Shown piece after piece: positions 1 through 50,199 of a DNA stretch of 50,199 bases. Source of the stretch: an uncultured Opitutales bacterium (lineage in GTDB: Bacteria; Verrucomicrobiota; Verrucomicrobiia; Opitutales; Intestinicryptomonadaceae); contig CALXNZ010000018.1 in the NCBI GenBank assembly GCA_944389885.1, positions 1-50,199 on the forward strand, written 5' to 3'. Below the pieces are notes generated by a model that saw only the letters and a program-made list of their open reading frames with translations, was not told the DNA's origin and ran no database searches. A program made the translations under genes and the position numbers. How positions within the stretch are numbered: position 1 is the first letter of the stretch; each line of letters starts with the position of its first letter.

Positions 1-480
1 AATTTTTTTGATTTATTTAGAGTCCCAAATTTTCAAGAGCATAAATGGACATCTATGAAAATTGAATACTATACGCTTTCAGATTCCAATTATATGAGAC
101 TAAAATCAAAAGATGAAGATAGAAGAGGAAACGATTTTGATTTGCGGGAAGTAAAATATTTTACAATTAATAATCCTGAAAATGTACAAAAAGCAATGAG
201 TTTGATACAAGTAAAGGATTGGTGGCCAATGAGTATTGGAGTTCCGCGTGGTACGGAAGTTCACGACGAATCCGGCGACATATGGGATATGACTATCTCA
301 CCTAATCGTATTTACATTGCAAAAAGGGGTACTACGGCTTCGTACGGATTTGAAGTAAATAATGATTTTGCATATTACATTAGAAAACTTGCATTTGAAA
401 ACGAAAAGCGAACTAATCCAAATACAAAATTTGAATGCATTGGGCTAACTTGTTTTGATGTGTGCAGTTTAAATTATTGA
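1..480 (+). CDS. Unrecognised protein, open at the left edge
   Basis: The frame is open from base 1 through the stop at 478-480, so this may be the C-terminal part of a longer gene cut by the window edge. An internal ATG at 55 would give a complete protein of 141 residues. The product has no signal peptide, membrane segment or motif that I recognise. It is rich in Asn, Lys, Tyr and Phe, with a tryptophan pair near residue 56 of the 141-residue form and a cysteine-containing C-terminus. Base composition is clearly more A+T-rich than the genes from uvrB onward, which suggests a recently acquired segment. No function is assigned. The reading frame itself is plausible because it is uninterrupted across 477 bases of A+T-rich DNA, where stop codons should be frequent. 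Confidence 0.6.
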   Translation, partial: NFFDLFRVPNFQEHKWTSMKIEYYTLSDSNYMRLKSKDEDRRGNDFDLREVKYFTINNPENVQKAMSLIQVKDWWPMSIGVPRGTEVHDESGDIWDMTISPNRIYIAKRGTTASYGFEVNNDFAYYIRKLAFENEKRTNPNTKFECIGLTCFDVCSLNY

Positions 481-947
481 AGTAGTCGCGATTCTCAAAA
501 ATAATACTCTATTCAATATTAATGTTAATAAAATCCCTACTTCTTGATTGGATCTTTTTCTGTATTGAATTTAAGCTTTAAAGACGTACAACCACATTTT
601 AAGCATTTGTACATTCCAAGGCGTGCGAAACAATTCCAATATTGGCTAATTAGCGCTATTTGGCAAAGATAGAGAATGATTGTATAACACCTTTAAAAAT
701 GATCGGAAATGCGGGTAGAAAACGACACTTTTCAAGGCGCTTTTTAGGTTTGCTTTTTGGCTAAAAATGGAAGCCTTTTAAGGGCAAAAATTGCGGGAAA
801 CTATCTAACACATTTTCCCAAAATCGGCCCTTTTTTAGAGAAAAGCTTGGGCTAAAAATGGACATTTTTTTGCTGCAAGTTATAAACGCGAAGTTTATTG
901 CGTGCCGATAATATTCTGCAATTATTTTGCGATAAGCACAAATATTA
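481..947. other. A+T-rich stretch without a recognisable gene
   Basis: Nothing coding is convincing in these 467 bases. They contain A/T runs and a 13-base direct repeat (GGCTAAAAATGGA at 759-771 and 850-862). An A+T-rich inverted repeat, CAAATA-TTAT-TATTTG at 939-954, covers the uvrB stop codon and could end uvrB transcription, although it has no T-tract. The stretch could be a degraded remnant at the boundary of the A+T-rich segment. Confidence 0.5.
759..862. repeat. Pair of 13-base direct repeats
   Basis: GGCTAAAAATGGA occurs at 759-771 and again at 850-862, about 90 bases apart on the same strand, in non-coding A+T-rich DNA. A shorter related string, TAAATGGACAT, lies near 42 just before the first reading frame, and the second copy is followed by CATTT. 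The pattern could be chance in biased sequence or a remnant of a duplicated element. Confidence 0.4.
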
Positions 948-2912
948 TTATTTGGAAGCGCGGGATTGCCCGCTTCTTCTTTTCTTCAAGTCCCTTATTT
1001 GATCGCGCAAGAGGGCGGCCCTCTCAAAATCCAAGCGCTCGGCGGCTTCGTACATTTCCCTTTCCATATCCGCAACTATGGACTCAAAATCTCCGACAAG
1101 CTTGGAGATTTTATAATCGGGCTTGGACACAGCCAACGAAGACTCAATCGGGCGACTCACGCTCCGCGGGGTTATGTTGTGCTCGACATTGTAGCGCATT
1201 TGTATGGAGCGTCTTTCACCGCATATTTTTAGAGCCTCACTGAGCGATCCGGTAATATTATCCGCGTAAAGGATTACGCGGCCCTCGAGGTGTCTGGCAG
1301 CGCGCCCGGCAGTCTGTATGAGACTTGTGGCGCTGCGCAAAAAGCCCTCTTTATCGGCGTCGAGAACGCATACCAGGGATACTTCCGGAATGTCGAGCCC
1401 CTCGCGCAATAGGTTTACCCCTATGAGGGCGTCGAAATCCCCCGACCGCAATCTCCTCAGTATTTCAACGCGCTCTATGGCGTCTATATCCGAGTGAAGA
1501 TATTCAACCCTCAGTCCGCTCTCTCTCAAAAAGTCCGATATTTCCTCGCTCATGCGCTTGGTAAGGGTGGTCACAAAAACTCTCTGCCCCTTGGACGCTG
1601 CGATTTTTATCTCCGACGCGCAATCCTCAACCTGCCCGCGCGTGGGCCTTACCAACATTTCAGGATCCAAAAGCCCCGTAGGCCTTATCACTTGCGATAC
1701 AACAATCTGGCTTTTTTCAAGCTCTGTGGGAGACGGCGTAGCCGAAACAAAAACCGTTTGTTTTGCAAGAGAGTCGAATTCATCCGGCTTAAGGGGTCTA
1801 TTGTCGAGAGCGCTGGGAAGCCTAAATCCATACTCTACAAGCTTTTCTTTTCTGGATTTATCGCCATGGGACATTCCGCGTATCTGCGGGTATGTCACAT
1901 GGCTCTCGTCTATAAACAATATAAAATCTTCCGGAAAGAAGTCCATAAGGCAAGACGGCCGCGACCCTACGGGCCTTCCGGCAAGATGGCGAGAATAGTT
2001 CTCTATTCCCGTACAGAATCCCGTCTCCGACAACAAGTCCAAATCTTGTTCGGTGCGCATTCTTATGCGCTGAGCCTCCAAAAGTTTTCCCTGCCGCTCA
2101 AATTCCGCCACGCGCACCTCAAGTTCCGCCTTAATCAACGGAATAGCTGCGTCTATGCGGGACTTCGGTGTCACAAAACCCGTCGCAGGATAGAGATCGA
2201 AATGGTCGAGACGCTCCAGCGCCATTTGGTTTAATGGATCCAGGCGCTTTACAGAATCAATCTCGTCTCCGAAAAATTCGACCCTCACAGGCATGTCCGT
2301 ATATGCCGGATATATGTCCACCATATCTCCGCGCGCCCGAAACATTCCGCGCTCAAAAGCGGTATCGTTGCGCTCATAACGAGAATCGAGCAAGAGCTCC
2401 ATAAGTTTGTCGCGGGACAACTCGACGCCCCTGGCAAGCGATATTTTCATATCCCTGAAGTCGTCTGGAGAGCCGAGGCCGTAAATGCAGGAAACCGTCG
2501 CTATGACTATCACGTCCCTGCGCGACACTAAAGAACTGGCGGCGGAAATTCTCAATTTTTCAATTTCGTCGTTAACGGAAGAATCTTTTTCTATGTATGT
2601 ATCGGTTTGAGGTATGTAGGCTTCAGGCTGGTAGTAGTCGTAATAGCTCACAAAATACTCGACCGCGTTTTCCGGAAAGAAATCTTTGAATTCCGAATAT
2701 AACTGCGCCGCGAGAGTTTTATTGTGCGATATTATCAGCGTAGGCCTATTCAACCTCGCTATCACATTAGCCATGGTGAAAGTTTTGCCTGACCCCGTCA
2801 CCCCTATGAGGGTGGAGTAGCGGTTTCCCTTCTCCAGCGAATTTGCAATGGCGTCGATAGCCTGGGGCTGGTCTCCGGAAGGCGCGTATTTACTGTGGAG
2901 TTTAAAATTCAC
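948..2912 (-). CDS. uvrB: UvrABC excision nuclease subunit B
   Basis: This is the damage-verification helicase-like subunit of nucleotide excision repair; it is loaded by UvrA and recruits UvrC. Counting from the GTG start at 2912, Walker A (GVTGSGKT) is at residues 37-44. The beta-hairpin that clamps the damaged strand (YYDYYQPEAYIP) is at about 90-101 and the DESH Walker B box at 335-338. A C-terminal UVR/UvrC-binding helix pair lies around 610-645. Length (654) is normal. A TTG at 2942 would add ten residues. GTG is preferred because it puts the FKLHSKYAPSGDQP motif right at the N-terminus, as in other UvrB proteins. The gene is divergent from trpS, and no LexA-type operator was recognised in the gap. 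Confidence 0.96.
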   Translation of the reverse strand: MNFKLHSKYAPSGDQPQAIDAIANSLEKGNRYSTLIGVTGSGKTFTMANVIARLNRPTLIISHNKTLAAQLYSEFKDFFPENAVEYFVSYYDYYQPEAYIPQTDTYIEKDSSVNDEIEKLRISAASSLVSRRDVIVIATVSCIYGLGSPDDFRDMKISLARGVELSRDKLMELLLDSRYERNDTAFERGMFRARGDMVDIYPAYTDMPVRVEFFGDEIDSVKRLDPLNQMALERLDHFDLYPATGFVTPKSRIDAAIPLIKAELEVRVAEFERQGKLLEAQRIRMRTEQDLDLLSETGFCTGIENYSRHLAGRPVGSRPSCLMDFFPEDFILFIDESHVTYPQIRGMSHGDKSRKEKLVEYGFRLPSALDNRPLKPDEFDSLAKQTVFVSATPSPTELEKSQIVVSQVIRPTGLLDPEMLVRPTRGQVEDCASEIKIAASKGQRVFVTTLTKRMSEEISDFLRESGLRVEYLHSDIDAIERVEILRRLRSGDFDALIGVNLLREGLDIPEVSLVCVLDADKEGFLRSATSLIQTAGRAARHLEGRVILYADNITGSLSEALKICGERRSIQMRYNVEHNITPRSVSRPIESSLAVSKPDYKISKLVGDFESIVADMEREMYEAAERLDFERAALLRDQIRDLKKRRSGQSRASK

Positions 2913-3052
2913 CTTAAAGTCAAAAAATAAAGAATGCGACAATCGTCATAATTTGGCAAACAAAATACTATTTTTACGGACTTAATAAAGACTCAAATAT
3001 AAGGAATAAATGGTTGAATAGACGGCTAAAAATATTACTACTTTTATAGAAA

Positions 3053-4072
3053 ATGAGCAATAGCGAAGGAAAAAAAGTAGTGCTAACTTGCGCCCAACCC
3101 ACAGGCAGACTGCATCTGGGCAATTATCTCGGGGCGGTTAGAAATTGGGTGGACCTCATGGAGGGGAACGAATGTTATTTCGGAGTAGTGGATATGCACG
3201 CCATCACAATACCATACTCCCCCGCAAATTTGAGGGCAAACGTATATGAATGCGCCGCCCAATATATGGCATGCGGGCTCGATCCTGAAAAATGCAACCT
3301 CTTTCTGCAAAGCTCCATAATAGGGCACGCGGAACTCGCATGGATACTGGGCTGCATATGCCCCATAGGAGCCCTCGAGAGAATGACCCAATACAAGGAC
3401 AAATCGCGCAAGCACAAGGACGCCCTCAACAGCGGATTGCTGTACTATCCCGTTCTCATGGCAGCCGACATACTAATTTACGACGCCGATATCGTCCCCG
3501 TGGGGGAAGACCAAAAACAACATATAGAACTCACCCGCGATATTGCGCAAAAATTCAACAATACATACTCCGACACCTTTAAGCTGCCGGAAGCCGTGAT
3601 ACCGAAAGCGGGGGCCCGCATAATGTCCCTGCAAGACCCGTCAAGCAAGATGTCGAAATCCGATCCAAACCAGAACGGCACCCTATACATTACGGATTCC
3701 CCAGATGTCTTGCGGAAGAAAATCATGAGCGCGGTCACAGACTCCGAGAGCGATGTCAGATTCGACCCGGAAAGCAAGCCCGGCGTATCGAACCTTATGA
3801 ACATACTTGAAGCCGTTTCCGGAGCGGGATTTGAAAGCATTGAAAGAGACTTCGCCGGTAAGGGTTATGGAGACTTTAAAAAGGCTGTGGCGGAAGCTCT
3901 CATAGAAAAATTAAAACCCGTGCGCGAGAGATATCTCGAACTGCGCGAAGACAAGGCATGCATAGAATCGGCGCTGGCCCGGGGCAATTCGGCTGCGCAG
4001 CGGCGCGCCAACCGCCTAATGTCTAAAATTTACCGCAAAGTTGGATTTTTAAACATAGAAAAAAGGCAATAA
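3053..4072 (+). CDS. trpS: Tryptophanyl-tRNA synthetase
   Basis: This is a class I aminoacyl-tRNA synthetase that charges tRNA-Trp in the cytoplasm. The HIGH-type signature is HLGN at residues 21-24 within TGRLHLGNYLGA, and KMSKS is at 199-203. Length (339) is typical for bacterial TrpRS. The ATG at 3053 is preceded by A/T-rich sequence with no clear Shine-Dalgarno motif. The stop is separated by one base from the next ATG at 4074, so trpS, the membrane coiled-coil gene and hisF probably form one transcript. Confidence 0.96.
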   Translation: MSNSEGKKVVLTCAQPTGRLHLGNYLGAVRNWVDLMEGNECYFGVVDMHAITIPYSPANLRANVYECAAQYMACGLDPEKCNLFLQSSIIGHAELAWILGCICPIGALERMTQYKDKSRKHKDALNSGLLYYPVLMAADILIYDADIVPVGEDQKQHIELTRDIAQKFNNTYSDTFKLPEAVIPKAGARIMSLQDPSSKMSKSDPNQNGTLYITDSPDVLRKKIMSAVTDSESDVRFDPESKPGVSNLMNILEAVSGAGFESIERDFAGKGYGDFKKAVAEALIEKLKPVRERYLELREDKACIESALARGNSAAQRRANRLMSKIYRKVGFLNIEKRQ

Positions 4073-4073
4073 G

Positions 4074-5396
4074 ATGAAAGAAGGCAAAAGCGTTCCGCGC
4101 TGGCCGCTTTATGTGGCCGACGCCCTAATGTTCCTCACCGTGTTTGTCGTGGCTATGCCATCGATAAAGTACATGGAAAAAATGCCCTTTGGCGAAACCT
4201 TTTTATGCTGCATACTGGTTTTAGGCGGAATGTTCCTGCTTTTAATTCCGTATTATTTAGATTATAAGGCCGAGGAAAAACGCAAGTCGGATAAAGACGA
4301 AGAAGCAGAAGACTCCACTAAACGCGACTTGGAAATAGTGTTTGGCGAACTTGAAGCCCTCCGCACAATGCTGCTTGAAGCCGAAGAAAAACGCGAGGCT
4401 CAAGAACTCGAGGCCCAGAACCTATCCGACAAACTCACGCTTTTTGAAGCCGGAATAGCAGAACTCCGCTCCTCCATACAAAAGCGCCTAAAAGAGATAA
4501 ACGACTCCGTCGATTCAGTTGCAAAGCTATCGGATTCAAACGAGTCCCAAATCAAGTCCATAAAGGCCGACATAGAAATTCTCGCTTCCAAAATAGAATC
4601 GATAATCGCTGAAAATTCCGCCCTAAAAAATGAATTCGACTCTTTCAAAACAGAAGCATCGTCAACGAGAAAATCGCTAAAGGGCGCCTTCGATAAACTG
4701 AGCCAAAAGCTCTCCGACTTTGCCGAAGAAAGCTCAAAGGCCGCTGAAGCCCAATATCCGGAACAAGCCGCCGACGCCACCCCCTCAGGAATGCTCGGCA
4801 AAGCGCTCGGGAACGCCGACGGCGTAAGAGATTCAGTAAGCAAATTCATAGAACATTCAAAGCCGCAAGCCGCCACTCCCGATTCCGCCGAAAATAGCGG
4901 CTCTGTCGAGAAAGAAGAACCAAAACCCTTCGATGGCGGAAAGATAGAAGCATCTCAAGACAGCGCGGATTTTTTTGAATCTTCGGGTTCGGAGGCAGGC
5001 CTATCCGAATCCGAAATAATAACAGAGGCCGAACCGAAAAAGGAAGATTTCGACGCTCCCGAAACTCCAATGCTCTTCGAGGATCTGCCGGAAAATCCGC
5101 CAAAGCCCGAAAAACCTAAAAAAGGCGACACCATTATATTGCTCGACAGCATCATTGGCATAGGCAACAAGCCCTATGTGAGAGGAGAAGGCTGCGAAGA
5201 TCTTTCTTGGGATACCGGTATCCCGATGGATTTTGTCGAAATAGGCAAATGGAGACTCGTACTCAAAGGAGTTGGTGAAGCGGCAAAAATAAAGTTTTAT
5301 AAAAATGACTCCCAGCCTTCCTTAGACGATGACATATATGAAATCGAAAGCGGAGACACACTCGAATTTTCAGTACAATTCCCTGCCGATCAGTAA
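4074..5396 (+). CDS. Membrane-anchored coiled-coil protein, unknown function
   Basis: A 440-residue protein with two predicted membrane segments near the N-terminus (about 11-30 and 41-62). A long charged, heptad-like coiled-coil region rich in Glu, Lys, Ser and Ala runs from about 65 to 235. An acidic, Pro- and Glu-rich linker follows, then a compact C-terminal domain (about 348-440) with the motifs DSIIGIGNKPYVRGEG and EIGKW. By charge, the short loop between the helices is probably outside and the coiled coil and C-terminal domain inside. I do not recognise the family by name. It starts one base after trpS and ends six bases before hisF, so it is likely co-transcribed. Its function may be scaffold-like, but that is only inference from architecture. 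Confidence 0.85.
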   Translation: MKEGKSVPRWPLYVADALMFLTVFVVAMPSIKYMEKMPFGETFLCCILVLGGMFLLLIPYYLDYKAEEKRKSDKDEEAEDSTKRDLEIVFGELEALRTMLLEAEEKREAQELEAQNLSDKLTLFEAGIAELRSSIQKRLKEINDSVDSVAKLSDSNESQIKSIKADIEILASKIESIIAENSALKNEFDSFKTEASSTRKSLKGAFDKLSQKLSDFAEESSKAAEAQYPEQAADATPSGMLGKALGNADGVRDSVSKFIEHSKPQAATPDSAENSGSVEKEEPKPFDGGKIEASQDSADFFESSGSEAGLSESEIITEAEPKKEDFDAPETPMLFEDLPENPPKPEKPKKGDTIILLDSIIGIGNKPYVRGEGCEDLSWDTGIPMDFVEIGKWRLVLKGVGEAAKIKFYKNDSQPSLDDDIYEIESGDTLEFSVQFPADQ

Positions 5397-5402
5397 AATA
5401 CA

Positions 5403-6179
5403 ATGTTGAGCGTAAGAATAATTCCGTGCCTTGACGTGCGCGACGGCCGCGTCGTGAAAGGTGTAAATTTCGTAAATCTAATCGACGCCGGAGATCCTGT
5501 CGAACAGGCTAAGGCCTATGAGGCCCAAGGGGCGGACGAACTCGTATTCTTGGATATAACCGCATCGAGCGACAACCGCCAGATTATGCACAAGGTGGTG
5601 GAGCGCACGGCGTCGCAATGTTTTATGCCCCTTACCGTCGGAGGCGGACTTAGAAGCCTCGAAGATATACGTAAAATGCTCAACGCAGGGGCGGATAAAG
5701 TATCCCTGAACACATCGGCCGTATTAAACCCGGATTTGGTATCGGACGCCTCCGCAAAATTTGGAAACCAATGCATAGTAGTGGCGATAGACGCCAAACG
5801 CGACACCTCGTCGGAAATTCCGAAATGGATAGTTTACACGCACGGGGGGCGCAAGGCCACAAATTTGGACGCGGTTGAGTGGGCCAAAGAAATGCAAAAG
5901 AGGGGGGCTGGAGAAATTCTATTGACATCAATGGATTGCGACGGAACAAAAAACGGCTACGATAACGCCCTCACGCGCGCAGTAAGCGACGCCGTAAGCA
6001 TACCCGTAATAGCTTCGGGGGGAGCCGGCAATCTCCAACACTTGGCCGACGCCGTAAAAATCGGCGGGGCGAGCGCGGTTTTGGCGGCCTCAATATTCCA
6101 TTTTGGAACCTACACAATAGAAGAGGCAAAAGAATTCCTAAAATCCGAAGGCATACCCGCGAGAACCATAAGGAGTTGA
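5403..6179 (+). CDS. hisF: Imidazole glycerol phosphate synthase, cyclase subunit HisF
   Basis: HisF condenses PRFAR with ammonia, delivered by the HisH glutaminase, to give imidazole glycerol phosphate (histidine) and AICAR (purine route). It is a (beta/alpha)8 barrel of 258 residues, which is standard. The two catalytic aspartates sit where expected, D11 in [12 protein letters not shown] and D130 in VVAIDAKR. The phosphate-binding TVGGGLRS and IASGGAGN motifs are present. It is the last gene of the trpS group and converges on the AmpG-like gene with 23 bases between stops. hisH is not adjacent, and hisG lies about 5 kb away on the other strand, so the histidine genes are scattered in this genome. 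Confidence 0.97.
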
Positions 6180-6202
6180 ATACAATACCCGAAATGCACT
6201 AC

Positions 6203-7462
6203 TCAATCTTCTTTCAAACGCGGAAGGACAAGCCACGTCGCAAATATTGAAGGTATTGTACAAATAAAAACCCATATAAAGAAATTTTCATAAGAACCTA
6301 AAAATTTCTGCACATACCCGCTTAACATTGACGGGATAGCGAGAGCTAAAGCCATAAATGAAGTGCATATGGCGTAAGTTGAAGTCTGCATATTCCCGCG
6401 CGAAGCTATCATGAGATAGACCATGTATCCGGAGAATCCGAACCCGTATCCAAACTGTTCAAATCCTATGAGAAGCGAAATTTCCCAGAGTTGCTGGGGT
6501 TGGAATATGGCCATATAGGCATAAAGGGCATTTGGCAGATTCATTGCAAGGCACATCGGCATCAGAGCCTTTTTTAACCCCACTCGCGCCACCCAAAAAC
6601 CTCCCAATATTCCGCCGGTCAAAAGCAATACTGGAGACACCGTGCCATATATTACCCCCACTGTGCTCAAAGACAACCCCAATCCTCCGCAATCCCGCGG
6701 ATCCAACATAAAAGGCTGCGCCATTTTTACAAGCTGGGATTCGGAAAACCTATATAGCATTATAAAAGCCAACATCGTAAGAATATCCTTTTTACCCGCA
6801 AATTCCAAGAAGGCGACATATATGTTTGAAAGAACGTCTTTAAATCTGGAATCCCTGCGGGGAGAATCGCCATGGGGAGTCGGCAAGATTATGGTAAATT
6901 GAATCAGAGCCAGTATGGAAATCAGCGCCGCAGACGAAAAAGCCAAAGCCCACCCCATAGATAGCGAACCTAAAAAGTGCTCCCCCCAACCGGCGATTAA
7001 AACCATTGCCCCCTGACCGTACAAAACCGCCACTCTGTAAAATCCGTTGCGGATTCCCACAAAAAACGACTGCCCGCGACTGTCTAATGACAACATATAA
7101 AACCCGTCCGCCGCGATATCGAAAGTTGCCGAAGCCACTGCAAGAATCCAAAATATAGCCGCGCTAAGCCCAACAAAGTCGGAGCATAAAACAGCCCCGC
7201 AAAGTCCCACAAAACAAGCGGAAAAGACTGCGGCGCAAAACAGTATCCAACGCCGTTTTGTGGAGAATGAATCTACGAGCGGCCCCCACAATCCTTTTAG
7301 AGCCCACGGCAAATACATCGCCCCCGTGAGCATAGCCACGGCCTGATTCGACATTCCCATGGACTTATAGAAAGCCACCGATGAACTCGCTACAACAGCG
7401 TTGGGCAAACCTTCGATAAAATACAGCGAACCAATCCATGCCCACGGAGATGTCTTCTTCAT
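6203..7462 (-). CDS. Major facilitator transporter, AmpG-like
   Basis: A 419-residue inner-membrane transporter with about twelve hydrophobic segments. The pattern fits the PAT/AmpG branch of the major facilitator superfamily: YFIEGLPNAV near the N-terminus, YLPWALKGLWGPLVDSF around 50-66, the FDIAADGFYM motif in the fourth-helix region, and EQFGYGFGFSGYM late in the protein. AmpG proteins import anhydro-muropeptides for cell-wall recycling. Relatives with the DIAADGFYM motif are common and their substrates are mostly untested, so transport of muropeptides is inference. The gene is preceded by a 299-base intergenic stretch with possible RNA stems ending in a T-run, which could belong to its leader. 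It is convergent with hisF. Confidence 0.85.
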   Translation of the reverse strand: MKKTSPWAWIGSLYFIEGLPNAVVASSSVAFYKSMGMSNQAVAMLTGAMYLPWALKGLWGPLVDSFSTKRRWILFCAAVFSACFVGLCGAVLCSDFVGLSAAIFWILAVASATFDIAADGFYMLSLDSRGQSFFVGIRNGFYRVAVLYGQGAMVLIAGWGEHFLGSLSMGWALAFSSAALISILALIQFTIILPTPHGDSPRRDSRFKDVLSNIYVAFLEFAGKKDILTMLAFIMLYRFSESQLVKMAQPFMLDPRDCGGLGLSLSTVGVIYGTVSPVLLLTGGILGGFWVARVGLKKALMPMCLAMNLPNALYAYMAIFQPQQLWEISLLIGFEQFGYGFGFSGYMVYLMIASRGNMQTSTYAICTSFMALALAIPSMLSGYVQKFLGSYENFFIWVFICTIPSIFATWLVLPRLKED

Positions 7463-7761
7463 TTAATGCGAATTCTAAAATTGACAAACATTCTGCAATA
7501 ATAAAAAGAGCCCCCGCATGTGCCGTTTTGCCCTTTTGGTTTCGCAACCTCCTAAAACGAGGTGGGTGCTACCGACGCCACTTTTGTCTTCCGCCCGAAG
7601 CGGCCTGACATCCATCGCGCGCGGATCAAGCTCCCATTGTATTGTCATTAAGGCGGGGAACGCGGTATGGCAGTCACAAACACTGCAGAGGCGATTTTGT
7701 TTCTCGCATGAAAACCTATTTTTTGCAAGCTTTTTAAACCGAAAAAAGCGGATATTTGAAA
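7463..7761 (-). ncRNA. Candidate structured RNA between queE and the AmpG-like gene
   Basis: This non-coding stretch holds several complementary arms. CCCCCGC (7511-7517) can pair with GCGGGGA (7653-7659). ACCTC (7547-7551) pairs with GAGGT (7559-7563). CCGC (7591-7594) pairs with GCGG (7600-7603) around a UUCGG loop when read on the minus strand. The long-range stem closes with a U-G pair only on the minus strand, where it is followed by CTCTTTTTAT (7510-7501), which resembles a transcription end. The region could be a free-standing RNA of about 150-160 nt or an attenuating leader of the transporter gene. No signature of SRP RNA, RNase P, tmRNA or a riboswitch class I know was recognised. 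6S RNA is a possibility on size alone. Confidence 0.35.
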
Positions 7762-8397
7762 TTATCTTACGAAGTAATTTTTATGGAGCTGCCACCCGAG
7801 TCTATATGGCGAACCTTTTTTCAAAACATGCTCAAACATAGCTTTCAACAAATCCGAATCCGCACGCTTGGACCATTCCGGATTCAGCCAGACATACCCG
7901 GCGTTCTTTGCGGCTTCCAAAAAGGCGTCATACAGGTCAAGTTCGGAGAGATTCCCGACCACAAATTTTAATTCGTCAGCTATTTCCAACATTTCCGTTG
8001 CGGGACGCGCGAAGAGCTTCGGACTAAGCGTTGTCCAATCGCAATATTTCATGGCATTCTCTCCCGGAAAGATAACTCCGGAAGTCTCGAGGTGAATTTT
8101 TACCCCCGCGCTATTCAAAGCTTTAAATAGCGGCTCGAGATTGTGCATGCATGGTTCTCCCCCTGTTATTACCGCAAAATCCGCCCCCGAGGCCAAAGAT
8201 TTTTCAGCCAGTTCCATGGCTCCCAAACGGATAAAATCCGAATCTCTACCCCAAGAATTTTTCGTATCGCACCACGGACATCTTACACAACAGCCTCCCG
8301 TTCGGATAAAGAAAGCCCTTGCTCCCGAGAAGATTCCCTCACCCTGCACCGATAAAAAAGTTTCAACTATTGGATATTGTTGGTCTTGGGACATCAT
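7762..8397 (-). CDS. queE: 7-carboxy-7-deazaguanine synthase
   Basis: This radical-SAM enzyme makes 7-carboxy-7-deazaguanine from 6-carboxytetrahydropterin, the step after QueD on the path to preQ0 and queuosine. Counting from the ATG at 8397, the N-terminal substrate motif ETFLSVQGEG is at 12-21 and the 4Fe-4S cysteines C36, C40 and C43 form the CX3CX2C pattern. TGGEP in the SAM region and an LETSG motif follow. The frame is open upstream to 8616, but that part overlaps queD out of phase and does not look like QueE. The ATG at 8397 overlaps the queD stop as ATGA, and a second ATG follows at once at 8394. The resulting length of about 211 residues is normal. It is translationally coupled to queD. 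Confidence 0.93.
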   Translation of the reverse strand: MMSQDQQYPIVETFLSVQGEGIFSGARAFFIRTGGCCVRCPWCDTKNSWGRDSDFIRLGAMELAEKSLASGADFAVITGGEPCMHNLEPLFKALNSAGVKIHLETSGVIFPGENAMKYCDWTTLSPKLFARPATEMLEIADELKFVVGNLSELDLYDAFLEAAKNAGYVWLNPEWSKRADSDLLKAMFEHVLKKGSPYRLGWQLHKNYFVR

Positions 8398-8822
8398 TCG
8401 GAATATTTTGCCGTGTTCTTTTTGTCCTCGCTCACCTCCACGGAAACCACGCGAACCCTGCCGCCCGTCTCCGAAGCAACAAGCTTCCCGAATATTCCGT
8501 AGAGATGCCGCGCTATGCCCTCGCAACAACACTTCTCGACAATATAGATTTTCCACGCCTCGGGAGCCGCATTTACAAGCTTGTCGCGCAGAGGATCGTC
8601 TTTCGAGAAAAGGCATGCGTGGTCAAAATTGTCGTCAAGCCACTTTTTGATGAATTTCAACTTGCCAAAGTCCACCACAAAACCGTTCTCGTCGGGCTGG
8701 TCGCAAGCGAAAGTCACAGATATATCCCAGTTGTGTCCGTGTACATACGCGCAATGGCCGTCATGCAAGTGCTGGCGGTGCGCAAACGGTATGTCGAAAT
8801 ATGTCTTTCTGCAAGTTAACAT
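8394..8822 (-). CDS. queD: 6-carboxy-5,6,7,8-tetrahydropterin synthase
   Basis: QueD converts dihydroneopterin triphosphate to 6-carboxytetrahydropterin in queuosine precursor synthesis. From the ATG at 8822 the zinc ligands H15, H28 and H30 and the catalytic C24 fit the family pattern (AH...C...HGH). A VVDFGKLK motif and a C-terminal VEVSED strand follow. Another in-frame ATG at 8855 would add eleven residues and overlap the peptidase gene by 32 bases. The start at 8822, one base after the peptidase stop, is preferred because MLTCRKTYFDIPFAH matches the compact N-terminus of the family. The gene sits between an M20 peptidase and queE. There is no room for a preQ1 riboswitch directly before it. 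Confidence 0.92.
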   Translation of the reverse strand: MLTCRKTYFDIPFAHRQHLHDGHCAYVHGHNWDISVTFACDQPDENGFVVDFGKLKFIKKWLDDNFDHACLFSKDDPLRDKLVNAAPEAWKIYIVEKCCCEGIARHLYGIFGKLVASETGGRVRVVSVEVSEDKKNTAKYSE

Positions 8823-8823
8823 G

Positions 8824-10218
8824 TCATCTTGATACGGTTGAAAAAAATTCCTCATAATAAGCGCAACCGCGCTTTATTGACTCGATGGAAAAGCCCTCGT
8901 TGGGGGCGTGAATATTGTCTTGAGGAAGAAAGAGGCCCAGCATAACGCAATCGAGTCCGGTCAGGCGATGGATATCCGACATTAGCGGAATGCTTGCCCC
9001 CTCGCGCAGGTAAAGGGGTTTCCTGCCGTAAACTTTCGACACGCATTTCTCCAATGCGCCAAATGCTTCAGACAGGCGCCGAGCCTTGATTGAAGAGCCT
9101 CCTTTTATTCCCCGCGGATCCACAAAATAAGCCTCTCCGCAAGAGGATTTTTCCCTGTTGCAACTCACCTTAACCTGTTTGGGACAGCGTTCCTTTACCG
9201 CTTTTTCCACTAAATCTAAAAGGTGTCTTGTATCCTGTCCCGGAGCGCTCCTGCAAGAAATTTTGCAAAAGCACTCAGATGGAATTACTGACTTGCTGCC
9301 CGCTCCCTGGTATCCTCCGCCGATTCCAACAAACTCCAAAGTGGGATACGCCCTGCCCGCCTCCATTGGAGGAATATCGGACTGCCGGTAGAGTTCGTCC
9401 AATCCAAGCTGTTTCTTTATGCTTTCCTCGCCGAAAGGAGCCGACGCTGTATCCGATTTTTCCCTGTCCGACATTGACAGGATGCCGTCGTAGAAACCCT
9501 GTATATTCACGAGTCCGTCGGAATTGTGCAAAGAAGCGCAAACTTCCGCCATCGCCTGAATCGGATTATAGACTATGCCGCCATACATACCCGAATGGAC
9601 GTCGCAATTTGGCCCTTTGAAGCGGAATTCCAAAGAGCCTGTGCCGCGAAGCCCAACAGTGACAATGACATCGTCCAAAGAGGCGCTTGAAGTATCGCTT
9701 AAGACTACGTAGTCATAGGCGGAGAGCATATCCCTGTTCCGCTCTATAAAGTCGCGCATATGGACGCTCCCGATTTCCTCTTCGCCTTCGAGCATAAAGG
9801 CGATATCGATGGGAGCGTCTGGATTTTTGTCGATAAAGTTCAGAAATCCGGCGATTACACAGGCAGTTGGCCCCTTGTTGTCAGCGGCACCGCGCGCAAA
9901 GATTTTTCCGTCCCTAACATTGGGCTCAAAAGGCTGGGATATCCATTTATCCAACGGATCCACGGGTTGGACGTCGTAATGCCCGTAGCACAATATTCTC
10001 ACCCGCGGATTTCCAGACGCGCATTTGCGCGACGCAAAAACTACAGGATGCAATGGGGTTTCATGCAAAATAGAATCGAATCCTTTGGACGCAAAAAAAT
10101 CCCTCAAGAACACTGCACAAGCCCGAACTTCGCCACTCATTTCCGGCAAAGTGGAAATACTCTTAAAACGCACCAATTTTGAAATAAACTCTACAACGTC
10201 AAACTTTGCCATTTCCAT
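8824..10218 (-). CDS. M20-family metallopeptidase (dipeptidase-like)
   Basis: A 464-residue di-zinc amidohydrolase of the M20 family, closest in layout to the carnosinase/dipeptidase branch. Visible metal and catalytic positions are H80 and D82 in YGHYDVQP, D113 in ARGAADNKG, the glutamates of EGEEEIGS around 146-148, the aspartate of LSDTS, and a late histidine in DNIHAPNEG. The middle part is the lid/dimerisation domain, with DVHSGMYGG. It probably cleaves dipeptides or other N-acyl amino acids in the cytoplasm, since no signal peptide is seen. The substrate cannot be told from sequence. It is the first gene of a unit with queD and queE, a pairing with no obvious metabolic logic. Confidence 0.9.
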   Translation of the reverse strand: MEMAKFDVVEFISKLVRFKSISTLPEMSGEVRACAVFLRDFFASKGFDSILHETPLHPVVFASRKCASGNPRVRILCYGHYDVQPVDPLDKWISQPFEPNVRDGKIFARGAADNKGPTACVIAGFLNFIDKNPDAPIDIAFMLEGEEEIGSVHMRDFIERNRDMLSAYDYVVLSDTSSASLDDVIVTVGLRGTGSLEFRFKGPNCDVHSGMYGGIVYNPIQAMAEVCASLHNSDGLVNIQGFYDGILSMSDREKSDTASAPFGEESIKKQLGLDELYRQSDIPPMEAGRAYPTLEFVGIGGGYQGAGSKSVIPSECFCKISCRSAPGQDTRHLLDLVEKAVKERCPKQVKVSCNREKSSCGEAYFVDPRGIKGGSSIKARRLSEAFGALEKCVSKVYGRKPLYLREGASIPLMSDIHRLTGLDCVMLGLFLPQDNIHAPNEGFSIESIKRGCAYYEEFFSTVSR

Positions 10219-10276
10219 TACCCTATTTAAAGTTTTAGCCTTAAAGCTCTAAAAGCAAATAAATTTCTAAAAAAAA

Positions 10277-10302
10277 GTCCCGAAGATTTACACCTTCGGG
10301 AC
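10277..10302 (-). terminator. Rho-independent terminator after the small lipoprotein gene
   Basis: A perfect 9-bp stem, GTCCCGAAG (10277-10285) with CTTCGGGAC (10294-10302), closes an 8-base loop. On the minus strand it is followed by a run of eight T (10276-10269). It lies 18 bases past the lipoprotein stop. Confidence 0.9.
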
Positions 10303-10320
10303 CGCAAGAAAATGTAAAAA

Positions 10321-10734
10321 TTATCTGCGCGATGTGTAATAGCGAAGGTTTTTGGCTATCGTATTAAATATTTGCTGGCTTTTCATGAGGTTGCCGTCGC
10401 CGTAGGAAATTTCCACCGAAACCTGATCGTTTGGAAGTTGCTTCAGGGCTACTATAATTTGAATGTCAAGCTCTGCACGGGCATATACGCGCCAAGAATC
10501 GTTGCCCGGTATTTGTCCTACGCGGAAATAATGCAAGTCTTTCTCCAACGCCAGATTGGTGGATTTAAACACCTGGTTTATATTTCCGGCAAGCTTTCCG
10601 CTAAAAGTGCCTCCTATTTCGTCGTAAGTCGCCATTGGATCGGCGGTAGAATCAACCACAACATTTGTTGTGCATGCGCAGAATAGAAGTACGATACTTG
10701 AAGCGGCAAGTGCTAATAATTTTTTCATGCCCAT
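10321..10734 (-). CDS. Small predicted lipoprotein
   Basis: A 137-residue protein with a lysine-containing N-terminus, a hydrophobic stretch and a lipobox ending in CACTT, so it is probably lipid-anchored at cysteine 19 or 21. The start could be M1 or M3, the second giving the more usual MKKLL beginning. The mature part has alternating strands and one helix, with an ISYGDGNLMKSQQIFN segment near the end. The shape recalls small lipoproteins of the DUF3568 type, but I cannot confirm that. The gene appears to be a single transcription unit, ended by the hairpin at 10277-10302 and separated from hisG by another terminator. Confidence 0.8.
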   Translation of the reverse strand: MGMKKLLALAASSIVLLFCACTTNVVVDSTADPMATYDEIGGTFSGKLAGNINQVFKSTNLALEKDLHYFRVGQIPGNDSWRVYARAELDIQIIVALKQLPNDQVSVEISYGDGNLMKSQQIFNTIAKNLRYYTSRR

Positions 10735-10816
10735 ATTCCAGCCTCATTCATTCGTTTTTGCAACTCTTTTTTCGACTTAAAACATATTGAAAATCCCCCC
10801 TCAAGGGCGCAAAAAA

Positions 10817-10842
10817 AATTCGGGATTTTTCTATCCCGAATT
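10817..10842 (-). terminator. Rho-independent terminator after hisG
   Basis: A 10-bp stem, AATTCGGGAT (10817-10826) with ATCCCGAATT (10833-10842), has a 6-base loop. On the minus strand it continues into TTTTTT. It lies about 70 bases past the hisG stop. Confidence 0.85.
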
Positions 10843-10912
10843 ATATGCCACGCCAAGAAATCGAAAGCCCGCCGCGCGTCGTGGATTCGATTCCGGCAAA
10901 AAAAGACAAAAC

Positions 10913-11791
10913 CTACGCAATAATCTTATTGAGCGGATACTCTACAATTCCTTCGGCTCCGTTAGCTTTTAGGGTCGGAACGATCTCCCTCACAACGCGC
11001 TCGTCAACGATTGTCTCAACTGCCACCCAAGCGGCGTCAGAAAGTTGCGATATTGTGGGTTTGCGAAGAGCCGGAAGCGCCTCTATAACCTTTGAAATAT
11101 TCGACTTTGGAAGATTCATTTTTAACCCGACTTTTCCGTTTGCGTCGAGAGCCGCCTGTAAAAGCATGGCTATGCATTCAATCTTTGCGCGTTTTTCCGG
11201 ATTTTCCCAAGCCTGCTTATTGGCTATCAATTTGGTGTTCGTGTAAAACATCGTATCGACAATGCGCAGATTATTTGCGCGCAAAGAAGAGCCTGTTTCA
11301 GTGATATCCGCGATAGCGTCCACCAAATCCGGAACTTTCACTTCGGTAGCTCCCCACGAGAACTCCACTTGAGCGTCGACGCCTTTATCCGCGAGATATT
11401 TCTTTGTCACGTTCACGAGCTCCGTAGCTATGCGCTTGCCCTGAAGGTCCTCCACGGTCTTCACGGGGGAGTCCTCTTTGACGCAGAGCACCCACCGCGA
11501 TTTTAAAGCCGTCGCCTTGCTGTATATAAGGTCGCAAACTTCTACAACATCGCTGTTATTTTCCAAAATCCAATCATAACCCGTAAGGCCGCAGTCGAAA
11601 AATCCCTGTTCGACATATCTGCTAATTTCCTGGGCTCTAACAAATCTGCCGTCGAGTTCGGGATCGTCAATAGATGGTTTGTAGGAACGCGATCCTTTTG
11701 TTATTTTCCAACCAGCTTTTGCAAAAAGGGCGATAGTTGATTCTTCAAGACTGCCTTTGGGAAGGCCAAGCATGAGTAATGGATTGCTCAC
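10913..11791 (-). CDS. hisG: ATP phosphoribosyltransferase, long form with regulatory domain
   Basis: HisG catalyses the first, feedback-regulated step of histidine synthesis, joining ATP and PRPP. The protein has 292 residues. The catalytic type-II periplasmic-binding-protein fold starts with [12 protein letters not shown] and contains [10 protein letters not shown] and the PRPP-binding region [20 protein letters not shown]-terminal HisG_C regulatory domain of about 75 residues follows. This is the homohexameric long form, which does not need HisZ. The start is GTG at 11791, with GAGGA about nine bases upstream, one of the clearer ribosome-binding sites in the window. tRNA-Gly lies 37 bases upstream on the same strand, so the tRNA may be processed from a joint transcript. 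Confidence 0.96.
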
Positions 11792-11828
11792 GATAAATAT
11801 CCTCGATTAGTGTGCTGAAAAAATAAAA

Positions 11829-11902
11829 TGGTGCGGGCAGACAGAATCGAACTGACATCACCAGTTTGGAAGACTGGGGTTTTACCACTAAACTATGCCC
11901 GC
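11829..11902 (-). tRNA. tRNA-Gly (anticodon TCC)
   Basis: The minus strand folds into a cloverleaf. The 7-bp acceptor stem is GCGGGCA/TGCCCGC (with the expected mate in the 3' arm TCTGCCCGC), the D-arm is followed by anticodon loop CTTCCAA within CCAGT/ACTGG, and the T-loop TTCGATT is present. The anticodon is TCC, glycine. Position 73 is A and CCA is encoded (11831-11829). The acceptor sequence closely resembles that of other bacterial tRNA-Gly(TCC) genes. Confidence 0.96.
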
Positions 11903-11992
11903 GGCACGAATTAAAGTCCGCAATAGTTGTAAAAAATTTAAACTCGTCAAGCTTTTTTACAGACATTATTTCGCAACCCCCAAAAAAATAAT

Positions 11993-12496
11993 TTACAAGG
12001 CTCCCAAAGCCTCGACGAGAATCCAAGCAAACATAGCCACAACAGCCGCCATTTTTATAAATGCAGCCAATACTCCTCCAAGGAACGCCCCTGTTCCAGC
12101 CTTTGCAGCCCCCTTCAAATCTGCACCTCCCAATGCCTCAAAGAGAAAAGCTCCGAAAAAAGGCATTACAAAAATCCAAAATATTTGGGGCGGCATAAAC
12201 ATGCCAAAAATAACACCCAAAAACGCCCCCAATGCCCCGCGCCAAGTGGCTCCAAACCTTTTAGCCCCGAGATAGGTCAACAGAAAATCCGACAGTTGCG
12301 CCCCAAATGTTATAGCCAAACCAACCCAAACTGCCGTCCACGAAAAGACGTCAGGCATGCATAATTTTGCCCCCAAAACCCCAAAAAACATTATGAATAC
12401 GCCTGGCAACACGGGCAATATCGCCCCCGCCAATCCTATGGCCAAAAAAAGCAATTCCGCGGCAATCAAAACACTTATGGCTAAATTATCCTCCAT
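11993..12496 (-). CDS. DUF456 family membrane protein
   Basis: A 167-residue, very hydrophobic protein with about four or five membrane helices and glycine-rich turns (LPVLPGVFIMFFG near 30, GAFLGVIFG near 90, GAFLGGVLAAF near 140). This layout is typical of DUF456, an inner-membrane family of unknown function. The gene is upstream of tRNA-Gly and hisG on the same strand, and divergent from the 175-residue hypothetical gene. No regulatory site was identified in the 92-base divergent gap. Confidence 0.85.
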   Translation of the reverse strand: MEDNLAISVLIAAELLFLAIGLAGAILPVLPGVFIMFFGVLGAKLCMPDVFSWTAVWVGLAITFGAQLSDFLLTYLGAKRFGATWRGALGAFLGVIFGMFMPPQIFWIFVMPFFGAFLFEALGGADLKGAAKAGTGAFLGGVLAAFIKMAAVVAMFAWILVEALGAL

Positions 12497-12588
12497 ATTT
12501 TTTATGGCTTGAAAGAAAGAAATATTTTTATTCTAATAGAAAAATCAACCAAATATAAAAACTCTCCAATTAAATAACGGCAATTTAT

Positions 12589-13116
12589 ATGGAAAATCAA
12601 GACGACAAATCCCTTATGGAAATATTCCAAAAAGAAAGGTTTTTGGCATTTTTCGACATATGTAAAATAGATGAAGGCGGAAATGGAGAGCTCGACGGCC
12701 TCTGTAAAGTAGCGGTATCGCAAGAATATCCAAAAGCCGATTACATGTCTTTAGTTTTCATATTCGACACTCCAAGCGAAGGAAAATCCGCCCTTGCCAA
12801 AAGGCTTCTCGCCAAGCTTTCTACAGAGGTATTTAAACGAAATCTGTCCGGAATATGCGCTGTCACCAGTGTCCCGGGGTCGGTGCGCCAGTCTGATCAC
12901 TATATCCACCACATAGATTTAATATTCACGCAACCCATATCCGATTCCGATATAAAAGAACGCGTGAACAAAATAGTTCTCACCATACGCCAAACCATGG
13001 GAGTCGATACCGAAGCTCCACAATGGTGGGAGGAATCTTCCGCCCCTAAACCCTCCGAAGACGAAAAGGCAAATTGGACGGAAAGAATAAAAGCTTTTCT
13101 TAAAATAAAAAAATAA
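12589..13116 (+). CDS. Hypothetical cytoplasmic protein
   Basis: A 175-residue soluble protein without signal peptide or membrane segment. The middle holds a strand-helix unit (YMSLVFIFDTPSEGKSALAKRLLAKL), and a HYIHHIDLIFTQP strand follows. The C-terminus is charged, with a tryptophan pair (PQWWEE) near 145 and a lysine-rich tail. TPSEGKS looks slightly like a P-loop but lacks the GxxxxGK[ST] spacing, so nucleotide binding is not claimed. I do not recognise the family. It lies 120 bases before argS in the same direction and may be expressed with it. The start ATG follows AATTTAT, with no Shine-Dalgarno motif. Confidence 0.75.
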   Translation: MENQDDKSLMEIFQKERFLAFFDICKIDEGGNGELDGLCKVAVSQEYPKADYMSLVFIFDTPSEGKSALAKRLLAKLSTEVFKRNLSGICAVTSVPGSVRQSDHYIHHIDLIFTQPISDSDIKERVNKIVLTIRQTMGVDTEAPQWWEESSAPKPSEDEKANWTERIKAFLKIKK

Positions 13117-13236
13117 ACTTTTGTACCTTACTAAAAATTCGGCGCCGTTCGAGATGAATCGTCGGCGTCTTTCACTTCATAAGGCGACTTCGGGAAAAAT
13201 CTTCCCAAGAAGCCCTTTTATTAGAGAAACAAAAAT

Positions 13237-15000
13237 ATGGAAATTTGGTTCCACCCAGCAAAAGAAATTGATTCAGCTGTAAGACGGGTAGCCGCAAAGA
13301 ACGGCTTCGACGAATCGTTCGACCCCCAAATAAGACCCGCAGACCCCCGATTTGGAGACTTTCAGGCCAACGGGGTTCTCCCATTGGCAAAAGCCGCAAA
13401 AACAAACCCTCGGGCCCTCGCCCAAAAACTCGCCGACGCAATTACGTCGTCGGGTGAGTTCGACACCAAACTTGTAGAAATATCTGTTGCCGGAGCAGGA
13501 TTCATAAATTTCAAGCTCACAAGGCACTTTTTGACCCTATGGCTCGAAAAATTCAGCGGCGAGAACGAACTAAAAAAAGCCTCGAGCAGATTCTACAACG
13601 GGAAAAGGGTCGTAATAGATTATCCGTCGCCAAACACCGCAAAGCAAATGCACGTCGGACATTTGCGCCCAATGGTTATAGGCGAAGCCATAAAACGGCT
13701 TTTGAAATTCTGCGGAGCAGACATAATCTGCGACAACCACATAGGGGATTGGGGAACGAATTTTGGAACACTAATACATGCCATAAAAATTGAAGGATAC
13801 GTTCTCGACCCGAAAAACGAAAACGCCCTCGAGGAGTTGGAGCAGCTATACAAGAAGGGTTCCGCCCTCGCAAAAGAAGACGTAAAACACGCCGACGCAG
13901 CCCGCGAAGAACTCGTAAAACTGCAAAATGGCGATCCGGAAAACGTCGGATTGTGGAATAAAATCAATGCCGTCAGTTCCGACGCTTTCAACAAGATGTA
14001 CAAGCGCATGGGATTGAGCATAGACATCACGCTCGGAGAGTCTTTCTACCGCGACAAAGTCGAGCGCATATACAAAGAGCTCACTGAAACCGGCATAGCC
14101 GAAGAAAGCCTCGGCGCCCTCGTCGTATTTCTGCGCGAGCACGAGCGCTTTAAGAAGCAGCCTTTCATAATACGCAAATCCGACGGAGCTTCAAATTACG
14201 CCTCCACCGACCTCGCCACGCTTATTTACAGGGTAGAACAACTCGGCGCCCAAGAAATCGTATACGTCACCGACGGCCGCCAGCAAGACCACTTTCAGCA
14301 GCTGTTCATGACCGCAAAAAAATGGTTTGACGCCAAGGGATACAAACTCCCGGAATTGCGCCATGTGTGGTTCGGCACCATACTTGGAGAAGACGGCAAA
14401 GCCATAAAGACAAAGAGCGGAGAACCTGTTCGGCTGCGCGCATTGCTCGACGAAGCTTGCGCGCGGGCAAGGGCTGTAGTGAAGGAAAAGAATCCGGATA
14501 TTCCCGACGCTGAAGCCGATAAAATAGCTGAAACCGTAGGTACGGCATCTTTGCGCTACGCGGACCTCGCCCAAAACCGCACAAGCGACTACACCTTTTC
14601 CTGGGACAAGCTTCTGGCTTTTGACGGAAACACTGCCCCATACCTGCTCTACGCCGCAGCCCGCATACACTCTATATTCAGAAAAGCCGGGGTTGACCCA
14701 AATTCCGATTTTTCCAGCCAGGCAAGCCCCTTGGAAACCGACGCCGAAATTTCGCTGGCCCGCAAGCTCGTGGCGCTTCCCTCAGTATTTGAAAACACCC
14801 TCAACGAACTGCGCCCGCATTTTCTATGCGCCTATTTGTACGAACTATCGGGAGCTTTCTCCTCCTTCTATAACGCCGATAAAGTCTTAGTGGAAGATGC
14901 TGCAGCGCGCGCGCGAAGATTCATGCTCTGTTCAAGGACAATGTCGGTGCTTGAGGTCGGATTGAGGCTTTTGGGAATAAATCCCCTGGAGAAAATGTAA
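13237..15000 (+). CDS. argS: Arginyl-tRNA synthetase
   Basis: A class I synthetase of 587 residues. The N-terminal Add1 domain that contacts the tRNA D-loop (about 1-110) precedes the catalytic core, which has PNTAKQMHVGHLR with HVGH at 139-142. A FGTILGEDGKAIKTKSGEP segment stands in place of a canonical KMSKS, as in many ArgRS enzymes. The C-terminal helical domain contains YAAARIHSIFRKAG, the usual anticodon-binding entry. The start ATG follows AAACAAAAAT. The stop at 15000 is followed directly by the ATG of the cobalamin adenosyltransferase gene, so the two are almost certainly co-transcribed. Confidence 0.97.
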   Translation: MEIWFHPAKEIDSAVRRVAAKNGFDESFDPQIRPADPRFGDFQANGVLPLAKAAKTNPRALAQKLADAITSSGEFDTKLVEISVAGAGFINFKLTRHFLTLWLEKFSGENELKKASSRFYNGKRVVIDYPSPNTAKQMHVGHLRPMVIGEAIKRLLKFCGADIICDNHIGDWGTNFGTLIHAIKIEGYVLDPKNENALEELEQLYKKGSALAKEDVKHADAAREELVKLQNGDPENVGLWNKINAVSSDAFNKMYKRMGLSIDITLGESFYRDKVERIYKELTETGIAEESLGALVVFLREHERFKKQPFIIRKSDGASNYASTDLATLIYRVEQLGAQEIVYVTDGRQQDHFQQLFMTAKKWFDAKGYKLPELRHVWFGTILGEDGKAIKTKSGEPVRLRALLDEACARARAVVKEKNPDIPDAEADKIAETVGTASLRYADLAQNRTSDYTFSWDKLLAFDGNTAPYLLYAAARIHSIFRKAGVDPNSDFSSQASPLETDAEISLARKLVALPSVFENTLNELRPHFLCAYLYELSGAFSSFYNADKVLVEDAAARARRFMLCSRTMSVLEVGLRLLGINPLEKM

Positions 15001-15531
15001 ATGAAAATAAGCACGAAAAATGGTGACGGAGGCAAAACTAAGCTGATGTTTGGCCGCGATGTATCAAAATCCTCCATAAGAGTGGAAGCATACGGGGCAA
15101 TAGACGAACTGTCCGCCACCCTCGGACTGGCGCGCTCCTTTTCAGCCGGAGAAACGAACTCCTTCATACTCGACATACAGAAGTCCCTGGTACCGCTTAT
15201 GACGGAACTTGCCACGGATAAGAACGACTTCGACAAGCTCGCCGAAAAAAATATAAGGCTCCTCGGCACGCCGGATTTGGAGTTTTTAGAGAAATACATA
15301 AGCCAAGCCGAAAGCGACGGCACTTTATTTGAAGGCTGGACCCAAAGCGGCGAATCGAGCCTTCAAGCCGCTTTAGATATGTCGAGGGCGCGTTGCCGCT
15401 TTGCTGAGCGGAGGATTGTAGAGCTTGGAGAAAGCGGTGGCTTGGCGAGGGACTTTCCCATCGTTTATATAAACAGGCTATCGGATCTTTTGTGGATTTT
15501 GGCGCAAAAGGCGGCTCTAAAGCGCCTATAA
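15001..15531 (+). CDS. Cob(I)alamin adenosyltransferase, PduO type
   Basis: This enzyme transfers the adenosyl group of ATP to cob(I)alamin to form coenzyme B12. The N-terminal ATP-binding motif STKNGDGGKTKLMFG and the YGAIDELSATLG helix are intact. The second signature, ARCRFAERRIVEL followed by YINRLSDLLWILA, is present as well. Length (176) is normal. No other cobalamin gene lies nearby, so the gene may serve salvage or a B12-dependent enzyme elsewhere. The start abuts the argS stop, and the stop at 15531 is only five bases from the converging glnD stop. Confidence 0.93.
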   Translation: MKISTKNGDGGKTKLMFGRDVSKSSIRVEAYGAIDELSATLGLARSFSAGETNSFILDIQKSLVPLMTELATDKNDFDKLAEKNIRLLGTPDLEFLEKYISQAESDGTLFEGWTQSGESSLQAALDMSRARCRFAERRIVELGESGGLARDFPIVYINRLSDLLWILAQKAALKRL

Positions 15532-15536
15532 AAGAG

Positions 15537-18227
15537 TCATGTCAACCTGCGCAATCTTTTTATAAGCGTGTTAAAATTGTTTTCCTCACCGCGCTGGGCT
15601 ATGCCAAAAAAGTCATGGACGCGTTTTCCAGACGTTTCAATATGGGCAAATCTTACGTCGAACCCGCAAGCGTCTATGGCGCGCGATATTTTGTAAAGGA
15701 GCCAAGGCCTATCCGCGGCGGCGATTTCAAGGACTGATCCGGCAGACGAATCCTTAAAAGACACCTCCGATACAAGCGGAACCCGCGGGGCAGGCAAACC
15801 GTCCCTCATTGCCGATTCTATCTCGGAATCGAGGGCAGACGGATTTTGAAGGGCGCGCATGATTCTGCGGCTCAACCTCGCCCGCAGCCCCTTGTCTTTT
15901 ATTGCCCCTTTGGAAATGCCCGCGACATAGAATGTGTCTATTGTAATTCCGTCTTCGCGGGTGAGAATCTTCGAGCCCAAAATATTCAAACCCGACAAAC
16001 TCATAACCCCCGAAAGCGTAGAAAAAAGCCTGCGCCTGTCGGTAGAAACCACGCTTAAGCTTATCAGTGATCTGTTTGGATCTTCGCGCCATTGCAAAAC
16101 CGGGCTTCCCCCGTCGCCGGCGGCCATATTGGATTTTAATTTGTCCATCATGCGTATGTGCACGGCGAGATTTGCGCGCCCGTGATACATAAAATAGTTC
16201 TTAGGCAGCTTATTGACGTGCTCCAAAAGCAAATCGGACTTATCCGCAAATTCGGGCATAGAGAGTAGTTCGGAAACCAATAGACGCTTTCTATCGCGCA
16301 ACAAATCGATAGTTTCGTGGCTTTCGCGCAGCATGGCGTCGGAGGCGCCCGCATAAAGGGTCGCGTGCAACGACTGTTTGTAGGAATTCCAAAACGTATC
16401 GCTCGTGCCCATTGCGTCGCAGAAAGTTATCACATAGAGAAGCTTCAGACAGTCAATATTGGGCATTTTAGCGGCAAACTCCCGCATACAGGACTCGTCC
16501 TCCAAATCGTGCGTCTGCCAAAACCTCGCCATCTCAAGGTGGTTTCGCACGCAAAATAAAACGGTCTGCATATCGCTTTCTGGTATCCCGAAGCGACGCA
16601 ATACCTTTTCGGCAAGTTCGGCTCCGATTTCAGCATGCCCGCGAATTCCGTCGCCTTTGCCGATGTCGTGCAAAAAAAGAATTAGATAGGCTAACTCAGG
16701 AGAATGCATCGACGTTAGAACCGCATGGTAATCCCAATAAGGGAGATCGTCGCTCTGGGCGCAAAAAACCCTATCGAGCTGCGCTATGGCATTCAAGGTG
16801 TGGATGTCCGCGGTGTAGCGATGGTATAATTCGCGCTGCACTCTGCATGTAATCTCCCCGAATTCCGGCACAAAAGCTCCAAGTATTCCCCAGAAATGCA
16901 TAAGCTCTAAAACCGGCGCCACATTGCCCTTGTCTGTCATTATTTCGAGAAACGGCTTCATCGCGCGCGGAGGGGAGCGCAATGAATCGTCTATGTAATG
17001 CCGCGAATCCTTTATTAAGAGTTCAAGTTTATCGCCGGGAACCGCCGAATACAACTGGGCGTAGCGAAACACTGAAACGAGTCGCCACGGCTTGCGCCTA
17101 AAGGCTCCGGGGTGGGAGGTCGATATTTCACCCCTCCAAATTGTAAATCCGTCGATGGGTATTTTCTTATTGCGCGGAACTCTTGTTCCAAGCCTGCGCA
17201 TATTGTCGTAAACGTCGCTTGGCAGCACGATGCCCATGCGTTTGCGCACGGCTTTTGCCACGGCGTCCACAGTTTTCAGGGAAAAATACACTTTGCGCAT
17301 CAGCTCCTCCGCCCTCGATTCCTCGTCGCCCAAAAATCCGAGGTTGCGGGCTATCGGCGATTGCGATTCCAAATCCAACAAATCGTTCTGCCTATTGAAA
17401 AAGAAATGGGCTTCATTGCGAACCCTCAAGAGAAAATCAAAGGCTCTCAACATTCCCCTAAATTCATTTTTCGACATTTTCCCGGCGCGCGCCAGAGCCT
17501 TAAAATCCGAACTTCCGCGCTTCAAAAAAGCAATCCAATGAAGGGTGTGTATATCCCGCAAAGACCCCACTCCGCTCTTTATATTCGGCTCCTGAACATA
17601 CGCCGACCAGCCGTATCGGGCATGGCGATCCCGTTTCAAGCGCATAAGCTCGTCTATTTTGCTCGCGGAGACTTTTCTAACGTATGTATTGAACGCTCTT
17701 TTAAAAGAATTGAAGACGGAAACATTGCCGCACAGGAAACGGGCGTCGAGCATAGACGTAAAAGTAAATTCGTCGTATTTTGCCCCGCATACAGCCTCCG
17801 CGGCGGTTCGGCTCGAATGTCCGAGTTTCAAGCCCGTATCCCAAAGCGGATAAGCTATTTTATCCACTATCAGCATCTTGAAATCGTCGTCCACGCCGGT
17901 TGAATACAAAAACATCAGGTCTATATCGCTTTTTGGGGATAACTCCCTCCTCCCATAACCTCCGAGAGCGACTATGCAAAACTTGTCAGCCCATTTTCTC
18001 GATAGGCGATCCAAGCCGTTCATGAAAAAATTGTAAAGAAATCTTATTATGGCGTCGGCGGAATCCGAATGGGCCCAACATATGGAACGCCCTCCAGCCC
18101 CCTTGCGGTGCGCATCTAAAAGAGTATCGAGAACGGCTTTGTGGCACGCCGCGACATCAGAAGGAGATTTAAGCATATTCTCGCAAATCTCAGACACATC
18201 TTTAGACAAACTCAAAGCCCCGCTCAT
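15537..18227 (-). CDS. glnD: Bifunctional PII uridylyltransferase/uridylyl-removing enzyme
   Basis: GlnD is the glutamine sensor that uridylylates PII proteins when nitrogen is short and removes UMP when glutamine is high. The nucleotidyltransferase motif GGYGRRELSPKSDIDLMF lies at about 89-106 from the ATG at 18227. A GlnD-type linker domain follows, then an HD hydrolase domain with FLHDIGKG and two ACT domains in the last 200 residues. The frame extends to a TTG at 18269, but the ATG at 18227 (MSGALSLSKDV) is the better start, giving 896 residues, close to other GlnD proteins. It is divergent from the LysM gene and ends tail to tail with the adenosyltransferase gene. PII (glnB/glnK) and glnA are not in the window. 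Confidence 0.95.
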   Translation of the reverse strand: MSGALSLSKDVSEICENMLKSPSDVAACHKAVLDTLLDAHRKGAGGRSICWAHSDSADAIIRFLYNFFMNGLDRLSRKWADKFCIVALGGYGRRELSPKSDIDLMFLYSTGVDDDFKMLIVDKIAYPLWDTGLKLGHSSRTAAEAVCGAKYDEFTFTSMLDARFLCGNVSVFNSFKRAFNTYVRKVSASKIDELMRLKRDRHARYGWSAYVQEPNIKSGVGSLRDIHTLHWIAFLKRGSSDFKALARAGKMSKNEFRGMLRAFDFLLRVRNEAHFFFNRQNDLLDLESQSPIARNLGFLGDEESRAEELMRKVYFSLKTVDAVAKAVRKRMGIVLPSDVYDNMRRLGTRVPRNKKIPIDGFTIWRGEISTSHPGAFRRKPWRLVSVFRYAQLYSAVPGDKLELLIKDSRHYIDDSLRSPPRAMKPFLEIMTDKGNVAPVLELMHFWGILGAFVPEFGEITCRVQRELYHRYTADIHTLNAIAQLDRVFCAQSDDLPYWDYHAVLTSMHSPELAYLILFLHDIGKGDGIRGHAEIGAELAEKVLRRFGIPESDMQTVLFCVRNHLEMARFWQTHDLEDESCMREFAAKMPNIDCLKLLYVITFCDAMGTSDTFWNSYKQSLHATLYAGASDAMLRESHETIDLLRDRKRLLVSELLSMPEFADKSDLLLEHVNKLPKNYFMYHGRANLAVHIRMMDKLKSNMAAGDGGSPVLQWREDPNRSLISLSVVSTDRRRLFSTLSGVMSLSGLNILGSKILTREDGITIDTFYVAGISKGAIKDKGLRARLSRRIMRALQNPSALDSEIESAMRDGLPAPRVPLVSEVSFKDSSAGSVLEIAAADRPWLLYKISRAIDACGFDVRFAHIETSGKRVHDFFGIAQRGEENNFNTLIKRLRRLT

Positions 18228-18361
18228 TTGTCCAAGAGATCCTGCATGGTGCCCTGCTCTTTGCAACAACTATTTTTATTCCAATGAGCGCCTTTGAAAG
18301 AAATATTGAAATTTTTGAGGGAAATGTCACAATTTTTGCAAAATTTAACTCTTGAAAAATT

Positions 18362-18973
18362 ATGGAAGACGACATTCAACTTCAAAAAGCTAATAAAACA
18401 GCCGGCATAGTCGGCGCTCTCGGACTTCTCGGACTCGGCATTAGCGTAGTATCGCTCATTCTCGGAATCGCCGCTATGACAAAAGTGGGAAATACCGCCG
18501 GAGAAATGAACGATAAGATAGAAAAAGCCGCGGCTCTTTCTCTCGATATGAAAAAAATGGAAGATAAGCTCGCAACGCTGAGCTCCAGCCTTGAAAATAT
18601 GACCGCCGACAGCAATTCCAGATTTGAAAGCATAACCAAACAAATAAACTCGACCGTCGAAAGAATAGGCACTCTTCTCAATCAAAATAGAAGCCTCATA
18701 GAGGAGAATCGCAACGCCATATCCGAAATAGCCAAGCGCAGATCTCCACAGGCTTCTGCCGCCTCCTCCAATGCAGCCGCCGAAACGCAGACATCTCAGG
18801 TATCGTCCGCAAGCGGAGACGTTGTGGTATATAAGATAAAAAGCGGTGACACTATAGCAAAAATCGCCCCCAAGTACAACGTTTCCGTCCAAGATATTCT
18901 TTCCGCCAATCCGAATGTGAATCCTTCGAGACTTATGATAGGGCAGGAAATTGTAATACCTGTAAAGAAATAA
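18362..18973 (+). CDS. Membrane-anchored coiled-coil LysM protein
   Basis: A 203-residue protein with a short polar N-terminus and one hydrophobic helix rich in Gly, Leu and Ile (about 13-40). A predicted coiled coil follows (about 45-125), then an Ala/Ser-rich linker. A single LysM domain makes up the C-terminus (about 154-201: YKIKSGDTIAKIAPKYNVS through GQEIVIP). LysM binds the glycan chains of peptidoglycan, so the protein probably spans from the inner membrane to the cell wall. The specific role is unknown. It is a monocistronic gene by layout, divergent from glnD and ended by a strong terminator. Confidence 0.88.
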   Translation: MEDDIQLQKANKTAGIVGALGLLGLGISVVSLILGIAAMTKVGNTAGEMNDKIEKAAALSLDMKKMEDKLATLSSSLENMTADSNSRFESITKQINSTVERIGTLLNQNRSLIEENRNAISEIAKRRSPQASAASSNAAAETQTSQVSSASGDVVVYKIKSGDTIAKIAPKYNVSVQDILSANPNVNPSRLMIGQEIVIPVKK

Positions 18974-18982
18974 CCTTTTCGC

Positions 18983-19007
18983 AATCCGCAACAAAGCGTT
19001 GCGGATT
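18983..19007 (+). terminator. Rho-independent terminator after the LysM gene
   Basis: AATCCGCAAC (18983-18992) pairs with GTTGCGGATT (18998-19007) around a 5-base loop, and the stem runs into a T-tract (19006-19012). It begins 10 bases past the LysM gene stop. Confidence 0.92.
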
Positions 19008-19038
19008 TTTTTAACATTCGTTTTCCCAAAATAAAAAT

Positions 19039-19632
19039 ATGCCGAACACCATTTTCCGAAAAGGAGTTCCCTCGACATGGAAACTTGAGGGAGAAAAGCC
19101 CATATCAGATTGCAAAGTATTTAAAACAGTAGCCAGAAGATTCTCGCACCCTGACGGCCGCCGCGACGATTTCTACATAAACTTATGCTCCGATTGGGTG
19201 CAAGTTGCGGCTCTGGCTAAAAACGAATCGGGAAAATTATGCGCTGTGATGGTGAATCAATTTAGGTTTGGAGTACAGAAGACCTCCTGGGAGTTTCCGG
19301 GCGGAGTCATGGAATATGGTGAGAGCCCGCAAGAAGCGGCAAAAAGAGAGCTGCTTGAAGAAACCGGATACGGAAGCGAATCCGCCGGGGAGATATCGTC
19401 ATTTTCTCCAAATCCGGCCATACAAAACAACCTTGCGCATTTTGTCGTAATGGAAAACTGCAAAAAAATTTCCGATACAAATTGGGACGCCAACGAAGAG
19501 CTTGAAATCAGGCTCATACCCATACCCGATATATATTCGATGGTTGAAGACGGGCGCATATTTCATTCTATAAGCATAGCGTCCGTTTTTTTTCTAAAAA
19601 CTTTCTTGGATAAGAAATACCGGGCACAATAA
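19039..19632 (+). CDS. NUDIX hydrolase, ADP-ribose pyrophosphatase-like
   Basis: A 197-residue protein with a complete Nudix box at about 89-111 (G-x5-E-x7-REUxEExGU, in GGVMEYGESPQEAAKRELLE). It is preceded by a strand pair ending in TSWEFPGG, as in ADP-ribose/sugar-nucleotide pyrophosphatases of the NudF/YffH type. It likely hydrolyses ADP-ribose or a related nucleotide diphosphate in the cytoplasm. The exact substrate is not visible. It is the first gene of a small plus-strand group with the DciA-like gene (28 bases on) and the nitrilase-family gene. The start follows AATAAAAAT. Confidence 0.87.
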   Translation: MPNTIFRKGVPSTWKLEGEKPISDCKVFKTVARRFSHPDGRRDDFYINLCSDWVQVAALAKNESGKLCAVMVNQFRFGVQKTSWEFPGGVMEYGESPQEAAKRELLEETGYGSESAGEISSFSPNPAIQNNLAHFVVMENCKKISDTNWDANEELEIRLIPIPDIYSMVEDGRIFHSISIASVFFLKTFLDKKYRAQ

Positions 19633-19660
19633 TCCCGCAAACTCAATTTTAAGGTTTAAA

Positions 19661-20029
19661 ATGCCGCTGCTTAAAGACAATTCCATTATTAGCGCATTCA
19701 GACAAATGGGATATAGCCCCACATTTTCAAAGCCGCGGCAAACTCATGGGGTACCCATATCCATAAGAGAACTGAACGAAATATTTTTCAATAAGTTCAA
19801 TAAAAAGCGCAGCGGCGCGCACAGCATATTGCAGAAAAAATGGGATAGTTTCCTGCCTAAACGGTTTGTGGGAAAATGTTCCTTTGAAGGCGTAAAACTC
19901 TCCGTTGTGTTTGCGCGCGCAGAAAGCGCTTCCGCGCGTCAAGAAATGCAGATGGAAGAGCGCTCCATTTTAAAAAAGATTGTTGCAATCAACGAGTGTA
20001 AAAATATAAAAAGAATCGTATTCCTATGA
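19661..20029 (+). CDS. DciA-like protein (DUF721), putative replicative-helicase loader
   Basis: A 122-residue basic protein. After an N-terminal helical part, the segment ILQKKWDSFLPKRFVGKCSFEGVKLSV-type pattern matches the DUF721 core: W-x-x-x-(V/L), then a strand where G-x-L-x-V lies, then a helix, then an (I)KRIVFL end strand. Proteins of this family (DciA) are the ancestral loaders of DnaB helicase in bacteria that lack DnaC/DnaI. The match rests on pattern rather than on a search, so confidence is moderate. The stop overlaps the next start as ATGA, which implies translational coupling to the amidase gene. Confidence 0.65.
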   Translation: MPLLKDNSIISAFRQMGYSPTFSKPRQTHGVPISIRELNEIFFNKFNKKRSGAHSILQKKWDSFLPKRFVGKCSFEGVKLSVVFARAESASARQEMQMEERSILKKIVAINECKNIKRIVFL

Positions 20030-20823
20030 AAGTTGCGATAGTACAGATGGCGGTTGAACAGGGCGAATTTGAAAAAAATATCGCCAAGACAGAAGCTTTT
20101 GCAAAACGGGCGCACGAATGCGGCGCTGACATAGCCGTATTCCCGGAAATGTTTCTGTGCGGATTTAACTATAAGAAAAATCTCGACTACCTCAGGGCAA
20201 ACGGCGATGCAGCCCAAGCCGCGCTTTGCAACATAGCCTTAAAGTACGGAATAGCTATTTGCGGCAGCATACCTTTTCTAAATCCGTCATTAAAACAGCC
20301 CACAAACCGGCTCGTATTTGTAAACGCAGACGGGACAATTCTGTCGCATTACGACAAGATACATCTCTTCAGCATATTTAACGAAAACTCCTATGTGGCG
20401 GCGGGAAACCAAATAGTCGTATCCGACACTCCGCTCGGCAGATGCGGATTCGCTATTTGCTACGACCTTCGCTTCCCCGACATGTTCGTGGAAATGACAA
20501 AACGAAACGCCAAAATGATAATAATCTGCGCAGCGTTTCCCAACCCGCGTTCTGAACATTGGAGGATTTTGAGCAGGGCGAGAGCCATAGAAAACCAATG
20601 TTTTGTAATTGCGGTGAATCAATGCGGCCACGAGGACTTCGCAAACAACAAAGTGAAATATTTCGGAGCTTCCGCCGTAATAGACCCCTGGGGCGGAGTT
20701 GTCGCAGAATGTGAACCGGACGCCGAAGACGCTATGGCATTTGCCGATATAAATCTCGACGAAGTTGAGGATATACGCGCAAAAATACCCGCCCTTGCGG
20801 ACAGGCGGGACGATCTATATTAA
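20026..20823 (+). CDS. Carbon-nitrogen hydrolase (nitrilase superfamily, omega-amidase-like)
   Basis: A 265-residue nitrilase-superfamily amidase. The catalytic triad is visible: E41 in PEMFLCGF, K111 in HYDKIHLF and C145 in FAICYDLRFPDMF. The order and spacing resemble YafV/Nit2-type omega-amidases, which hydrolyse 2-oxoglutaramate or 2-oxosuccinamate. Nit1-type deaminated-glutathione amidases have the same framework, so the substrate is left open. It is coupled by a four-base ATGA overlap to the DciA-like gene. A weak hairpin (20827-20856) follows the stop. Confidence 0.9.
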   Translation: MKVAIVQMAVEQGEFEKNIAKTEAFAKRAHECGADIAVFPEMFLCGFNYKKNLDYLRANGDAAQAALCNIALKYGIAICGSIPFLNPSLKQPTNRLVFVNADGTILSHYDKIHLFSIFNENSYVAAGNQIVVSDTPLGRCGFAICYDLRFPDMFVEMTKRNAKMIIICAAFPNPRSEHWRILSRARAIENQCFVIAVNQCGHEDFANNKVKYFGASAVIDPWGGVVAECEPDAEDAMAFADINLDEVEDIRAKIPALADRRDDLY

Positions 20824-21035
20824 GATTTAAACGCTTTCCCAAGCGCTTATGTTTAAGTGTCCCGATTTGGGCGCCCAATAGCCCATTGCATGCAAGTCCG
20901 CTAAACAAGAGCTGCGCTATCCCAGGCAAAGCCGTCAAAAATGGAGTAGAATAGAAATGTATGTTATTCGCCCAGAATGGACGGCGGGCAGGCTAAAGCC
21001 GCCGGGCATAGGCAATAAATGCGAAATCCGCAATC
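20824..21035. other. Convergent intergenic stretch with hairpins, no gene seen
   Basis: This lies between the stops of the amidase gene (plus) and galM (minus). It holds a nested hairpin (TTAAAC 20827-20832 with GTTTAA 20851-20856, inner GCTT/AAGC) and a G+C-rich stem (CGGCGG 20982-20987 with CCGCCG 20999-21004). A self-complementary TGGGCGCCCA lies near 20868. Neither stem has a T-run, so they are not classical terminators. No reading frame of interest was found. Confidence 0.45.
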
Positions 21036-22055
21036 TTACTTTAAGCAGCCAAAGCGATAAACTGTGGTAGATGCATACACCTCATTCGGCAAGAGGAGCA
21101 TACTTGGAAAGTGCTCAAGATTTGCGGCATTTGGCCAATGTTGAGTCTCAAGACAAAAGCCGCTGTGTTTATCGTATATTGCCCCGTTTTTACCTTTTTG
21201 CCTGGATATAAAATTGCCGGTATAAAATTGCATTCCCGGCTCGTCGGTAAATACCTCCATCAAACGCCCGCTCGACGGGTCGAAAACCGACGCGGCTTCA
21301 ACCATTTCTCCCAAAGAATTTGGCAGAACGTAATTATGGTCATAACCTCCCCCGACCTCGCGCATAAGTTCGCTGTCAGATTCAACGCCGGAGCGTATAG
21401 GCTTGTAATTGCGCAAATCGAGAACCGTGCCTTTTACCGAGGCTATTTCGCCTGTTGGCGCCATTTTTGAATCTATCGGGGTAAAAAACGAAGCGTTGAT
21501 TTTTATTCTATGGTCGAGAATATCCTTTGATTTTCCCGCAGACAAATTGAAATAGCTATGATTTGTTAGGGCGCAAAGCGTTGGCTTATCGGTAGAGGCC
21601 CTGTATTTTATTGCGAGCATACCTCCGTCGCAAAGTTTATAATCGATAGAGACGTCGAGGTTGCCGGGATATCCTCCTGCCATGTCTGGAGATACAAAAT
21701 GAAAATTGACACCCTTATAGCCGTCTCCCGAAATTTCGCGCATATCCCATATCTGCCTATCGAAACCGGCGTTTCCACCGTGCAGAGAGTTTGTAGCATC
21801 ATTGGCGTAAAACTTATAGCGCTTGCCGTCTATCTTCGCGGAGGCCCCGGCTATTCTATTGCACACGCGCCCGATTGCCGCCCCGAAGTATTCGCCGTGC
21901 TTGAGATAGTCGGACGGTTTGTCGTACCCGAGCACTACGTCCGCCATTTTACCGTCTCTATCGGCTGTAAACAGCCTGTTTATCCGGCAACCCAAATTGC
22001 AGACCTCAATTTTCAGCCCGCCGTTCTCAATTTCAAGGATTTCGTATTTTGTCAT
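21036..22055 (-). CDS. galM: Aldose 1-epimerase (mutarotase)
   Basis: GalM interconverts the alpha and beta anomers of aldoses such as galactose and glucose. The 339-residue protein has the family landmarks. An R-x-x-N-R-I (GRVCNRIAG) motif is followed by the histidine in LHGGNAGFD and the catalytic HSYFNLSAG histidine. A YDHNYVL motif and the catalytic base glutamate in GFCLETQHWPNA come later. No signal peptide is seen, so it is cytoplasmic. The start overlaps the end of rny by 23 bases, so the two are co-transcribed and perhaps coupled. There is no galactose-pathway neighbour. Confidence 0.94.
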   Translation of the reverse strand: MTKYEILEIENGGLKIEVCNLGCRINRLFTADRDGKMADVVLGYDKPSDYLKHGEYFGAAIGRVCNRIAGASAKIDGKRYKFYANDATNSLHGGNAGFDRQIWDMREISGDGYKGVNFHFVSPDMAGGYPGNLDVSIDYKLCDGGMLAIKYRASTDKPTLCALTNHSYFNLSAGKSKDILDHRIKINASFFTPIDSKMAPTGEIASVKGTVLDLRNYKPIRSGVESDSELMREVGGGYDHNYVLPNSLGEMVEAASVFDPSSGRLMEVFTDEPGMQFYTGNFISRQKGKNGAIYDKHSGFCLETQHWPNAANLEHFPSMLLLPNEVYASTTVYRFGCLK

Positions 22056-23601
22056 TTTGAATCGATGTAGGTTTAGCTATTTCGGTAAAGCGGCTCTCCC
22101 TTATGAGCATAATTTTTATCGGTATTGAGGAATCTGTCGATTCCTCTATTTTTCTCCTTATTTTTGCGGCGATGTCCAAAGCTTGAATGTCGCTTACGAT
22201 TTCAGGAGAGACTATCACGCGCAACTCGCGCCCGGCCTGTATAACATAGGCATTTGACACTCCGTCAAATTCTTTGGCTATAGTTTCGAGAGTTTTTATG
22301 CGCCTTATATAGCCGTCGGCCGCTTCCATTCTGGCGCCAGGCCTTGTGGAAGAGAGCGAGTCCGCCATCTGGAGGATACTCGCGTAAATTGACTTAGCGG
22401 GAGCTTCCCCGTGATGGGACTCCACAGCGTTTACCACAATATCCGATTCCCCGCAACGAGCCAAAGCTTGCGCCCCGGCCATGGCATGGGAAAGATCCGT
22501 AGAGGGCATAACTTTCCCTATATCGTGAAATAGCCCCACCCTTTTTGCCACGGCTGCATCGGCCCCGAGTTCAAGGGCTATCAATGCGCAAAGCCTCGCG
22601 GTTTCTATGCTGTGCTGAAGTGTATTCTGATTTAGCGACAAGTGAAAATCAAGATTGCCCAACAGTGAAATTATGTCAGGATGCACGCGGGCCAAGCCCA
22701 AGCTTTCCACGGCTAATTGTCCGGCGTCGAAAACGTTCTGGGAAAATTTTTCCTCCGCGTCCAAAACCGCAGCCTCAATCGTCGACGGATTTATTCTCCC
22801 GTCGGATATGAGATTTTCGAGCGCCAACCTCGCCACCGCCCGGCGGGACGGATTAAAGGAAGAAAGCATAACGGAATCGGGAGTTTCGTCTATTATCAGT
22901 GTAGTGCCCGTTGCCGATTCAAAAGACCTTATATTGCGCCCATCTTTGCCTATGAGCTTTCCCTTCATCGCTTCGGACGGAATTTTCACCACATATGTGG
23001 AAATTCCCTGCGGCATTTGCGGCGCCATTCTCTGCATCGCCAGCGAAAGCATTTTTCTGGCTTCGTCGTCTGCTTGAGTCTTTGCCTTGGCTATAATCTC
23101 CGCCCTGTACTTTGATAGATCGTCGTTGCACTTGCGCTCTATTTCGGCTTTTGCCTCGCGGCGTATCTGTTCCACATCGAGTTTTGATATATCCGCCAAC
23201 TTTAGGGCGTAAGCGTCCGCCTGGCGCTTTAAGGATTCCCGCATTTGAGAATATCTGGCGTATTCCTCCTCCGCCTTGGCGGTCGCATTTTGGGCGTTTT
23301 TAAGTTCCTCTTCGGTTTCGGCGAGCTTTTCGGATTGCTCCCTTTTTGAGGCGCGGGCAAGAGCGAGAGTGTCTTCATACTCAGCCTTGAGTTCAAGCTC
23401 GCGCTCTTTCATATGCATCTCGAGCTCGTTGCGCTTTTTCTCATACTTCATGCGCTCTTCGGAGCGCACGGCTTCGGTCTCGGCCTGAAGTTTGTTTTTT
23501 AGGGAATTAACCCTGACTATTAGTACGATACACTCGGCGAACAAGCATGTCGCCAAAAGCCCCAGCACAATTGAATTTATGTCGAAGATCTCGTAATTCA
23601 T
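22033..23601 (-). CDS. rny: Ribonuclease Y
   Basis: RNase Y is a membrane-anchored endoribonuclease that starts mRNA decay. Features in order, from the ATG at 23601: an N-terminal transmembrane helix (about 10-28), a long charged coiled coil (about 30-190), a KH RNA-binding domain with KGKLIGKDGRNIRSFE (near 210), and an HD domain with GLFHDIGKV and VESHHGE. Length (522) is typical. The frame reaches a TTG at 23616, but the ATG five codons later is more likely. It is followed directly by galM and preceded by gltX, 85 bases away, on the same strand. Confidence 0.95.
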   Translation of the reverse strand: MNYEIFDINSIVLGLLATCLFAECIVLIVRVNSLKNKLQAETEAVRSEERMKYEKKRNELEMHMKERELELKAEYEDTLALARASKREQSEKLAETEEELKNAQNATAKAEEEYARYSQMRESLKRQADAYALKLADISKLDVEQIRREAKAEIERKCNDDLSKYRAEIIAKAKTQADDEARKMLSLAMQRMAPQMPQGISTYVVKIPSEAMKGKLIGKDGRNIRSFESATGTTLIIDETPDSVMLSSFNPSRRAVARLALENLISDGRINPSTIEAAVLDAEEKFSQNVFDAGQLAVESLGLARVHPDIISLLGNLDFHLSLNQNTLQHSIETARLCALIALELGADAAVAKRVGLFHDIGKVMPSTDLSHAMAGAQALARCGESDIVVNAVESHHGEAPAKSIYASILQMADSLSSTRPGARMEAADGYIRRIKTLETIAKEFDGVSNAYVIQAGRELRVIVSPEIVSDIQALDIAAKIRRKIEESTDSSIPIKIMLIRESRFTEIAKPTSIQNDKIRNP

Positions 23602-23700
23602 TTTCAGGATTTCCAATAAGCGCGTCTAAATTTCCCGCGCGCTTAATCCAACATTTTCGCAAAACTGCAAAACGATTCAAGCAAATACTCTAAGCGCATT

Positions 23701-25008
23701 TCAGGAAAGTTCGCTCAACGCCCTATCTATTCTTTTTGAGACGCGCCCGCCTCCCAAAAGATCCAGCATAGGCACCATATCCGGACCGCCTGCAAGCCCT
23801 GACACCGCCAATCTCAACGGAGAAAAATATTCGGCAAGCTTCAATCCCTTGGATTCCGCGGCCTCGCATATCTTGTCGTGAAGCGCCTGCCCGTCAAAAT
23901 TCGATTCTGATTTGAGCATTTCCCTTATCTCTACAAGGCGCGCAATGGGATCTCCCTTCTTAAATACTTTTTCCTTTGCCACGGGATCGAAAGCATACGA
24001 ATCATCGAAGAAAAAGTCCACCATGGAGGGAAAAGCCTCAAGGTTTAAAGCCTTCGGCTGGCATAGCGCAAAAACCTTATTTGCATATTCCTCCATTCCG
24101 GTGAAGTCGCGCTTCATTGATGCTGCGGCGAGTTCGCAGAATTTGTCCGCCGGAAGAGCGCGCAAATGCTCAGTATTGAAATGGGCCATTTTGCGCTCGT
24201 CGAACCTCGCGTTGCTCTTTACTATCCCGTGGAAATCGAACAGCTTGATTATTTCGCCTATGTCCATAATCTCCTTGTCGTTTTTCGGATTCCAACCGAG
24301 CATGCAAAGATAGTTGCGGACAGCCTCGGGCAGAAAATTCTTTGCCTGGTATTCCTCTATAAGAGCGCCCCTGTCGCGCTTGCTCATCTTGCCTTGCCCC
24401 TCGCTCTTCAAAATCAAGGGAATGTGCGCAAATTGGGGCATGGGGGCGTCAAAGGCCTTGAACAGCTCTATGTGTTTGTTTGTGTTTGTAAGATGGTCCT
24501 GCCCGCGAATTACGTCAGTAATTTTCATGCAGATATCGTCAACCACGTTTACAAAATGAAATACCGGCGTCCCGTTCGAGCGGAATATTGGAAAATCCTT
24601 TTCCTCTATTCTGGCTACGTCGCCGTAAACGGCGTCGTGGAGAATCTGTTTTTCCCCAGACACCTTGAAAAACACGGCGCCGTCTTTGTCGTAAGCCCTG
24701 CCCTTCTTGCGGAGAATTTCGAGAAATTCCAAATATATGTTTTCTCTTTGGCTCTGAAAATATGGCCCGTAATCTCCGCCCACATCTGGACCTTCGTCCC
24801 AATCCAACCCCAGCCAACGCATGCCGTTTTTGAGAATATTCAAATATTCCTCGCGGTTGCGTTCGCCGTCGGTGTCCTCTATGCGCAGGACAAAAGTCCC
24901 GCCGGTATGTTTGGCGTAAAGCCAGTTAAAAAGCGCCGTGCGGGCGCTGCCTATATGAAAAAATCCCGTCGGACTCGGCGCGAATCTTACTCTTACTTTG
25001 TCGCTCAT
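23701..25008 (-). CDS. gltX: Glutamyl-tRNA synthetase
   Basis: A class I synthetase that charges tRNA-Glu. The HIGH signature is HIGS at residues 18-21 in APSPTGFFHIGSARTALFN, and KMSKR is at 207-211. At 435 residues it is somewhat shorter than many bacterial GluRS proteins, mainly in the C-terminal anticodon-binding part. Whether it is discriminating or also charges tRNA-Gln cannot be decided here, as no glnS or gatCAB gene is in view. It follows the IDI-like NUDIX gene by 21 bases and precedes rny in the same direction. Confidence 0.95.
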   Translation of the reverse strand: MSDKVRVRFAPSPTGFFHIGSARTALFNWLYAKHTGGTFVLRIEDTDGERNREEYLNILKNGMRWLGLDWDEGPDVGGDYGPYFQSQRENIYLEFLEILRKKGRAYDKDGAVFFKVSGEKQILHDAVYGDVARIEEKDFPIFRSNGTPVFHFVNVVDDICMKITDVIRGQDHLTNTNKHIELFKAFDAPMPQFAHIPLILKSEGQGKMSKRDRGALIEEYQAKNFLPEAVRNYLCMLGWNPKNDKEIMDIGEIIKLFDFHGIVKSNARFDERKMAHFNTEHLRALPADKFCELAAASMKRDFTGMEEYANKVFALCQPKALNLEAFPSMVDFFFDDSYAFDPVAKEKVFKKGDPIARLVEIREMLKSESNFDGQALHDKICEAAESKGLKLAEYFSPLRLAVSGLAGGPDMVPMLDLLGGGRVSKRIDRALSELS

Positions 25009-25029
25009 TTCGTTTATGCGTTAAAAATT

Positions 25030-25548
25030 TTAACTTTTTTTTGACTTAAAAAATTTCCATACCTCGAGAAATGCCGGAGTAAATTTCTCCGGAAATTCCG
25101 CAATCATTCTTTCAAACTTGGGAATTTCAATCCAATCAAATCCCTCTATTTCTTCGGGGGAAAATTTAAGTTTTACAGCCTCGCCAATTCTGTATTCGTA
25201 AACATATACAAATTCCATTCCCGTTGACGGAGAGGCTGCAATCTTGCCTATTTTCACAAGTTCGGAGGATTTTATGCAAATGCCGGTTTCTTCGCGCATT
25301 TCCCTCTCCACTCCGCAATCGTAAGTCTCCCCGGAATCCACATGACCCGAACACGAAGTCGTATAGCATGAAGGATAGGTGTCCTTCTTTGGCGAACGCA
25401 TCTGCAAAAGGATTTTTTTACCGTCCAAGGAGAAAATCAGCACATGGGCGGATCTGTGCATATGCCCGAGCGAATGAACCTGCGAGCGCGGAGCCGATCC
25501 GACTACCGTGTCATTGGAATCAACTATATCGAAAATATCATCCGCCAT
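25030..25548 (-). CDS. NUDIX hydrolase related to isopentenyl-diphosphate isomerase (YfcD-like)
   Basis: A 172-residue NUDIX protein. It opens with DIFDIVDSNDTVVGSAPRS and HRSAHVLIF, the beginning shared by YfcD and IDI-like NUDIX proteins. The Nudix box at about 68-90 (GHVDSGETYDCGVEREMREE) is complete. Type 1 isopentenyl isomerases share this fold but need a cysteine and glutamate at set places. SCSGHVDSGE has a cysteine near that position, so isomerase activity cannot be excluded. A hydrolase of unknown substrate is the safer call. It is packed between the DUF362 gene (one-base gap) and gltX. Confidence 0.85.
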   Translation of the reverse strand: MADDIFDIVDSNDTVVGSAPRSQVHSLGHMHRSAHVLIFSLDGKKILLQMRSPKKDTYPSCYTTSCSGHVDSGETYDCGVEREMREETGICIKSSELVKIGKIAASPSTGMEFVYVYEYRIGEAVKLKFSPEEIEGFDWIEIPKFERMIAEFPEKFTPAFLEVWKFFKSKKS

Positions 25549-25549
25549 T

Positions 25550-26608
25550 TTACTGCCTTTTTGAGGAATACGGCACGTTTACGCGGCGTATTTTTCTAAA
25601 ATCCCAATCACCCACGCCAAGTTCCTTGCAATAGTTGAGAACTGGAGGCTGGGGATCTATGGGAGAAAATCCGAAAGCCCTGCGGGATTTATTTATAAGC
25701 TCATATGCTATGAAGTCAACGGCGACAGGATTCGCGCTCAACAATATTTTAGGCTCGGAAAATGTGCAGCGGGAATTGAATACTGCGCCCCCGACAAATT
25801 GTCCCTTTTCAAGACTCAGAATTGTGAACATATGCGATCCGTTCAATTCGGGGATTGCGCAGACTTCCGCCGCGGCCATAGACGCGTTGGCAGGCGATTT
25901 TAGGAAGCGCTCGTTGTTCGACATATTCCAGATGCTTGCGTTGCCGAGGGCCGCGCAAACGCCGAGCCCCTCCATATCCGTTATAACCGGAAGATTTATC
26001 CAAAAATCCACGGTTAAGAACAGCGGCACGGGCAGGTAGCTCTTGCGCAATTCCGGATTGTAAAGCTCTCCGATTCCCGTCATGCCCCGCACGGATTTAG
26101 GGGTCAGAGGGTTGTCGTAGAACCAATTTTTGTCGAAAAATTTACGGCTTTCTATATCGGCAACATTCACGCCGCCATAGTTGTCCGGTTTTCCCGCCCG
26201 AAGTTCAGAATATTTTGGCAAGAATCCGCATTCGCGCAATTTTCTGCGCGACATATCCACGATGGTTATATCCGACTTTTTGTATCCGCGCTTTTCGAGC
26301 TGGTCTATAACGGCGTCGACAAGTTCTTTAGGGGTATCGATACCCGGCCCGGAATTTGTATAGACCTTTATGCCGACCTTACCTTTTTTTCCTTTTGAAA
26401 TCGAGCGCCCCCAATCTTTTTCAAACGCCTTAAAAAGAGATGCTACAGCCTTTGAGTATGACGACGCCGAAAAGTCCGGGACTCCGACTTCAAAAAGAGC
26501 GTCCCGCGGAGGCTTTGCCGGCGGCTCCGCCGACTCTTGAGCAAAAAGGGCTGCCGATATTGAGAACAATGCGGCGCACAGAAGAGTTTTTAAGAAAGCT
26601 TTTGCCAT
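25550..26608 (-). CDS. Exported DUF362 family protein
   Basis: A 352-residue protein with a Sec signal peptide (basic start, hydrophobic core, likely cleavage after ALFAQ near 23-25). The mature part has the DUF362 pattern GKVGIKVYTNSGPGIDTPKELVDAVIDQLEKRGY, then DITIVD, a central INLPVITDMEGLGVCAALGN segment and a late LLSANPVAVDFIAYELI. Many DUF362 proteins carry ferredoxin-type cysteine clusters; this one does not. The function of the family is unknown. The stop is one base from the next start, so it is co-transcribed with the NUDIX gene and gltX. A 126-base A+T-rich gap separates it from the aldolase gene upstream. Confidence 0.82.
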   Translation of the reverse strand: MAKAFLKTLLCAALFSISAALFAQESAEPPAKPPRDALFEVGVPDFSASSYSKAVASLFKAFEKDWGRSISKGKKGKVGIKVYTNSGPGIDTPKELVDAVIDQLEKRGYKKSDITIVDMSRRKLRECGFLPKYSELRAGKPDNYGGVNVADIESRKFFDKNWFYDNPLTPKSVRGMTGIGELYNPELRKSYLPVPLFLTVDFWINLPVITDMEGLGVCAALGNASIWNMSNNERFLKSPANASMAAAEVCAIPELNGSHMFTILSLEKGQFVGGAVFNSRCTFSEPKILLSANPVAVDFIAYELINKSRRAFGFSPIDPQPPVLNYCKELGVGDWDFRKIRRVNVPYSSKRQ

Positions 26609-26734
26609 TTCCTTTGACTTGAATTTTTTACGGTTTGTAAAAAACCATTTAAAATAAGCCTTCTACTAAAAAAGGTTTTCCGCCTTTTGCAAGCTCTCTT
26701 AAAGAAAAAGCACTTAATTAGATTCTAAAACAGG

Positions 26735-27712
26735 TCAGTAGGATTTTTTATTTTTAGTGGACAACAAATCATCGGCCAAGTCCCTCTTTGGTTTTATGCC
26801 GAGAATTTTTAATCTTGAGTGGTATAATTTTACAGCCTCCACAGGATTCACATCTGCGTCGGCCACACGGCGCAGACATTCCACAAATTCAATAGGCGAT
26901 TCCGACATATTTATTTTGCGCCCGAACAACGCCGCCATTGCCCCATATTTTTGCGCTTCATAAAGAAGATTGAATGCGTCGAAAGACGTTCCGGCGCTTC
27001 CGCCCAATACCCCCACCACTATGCTGGAATCATAACCCGCCAGCTCCTCCATCGCAGCGGGCCCATTATAGGCCACCTTCAGAAAACGCGGCCTCTCAGA
27101 TTTAGGAACTCCCGCGAGGCAACGCACTATGCTGTCATTGACAAACTGCGGAATTTTTTCCTCCGGCAGTCCCTCCGGCGCATTCGGATTAAAGACCTCG
27201 AAAAAATACGACAGCCCTTTTTGCTTAGCCTCTGCGCGGAAAGCCTTAAACTCACGAAGAGCCGCAACATCAAAATCTACACAGTTATTAAACGTTGCCG
27301 AATACAGAGCCAGATTTGCGCCAGCCGAAATAATGGAGTCTATGCTCGCCGAAGAAAACGGCCTGGACTTCTGAGTGGCATAAGAAGACCCGCGCGCGCA
27401 CCAAATATCGGTTGTATCGTTGGCTCTCGCAGCCGGAGTGACAGCCGAATCCATAAAAATTCCCTCCTCCTTGGACAAAATCTCCAGATTCGACACCGAC
27501 ATTAACATGATGTCCACTATCCCCTGCCCGACAATTTCGCGCATGCGGGCCCTATATGCCTCCATGGGGATAGGCTTGCCGTCGGCGTCAAAACCGGCAG
27601 ATACTATTCCTCCGGCCATATCGGCGTCTTTGGCGTCGGCAATTATAAAATTTTTCGGGCTTCTGTCGCCCGAGGCTATTTTTTCGAGTTTTATATCGAG
27701 ACTCTTTTTCAT
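26735..27712 (-). CDS. Class I aldolase-like (beta/alpha)8 barrel protein
   Basis: A 325-residue protein with the look of a DhnA/FbaB/LacD-type class I aldolase. A probable Schiff-base lysine is K212, in RFLKVAYNG. A strand VVGVLGGSAGTSFDAF follows, where these enzymes bind phosphate, and then AALFGRKIN, like the AVGRNIF end motif of the family. An N-terminal part with VDIMLMS and a C-terminal helix (DVNPVEAVKLYHS) complete the barrel. The substrate is unknown. The start overlaps the PfkB kinase stop by four bases, so the kinase probably makes the phosphosugar that this protein cleaves. Assignment to the aldolase superfamily is by motif, not by alignment. Confidence 0.7.
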   Translation of the reverse strand: MKKSLDIKLEKIASGDRSPKNFIIADAKDADMAGGIVSAGFDADGKPIPMEAYRARMREIVGQGIVDIMLMSVSNLEILSKEEGIFMDSAVTPAARANDTTDIWCARGSSYATQKSRPFSSASIDSIISAGANLALYSATFNNCVDFDVAALREFKAFRAEAKQKGLSYFFEVFNPNAPEGLPEEKIPQFVNDSIVRCLAGVPKSERPRFLKVAYNGPAAMEELAGYDSSIVVGVLGGSAGTSFDAFNLLYEAQKYGAMAALFGRKINMSESPIEFVECLRRVADADVNPVEAVKLYHSRLKILGIKPKRDLADDLLSTKNKKSY

Positions 27713-28728
27713 ATGTTTCCAAATCCGTATTTATCAGCCAGCGACAAGCATTCTTTCCACGGGAGCATTCCGTCCGACGCCGAAGCCGAAGTGAGCGACT
27801 GCGCCGCCGCGCAAACCCCCAATTTCAGGCACTCGCCCATATTCCAGCCAAAATGCACGCCGCATATTATTCCCGCATAAAACGCGTCTCCGGCTCCCGT
27901 TGTGCCCTTTATAAATTCTCTCGGAAAATTTATCGCACCCTGCTTAAAGACAGAACCGTCGCTGCCAAAAGCGTACGCTCCATCTTTGAAATGCACTATC
28001 AAAAATTTCCTAATGCCGCGCGACAAAACTCCGTCGGCAAGTTTTTTGAGGGTTTCAAATTCAGTCGCCTGCCCAGGCGGCACGCTTGTACCTTCCAACA
28101 TTTGAAGCTCAAGTTCGTTCACCGACAAATAATCTAAATGCGGCAAAGATTTTGCGGTTATGGCTTTAAAGTCCACGTTTGCGCTCACCAAATCCGAGCA
28201 GGTTATGAACCCCCTTTCCGAGGCTTCCCTAAAGAGCGCGGAATGTCCGTTCTCGCCGTTTTCGCCGCACGAGTCAAGCTTGGCGAGGAGGCCGAAGTAT
28301 CCCTCGAGAAATATCTTTGCCCCAGATTTCGACAAATCGACATGCCGCGCCTGTAAATTATCGTTGCTGCCGCGGTGGTGGAAAAACGTTCTCCTTCCGG
28401 TATCAAAGGCGGTCATCACATCAGTGAACGAAGTTGGATACGACGGATCTTTAATGAATCCGGAAGTATCTATGCCGTGGTTTTTGCAATCGCACAAAAT
28501 GCTTTCGGCGTCGGAATCGTCCCCAAGGAGCCCGCAGGCGTAAAGCGGGAAAGGCGCATTCATTTTTGCCAAATCCTTCAGTACATTGTACGGGCAGCCC
28601 CCGCCGGCGGTCTTTGTCTCCAATATGGTGCACAATGTATCCTCTTCCGGGTATTTATCGACAATCTTTATGTGGTCGACAAGCCAAGTCCCCATACCTA
28701 ATACGCCAACGCGTTCGCCAGAGTTCAT
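27709..28728 (-). CDS. PfkB-family sugar kinase
   Basis: A 339-residue ribokinase/PfkB kinase. The N-terminal substrate-binding segment GGGCPYNVLKDLAKM (about 43-57) and the second signature with anion hole and catalytic aspartate, GTTGAGDAFYAG (near 285), are both intact. A YLSVNELELQML motif, the NExE-type position of the family, lies in the middle. The sugar cannot be read from sequence. Coupling to the aldolase-like gene by a four-base overlap points to a two-step route: phosphorylation of a ketose or sugar-acid derivative, then aldol cleavage, as in the IolC/IolJ, LacC/LacD or YihV/YihT pairs. It is divergent from the TPR lipoprotein gene. Confidence 0.88.
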   Translation of the reverse strand: MNSGERVGVLGMGTWLVDHIKIVDKYPEEDTLCTILETKTAGGGCPYNVLKDLAKMNAPFPLYACGLLGDDSDAESILCDCKNHGIDTSGFIKDPSYPTSFTDVMTAFDTGRRTFFHHRGSNDNLQARHVDLSKSGAKIFLEGYFGLLAKLDSCGENGENGHSALFREASERGFITCSDLVSANVDFKAITAKSLPHLDYLSVNELELQMLEGTSVPPGQATEFETLKKLADGVLSRGIRKFLIVHFKDGAYAFGSDGSVFKQGAINFPREFIKGTTGAGDAFYAGIICGVHFGWNMGECLKLGVCAAAQSLTSASASDGMLPWKECLSLADKYGFGNI

Positions 28729-28836
28729 ATAAAACGTTTTATTTCATAAAATAAGAGAGTCAAGAAATAAAAATCGAATAAAATTTTTTGGGAGAATAAA
28801 AAAAACGACTTTAAATGGCACAAAAAGAAAAGCCTC

Positions 28837-28864
28837 TTGACTAATCTAAATGCGGGAACATTAT
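28837..28864 (+). promoter_or_regulatory. Possible sigma-70 promoter before the TPR lipoprotein gene
   Basis: TTGACT (28837-28842) matches the -35 consensus at five of six positions, and CATTAT (28859-28864) lies 16 bases on as a weaker -10. The predicted transcript start would be about 80 bases before the ATG at 28955. It may drive the TPR-dnaG-rpoD group. Confidence 0.4.
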
Positions 28865-28954
28865 GGAAGATGTGAAAATATAAAGTTCGCGTTTTCCGAG
28901 GCGCAAATAGAAATGTTGGCGCCGAGGTGAAATTGCGTAAAAATCCGACAGAAT

Positions 28955-30502
28955 ATGCAAAACAAAACGACATTTTTGAAACGCGCGTTTCTTTCTCTGC
29001 TATTGCCATTGTGCGCATTGCTCAGCGCATGCGGAGAGAAAACCCCTGAACAAATAGCTGCCGAAAACAAGAGAAATTCTGAAATAGCGGTAAGGCGGGC
29101 GCAAGTGCTCATATTCGACGGGAAAACTGCTGACGCGATAGTCATGCTCGAGGAGGCGAGCCAGAAATACGGCACCGGAGTGGAATTGTGCGAAGCTTTG
29201 GCATACGCCTACTCCCAAGAGGGGAAGTTTGCCGACGCCGCTATGTGTTTTGAAAAAGCTTCCGATTTAAAGGGGGGCGACCCTTCCCTGCAAATAAGCG
29301 CTGCAAAGACCTACGAACAGGCGGGGGTATTGGATTCCGCCATAAAAGCCTACGAAAAATATTTAAAGCTAAAACCCGGAGACGCCGTTGCCTGGAAATC
29401 TCTGGCTTCATGCTGCGTGAAAGCCGAATATTATGAGGACGCCCTCAAGCACTATCTTGCCGCTATAAAGGCCATAGGCCGCGACCCAAACACCACCGAA
29501 GCCGCAGAAATCGGAGAGCTTTTCATAAAAAACGGGAACGCCCACCAGGCGCAAAGATGGCTTGAGGCCGCATACGCCGTCACTCTTCCCGAAAACGCGG
29601 AAGTAAAAAAGAAGCTGCTCTCGAATCTTATAGCGGTATATCTTTCCCTAAAAGACATGGGCAAGCTTGAACGCGCCGTAAACGACGCAGACGCGATAGA
29701 CAAAAATCTCGTGGAGTCGGCTTATCCGGGGCTGCACGCCAAGATAGCCGATTTTAAGGCGAAATTAAAAGAGGCCGAGGAGGCCTTTAAGACGGAGCAA
29801 AAGAAGAAAGAAGAGGCCGCATTGGCCGAGCGCAAGGCAAAGGAAGAGGCCGCCGCGAAAGCCGAAGCCGAGCGCAAGGCGAAAGAGGAGGCTGAGCGCA
29901 AAGCAAAAGAAGAATCCGAAAAGGCTGCAATGCCAATCGACGCAAATTCCGAATCTGACGGAAAAAAATCCGAAGTAGTTTCGGAGGAAAGCACGATTTC
30001 CGACGCCCAAGCCAAACCCGCAGAGGCGGAGAAAAAGCCGACCGCTTTAGAGATGTCGCGCGACTATCTCTCCAAGGGGGAGGCAAAGTTGGCCGAGCGC
30101 TCCGCCCATATCGCAATAGCCGACAATAGGACTTCGCCCGAAGCCTGGCATGCCCTCGCAAAATCTTACGAGGCCCAAAATAAAGCCAACGATTCCTTTC
30201 TGGCAGCCCGCGAAGCGTTAAAACTTAACCCCGACGATATAAACGCCACCCTTTATTATCTAAAGAATGCCAGCCGCGTGCAAAACAACGAGCATTTTCT
30301 AAACAGCCTATACAGGGCCCACGAAAAATTCCCCAACAACGTTGAAATACTCGTGGGGCTCGCCAGAACTTACAACGCTTTGAAAGACAAGCCAAACGCA
30401 AGATATTTCTACGCAAAATTTCTGAGAGAAGCCCTAAAAGAGCATCCATTGTACGAAGAAATGCAACAGGAATACGATTCGCTATCGCCTGAGGAAAAAT
30501 AA
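28955..30502 (+). CDS. TPR-repeat lipoprotein with Lys/Glu/Ala-rich linker
   Basis: A 515-residue exported protein. The N-terminus has a lipobox (LLSACGEK; lipidated cysteine near 26). Tetratricopeptide repeats fill about 40-240, including YGTGVELCEALAYAYSQEG and GDAVAWKSLASCCVKAEYY. A strongly charged segment of KAKEEAERKAKEE-type repeats follows (about 265-315), then an acidic linker, and more TPR units run to the end. It probably acts as a scaffold or assembly factor in the cell envelope; the partner is unknown. It lies seven bases before dnaG, the place usually held by rpsU in other bacteria. The repeated K/E/A codons are low-complexity sequence, not a frameshift. Confidence 0.87.
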   Translation: MQNKTTFLKRAFLSLLLPLCALLSACGEKTPEQIAAENKRNSEIAVRRAQVLIFDGKTADAIVMLEEASQKYGTGVELCEALAYAYSQEGKFADAAMCFEKASDLKGGDPSLQISAAKTYEQAGVLDSAIKAYEKYLKLKPGDAVAWKSLASCCVKAEYYEDALKHYLAAIKAIGRDPNTTEAAEIGELFIKNGNAHQAQRWLEAAYAVTLPENAEVKKKLLSNLIAVYLSLKDMGKLERAVNDADAIDKNLVESAYPGLHAKIADFKAKLKEAEEAFKTEQKKKEEAALAERKAKEEAAAKAEAERKAKEEAERKAKEESEKAAMPIDANSESDGKKSEVVSEESTISDAQAKPAEAEKKPTALEMSRDYLSKGEAKLAERSAHIAIADNRTSPEAWHALAKSYEAQNKANDSFLAAREALKLNPDDINATLYYLKNASRVQNNEHFLNSLYRAHEKFPNNVEILVGLARTYNALKDKPNARYFYAKFLREALKEHPLYEEMQQEYDSLSPEEK

Positions 30503-30509
30503 GCTCCAC

Positions 30510-32360
30510 ATGCCCTTTATAAAGAAAAGCAGCATTGAGGAAGTGCGCGCGCGCGTGAATATTTACGATATCGTGTCGCGCTACGTAAACTTGCGCAAAT
30601 GCGGATCCTCCTACAAGGGTCTGAGTCCTTTCACAAACGAAAAAACTCCGTCATTTTTCGTGTATCCGGACAAAAATTTTTATTATTGTTTTAGCACCAG
30701 CCAGGGCGGAGACATATTCCAATTCATAAAGATTAAGGAGAATTTGAATTTCAACGAAGCCGTAGAATTCATAGCCGATAGATTTTCAATCCCCCTTCAG
30801 TATGAAGACAATAAAGGCCCAGTTCCAAACAGATCTGTGAGGAAAGAGCTGTACGAAATAAACGAAATCGCCGCAGACTACTACTCCAGAGAGTTTTTCG
30901 GGAACTCCGGGCAAGCGTCAGCCATACGCAAATATTGGACAGGCGAACGCGGCTTTACGCTCGACGACGCCAAAAAACTTAGGATAGGTTTTGCCCCGCC
31001 GTCGTCCGACCCCCTAAAAAAGCTCCTGCTCTCAAAGAAATTCTCAATAGAGGCTTTGCGCTCTTGCGGATTGTTTTTTGCCCGCGACTCAGACTTTCGG
31101 AACTTCATGCCCAGATTCAGGGGAAGATTGATAATACCGATTTCAGATTCGCAAGGGCGGCCGATAGCCTTTACCGCTCGAAAGACGGAATTTACCCCGT
31201 CGGATATATCCTATGAAGAAGGCAAATATGTAAATTCGCCCGAGACCGACATATTCAAAAAGAACTCCGTACTATTCAATTTCGATAAGGCAAAAGAACC
31301 TGCAGAAAAAAAGCGCTACTTTATACTCGTCGAGGGCCAGATTGACACAATACGCATGTACTGCAGCGGATTTGACAATACGGTGGCCTCCCAGGGTACG
31401 GGAGCCGGAGCCGAACATTTTTCGCTGATGAAACGCCACGCCGACAAAGTCGTGCTGCTGTTCGACGGAGATTCCGCCGGGCGCAAAACGGCATTGAGAG
31501 TAATCCCCATTTGCATAAAAGCGGAAATAGAACCTTACATCGCCGCGCTTCCCGAGGGGGAAGATCCCGACTCTTACCTGCGCAAGAATACCGTAGAATC
31601 AATGCGGGAAATAGTGGAGAACCGGCGGGAAAACGCGGTGTCGTATGCGGCAAAACACGCTCTCGACGAAATCTCCAACCCATCGCCCACCGACAAACTC
31701 GCCGCAATGAAAAGACTTTTTGAAATGATTTCGCCGGCAAAATCTCAGGTGATACTCGACGATTATCTTAGGGAAATATCCCGGCATTTGCTTCTCGACC
31801 CCCTATCTGTATCCGCCGACTTTAAGAAATGGAAGAGAGGACAAGAATCAAAGGGCCAACAGGCTGAATCTTCACCCAGCCAGACAAAAACAGGAAAATT
31901 ATCCGGAGAAGGCATGCTGACCAACGCCGTGTACGACGCCCTATTCGTATGCCTTCATTACGATAACGTTGCAGAAGCACTGTCCCAAATTATAAGCGAC
32001 GCGTGGATTTCGGACGATTCGACGGAATCCGCCGCATTGAAAAAAATTCTTGCCCTGCATAGGGAAGGTATAGGATTCTCTCTGTCAGAGCTGAACGAGT
32101 ACTTTGACGATGAATCTCAAAAAAATTTAATATATAAATTGTCATCTGCGGATAAATCAATAATAGAGAATCCCGTAAAATATGCCAACGACTGCATACA
32201 AAAGATTTACAATAAATATGTGGGAGAAGAAATACGCGAGCTTAACAAACGCCTTTCAGAATCCGATAAAAACAGTTCCGAACAATTTACGATTTTAAAG
32301 AGGATAAGCGAATTGCGCAGGGAATCACGCCTTGCCCCGACCTTGTCTGAAGTCTCTTAA
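30510..32360 (+). CDS. dnaG: DNA primase with a degenerate zinc-binding domain
   Basis: DnaG makes RNA primers for chromosome replication. The 616-residue protein has the N-terminal zinc-ribbon fold region (about 30-75). The RNA-polymerase core follows (RFRGRLIIPISD near 206), then the TOPRIM metal site (LVEGQIDTIR and LLFDGDSAGR) and a C-terminal helicase-interaction region. In the zinc region three of the four usual ligands are changed: S39 and T42 replace the Cys and His of CPFH, C60 is kept, and T63 replaces the last Cys (CFSTS instead of CFGCG). The surrounding residues (EKTPSF, GGD) are intact, so the fold is probably kept without zinc. It lies between the TPR gene and rpoD, the usual macromolecular-synthesis arrangement. 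Confidence 0.96.
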   Translation: MPFIKKSSIEEVRARVNIYDIVSRYVNLRKCGSSYKGLSPFTNEKTPSFFVYPDKNFYYCFSTSQGGDIFQFIKIKENLNFNEAVEFIADRFSIPLQYEDNKGPVPNRSVRKELYEINEIAADYYSREFFGNSGQASAIRKYWTGERGFTLDDAKKLRIGFAPPSSDPLKKLLLSKKFSIEALRSCGLFFARDSDFRNFMPRFRGRLIIPISDSQGRPIAFTARKTEFTPSDISYEEGKYVNSPETDIFKKNSVLFNFDKAKEPAEKKRYFILVEGQIDTIRMYCSGFDNTVASQGTGAGAEHFSLMKRHADKVVLLFDGDSAGRKTALRVIPICIKAEIEPYIAALPEGEDPDSYLRKNTVESMREIVENRRENAVSYAAKHALDEISNPSPTDKLAAMKRLFEMISPAKSQVILDDYLREISRHLLLDPLSVSADFKKWKRGQESKGQQAESSPSQTKTGKLSGEGMLTNAVYDALFVCLHYDNVAEALSQIISDAWISDDSTESAALKKILALHREGIGFSLSELNEYFDDESQKNLIYKLSSADKSIIENPVKYANDCIQKIYNKYVGEEIRELNKRLSESDKNSSEQFTILKRISELRRESRLAPTLSEVS

Positions 32361-32379
32361 AATTCATAACAAATAAAAT

Positions 32380-34446
32380 ATGGCAACCAAAAGCACAAAA
32401 AAAACGCCCCCTAAGAGCAAAGCTACAAAGAAAGTTCCTTCAAAAAAAGGAACAGCAAAGACAACGCCCGCAAAGCCCGCCGCAAAAAAACCGGCAGTAG
32501 CAAAAAAACCGGCCGCTTCTCCGCAGAAGAAAGCGCAGCAAAAATCCGCAACTCCGGCCGCGAAATCGAATCCGGCTCAAAAAAAATCCGGGGCGCCCCA
32601 GAAAGTTTCCGCAAAAAAACCGGCGGCGTCACCGTTGAAACCAAAAGTCCAACAGAAGCCGAAGGCTCCCCAAAAGCCTGCTAAGAGCGCTGCAAAATCG
32701 CCAAAAGGTTCACAAGCCCCGCAGAAGAATCCCGAAGAAAAAAGAGCCTCAACTCCCATAGCCGAACACAAGCGCAAGCTCAACGACAAGATACGCCAAC
32801 TCATACACCTCTCTAAAGAACAAGGCTTCCTGACCACCCAAGATATAAACAAACACCTTACAGAAACCCTAAGCAGGCCGGAAGAATTCGAGAATGTAAT
32901 CAACATACTTGAGAATCTCGACGTTGCCATACTCGACAACGAGGAGGAAGTTGACAATTTTAAACACCGCTCCGACGAGAATGAAGAACGCCAGACCAGA
33001 GCCCTTCAAACGGAGACGCTCGACGACCCAGTGCGCATGTATCTGAGGCAGATGGGACAGGTTCCCCTTCTCACCAGGGACGAAGAGGTTTCAATTTCAA
33101 AGCGCATAGAAAACGCGGAACAAAAGGCAACCAAGGCCCTATTTTCAGTGGCCTTGACAAACCGCTTCCAGCTCGACACCGCAAAAAAGCTCGCGGCCCG
33201 CGAGGAACGTTTCGACAAAATCGTTCTCGACAAGAAAGTTGACAGCCGCGAAAACTATTTTAAAGAGCTTCCCAAATACATAGCCGACGCCGACGCGCTC
33301 GAGGAAAAGCTTGAAAAAGAATGGGAAGCCTCCGAAGAAGCCTCCAACGAGAGCCTCAAGAAGCGCCATATGGCGCAATTCAGAAATCTGGAATCAAAGC
33401 TGAAGGATATTTACACAAAGGGCTATAAATTCAAGCTCAAGATATTCGAGGAATTTCTCGACCAACTCGCCCCCACTTTAAGGGAAATTGAAGACTTAGT
33501 GTATAAATTAAGGGCGATAGAAAAAATAGGAAATAAGGCGAAGATAGCCGATGCCTATACAATCAATGCCCGATTGAATCAGATTCGCAATAAGTACCGC
33601 ATAGACCCTATCGAACTCGTGGATTTAGTTAAGAATGTTCGATCCGCAATGAGAGAGGCCCACAGGGCTAAAACGGAGATGGTGCGGGCAAATCTGCGCC
33701 TTGTAATATCAATCGCTAAAAAATACACGAACCGCGGCCTCAACTTTCTCGACCTCATACAAGAAGGCAATATGGGCCTGATGAAGGCCGTGGAAAAATT
33801 TGAATACCGCCGCGGCTATAAGTTCTCGACATACGCCACTTGGTGGATTCGCCAAGCCATAACGCGCTCAATCGCCGACCAAGCGAGAACGATAAGAATT
33901 CCCGTACACATGATAGAAACGCTCAACAAGGTCATGCAGACCCAAAAGCAGCTTCTGCAAGAACTCGGGCATGAACCCACTCCGGACGAAGTCGCAAATG
34001 AAATGCAATTTCCGGTAGAGCGCGTGCAGGCAATTATGAAAATGGCGCAACAGCCAATATCCTTGCAGAGTCCCGTAGGAGATTCGGACGACACGAATTT
34101 CGGAGACTTCATCGAGGACAAGGGAGCGGAAAATCCCTACGATATGACTGCATACTCCCTATTGCGCGAAAAACTTATGGACGTTCTCGAATCGCTGACC
34201 CCGCGCGAGCGCAAAGTTTTAAGTCTGAGATTCGGGCTTCAAGACGGATACTCGCGCACGCTTGAGGAGGTCGGAAAGCAGTTCAACGTCACCCGCGAGC
34301 GCATACGCCAAATAGAGGCAAAAGCCCTTCGAAAGATGCGCCACCCCACGAGGCTGCGCCAGCTTCACGGATTCTTTGAAGCCGAGGGAAACAATACGGG
34401 TCCGGGATTCGACCACTTTAAGAAATTAAAGTCGGATACGGACTAA
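32380..34446 (+). CDS. rpoD: Housekeeping sigma factor (sigma-70) with Lys/Ala/Pro-rich N-terminal tail
   Basis: The primary sigma factor, 688 residues. Residues 1 to about 127 are a basic, low-complexity tail built from AKKP, AAKP and PQK units, like a histone H1 tail. Region 1.1 follows (about 131-190, [20 protein letters not shown]), then region 1.2 ([17 protein letters not shown]) and a non-conserved region. Regions 2.1-2.4 come next, with [34 protein letters not shown] and [17 protein letters not shown]. Region 3 is followed by region 4, with the helix-turn-helix [19 protein letters not shown]. The core is fully conserved, so it should recognise standard -35/-10 promoters. The tail is unusual. 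The start ATG follows AACAAATAAAAT, 19 bases past dnaG. Confidence 0.96.
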
Positions 34447-34491
34447 TATTCTATGGCTGCGCGCTATAATCAATAATCTGCCGTAGGAACA

Positions 34492-34896
34492 ATGGCGACT
34501 CCGCCGAGAATAATTTTAATAACCGCCTTGTCCATATTGACGACATTGGCGGCGGCGGAGCTTGGCGCCCAGAGCGTCAGGCGAAAATCCGTAAATACGA
34601 TTGCACCATCTCCTTCAATGAGGCAGTACCTTGAATCCCTTCCGAAAGAGGACATAGACTTATATTTTGGCCGCGTAATAGGGGTTGGAGACGGCGTGGC
34701 GTATGTATTGGTGAGCTCTCCGACAAAAATGAGGGGTAGAATTCCGGTATATTACGCCTGCGATATGGCGATGCGTCCGACAGCAATACTTTCGGACATG
34801 CGGCTTGCGCATAAAAACTGCGCCGCTTTTAAGATTGAAAACGGAAGCGTCGAAAAGGGCGACAGCGTAATGGTAAAACATATGGTTGGCGAGTGA
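34492..34896 (+). CDS. Small exported hypothetical protein
   Basis: A 134-residue protein with a probable signal peptide (ILITALSILTTLAAAELGAQ, cleavage near 22-26). The mature part is short and partly basic, with strands YFGRVIGVGDGVAYVLVSS and RIPVYYACDM and a closing KGDSVMVKHM. I do not recognise the family. It starts 45 bases past rpoD in the same direction, and its stop faces the dtd stop across a hairpin. Codon usage resembles that of its neighbours, which supports it as a real gene. Confidence 0.7.
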   Translation: MATPPRIILITALSILTTLAAAELGAQSVRRKSVNTIAPSPSMRQYLESLPKEDIDLYFGRVIGVGDGVAYVLVSSPTKMRGRIPVYYACDMAMRPTAILSDMRLAHKNCAAFKIENGSVEKGDSVMVKHMVGE

Positions 34897-34923
34897 CGGC
34901 AATAGCCGCATACGTCTTGCGCC

Positions 34924-34972
34924 GATTCCCCAATGCCTGCATTATAACAGCATGCAAAACGTTTGGGGAATC
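34924..34972. terminator. Hairpin between the converging hypothetical gene and dtd
   Basis: GATTCCCCA (34924-34932) pairs with TGGGGAATC (34964-34972), a 9-bp stem around a 31-base loop with an internal GCAT/ATGC pair. It overlaps the dtd stop codon. There is no T-run on either side, so a role as a two-way terminator or RNA end is only likely. Confidence 0.5.
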
Positions 34973-35441
34973 AAAGGCTCTTATCGCGCGAGTCTAATAT
35001 TATGGTCACGGGGCCGTCATTGACAAGGCCCACGTCCATCATTGCTCCGAATTCCCCGCGCTCAACGGTACGGCAGGTTAATTTTTCAAGGATTTCGGCA
35101 AAGGTCTCGTAAAGGGGTATTGCCTCGTTGGGAGCCGCGGAGCGGTTGAATGAAGGTCGATTGCCTTTCCTGACATTCCCGAAAAGAGTAAATTGGCTCA
35201 CGAGCAAAATATCTCCTCCGGAATCCAATAGAGAGCGATTCATTTTTCCATCGCCGTCCTCAAATATCCGCAGTTGGGTGGCTTTCGCAGCTATCCATTC
35301 GGCGTCCGCGATGTTGTCGCCTTTTTCCACGGCCAAAAGCAATAAGAGACCCTTCCCTATTTCACCGCTGCGGCGGACAACCGAACCGTTCTCGATTATA
35401 TCCACATGCGCATTTTTTACACGTTGTATTACAGCCCTCAT
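34971..35441 (-). CDS. dtd: D-aminoacyl-tRNA deacylase
   Basis: DTD removes D-amino acids (and glycine from tRNA-Ala) mischarged on tRNA, acting through a dimer with a cross-subunit Gly-cisPro motif. The 156-residue protein shows the opening MRAVIQRVKNAHV, the SQFTLFGNVRKGNRPSF motif and the VNDGPVTIIL motif with the GP dipeptide. Length is usual. The start overlaps the epimerase-like stop by one base (TAATG), so it is the last gene of a long minus-strand run. Confidence 0.95.
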   Translation of the reverse strand: MRAVIQRVKNAHVDIIENGSVVRRSGEIGKGLLLLLAVEKGDNIADAEWIAAKATQLRIFEDGDGKMNRSLLDSGGDILLVSQFTLFGNVRKGNRPSFNRSAAPNEAIPLYETFAEILEKLTCRTVERGEFGAMMDVGLVNDGPVTIILDSRDKSL

Positions 35442-36358
35442 TAGTACAACCTCACTTCGACCGAGAACGTCGAACTCGAATCCGGATCAACAAAATGCTT
35501 TGGGTTTGACGGGCTGAACGGCGGCGACATCCACGGCTCGACACAATAGAAAGGCCTGCCGTCACATTCCGACCACGTCACGAAACAAAATCCGGGAGCG
35601 GGCTTTCCGCCGTCGTTAAAAATTATCGTCACATCTTCCTCTCCGCTGTATGTTCCGAATTTGACTACGCCGGTTTTTAAATTGCAGTGTATATTTGTCT
35701 TAAACTCAGGATCGGCAAAACATGACGGAGGATTTTCCAAAATATCGAGGGTTCCGGGAATTTTGCCTATGCGATACACCTTTCTCGCGTCGCTCAACAA
35801 GCGATAGTTTTCCAATTTATGAGACGCATTCCACGGCATTTTAAAATAAAAATGATTGCCGGCTCCCCATGGGATTCTGACTTTGTCGCGATTTATTAGA
35901 GTGAGTTGGCACAGCATAGACAACTCATCGAAGCGATACGCCACGAGAAATTCATAACTATACGGATATGCCTGATTACATTCGTCCGACGGAAGAAATT
36001 TTGAAGTAAAGCCGGAGCCGCCAATATTGACTATCTCAAATTTTCCACCCGCCGCATAGCCGTGTTTTTTCATGGGAAGAACATTTCCCTGCGGAGTTTT
36101 CCAAAATCCAATCTTACCGTCGGCGCATGCGGAGCTTGCGAAGGGAAAAAGTATGGGGTTCCCACCGCGCACATCGCCGCCCTCCTCGCCCACCAAAGGA
36201 GAGCCGTCCTGCCAATAAATAACATCTCTGGGCCTTGAACCCGCCAAATTCAGGCTCCAGGACATCAGTCGCGCCCCGTTTTCCGGATTTGCAGTAAACG
36301 TAGAAGCGCCCCTCTTCCACTTGTAAATATCGACGCCGTCTATATTAAATTTTTCCAT
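35441..36358 (-). CDS. Aldose-epimerase superfamily protein
   Basis: A beta-sandwich protein of the galactose-mutarotase-like fold, 305 residues from the ATG at 36358. Family marks are NGARLMSWSL, GGNPILFPF, a KKHGYAAGG segment with the conserved histidine, and GAGNHFYF, where mutarotases carry the second histidine. CVEPWMSPP ends the catalytic part with the glutamate. It resembles YeaD/YihR-like hexose-6-phosphate or general sugar epimerases more than GalM; the sugar is unknown. The frame runs upstream to 36418, overlapping psd, but MEKFNIDGVDIYKW is the family-like start. It is one base from dtd and 37 bases from the psd stop. Confidence 0.83.
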   Translation of the reverse strand: MEKFNIDGVDIYKWKRGASTFTANPENGARLMSWSLNLAGSRPRDVIYWQDGSPLVGEEGGDVRGGNPILFPFASSACADGKIGFWKTPQGNVLPMKKHGYAAGGKFEIVNIGGSGFTSKFLPSDECNQAYPYSYEFLVAYRFDELSMLCQLTLINRDKVRIPWGAGNHFYFKMPWNASHKLENYRLLSDARKVYRIGKIPGTLDILENPPSCFADPEFKTNIHCNLKTGVVKFGTYSGEEDVTIIFNDGGKPAPGFCFVTWSECDGRPFYCVEPWMSPPFSPSNPKHFVDPDSSSTFSVEVRLY

Positions 36359-36395
36359 GTTTAGAGTTTTCGTTAAATATAGTTTATTTTCAACG

Positions 36396-37304
36396 CTAAA
36401 CTTGCAGAATCCCGGCAAGAGAATTTACGCAGGCGTATGTTTCCACGCCGCAAGAGCTCATTTTGCGAAGCTGCGGATTAAATTCTATTTTGCAATTTTG
36501 CGGAAATATTGTGGCCACGCAAGACCCACCGAATCGGAAAAAACCGGCCACATCTCCCCTGGCGACATTTTCGTCCAACCCACCGAAATTGACGATGCCG
36601 CCGACATTTGTAGCGCCAATTTCAACGAATGCGCAAACGCCAAAGTCCGGGGAATCCACAAGGTTCAGGACGCGCCTGTTTTCCCACAATATCGATATAT
36701 TGCGCACGAGAGCTATTGGACTAACCGAATAAAGAAGGCCGTTTATAATTTTACGCGCACACAAGCGCCCATTTATAGGATAGTGAAAACGATGGTAATC
36801 GGCGGGGCTCAAGCGCGAGACCAGCATGGTTCCTCCAAAGAACCGCCTCGCTAATTTTTCGTCTCCGAGAAATGAAGCCAAATTAAACCTTTGCCCCTTA
36901 ATATAGAAGAAATCCGACTCTCCGATATTTTCGACTAAAAGATGTCTGCCGTCCGCCGGAAATGAAACCGCTTTAAAATTTTCCGGGAAAGGCACAGGGC
37001 GGGCGCCGCGCCTTAAGGCTCTGGTAAAAAAATCGTTGAACGTCCGAAATGAATCGGGAGATTTTTCAAATTCCGACGCATCGATACCGTTGTCCGTTAT
37101 AAATTTTCCGACGGCTTTGGCGCTTGCCTTTGAATCGGCCCAAATTCCGCATAAACCGGAAAACCACGCCCTGCAAAATACGCTCCAAAGGGGAATTTTT
37201 CCCAACGGATTTTCATACAGGAATCGCATGAAAGACTCTGCGGGAACTTTCTCCACTTCAAATTTTCCGGAATCAAGATTGTATATTTTTATCCCCTTTT
37301 TCAA
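36396..37304 (-). CDS. psd: Phosphatidylserine decarboxylase proenzyme (GGS type)
   Basis: Psd forms phosphatidylethanolamine from phosphatidylserine at the inner membrane. It self-cleaves to create a pyruvoyl group. The 302-residue protein has the self-cleavage serine at S261 in FRFGGSCV, the GGS variant of the LGST motif found in Psd2-type enzymes. A D118-containing PADGR and an H174-containing RFHYP supply the other catalytic residues. The N-terminus, IKIYNLDSGKFEVEKV, fits the Psd2 family. The only close start is TTG at 37304, which lies inside the end of recD2 with a 32-base overlap, so it is likely coupled to it. No phosphatidylserine synthase gene (pssA) is adjacent. Confidence 0.93.
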   Translation of the reverse strand: MKKGIKIYNLDSGKFEVEKVPAESFMRFLYENPLGKIPLWSVFCRAWFSGLCGIWADSKASAKAVGKFITDNGIDASEFEKSPDSFRTFNDFFTRALRRGARPVPFPENFKAVSFPADGRHLLVENIGESDFFYIKGQRFNLASFLGDEKLARRFFGGTMLVSRLSPADYHRFHYPINGRLCARKIINGLLYSVSPIALVRNISILWENRRVLNLVDSPDFGVCAFVEIGATNVGGIVNFGGLDENVARGDVAGFFRFGGSCVATIFPQNCKIEFNPQLRKMSSCGVETYACVNSLAGILQV

Positions 37305-39468
37305 GCAGCCTCCTTACAAGACACGTTTTACGCATTAAAGCCCTACGATTTGATACGGCGCGCGCCCATGCGTCGGCGTCGCCGACCACAAAAACCTTTT
37401 TACGGCCGCGGGTCAATCCGGTGTAGATGAGATTTCTCCACAGCATTATAAAGTGGCCGCGCAAAATAGGCATCACCACAACGGGAAACTCGCTCCCTTG
37501 AGACTTGTGGATAGTCACCGCATACGACTGTTGGAAATCCGCGAGATCCGCCCTTTGCAAAACTACTTTCCGACCGTCGAAGTCGGCAACCAGCGACGAT
37601 TTGTCGCGCGCAATAGAAATTATGCGCCCCATATCCCCGTTAAAAAGCCCTATGTCATAGTTGTTGCGCGTCTGCATGATTTTATCGCCGACGCAATACG
37701 AAACAGAACCGAAAGATATCCCGTCCGAATTGGGATTCAAAGCCGCCTTCAAAGCGGCATTTAGAGCCGCCGTGCCGGCGGCGCCCTTATGCATTGGCGC
37801 CAAAACTTGGGCGTCGGAGACAGGGTCGAGTCCGTACAGTTTCGGAATATTTTTTAGGATTTCCACGCATGTATCCACACATTCCTCCGGGGTCTGCGTG
37901 CGTATAAAAGTTAGATCGTCTGAGGGATTTACCGCCCTTACGGAGCTTTTTTCATAGAGAGCTATCGAATCCCTTCCGGCCAATATTTCGTGGGCCACGC
38001 CGACTATCGCGCTGCGCTCGCCCTGCCTAAATATTTTATTGAGCCGGGTCACCGGAAAGAGTCCGCAGTCTATGATATCTTTTAGAACATTTCCTGCGCC
38101 GACGCTCGGGAGCTGGTCGGTATCGCCCACAAGCAGGAGATGCGCAGTTTCAGGAACGGCCGAAAATACTGCCGAAGCCAATTTGGAATCCAACATTGAC
38201 GCCTCGTCTATTATGACAAATTTTGAGTCGAGTTTTTTTCTTTCCCAATATTTGAACCTGCCGTCCTCAAAGCCGAGCATTCTATGAATCGTTTTGGCTT
38301 CCACCCCGGTGCTTTCAGTCATTCTCTGCGCGGCGCGCCCGGTGGGAGCTGCCAACAGCGGAGGGCATTTCTTTGCCTTCAGGATATCGCACAAAGCCCG
38401 CAATATGGTCGTTTTGCCTGTTCCGGGGCCTCCAGTTATCACGCTTACTTTAAAGCGAAGCGCGGCGGATATCGCCTCCGATTGGGATTCGGCAAATTTA
38501 AATCCGGCGCGCTGTCTGGCCCATTCCACAGCTTTATCCACTATTATCGGAGGAAGTTCGCCCTGATGCGACTGTATTTCCAACAGGCTTGAAGCGATGC
38601 GGCGTTCCGAATAATCCTGCTGCTGGCTCTGCAATATATTTTTGTCTGAAAATTTTAAAGAGCCCTCGCCCGCGAGAGACTCCACACGCTCCCAACACTT
38701 GCCCGCATCTACTTTTAAAAGCTCAGACGCCCTGTTTACAAGCTCCGCGCCCGACACGCATGTGCTTCCCTCGTCTTCTATTTCGGAAAGGACATGCAAT
38801 ATTCCGGCATCTATGCGCTCCGGACTTTCGCTTGGGATTCCCAAATTCAACGCTATTTTATCCGCCGTGAGAAATCCTATCCCGTCTATTTCCTTAACCA
38901 GTTTATAAGGTTCGCGCCGCACTATTTCCGCGGCGTCCTCGCCGAATTTGCGCATTATTCTAACGCACATCGACATTCCTATGCCGTATGTGCGCAAAAA
39001 TATTAGAATCTCGCGAAGAGCCTTTTGTTCCTCCCAAGATTTTTTTATTTTCTTTGCGCGCTCCGCGCCTATCCCGCGTATTTGGCGGAGTTTTGCGGAA
39101 TCCCCGCTTATTACATCGAGAGTATCCTCCCCAAATTTCTCGACTATGCGCTTTGCAAATCCGGGGCCTATGCCCTCTATAAGTCCGGAGCCGAGATATT
39201 TTTCAATGCCGTAAATAGTGGAAGGCAGGCGCGATTCAAAATTTTCGACTTTTAATTGCGCCCCATAGGAGGAGTGTCTCGACCACCTCCCGGAAACTCG
39301 AACAGTCTCGCCGCATTGAATCGACGGCATGACGCCCGTAAGGGTGATTGGTTCCTTCCCGTATTTCTCCGAAGACGGCTTTAAGACCGCAACGCAATAA
39401 CAGTTTTCATCGTTAAAGAAAACTATGCGTTCCACAACGCCTTCTACCATTGTCAAACCGCCGTCCAT
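37273..39468 (-). CDS. recD2: RecD2-type DNA helicase
   Basis: A 731-residue superfamily-1 helicase that acts 5' to 3' without RecB or RecC. Features in order: an OB-like N-terminal domain, tandem helix-hairpin-helix segments (GIGPGFAKRIVEKFG near 99, IRGIGAERAKKI near 130, IDGIGFLTADKIA near 194), Walker A (TGGPGTGKTTI, 345-355) and Walker B (VIIDEASM, 418-425). A C-terminal UvrD-like domain follows, with TIHKSQGSEFPVVV and LIYTGLTRGRK. An ATG six codons in (39450) is an alternative start. It is preceded by the HAD gene (19 bases) and overlaps psd by 32 bases. Confidence 0.95.
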   Translation of the reverse strand: MDGGLTMVEGVVERIVFFNDENCYCVAVLKPSSEKYGKEPITLTGVMPSIQCGETVRVSGRWSRHSSYGAQLKVENFESRLPSTIYGIEKYLGSGLIEGIGPGFAKRIVEKFGEDTLDVISGDSAKLRQIRGIGAERAKKIKKSWEEQKALREILIFLRTYGIGMSMCVRIMRKFGEDAAEIVRREPYKLVKEIDGIGFLTADKIALNLGIPSESPERIDAGILHVLSEIEDEGSTCVSGAELVNRASELLKVDAGKCWERVESLAGEGSLKFSDKNILQSQQQDYSERRIASSLLEIQSHQGELPPIIVDKAVEWARQRAGFKFAESQSEAISAALRFKVSVITGGPGTGKTTILRALCDILKAKKCPPLLAAPTGRAAQRMTESTGVEAKTIHRMLGFEDGRFKYWERKKLDSKFVIIDEASMLDSKLASAVFSAVPETAHLLLVGDTDQLPSVGAGNVLKDIIDCGLFPVTRLNKIFRQGERSAIVGVAHEILAGRDSIALYEKSSVRAVNPSDDLTFIRTQTPEECVDTCVEILKNIPKLYGLDPVSDAQVLAPMHKGAAGTAALNAALKAALNPNSDGISFGSVSYCVGDKIMQTRNNYDIGLFNGDMGRIISIARDKSSLVADFDGRKVVLQRADLADFQQSYAVTIHKSQGSEFPVVVMPILRGHFIMLWRNLIYTGLTRGRKKVFVVGDADAWARAVSNRRALMRKTCLVRRLLEKGDKNIQS

Positions 39469-39487
39469 TGCGCAAATACAAACAGTT

Positions 39488-40153
39488 TTACAAATTTATG
39501 TCGAAAACAATTTTCGCTAAATCGGCAAAATTGCTAAAATGTCCGACAGCTTTCGGGCACTCCGCAATCAAATCTTCCAAAGAATTGGATCCCCCGGCAA
39601 TTAGGGCGGAATCTACGCCGCCGTTAAATGCCGCAAGGTAATCGTACGGGGAATCTCCCACCACTAAAGACTCGGCGGCGTTAGCCCCGAGTTTTGCAAG
39701 GGCAAACTCGGTATATTTTGGATCGGGTTTGCGCGGCGAATGCAGAGAAGTCCCCACTATTTCGTCAAGATATTTATCCAATCCCAAATGAGCGAGTATT
39801 GGGCGGGCGCCGTCCTCTTGTTTATTTGTAAAACAAGCCGTTTTTTTCCCGCGCGATTTTAAAGCCTCTAAAATTTCGCGGGCGCCGTCCATGGCTTTGA
39901 GTCCCTCAAAAATATATTGCGGATATAGCTTTAAATATAATTCACCAAGTTTTGTGGCGGTTTCGTCGCCGCAATTTGCAAGTTTTTTAAGCGTTATAAA
40001 TATAGAGCCGCCAACTGTCCTAAATACGGTATCGTAATCGGGCGGCGTCATGCCGAACTCTTCAAAGGTTCGCTTTGCGCAAAGATAAATTGCGGTGTAG
40101 TTATCCACAAGCGTTCCGTCAAGGTCGAAAAATATATACTTGTAGTCTTTCAT
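39488..40153 (-). CDS. HAD-family phosphatase (phosphoglycolate phosphatase-like)
   Basis: A 221-residue HAD hydrolase. Motif I is FFDLDGTLVDN (about 8-18), motif II CFTNK, motif III the lysine in SPRKPDP, and motif IV VVGDSPYD. The cap is a four-helix type between motifs I and II, as in Gph. Phosphoglycolate phosphatase is the most common activity, but other small phosphates are possible. Its start overlaps the bioD stop by four bases, so it is expressed with the biotin genes. A biotin role is not implied by sequence, although a phosphatase at this place recurs in the reasoning about the operon. Confidence 0.87.
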   Translation of the reverse strand: MKDYKYIFFDLDGTLVDNYTAIYLCAKRTFEEFGMTPPDYDTVFRTVGGSIFITLKKLANCGDETATKLGELYLKLYPQYIFEGLKAMDGAREILEALKSRGKKTACFTNKQEDGARPILAHLGLDKYLDEIVGTSLHSPRKPDPKYTEFALAKLGANAAESLVVGDSPYDYLAAFNGGVDSALIAGGSNSLEDLIAECPKAVGHFSNFADLAKIVFDINL

Positions 40154-40815
40154 AATTTAGACAACTCCGACATTTCTATGAATCGAGTTTCGGGAAAATC
40201 ACGCGATAAAACCATTTTAAGATAATCCCGCGTTGAATTTACAAGGATTGAATCGTCCGCCTCAAAAACATTATAGACAACCCCCCATAAACTTATATTA
40301 AAAGCCCTGCAGGCGACAAAGCTCATCAAGGCGTGGTTTATGCTGCCAAGACGCGACGGCACGACGAGTATCAGAGACAATTTTTTGTCGGAAATATAGT
40401 TTGCAGTCAGATAATTTTCCGTCAGCGGAACCATTATTCCACCCGCTCCCTCCACGAATACGGTATCGAATTTCTCCAAAAGCCTTTTGGTGCAATCGGA
40501 AATTTTATCGAAGTTGAAACTGACTTTATCCACGGCGGAGGCTACATGCGGAGAAGCTGGATATGAGAGAACATACGGACATGTCGTCCCGTCTTTGTCC
40601 TCCGGAAAAATATCGGTTCCCATGATTCTCCTATGCTCAATTATATCCTCGGAGATGCCGGAGCAACCGGTCTGAATCAGCTTCTGCGTGGCGACGCGCA
40701 ATCCTGCCCGCGCGCATTCGCGCGCCAAGAATCCCGTACAGGCGGTTTTACCGATGCCCGTATCCGTACCGCTTACAAAAAAAGCCCCCTTCAAATTTTC
40801 GATGAAATTACGCAT
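40150..40815 (-). CDS. bioD: Dethiobiotin synthetase
   Basis: BioD closes the ureido ring of dethiobiotin from diaminopelargonate, CO2 and ATP. The 221-residue form from the ATG at 40815 begins MRNFIENLKGAFFVSGTDTG, with the P-loop GTDTGIGKT following at once, as in the family. The catalytic lysine segment is QKLIQTG, and EGAGGIMVPL completes the site. The frame is open to 40905 inside bioC, but that part is not family-like. The chosen start lies 25 bases inside the bioC end, which suggests coupling. Confidence 0.95.
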   Translation of the reverse strand: MRNFIENLKGAFFVSGTDTGIGKTACTGFLARECARAGLRVATQKLIQTGCSGISEDIIEHRRIMGTDIFPEDKDGTTCPYVLSYPASPHVASAVDKVSFNFDKISDCTKRLLEKFDTVFVEGAGGIMVPLTENYLTANYISDKKLSLILVVPSRLGSINHALMSFVACRAFNISLWGVVYNVFEADDSILVNSTRDYLKMVLSRDFPETRFIEMSELSKL

Positions 40816-42215
40816 ATGGGATTGTAAGTTAAGATAAATTTGCCAGCGCGCGAATATTTTTTCGCGTACATCTCCGAAAACCGCCTTATACGCGGCGGCG
40901 TCCAAAATTCCGAAAATTTTCCGTTAACTCCAGTGAGTTTCATATGTCTTAAAATATCAATGGGGGAATCAAATTCTAAATCCCTTTTCCAAGAAACGAA
41001 CTCGCAATCTCCAAATCCCGACGAATAAAGATATTTAGACAACTTATCCACATTCTCGTACTTCAATCCCTTCCCGCAAATATCCCTAATTTGCAGGAAA
41101 TTATCCTCGCCGAATGTCGAAAATGCGAGAATGCCCCCGCCCTTTAATGAAGGCGCGAGACGCTTTAAAAAACACGGCATATCGTCAATCCACTGGAAGC
41201 ATGAAGCCGACAATATGGCATCGCAGGAAGTAGGGAGAGGTATGCGGGTCGCGTCCCCCGCAAGCGGTTTTGATTTTCCGTCCCCGCGCGACTTTGCAGC
41301 CCTCAAACACATACCGGCGCTCAAGTCGTTAAAAATCCATTCGGATTCTCTAAAAGCCTCTTGCAGTTGCCTGCTTAGAAATCCGGTTCCGCAACCTATC
41401 TCCAAAATTCTCGAACAATTTGAAGGGACTTTTTGCGCTACAAGCTCAGCTAAGCGCACAGCGGCTTCCCTCTGCACCGTAGCGGAACTTTCGTAAGTAT
41501 CGACACTGCGCTCAAATGATATACGAGTTTTTTCCGGACACCTATTTAAAAAGGAAAAGGCCAAAGAAAACGCGCTTGTGTCAAAATGCCTGCACGCAGG
41601 AAGTTCAAAAGCGCAATTCCCCCATTCGTTTAATAAATTTCTCAAGGGGAAAATTTTGTCGCGCCCGCAGACTATTGCAGCACACCACGTTGCGGATACG
41701 GGGTCCGACGCCTTAAAAAAATCGAAAAAATCTTCAAGCTGTCCCCGTAAAGCCGTTCCGCCCTCCGAGGAAAGATATTTCCGCAGCATTGAAAGGTCCT
41801 CTTTCCCGCAAATTCTCTCATAAAAAGTCTCTCGAACTTCATCGCAAAAGGACGAGACTGTCTTTTGGAAAATTGCCGGAGGAATTCCGAATTTCAAATC
41901 GATAGGCCTTGTGGAGCCGGATATTGCAATCCTCCGCTCGGCCCCCTTCATAACCTTTCCCATGCGGGACAGCACGCCAACCCCGAACGACCAGCCTAAA
42001 ACATCGTAAGCGGCGTATTGACCCGCAATTTTTATTATGTCGCCCTCGCAAAAACCGAGGCCGTCTGCAAAAACAGCCAATAAATCCGCATTGCGCGGAA
42101 GAAAAGGCTTTAGAAACTCGACAAAAAATTCCCCGCACGCAAACCCTCCGAAGAAAACGAGCAATCTTTCGTTTTTACATGATGGGCGAGGATTTTTATA
42201 AAGAGAAAGTCTCAT
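40791..42215 (-). CDS. bioC: BioG-BioC fusion: pimeloyl-ACP methyl esterase and malonyl-ACP methyltransferase
   Basis: A 474-residue fusion. The N-terminal part (about 1-230) is a DUF452/BioG alpha/beta-hydrolase with a nucleophile at S76 in LGWSFGVG, and D186 (CGRDKIFP) and H210 (ACRHFD) as candidates for the rest of the triad. The C-terminal part (about 232-474) is BioC, with the SAM motif ILEIGCGTGFL (270-280) and the SCFQWIDD motif. BioC methylates malonyl-ACP to prime pimelate synthesis on the fatty-acid machinery, and BioG removes the methyl ester when the chain is complete. Having both in one protein joins the first and last steps and explains why there is no separate bioH. The ATG at 42215 is one base from the bioF stop. 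Confidence 0.9.
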   Translation of the reverse strand: MRLSLYKNPRPSCKNERLLVFFGGFACGEFFVEFLKPFLPRNADLLAVFADGLGFCEGDIIKIAGQYAAYDVLGWSFGVGVLSRMGKVMKGAERRIAISGSTRPIDLKFGIPPAIFQKTVSSFCDEVRETFYERICGKEDLSMLRKYLSSEGGTALRGQLEDFFDFFKASDPVSATWCAAIVCGRDKIFPLRNLLNEWGNCAFELPACRHFDTSAFSLAFSFLNRCPEKTRISFERSVDTYESSATVQREAAVRLAELVAQKVPSNCSRILEIGCGTGFLSRQLQEAFRESEWIFNDLSAGMCLRAAKSRGDGKSKPLAGDATRIPLPTSCDAILSASCFQWIDDMPCFLKRLAPSLKGGGILAFSTFGEDNFLQIRDICGKGLKYENVDKLSKYLYSSGFGDCEFVSWKRDLEFDSPIDILRHMKLTGVNGKFSEFWTPPRIRRFSEMYAKKYSRAGKFILTYNPICVISSKI

Positions 42216-42216
42216 G

Positions 42217-43407
42217 CTACAATACCGCAGATGCTATTTTTACTATGCGCTCCGAAATTTCGGAAACGGATTCGTAGGTCATATCCGCATTTAATGAGAA
42301 GCGTATTCGCGCAGTATTCTTTGGCACGGTTGGATAGCGGATTGCGGGCGCCCATATTTTTTCACGCGCCAGCGCCGATGAAAGTTTTGAAACGGATTCG
42401 TTCGAGCCGGCTACCAAAGCGCAAATCTGCGAGCCCCCCAAGACTCTTTCCGAGCCGAAGGCCCCGCGCAGGTCCCCGAAAAATTTCCCTGAAATACGTT
42501 CCAGATGAGTTCTTTCTTCGCGCATTCCAAGTGCTTTGCCGATTACAAAACGCGTCCAAATAGCACATATGGGAGCCATCGCCGTCGAGAATATAAACGG
42601 CCTGCAACGGTTCACCAAGAGCTCCTTGAAAGCTTCAGAACACACAGCAAACGCGCCCTGCGAGGCAAAAGCCTTGCCCAATGTACACATCAGTACATCT
42701 ACATCGGCCAAAATATTCTGCGCTTCGGCAAGCCCCAATCCCATGTCTCCAAATACACCCGCACCATGGGCTTCGTCGATATAAAGATAGGCGCCAAATT
42801 CACGTTTAAGTTCGGCAAGCCTATGCAAGCGGCTCAAATCTCCGTCCATGCTGAAGACGCTCTCCGTCACTATGAAAATTCGTTCATACTTGCCGGCATT
42901 TTCGGCAAGGAGGAAGCGCAAATTGTCATAATCGGAATGTTTATAGCGTTTCCATGCGCACGGCATAAGCTTTAGAGAATCCATAATGCTGGCATGCGAC
43001 AATCTGTCGCACAACACCAAGTCGCCCTTATCCAAAAGAGCGGGAAGAATTCCCGTATTCGCATGGTAGCCGCCGTTAAAGAGCAAAACGCTTTTTTTGG
43101 TTCCCGACGCCGACGAATACAATTCTGAAAGAAAATCCTCCAAGATTTCAAACGCCGGGTTATCTCCCGCCAAAAGGCGCGACGACGTCGATCCCATGAC
43201 AAATCCCAAATCTTTACTATTTCTTACATAGTCGAGAAACTCGTCCTGCCAATCCGCTTTGGCGCTAATTCCCAAATAGTCGTTGCTGGCAAAATTGAAA
43301 AACTCGTCCGGGCGAAATGCCTTAGCCCCTTTCACGCGCGATTCTATCAGGGTTCTGTAAAGTCCCGCATTCTCAATATCGCGCAATGTCTGCAAAACGT
43401 AGTCCAT
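42217..43407 (-). CDS. bioF: 8-amino-7-oxononanoate synthase
   Basis: BioF condenses pimeloyl-ACP (or -CoA) with L-alanine, a PLP-dependent alpha-oxoamine synthase. The 396-residue protein shows FASNDYLGI at the start, GSTSSRLLAG, GGYHANTG, the PLP-contacting DEAHGAGVFG (about 211-220) and the Schiff-base lysine K245 in CTLGKAFASQG. It is flush with bioA (no gap) and one base from the bioC fusion, in a polycistronic layout. Confidence 0.95.
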   Translation of the reverse strand: MDYVLQTLRDIENAGLYRTLIESRVKGAKAFRPDEFFNFASNDYLGISAKADWQDEFLDYVRNSKDLGFVMGSTSSRLLAGDNPAFEILEDFLSELYSSASGTKKSVLLFNGGYHANTGILPALLDKGDLVLCDRLSHASIMDSLKLMPCAWKRYKHSDYDNLRFLLAENAGKYERIFIVTESVFSMDGDLSRLHRLAELKREFGAYLYIDEAHGAGVFGDMGLGLAEAQNILADVDVLMCTLGKAFASQGAFAVCSEAFKELLVNRCRPFIFSTAMAPICAIWTRFVIGKALGMREERTHLERISGKFFGDLRGAFGSERVLGGSQICALVAGSNESVSKLSSALAREKIWAPAIRYPTVPKNTARIRFSLNADMTYESVSEISERIVKIASAVL

Positions 43408-44682
43408 TTAGTCCAAAGCCTCCCCAATTGCCGCACATATCTTTTCTATATCGGAGTCGGAAGATATGTAGGCAGGCATAGTGTAAATAAGATGCCCGAA
43501 AGGCCTGAGCCAAACGCCGCACTCCACCAAACGCTCCTGCACGCCCTTTATGTCCACAGGCTCTTTTGTCTGCACAACCCCTATTGCCCCCAAAACTCTA
43601 ACGTCTGAAACGGAATTGCGCGAAATTAGGGGATTCAACCCCTCCTCAAGTTTGCCCTGTATTCTGCGGACTTTAGCGATAGTGTCTCCATTCAAAATTA
43701 AATCAAGGCTCGCATTTGCCGCCGCGCAAGCCAGAGGATTGGCCATAAAAGTTGGGCCGTGCATAAAGAGCCCGGGCTCCCCGTCCGAAATTGTACAGGC
43801 CACATCGTCGCTGGCAATAGTCGCGGCAAAGCTCATATATCCGCCGGTAAGAGCTTTTCCCAAACACATTATGTCGGCTTCCACACCCGCATAATTTTCC
43901 GCAAACATTTCTCCGGCGCGGCCAAACCCAGTAGCGATTTCGTCTAATATAAGAAGTATCCCCATTTCGTCGCAGGCTTCCCGCAAAAGCGAGAGATATT
44001 TTGGGTGGTAAAACCACATGCCTCCGGCTCCCTGGACTATGGGCTCTATTATTACCGCGGCAATTTCATCGCGGTGCGAATACAGGAGTTCGCGCATAGG
44101 CGAAAAATCGGAATCGTCCCAAGTGCCGCCGAAGCGCGTGAAAGGTCGAGGCGCAAAAAACTGCGGAGCGAGGGCCCCCGTGAAAAGTCCGTGCATTCCG
44201 TTTACCGGATCGCACACAGACATTGCATTCCATGTATCGCCGTGATATCCCCCCCTTGCAGTGGCAAAACGGGACTTGCTTTTCAATCCCCTGGCCCTCC
44301 AATATTGCAGGGCCATTTTCATCGCCACCTCTACCGACACCGACCCCGAATCGCAAAAAAATACTTTGTCAAGGCGTTTTGGGGTTATTTCCACCAAACG
44401 TTTGGCAAGTGATACGGCCGGTTCGTGGGTGAACCCCCCAAACATCACATGCGACATTTTTTCAAGCTGCAACTTTACAGCTTCGTTCATAACCGCATTG
44501 TTATATCCGTGCACGACCGCCCACCACGACGACATTCCGTCTATCAATTCCCTGCCGTCGGCCAAGCGCAAATGCACCCCGCTTGCCGAATCCACAACAT
44601 AAGGCGGTATCGGATTGCGCATTGAAGCGTAAGGGTGCCATACATGGCCTTTATCGTAATCTAAGATCTCTTTAGTATTCAT
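43408..44682 (-). CDS. bioA: Adenosylmethionine-8-amino-7-oxononanoate aminotransferase
   Basis: BioA transfers the amino group of SAM to 8-amino-7-oxononanoate, giving diaminopelargonate. The 424-residue protein from the ATG at 44682 begins MNTKEILDYDKGHVWHPYASM, with the WHPY motif expected of BioA. It has WWAVVHGYNN, DSGSVSVEVAMK for phosphate binding, LDEIATGFGRAG, and the PLP lysine K276 in CLGKALTGGY. The frame is open eight codons upstream to 44706, but the internal ATG is family-like. The start overlaps the bioB end by 11 bases. Confidence 0.95.
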   Translation of the reverse strand: MNTKEILDYDKGHVWHPYASMRNPIPPYVVDSASGVHLRLADGRELIDGMSSWWAVVHGYNNAVMNEAVKLQLEKMSHVMFGGFTHEPAVSLAKRLVEITPKRLDKVFFCDSGSVSVEVAMKMALQYWRARGLKSKSRFATARGGYHGDTWNAMSVCDPVNGMHGLFTGALAPQFFAPRPFTRFGGTWDDSDFSPMRELLYSHRDEIAAVIIEPIVQGAGGMWFYHPKYLSLLREACDEMGILLILDEIATGFGRAGEMFAENYAGVEADIMCLGKALTGGYMSFAATIASDDVACTISDGEPGLFMHGPTFMANPLACAAANASLDLILNGDTIAKVRRIQGKLEEGLNPLISRNSVSDVRVLGAIGVVQTKEPVDIKGVQERLVECGVWLRPFGHLIYTMPAYISSDSDIEKICAAIGEALD

Positions 44683-45610
44683 AACCGAGCCTGTCGAGCA
44701 TTGCAAAATCCGCGCTTATCGCGGCGCCTTCGGTAGTAAGCATATCTCCCATAATGAGCGAACTCACCCCCGATTTCATGGCTGTTTCCTGAAGTTTCCC
44801 GATTCTCGTGCGCCCGCCCGCGAAACGTATGTGAGCCTTAGGATTTAGTATCTTGAAAAAGGCGAACGCCCTCAAGATGTCGTCGTCCGGCAAAGGAGGC
44901 ATTGATTCAAGCGGCGTATTTCTTATGGGCTGAAGGATATTTACAGGAATCGAATCCACCCCTATGGTCCGAAGGACGTATGCAAGTTCAACGCGCTGGG
45001 CAGCAGTCTCTCCCATTCCTATAATTCCCCCGCTGCAAACAGTAAGTCCAACCCCGCGAGCGGCGCGCAGAGTCGCAATTTTATCGTCGATAGTATGCGT
45101 GGTGCAGAGTTCGCGGAATTTTGAAGGAGCCGTCTCAAGGTTGCAATGAAAGCGCGTCATTCCCGCATCGGCAAGACGCTTAAGCTGCTTGGCATTGAGA
45201 AGGCCGAGAGAACCGCAAAGAGAAATTTTTACATTTTTAGCTATCAGCTCGAAACATTTTGCGACCCTTTCGACGTCTGAATCCGAAAGAGTCCTTCCGC
45301 TCGTCACCAGCGAGAATCTCCCTATGCCGGCGGCCTCAGACCTCCGGGCATGTTCGAGGGCGAGTTCGGGAGAGCACAACCCGTAAACTTCGCAGCCTGT
45401 CGGATTGCGGAACGACTGCGCGCACCATTTGCAATCTTCAGAGCATTTCCCGCTGCGGGCGTTCATTATGGAGCAGGTGTCCACAAAATTCCCCTGATAT
45501 TTCTCTCGCAGCGAATTTGCGAGCCCGCATAACTCCGGCAAGGGAGTGTCGAGGCAGAGTTTTAGAGCCTCGCCGTAGGTTAAGTGGCCGTTTAAATCAG
45601 ATTCATTCAT
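44672..45610 (-). CDS. bioB: Biotin synthase
   Basis: BioB is the radical-SAM sulfur-insertion enzyme that turns dethiobiotin into biotin. Counting from the ATG at 45610, the 4Fe-4S cysteines C56, C60 and C63 lie in SGKCSEDCKWCAQS. Further family motifs are HNLETAPS-like CNLETAPSKF, GGIIGMGET and FAGGRTRI. The frame includes a TTG at 45628, but the ATG six codons later is preferred. It is the first gene of the biotin operon and is divergent from dapF. I searched the upstream gap by eye for a BirA-type inverted repeat and found none. Confidence 0.96.
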   Translation of the reverse strand: MNESDLNGHLTYGEALKLCLDTPLPELCGLANSLREKYQGNFVDTCSIMNARSGKCSEDCKWCAQSFRNPTGCEVYGLCSPELALEHARRSEAAGIGRFSLVTSGRTLSDSDVERVAKCFELIAKNVKISLCGSLGLLNAKQLKRLADAGMTRFHCNLETAPSKFRELCTTHTIDDKIATLRAARGVGLTVCSGGIIGMGETAAQRVELAYVLRTIGVDSIPVNILQPIRNTPLESMPPLPDDDILRAFAFFKILNPKAHIRFAGGRTRIGKLQETAMKSGVSSLIMGDMLTTEGAAISADFAMLDRLGYEY

Positions 45611-45801
45611 TGCAATTATAAAATTCAACTAACGGAATGCGTTTGATGCGCGAAAACCGTAAGGTATGGAAATAGAGAAGAGAATTCAATTTTAAAGCCG
45701 TGTCAAGGAATTCAAAGTTTATGCCCGGAGAACCTTTGATTTTTCATGGGCACAGGGGAAAATACTTGAAAAAATTTCTTCGGATTCCATTCTGCCCGAC
45801 C

Positions 45802-46665
45802 ATGAAATTTTATAAATATCACGCACTTGGAAACGACTATCTCGTTCTGGACCCCGCCCATTCTCCAAAATGCCCCGAAGGAATTGACGTGGTAAAAATA
45901 TGCCACCGCAACTTCGGGCTCGGATCCGACGGAATACTATTTGGGCCGGAAAAGTCGGACAGGGCTGATTTTAAACTTAGGATATTGAACCCCGACGCAA
46001 GTGAAGCCGAAAAAAGCGGAAACGGCCTCCGCATATTTTCCCGCTACCTTTTTGATTCCGGGCGCGTATCCGAAGGCAAACCGTTCACGGTGGATACGCT
46101 CGGAGGCGTTGTAAAATGCCTGGTTGAAGAAGGCGGAAATCTCATAACCGTGGAGATGGGCAAAGTGAGCTTCGACTCGGAAAAAATTCCCGTAAACGGC
46201 TCCAAAAGAGAAGTTATTAACGAAGAATTTGAAATATGCGGCAAAAAATATAAATATTGCTGCGCAACCGTCGGGAATCCGCATTGCGTGCTGCCGATGG
46301 AAAAAGTTTCCGCAAAATTGGCAAAAGAAATAGGCCCTTATATAGAAAATATGACGAGCCTTTTCCCAAACCGCACTAACGTGCAATTCTTGCAAGTCCT
46401 CGACAGAAATAACATCAAGATAGAAATATGGGAGAGGGGCGCCGGCTACACTCTCGCCTCCGGCAGCAGTTCAAGCGCCGCCGCAAGCGTCGCGTACAAG
46501 CTCGGGCTTGTAGATGGAGACATAACCGTGCACATGGAGGGCGGAAACCTATCCATAAAAATATCTCCGGATTTCGACATACTTATGGCTGGCCCGGCTA
46601 CAAGAGTCGGAATATACGAAATGTTTGACGATGTATTGAAACAAAATATTCCCGATTCCGAATAA
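45802..46665 (+). CDS. dapF: Diaminopimelate epimerase-like protein, both catalytic cysteines replaced by serine
   Basis: A 287-residue DapF-family protein. The ATG at 45802 gives MKFYKYHALGNDYLVLDP, the family start; the frame is open 34 codons upstream but that part is not family-like. Conserved marks include GSDGILFG, NPDASEAEKSGNGLR and GNPHCV and ERGAGYTLASG. The two catalytic residues, normally Cys in CGNG and in ETLACG, are S72 (codon 46015-46017) and S220 (codon 46459-46461). In the standard enzyme the two cysteines act as the acid and base that invert LL- to meso-diaminopimelate. The rest of the fold is intact, so a relative with altered chemistry or a related racemase is likely. It is divergent from bioB. 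Confidence 0.9.
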   Translation: MKFYKYHALGNDYLVLDPAHSPKCPEGIDVVKICHRNFGLGSDGILFGPEKSDRADFKLRILNPDASEAEKSGNGLRIFSRYLFDSGRVSEGKPFTVDTLGGVVKCLVEEGGNLITVEMGKVSFDSEKIPVNGSKREVINEEFEICGKKYKYCCATVGNPHCVLPMEKVSAKLAKEIGPYIENMTSLFPNRTNVQFLQVLDRNNIKIEIWERGAGYTLASGSSSSAAASVAYKLGLVDGDITVHMEGGNLSIKISPDFDILMAGPATRVGIYEMFDDVLKQNIPDSE

Positions 46666-46746
46666 AACGGAAAAATACGAAAAAAGAGTTGAACATTGTA
46701 AAGATAAAATCAAAATACCACTTTTTGAATTTTATAAGGAAATATT

Positions 46747-46917
46747 ATGCCAAGAGAAATAGTCATTATTGAATGCACGGAAGCACGCAAGGAAGGCAAA
46801 TCGCCTTCCCGCTATATGACCACGCGCAATCCGCGCAAACAGGCTGAAAAGGTTGAAAAAATTAAATACAACCCTGCCCTAAAGCGCAGAACCTTGCACA
46901 GGGAAATCAAGAAATAG
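46747..46917 (+). CDS. rpmG: 50S ribosomal protein L33
   Basis: A short gene for a 56-residue basic protein with the L33 pattern: PREIVIIECTEARKEG at the start, SRYMTTRNPRKQ in the middle, and KYNPALKRRTLHREIKK at the end. Only one cysteine is left, so this is the non-zinc (C-minus) form of L33. A clear Shine-Dalgarno-like AAGGA lies about eight bases before the ATG, one of the few in the window. A strong terminator follows, so it is monocistronic. Confidence 0.93.
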   Translation: MPREIVIIECTEARKEGKSPSRYMTTRNPRKQAEKVEKIKYNPALKRRTLHREIKK

Positions 46918-46968
46918 GCTTCCGCATCATTCCGGAAGTATTCAATTTTAGGCTTCCACTTTTCGATT

Positions 46969-46987
46969 CGGCGGGACTTTCCCGCCG
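46969..46987 (+). terminator. Rho-independent terminator after rpmG
   Basis: CGGCGGGA (46969-46976) pairs with TCCCGCCG (46980-46987) around a 3-base loop, followed by TTTTTTG. It begins about 50 bases past the L33 stop. Confidence 0.9.
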
Positions 46988-47067
46988 TTTTTTGTTTTCT
47001 CACCCTTGTTTGCGCTTGACTGAATTAAAAAAAGCAAACATCTTTTGGAAAGACGCAACTGTTCCGC

Positions 47068-47096
47068 TTGGCGCGCTTGTGTTGAGATTGTATATA
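47068..47096 (+). promoter_or_regulatory. Possible sigma-70 promoter before the SulP gene
   Basis: TTGGCG (47068-47073) and TATATA (47091-47096) are separated by 17 bases. If real, transcription would start near 47103, which excludes a start codon at 47045 and fits a TTG at 47117 as the SulP start. Confidence 0.35.
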
Positions 47097-47116
47097 CCTA
47101 TCGAAATCGATTAAAA

Positions 47117-48907
47117 TTGAACCCCGCAATAAAAAGAAATTTACCGTCGGCAAGCGGATTAAAAAATCTATTTCCGCCGCTTGCCCTTTTAAAGAGAGGC
47201 TACTCGCGGGAAGATCTGAGCGCCGACTTGCGCACAGGCTTTAACGTTGCCGTATTATCATTTCCGGTAAACATGGCCTATGCCCTTGTAGCAGGGCTGC
47301 CAATATCGTACGGAATATACAGCGGCATTGTGGCCTCGCTAATCGGGCTGTTTTTTTGTCGCGGAGTATATATCACATTCGGGCCAAGCAACGCCACAGC
47401 CGTGATGCTGTTAAGCTCTTTCGCCGCTACGGGGCTCGTCACGGAATCCGCAAGAATGGCCGCCCTCCCCGCCCTCCTATTGGCCATCGGGCTTATAATG
47501 ATGTGCATAAGCCTGTTTAAACTCGCATTTCTCATATCGTACATATCCCGGACGGTAATAATAGCCCACGTCACAAGCTCCGCTCTGCTGATATTCGCAA
47601 ACCAAATGCGAAACCTTTTAGGCTTTGAATACACCGCGGGATACGACGACCCTGTCACTCTTGTGGACACCATCAACGCCACAGTCCACTGCATAGGGGA
47701 GTCGGAGCCGTCCTCCATAGCGATGGCAATAGTGACATTGATAGTATTCCTTCCCCTAAAAAAATTCGCAAAACGCCTTCCCGCAGAAGGCCTCACCCTA
47801 ATAATAGTCGGCGCAATATGTTATGTCGGCTGTGAATTTTTCGGGCTCGAAGTAGAGAGGCTCAGCGCGGTGTCGGCCTCTGAATGGAATATTTCAATGC
47901 CCGATTTCAACGCGATAAGCCTGCGCGAAACCGCCACATGCGCCTTGGCTATTGCCCTGTTGGGAATAATAGAAGCGTTTTCAATAGGCAAAAGCCTCGC
48001 CTCTCAAAGAGCCGACAGGCTTGACATTAACCAAGAAGTATTGGCCCTCGGTGCGGCGAATGTTGCTTGCGCCCTTACCTCGTCAACGATGTCGTCGGGC
48101 TCAATGACACGCTCCACTCTCGCGGTCAACAGCGGCGTGCGCACTACGGTCTTCAATCTCTTTACGGCAATATTTACGCTCGTAATATTACTCCTTTTCG
48201 GAAATGCAATCGCATACGTTCCGAAATCCACCCTTGCCCTTATAGTCGTCTATACAAGCGTCACCCTCATAAAACCGCGCGTCATAAAATTGGCGATGAA
48301 GAGCACCTTTAGCGACGCTATAGTGTTTGTGACGACTTTTTGCGTCGGGGTATTTTCAACCCTCGACGCTGCGATATACACGGGAATAATAGTGTCCATA
48401 CTCTTATTCTTGAAGAAGGCGGCAAAGCCGGAAGTGGTAGAATACGCCATAGGCGACCACGGAGAGCTCCTGCCTTCGCATTCCCCTAAACCAGATCCGA
48501 ATGCCCAGCTTTCAATAGTACACGTCGAAGGAAACATGTTTTTTGGGGCGTCCGATGTCCTGCAAAATCAATTGCGCCGCATAGCCGCAGAGCCGAATCT
48601 TAAGGTGCTCATATTAAAATTGAGAAACGCAATAAATTTTGACGCCACCAGCGTTATGGATTTAGAAGAATTGTCCAGGCGAATGTGCTCGAGCAACAGG
48701 CTGCTCTTATTATGCGAAGTCCGGGAAGACATAATGCGCATACTCAAATCCTCCGGAGCCTGCAATACTATCGGTATGGAAAATATCTTTGTAAACGACG
48801 ACGACAACCCGACCATATCGGCGGCAAAAGCAATAAAGTACGCAAAAGAAAAACTGGACGGAGAAATCCCCACTATATCCATTTACGCGACAAAGGAAAA
48901 GAAATGA
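47117..48907 (+). CDS. SulP-family anion transporter with STAS domain
   Basis: A SulP (SLC26-like) inner-membrane permease of about 596 residues. The opening FPPLALLKRGYSREDLSADLRTGFNVAV is the family signature, followed by AYALVAGLPISYGIYSG, FGPSNATAVML and about 10-14 hydrophobic segments. The C-terminal STAS domain (about 470-580) contains VHVEGNMFFGASDVL and ILKLRNAINFDATSVMDLEEL. Sulfate, bicarbonate or other anions are possible, and no neighbour settles which. No ATG lies in a suitable place: TTG at 47117 is chosen over TTG at 47045. The stop overlaps the rlmH start as ATGA. Confidence 0.88.
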   Translation: MNPAIKRNLPSASGLKNLFPPLALLKRGYSREDLSADLRTGFNVAVLSFPVNMAYALVAGLPISYGIYSGIVASLIGLFFCRGVYITFGPSNATAVMLLSSFAATGLVTESARMAALPALLLAIGLIMMCISLFKLAFLISYISRTVIIAHVTSSALLIFANQMRNLLGFEYTAGYDDPVTLVDTINATVHCIGESEPSSIAMAIVTLIVFLPLKKFAKRLPAEGLTLIIVGAICYVGCEFFGLEVERLSAVSASEWNISMPDFNAISLRETATCALAIALLGIIEAFSIGKSLASQRADRLDINQEVLALGAANVACALTSSTMSSGSMTRSTLAVNSGVRTTVFNLFTAIFTLVILLLFGNAIAYVPKSTLALIVVYTSVTLIKPRVIKLAMKSTFSDAIVFVTTFCVGVFSTLDAAIYTGIIVSILLFLKKAAKPEVVEYAIGDHGELLPSHSPKPDPNAQLSIVHVEGNMFFGASDVLQNQLRRIAAEPNLKVLILKLRNAINFDATSVMDLEELSRRMCSSNRLLLLCEVREDIMRILKSSGACNTIGMENIFVNDDDNPTISAAKAIKYAKEKLDGEIPTISIYATKEKK

Positions 48908-49338
48908 TAAGGCTCGTTGTCGTGGGGAAAATAAAGAATCGCGCCATAGCGGATCTCTGCGAAGACTACGCTCGGCGTATTTCGCATTACTGCCCCTTGG
49001 AAATATCCGAAATAAAAGATTCGAACCCCGAGAGGGAGGCAGAAAAAATCGCCGACAACCTCTCCAAATTTCGCGGGCGCATTTACGCCCTGGGAGAGGA
49101 GGGAAAAGAAAAGAGTTCCGTTGAATTTGCAAAAATGCTGGAATCCGATTTGGCTCGCGGCGGAAGCGCATTTATTATAGGCGGCCCATACGGCCTGTCA
49201 GAAAAGGCTAAGTCTTGCGCGGACATAGTTTTTAGCATGTCAAAAATGACATTCACTCACGAATTTGCCCGCGCAATACTGCTTGAACAAATATATCGGG
49301 CAAAAAACATATCGGCCAATACGGGATACCACCATTAA
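48904..49338 (+). CDS. rlmH: 23S rRNA pseudouridine-1915 N3-methyltransferase
   Basis: RlmH is a SPOUT methyltransferase that methylates pseudouridine 1915 in helix 69 of 23S rRNA, at the subunit interface. The 144-residue protein begins MIRLVVVGKIKN and has the SAM-knot motif FIIGGPYGLSEKAK, then SLSKMTF-like SMSKMTFTHEFARAILLEQIYRA. The frame is open well upstream, but that part overlaps SulP out of phase. The ATG at 48904 shares ATGA with the SulP stop, so the two genes are coupled. Confidence 0.95.
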   Translation: MIRLVVVGKIKNRAIADLCEDYARRISHYCPLEISEIKDSNPEREAEKIADNLSKFRGRIYALGEEGKEKSSVEFAKMLESDLARGGSAFIIGGPYGLSEKAKSCADIVFSMSKMTFTHEFARAILLEQIYRAKNISANTGYHH

Positions 49339-49369
49339 AACTCGTAGTACATTATAGATATTTATAGAT

Positions 49370-50199
49370 ATGATAAAAAAAATAACGACCATTACGCTGA
49401 GTTTGATATCGCTGCTATGCGCAGCGCAAGCAATACCCCTGAAGGGATACGTTCCTTTCGACGTGCCCTTATACGGTGAGCTAAAGGACGCGGTGCTACC
49501 GCTAATGAAAAAAATAGAGGGCAAGGAAGCGTCGAAAATCCTGTCCTCAGGGATATCGGTAATGGTGCCGAAAGCCGACGACGACGCCGACGGAATAATA
49601 GCCGCTTCGGAAAATATACTAAAGGCGGACTCCAATGCCATACCACAACTGATAAGCGATCCCAAAGACGCCAACCGCGCGGTAAAAATTCTGAATATGC
49701 TGGGAGTCAACCCCACGATAAATGCAACTTTCAGAATAGGAGATTTTTTCTTTGCCCGTTTCGCCATTCCCAAGGAATCAAAAATAAGGAAGGGAATGAA
49801 CTTTTTCGCGTTTGTCCGCAATGGAGACAAATATCTCTGGGTTCCGTCGTTTTCCGATCCCCTGCTTCAAATACTGTCGGAGGCCGAAATAAGCCCAAAG
49901 TCAAGAGTGCGTCCGGACATCGAGATATCCGCCGACGGAGAGCCGGATAAAATCATAATCTATAAACTTGCCGGACAGAATCTGCCCATACTAAGATTTT
50001 CGGATACCGCATTCGTATCGCTCGGCAAGAGCTCTGGGGTCGATAAAGATCCGGCAGCCGAATTTTACCATGCGGCCCAAGAACACTTTTTTGCCTTTAA
50101 ATTTGACGATTACCGCAAATTTATCGCTCTACGTCAAAGGTTGTGGAATGGTGGGAAAAAAAGAGGGCAAAGAGAACGAAAAATGTTCTACAATGCCCG
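49370..50199 (+). CDS. Exported hypothetical protein, cut by the window end
   Basis: The frame starts at the ATG at 49370 and is open to the last base of the window, about 276 codons so far. The first 20 residues form a signal peptide (MIKKITTITLSLISLLCAAQA). The mature part starts with PLKGYVPFDVPLYGEL. It has a segment of helices (AVLPLMKKIEGKEASKIL), a strand pattern FFAFVRNGDKYLWVPSF, and a basic end at the edge (GGKKRGQRERK). I do not recognise the family. It begins 31 bases past rlmH and is probably co-transcribed with it. Confidence 0.75.
   Translation, partial: MIKKITTITLSLISLLCAAQAIPLKGYVPFDVPLYGELKDAVLPLMKKIEGKEASKILSSGISVMVPKADDDADGIIAASENILKADSNAIPQLISDPKDANRAVKILNMLGVNPTINATFRIGDFFFARFAIPKESKIRKGMNFFAFVRNGDKYLWVPSFSDPLLQILSEAEISPKSRVRPDIEISADGEPDKIIIYKLAGQNLPILRFSDTAFVSLGKSSGVDKDPAAEFYHAAQEHFFAFKFDDYRKFIALRQRLWNGGKKRGQRERKMFYNA

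Follow-up and report, generated by a model that had tools for sequence, protein, structure and literature searches.

A widespread subfamily of diaminopimelate epimerase with serine at both catalytic cysteine positions

The window analysed here is a stretch of 50,199 nucleotides from an uncultured Opitutales bacterium. It encodes a protein of the diaminopimelate epimerase (DapF) family in which both catalytic cysteines are replaced by serine. By sequence, such Ser/Ser proteins form a monophyletic and widespread DapF subfamily present in several phyla. The window gene is likely to be the organism's working LL-diaminopimelate (LL-DAP) epimerase, although this role is inferred and there are no activity data. 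The serine pair is very likely neither an error nor the mark of a decaying paralogue.

Serine at the two catalytic positions

The dapF-type gene lies at 45802..46665 on the + strand. Its 287 amino acid translation contains EAEKSGNGLRIF and WERGAGYTLASGSSSSA. The protein is a full match to the TIGR00652 DapF equivalog model (227 bits, cut-off 114.65) and the gene is therefore no chance open reading frame. Assignment to the Ser/Ser subfamily rests on the translation, the TIGR00652 match and an AF2 model. Membership of the PhzF, proline racemase or CntK families was not met; DAP_epimerase was the only Pfam family over cut-off. The model for the Chlamydia-type bifunctional DapF/glutamate racemase (NF038284) gave 61.3 bits, below its cut-off of 350.

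The initial annotation, made from the sequence alone, had claimed that an AGC and a TCC codon place serine at both acid/base sites. This claim held when checked against the raw sequence. Ser72 (AGC, 46015..46017, + strand) replaces catalytic Cys73 and gives SGNG for CGNG. Ser220 (TCC, 46459..46461, + strand) replaces catalytic Cys217 and gives YTLASG for ETLACG. The two residues align with C73 and C217 of both the E. coli and the H. influenzae enzymes. After removal of duplicates, our alignment held 133 Ser/Ser and 40 Cys/Cys proteins; each site was serine in 133/133 of the former and cysteine in 40/40 of the latter. In the solved DapF chains that were compared both columns are cysteine, the sole exception being the engineered C217S chain 2q9j. 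The PDB alignments that we read include no natural DapF with two hydroxyl residues at these positions, and there was no closely matching solved structure.

The AF2 model has the DapF fold (mean pLDDT 93.9), with helices that start at residues 73 and 221, right after Ser72 and Ser220. Using this model, the best PDB match found by Foldseek was Anabaena DapF (9mro_A; E 9e-32, 38% identity). The first 26 PDB matches were DapF or O-ureidoserine racemase. Comparison with PhzF and proline racemase had been suggested in the initial annotation; structures of both types rank below all DapF.

Residues that bind the substrate are kept. Identical in all 133 Ser-type proteins (E. coli numbering) are N11, N64, G74, N75, N157, H159, N190, E208, R209 and T214. 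In the numbering of the window protein, the ligands of the distal DAP amino acid are N63, N159, N193, E211 and R212, and all are invariant. They correspond to N66, N164, N197, E215 and R216, the residues that contact the distal amino acid of DAP in Anabaena DapF (PMC12039745). Asn63 (Asn64 in E. coli) is encoded at 45988..45990, and its role is taken from PMC12039745 and PMC5296763. Asn159-Pro-His161 (N157/H159; 46276..46284) supplies a DAP ligand and the catalytic histidine. Glu211-Arg212 (E208/R209; 46432..46437) supplies distal ligands and the catalytic glutamate. All of these codons are on the + strand. In C. glutamicum DapF, alanine mutants at residues including N15, N74, N85, N159, N194, E212, R213 and T223 nearly abolish activity (PMC5296763). 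These eight residue types are all kept in the Ser type, with Thr223 as Ser. The window protein has the equivalog match, fold, DAP-binding residues and pathway context (below) expected of a DapF; it lacks the two catalytic cysteines.

A further claim of the initial annotation, that all other family motifs are intact, failed in part. The changes F13Y, M72K, C79I, E213Y and G220S (E. coli numbering) accompany the serines. In the numbering of the window protein the co-varying set is Tyr13, Lys71, Ile78, Tyr216 and Ser223. Tyr13 (TAT, 45838..45840, + strand) is Tyr in 133/133 Ser-type proteins, whereas Cys-type proteins have Phe (36/40) or Tyr (4/40). Lys71 (AAA, 46012..46014, + strand), directly before Ser72, is Lys in 129/133 and Ile in the remaining 4/133; Met occupies this position in 36/40 Cys-type proteins. 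Tyr216 (TAC, 46447..46449, + strand), the equivalent of E. coli Glu213, is again Tyr in 133/133, and is E, I, V or N in the Cys type. The changes to Ile78 and Ser223 are found in 133/133 and 132/133 Ser-type proteins, respectively. So coordinated a set of residues favours a re-tuned active site and disfavours decay.

Spread and ancestry of the Ser/Ser subfamily

Scanning named genome contigs with the window protein identified 80 loci. SGNG is present in every one, and Ser occupies the second site wherever the locus extends that far. Among the sources are Opitutales/Puniceicoccales, Limisphaerales, Methylacidimicrobium, heterocystous cyanobacteria, Desulfobacteraceae, SAR324, KSB1, Anaerolineae, Planctomycetota, a Christensenella-labelled bin and Chitinispirillia. 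Within the same order (87 genomes), homologues of at least 39% identity that were fetched whole are all Ser/Ser. In the wider phylum, fetched homologues are Ser/Ser at 48% identity or above; those at 36% or below, where fetched and readable, are Cys/Cys. We therefore rejected homologues 30-36% identical as members of the Ser type, since every one fetched and readable at the site has Cys.

A quick maximum-likelihood tree of 129 of the aligned proteins has a branch, with SH-aLRT support of 100, that sets all Ser/Ser sequences apart. Thus, a single switch suffices. At the DNA level, 140/140 distinct copies encode serine at both positions, with AGY and TCN codons each used at each position, the choice varying between lineages. 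This codon usage shows that the residue is truly serine, and reflects neither recoding nor error. Pairwise comparison of the window gene with close orthologues gave a dN of 0.13-0.18 with dS near saturation; the divergence is almost wholly synonymous. We take these values to indicate strong purifying selection on Ser-type dapF.

Could the serines stem from a sequencing or assembly error, or belong to a paralogue beside a canonical DapF? The organism's own genome assembly (2.21 Mb, 27 contigs) is 95.9% complete, which leaves some room for a second copy missing from the assembly. However, the same Ser/Ser pair is present in genomes of the same genus and in all relatives, and error at both codons is ruled out by the 133 distinct proteins and 140 distinct DNA copies. 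Furthermore, the only PF01678 protein in the organism's own genome is the window protein, and PF01678 scans found no second copy in same-genus genomes, including the three-contig assembly G036. This explanation is all but excluded.

The initial annotation had noted that a canonical Cys-containing copy elsewhere would make the Ser copy a paralogue. None was found by the PF01678 scan of the organism's own genome; the situation does arise in cyanobacteria, whose genomes hold a canonical gene as well as the Ser one. More than one PF01678 protein was found in heterocystous cyanobacteria, some Desulfobacteraceae, a Planctomycetota, a Bacillota and a Granulosicoccaceae bin. Where it was read, the other copy is Cys-type (cyanobacteria, Planctomycetota L176, Granulosicoccaceae L178 and one Desulfobacteraceae, L179). 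In the heterocystous cyanobacteria, the canonical Cys-DapF genes (L163-L173, L175, L177) and the Ser-DapF genes (L049, L051, L053, L056-L058, L061) lie in unrelated neighbourhoods. The Ser copy in such multi-copy genomes is possibly redundant or specialised. Of the 34 named genomes that we examined, 15 or more have only the Ser copy.

Comparison with known enzymes and a putative mechanism

Cofactor-independent racemases are explained by a low-pKa thiol/thiolate pair which, on this account, enables deprotonation of an amino-acid alpha-carbon with a pKa of about 29. Current accounts have a Cys thiol/thiolate pair as the catalyst and consider the pKa of Ser and Thr to count against them (PMC8142540). 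Canonical DapF proteins (TIGR00652/PF01678; Anabaena 9MRO, H. influenzae 1GQZ, E. coli 4IJZ, C. glutamicum 5M47) share with the window protein the fold, the DAP ligands, the His and Glu partners, the GNG and GSS helix caps and the operon partners. The window protein differs from them in both Cys to Ser changes and in Tyr13, Lys71, Ile78, Tyr216 and Ser223. We found no description of a Ser/Ser DapF in the open-licence PMC literature searched.

We propose that Ser72 and Ser220, at helix N-termini and on opposite faces of the substrate, would form the base/acid pair for a 1,1-proton transfer. Helix dipoles, backbone NH groups and the co-varying Tyr13, Lys71, Tyr216 and Ser223 would tune the acidity of the two serines, and this arrangement would replace the thiol/thiolate pair. 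In the absence of activity data, LL-DAP as the substrate is a strong inference; the assignment of the two serines as the acid/base pair is a moderate one.

There are partial precedents. The 4-hydroxyproline 2-epimerase B9JQV3, of the proline racemase superfamily, is a two-base enzyme of the same fold class in which a natural hydroxyl stands in for one thiol (PMC4113996). A natural Ser93/Cys236 pair works in hydroxyproline 2-epimerase, and a Ser90/Thr256 pair in a dehydratase (PMC4113996). B9JQV3 differs from the window protein in having only one Ser site and hydroxyproline as its substrate, and the similarity is remote (4lb0, 15% identity). The Cys/Thr aspartate/glutamate racemases EcL-DER and MMP0739 also carry a hydroxyl residue in place of one catalytic Cys (PMC8142540). 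Unlike the window protein, they belong to another fold family and keep one Cys, and EcL-DER is reported to be effectively one-directional (PMC8142540). The H. influenzae DapF crystal mutants C73S and C217S (2Q9H, 2Q9J) carry the window protein's substitution at each site, singly. These are engineered proteins that keep the other Cys, are described as slowed and lack the correlated residues. Two observations on cysteine enzymes weigh against serine chemistry, as does the unfavourable pKa of serine for a thiolate-type mechanism: a Cys-to-Ser exchange greatly impairs HisR (PMC11602996), and DapF C73S/C217S served as slow crystallisation mutants (PMC12039745).

It is possible that the protein is a DAP epimerase in which Tyr13, Tyr216, Lys71 or the kept His161/Glu211 takes up and returns the proton, the role of the serines being limited to positioning or hydrogen bonding. 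Consistent with this, serine on its own is a poor base towards carbon, Tyr13 and Tyr216 match the serines in their invariance, and Lys71 adjoins Ser72 and is nearly always kept. Conversely, both serines are invariant and lie exactly at the catalytic thiol positions at helix N-termini, Ser is reported as a base in the Ser/Cys hydroxyproline epimerases (PMC4113996), and four members lack Lys71. Should the serines prove not to act as bases, the invariant Tyr13 and Tyr216, or Lys71, would be next in line.

We prefer the serine pair as base and acid. If this reading is true, nature would have a working thiol-free form of a textbook reaction; this is a suggestion that no activity data yet support. 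A Ser/Ser clade in an enzyme of cell wall and lysine synthesis makes the thiol/thiolate explanation directly testable inside a naturally adapted scaffold. Ser-type DapFs, which are annotated as ordinary, should also resist thiol-directed inhibitors.

The diaminopimelate pathway around Ser-type dapF

Our check of the organism's own pathway spans DapL and the downstream enzymes; the upstream dapA and dapB were outside the searches. A TIGR03542 search for DapL in this genome gave nothing over cut-off. A second type of DapL (NF004937; 639.7 bits, cut-off 585) was found by way of the gene neighbouring Ser-dapF at another Opitutales locus, L038. Hence, absence of DapL from this genome was rejected. 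MurE matches the model for the DAP-adding type (538 bits, cut-off 373) and has the DNPRGED motif. A LysA-like protein scores 267 bits, just under the TIGR01048 cut-off of 297.9. Meso-DAP dehydrogenase (Ddh) was not found in this 95.9% complete genome. With DapL, MurE of the DAP type and a LysA-like protein encoded, and with neither Ddh nor a second DapF found, the window protein is the sole visible candidate for conversion of LL-DAP to meso-DAP. The possibility raised in the initial annotation that another enzyme makes meso-DAP is largely excluded for this genome, within the limits of its completeness. In the pathway that we infer, with good support, DapL would make LL-DAP, Ser-DapF would epimerise one alpha-carbon to give meso-DAP, and MurE and LysA would consume the product.

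Some other Ser-type genes lie among genes of the same pathway. A candidate division KSB1 genome (L052) has the colinear run lysC-dapB-dapA-dapF-dapL-lysA, in which dapF is Ser-type and is the genome's only PF01678 gene. In this run, lysC, dapB, dapA, dapF and dapL are over their cut-offs. At the Opitutales locus L038, dapL is directly upstream and ends at 3416; the Ser-dapF alignment starts at 3419 (3 bases). Cys-type dapF genes elsewhere in the phylum (L201, L205, L207, L209) also adjoin dapL, and the two types therefore occupy the same operon position. An aminotransferase at L100, only 36% identical to NF004937-type DapL, is not claimed as DapL.

We examined the phyletic pattern in 74 genomes of the order that are at least 90% complete. 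The single-contig genome G067, of the same genus, was left out as uninformative; no search found candidates in it, even for common aminotransferases. Ser-DapF is present in 58 genomes, Cys-DapF only in 8 and a Ser/Cys hybrid in 1; the two types occur together in just one of the 58. DapL, of one kind or the other, was found in 55/58 genomes with Ser-DapF and never without a DapF. Ddh, at over 430 bits, is present in each of four genomes that have neither DapF nor DapL and that represent two lineages (G016 and genus g35). Similarly, in the phylum sample, Ddh is present in 12/13 genomes without a DapF-like gene. Fisher tests gave p values of 4e-7 for DapF with DapL and 1e-8 for exclusion between Ser and Cys types; these take no account of relatedness and serve only as an indication. 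The pattern fits a single step that can be filled by Ser-DapF, Cys-DapF or Ddh, an inference from co-occurrence.

Some genomes depart from this pattern. Ser-type genomes that also have Ddh are G035, G081, G211, G192 and G046. In the Opitutaceae-like family f14 (G211, G035, G192) a Ddh-like protein of ~310-320 bits occurs beside Ser-DapF, and G035 also has DapL. Three further genomes of the order, the reduced G044, G061 and G075 (0.8-1.0 Mb), lack DapF, DapL and Ddh, which suggests that DAP synthesis has been lost or that these bacteria depend on a host. In G064, Ser-type and Cys-type dapF occur together (L162, L156; G064:C75, G064:C99), and sister genomes in the genus are Cys-only. This double set may be a replacement caught midway, or contamination. 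Another same-order genome of ~1.0 Mb encodes a divergent DapF-like protein (L161, G034:C7:18600-19700) with a mixed pair, the first site being Ser (EMSGNGVR) and the second Cys (RTKSCGSGAA).

Chemical data are available for Opitutaceae. Using GC/MS, Rast et al. (2017) detected DAP, along with ornithine, in Opitutus terrae and three Lacunisphaera strains (PMC5303756). The amount was ~1/10 of that in E. coli, TLC did not detect DL-DAP and the stereochemistry is unresolved (PMC5303756). An ordinary 'DapF' was listed within the aminotransferase pathway of these bacteria (PMC5303756). All Opitutaceae-like genomes that we sampled have a Ser-type homologue. G211, which we take to be the O. terrae chromosome, also has a Ddh-like gene and so O. 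terrae alone is no proof that Ser-DapF is an epimerase. Our results bear on how DAP is made in subdivision 4 Verrucomicrobia, which have long been described as DAP-free.

Ser-DapF could instead be a racemase, isomerase or dehydratase for another compound, with meso-DAP made otherwise. The fold is reused in PhzF, proline racemase, CntK and PddB. In addition, the cyanobacterial Ser copy coexists with canonical DapF; no lysine genes were found adjoining it, and its neighbourhoods gave no clear functional clue. Against this, all the distal DAP ligands are invariant, the operon context is that of DAP and lysine synthesis, co-occurrence with DapL is tight and the organism's own genome has no alternative epimerase or Ddh. 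We regard this explanation as unlikely.

Less likely still is that Ser-DapF is weak or dead, and that LL-DAP goes straight into the wall or meso-DAP is scavenged. The low DAP content of Opitutaceae, and the damage done by Cys-to-Ser changes in canonical enzymes, would fit. However, the gene is under strong purifying selection and the active site is invariant across phyla. LysA needs meso-DAP, and Ser-DapF is the sole copy in genomes with a LysA-like gene (the organism's own and L052). This makes an inactive enzyme very unlikely.

The reading that we favour, a distinct DapF subfamily with serine chemistry, was one option in the initial annotation. It is supported by monophyly, kept ligands, operon context and phyletic pattern; serine catalysis itself is inferred, without activity data. 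A bolder version is that this is a thiol-free, cofactor-independent epimerase, in which two tuned serines and co-evolved Tyr/Lys/Tyr residues would drive two-base transfer on LL-DAP. Such an enzyme would have arisen once, and would be the only epimerisation route to meso-DAP in the majority of the Opitutales that we sampled and in representatives of several further phyla. We lean towards this version, by a narrow margin.

Downstream of the window gene, and outside the pathway, is rpmG (46747..46917, + strand), which encodes ribosomal protein L33 (Pfam PF00471). Divergently upstream, on the - strand at 40150-45628 of the window, is a biotin cluster of bioB, bioA, bioF, a BioG-BioC fusion and bioD. 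The fusion, which joins a BioG-like esterase to a BioC-like methyltransferase, is notable.
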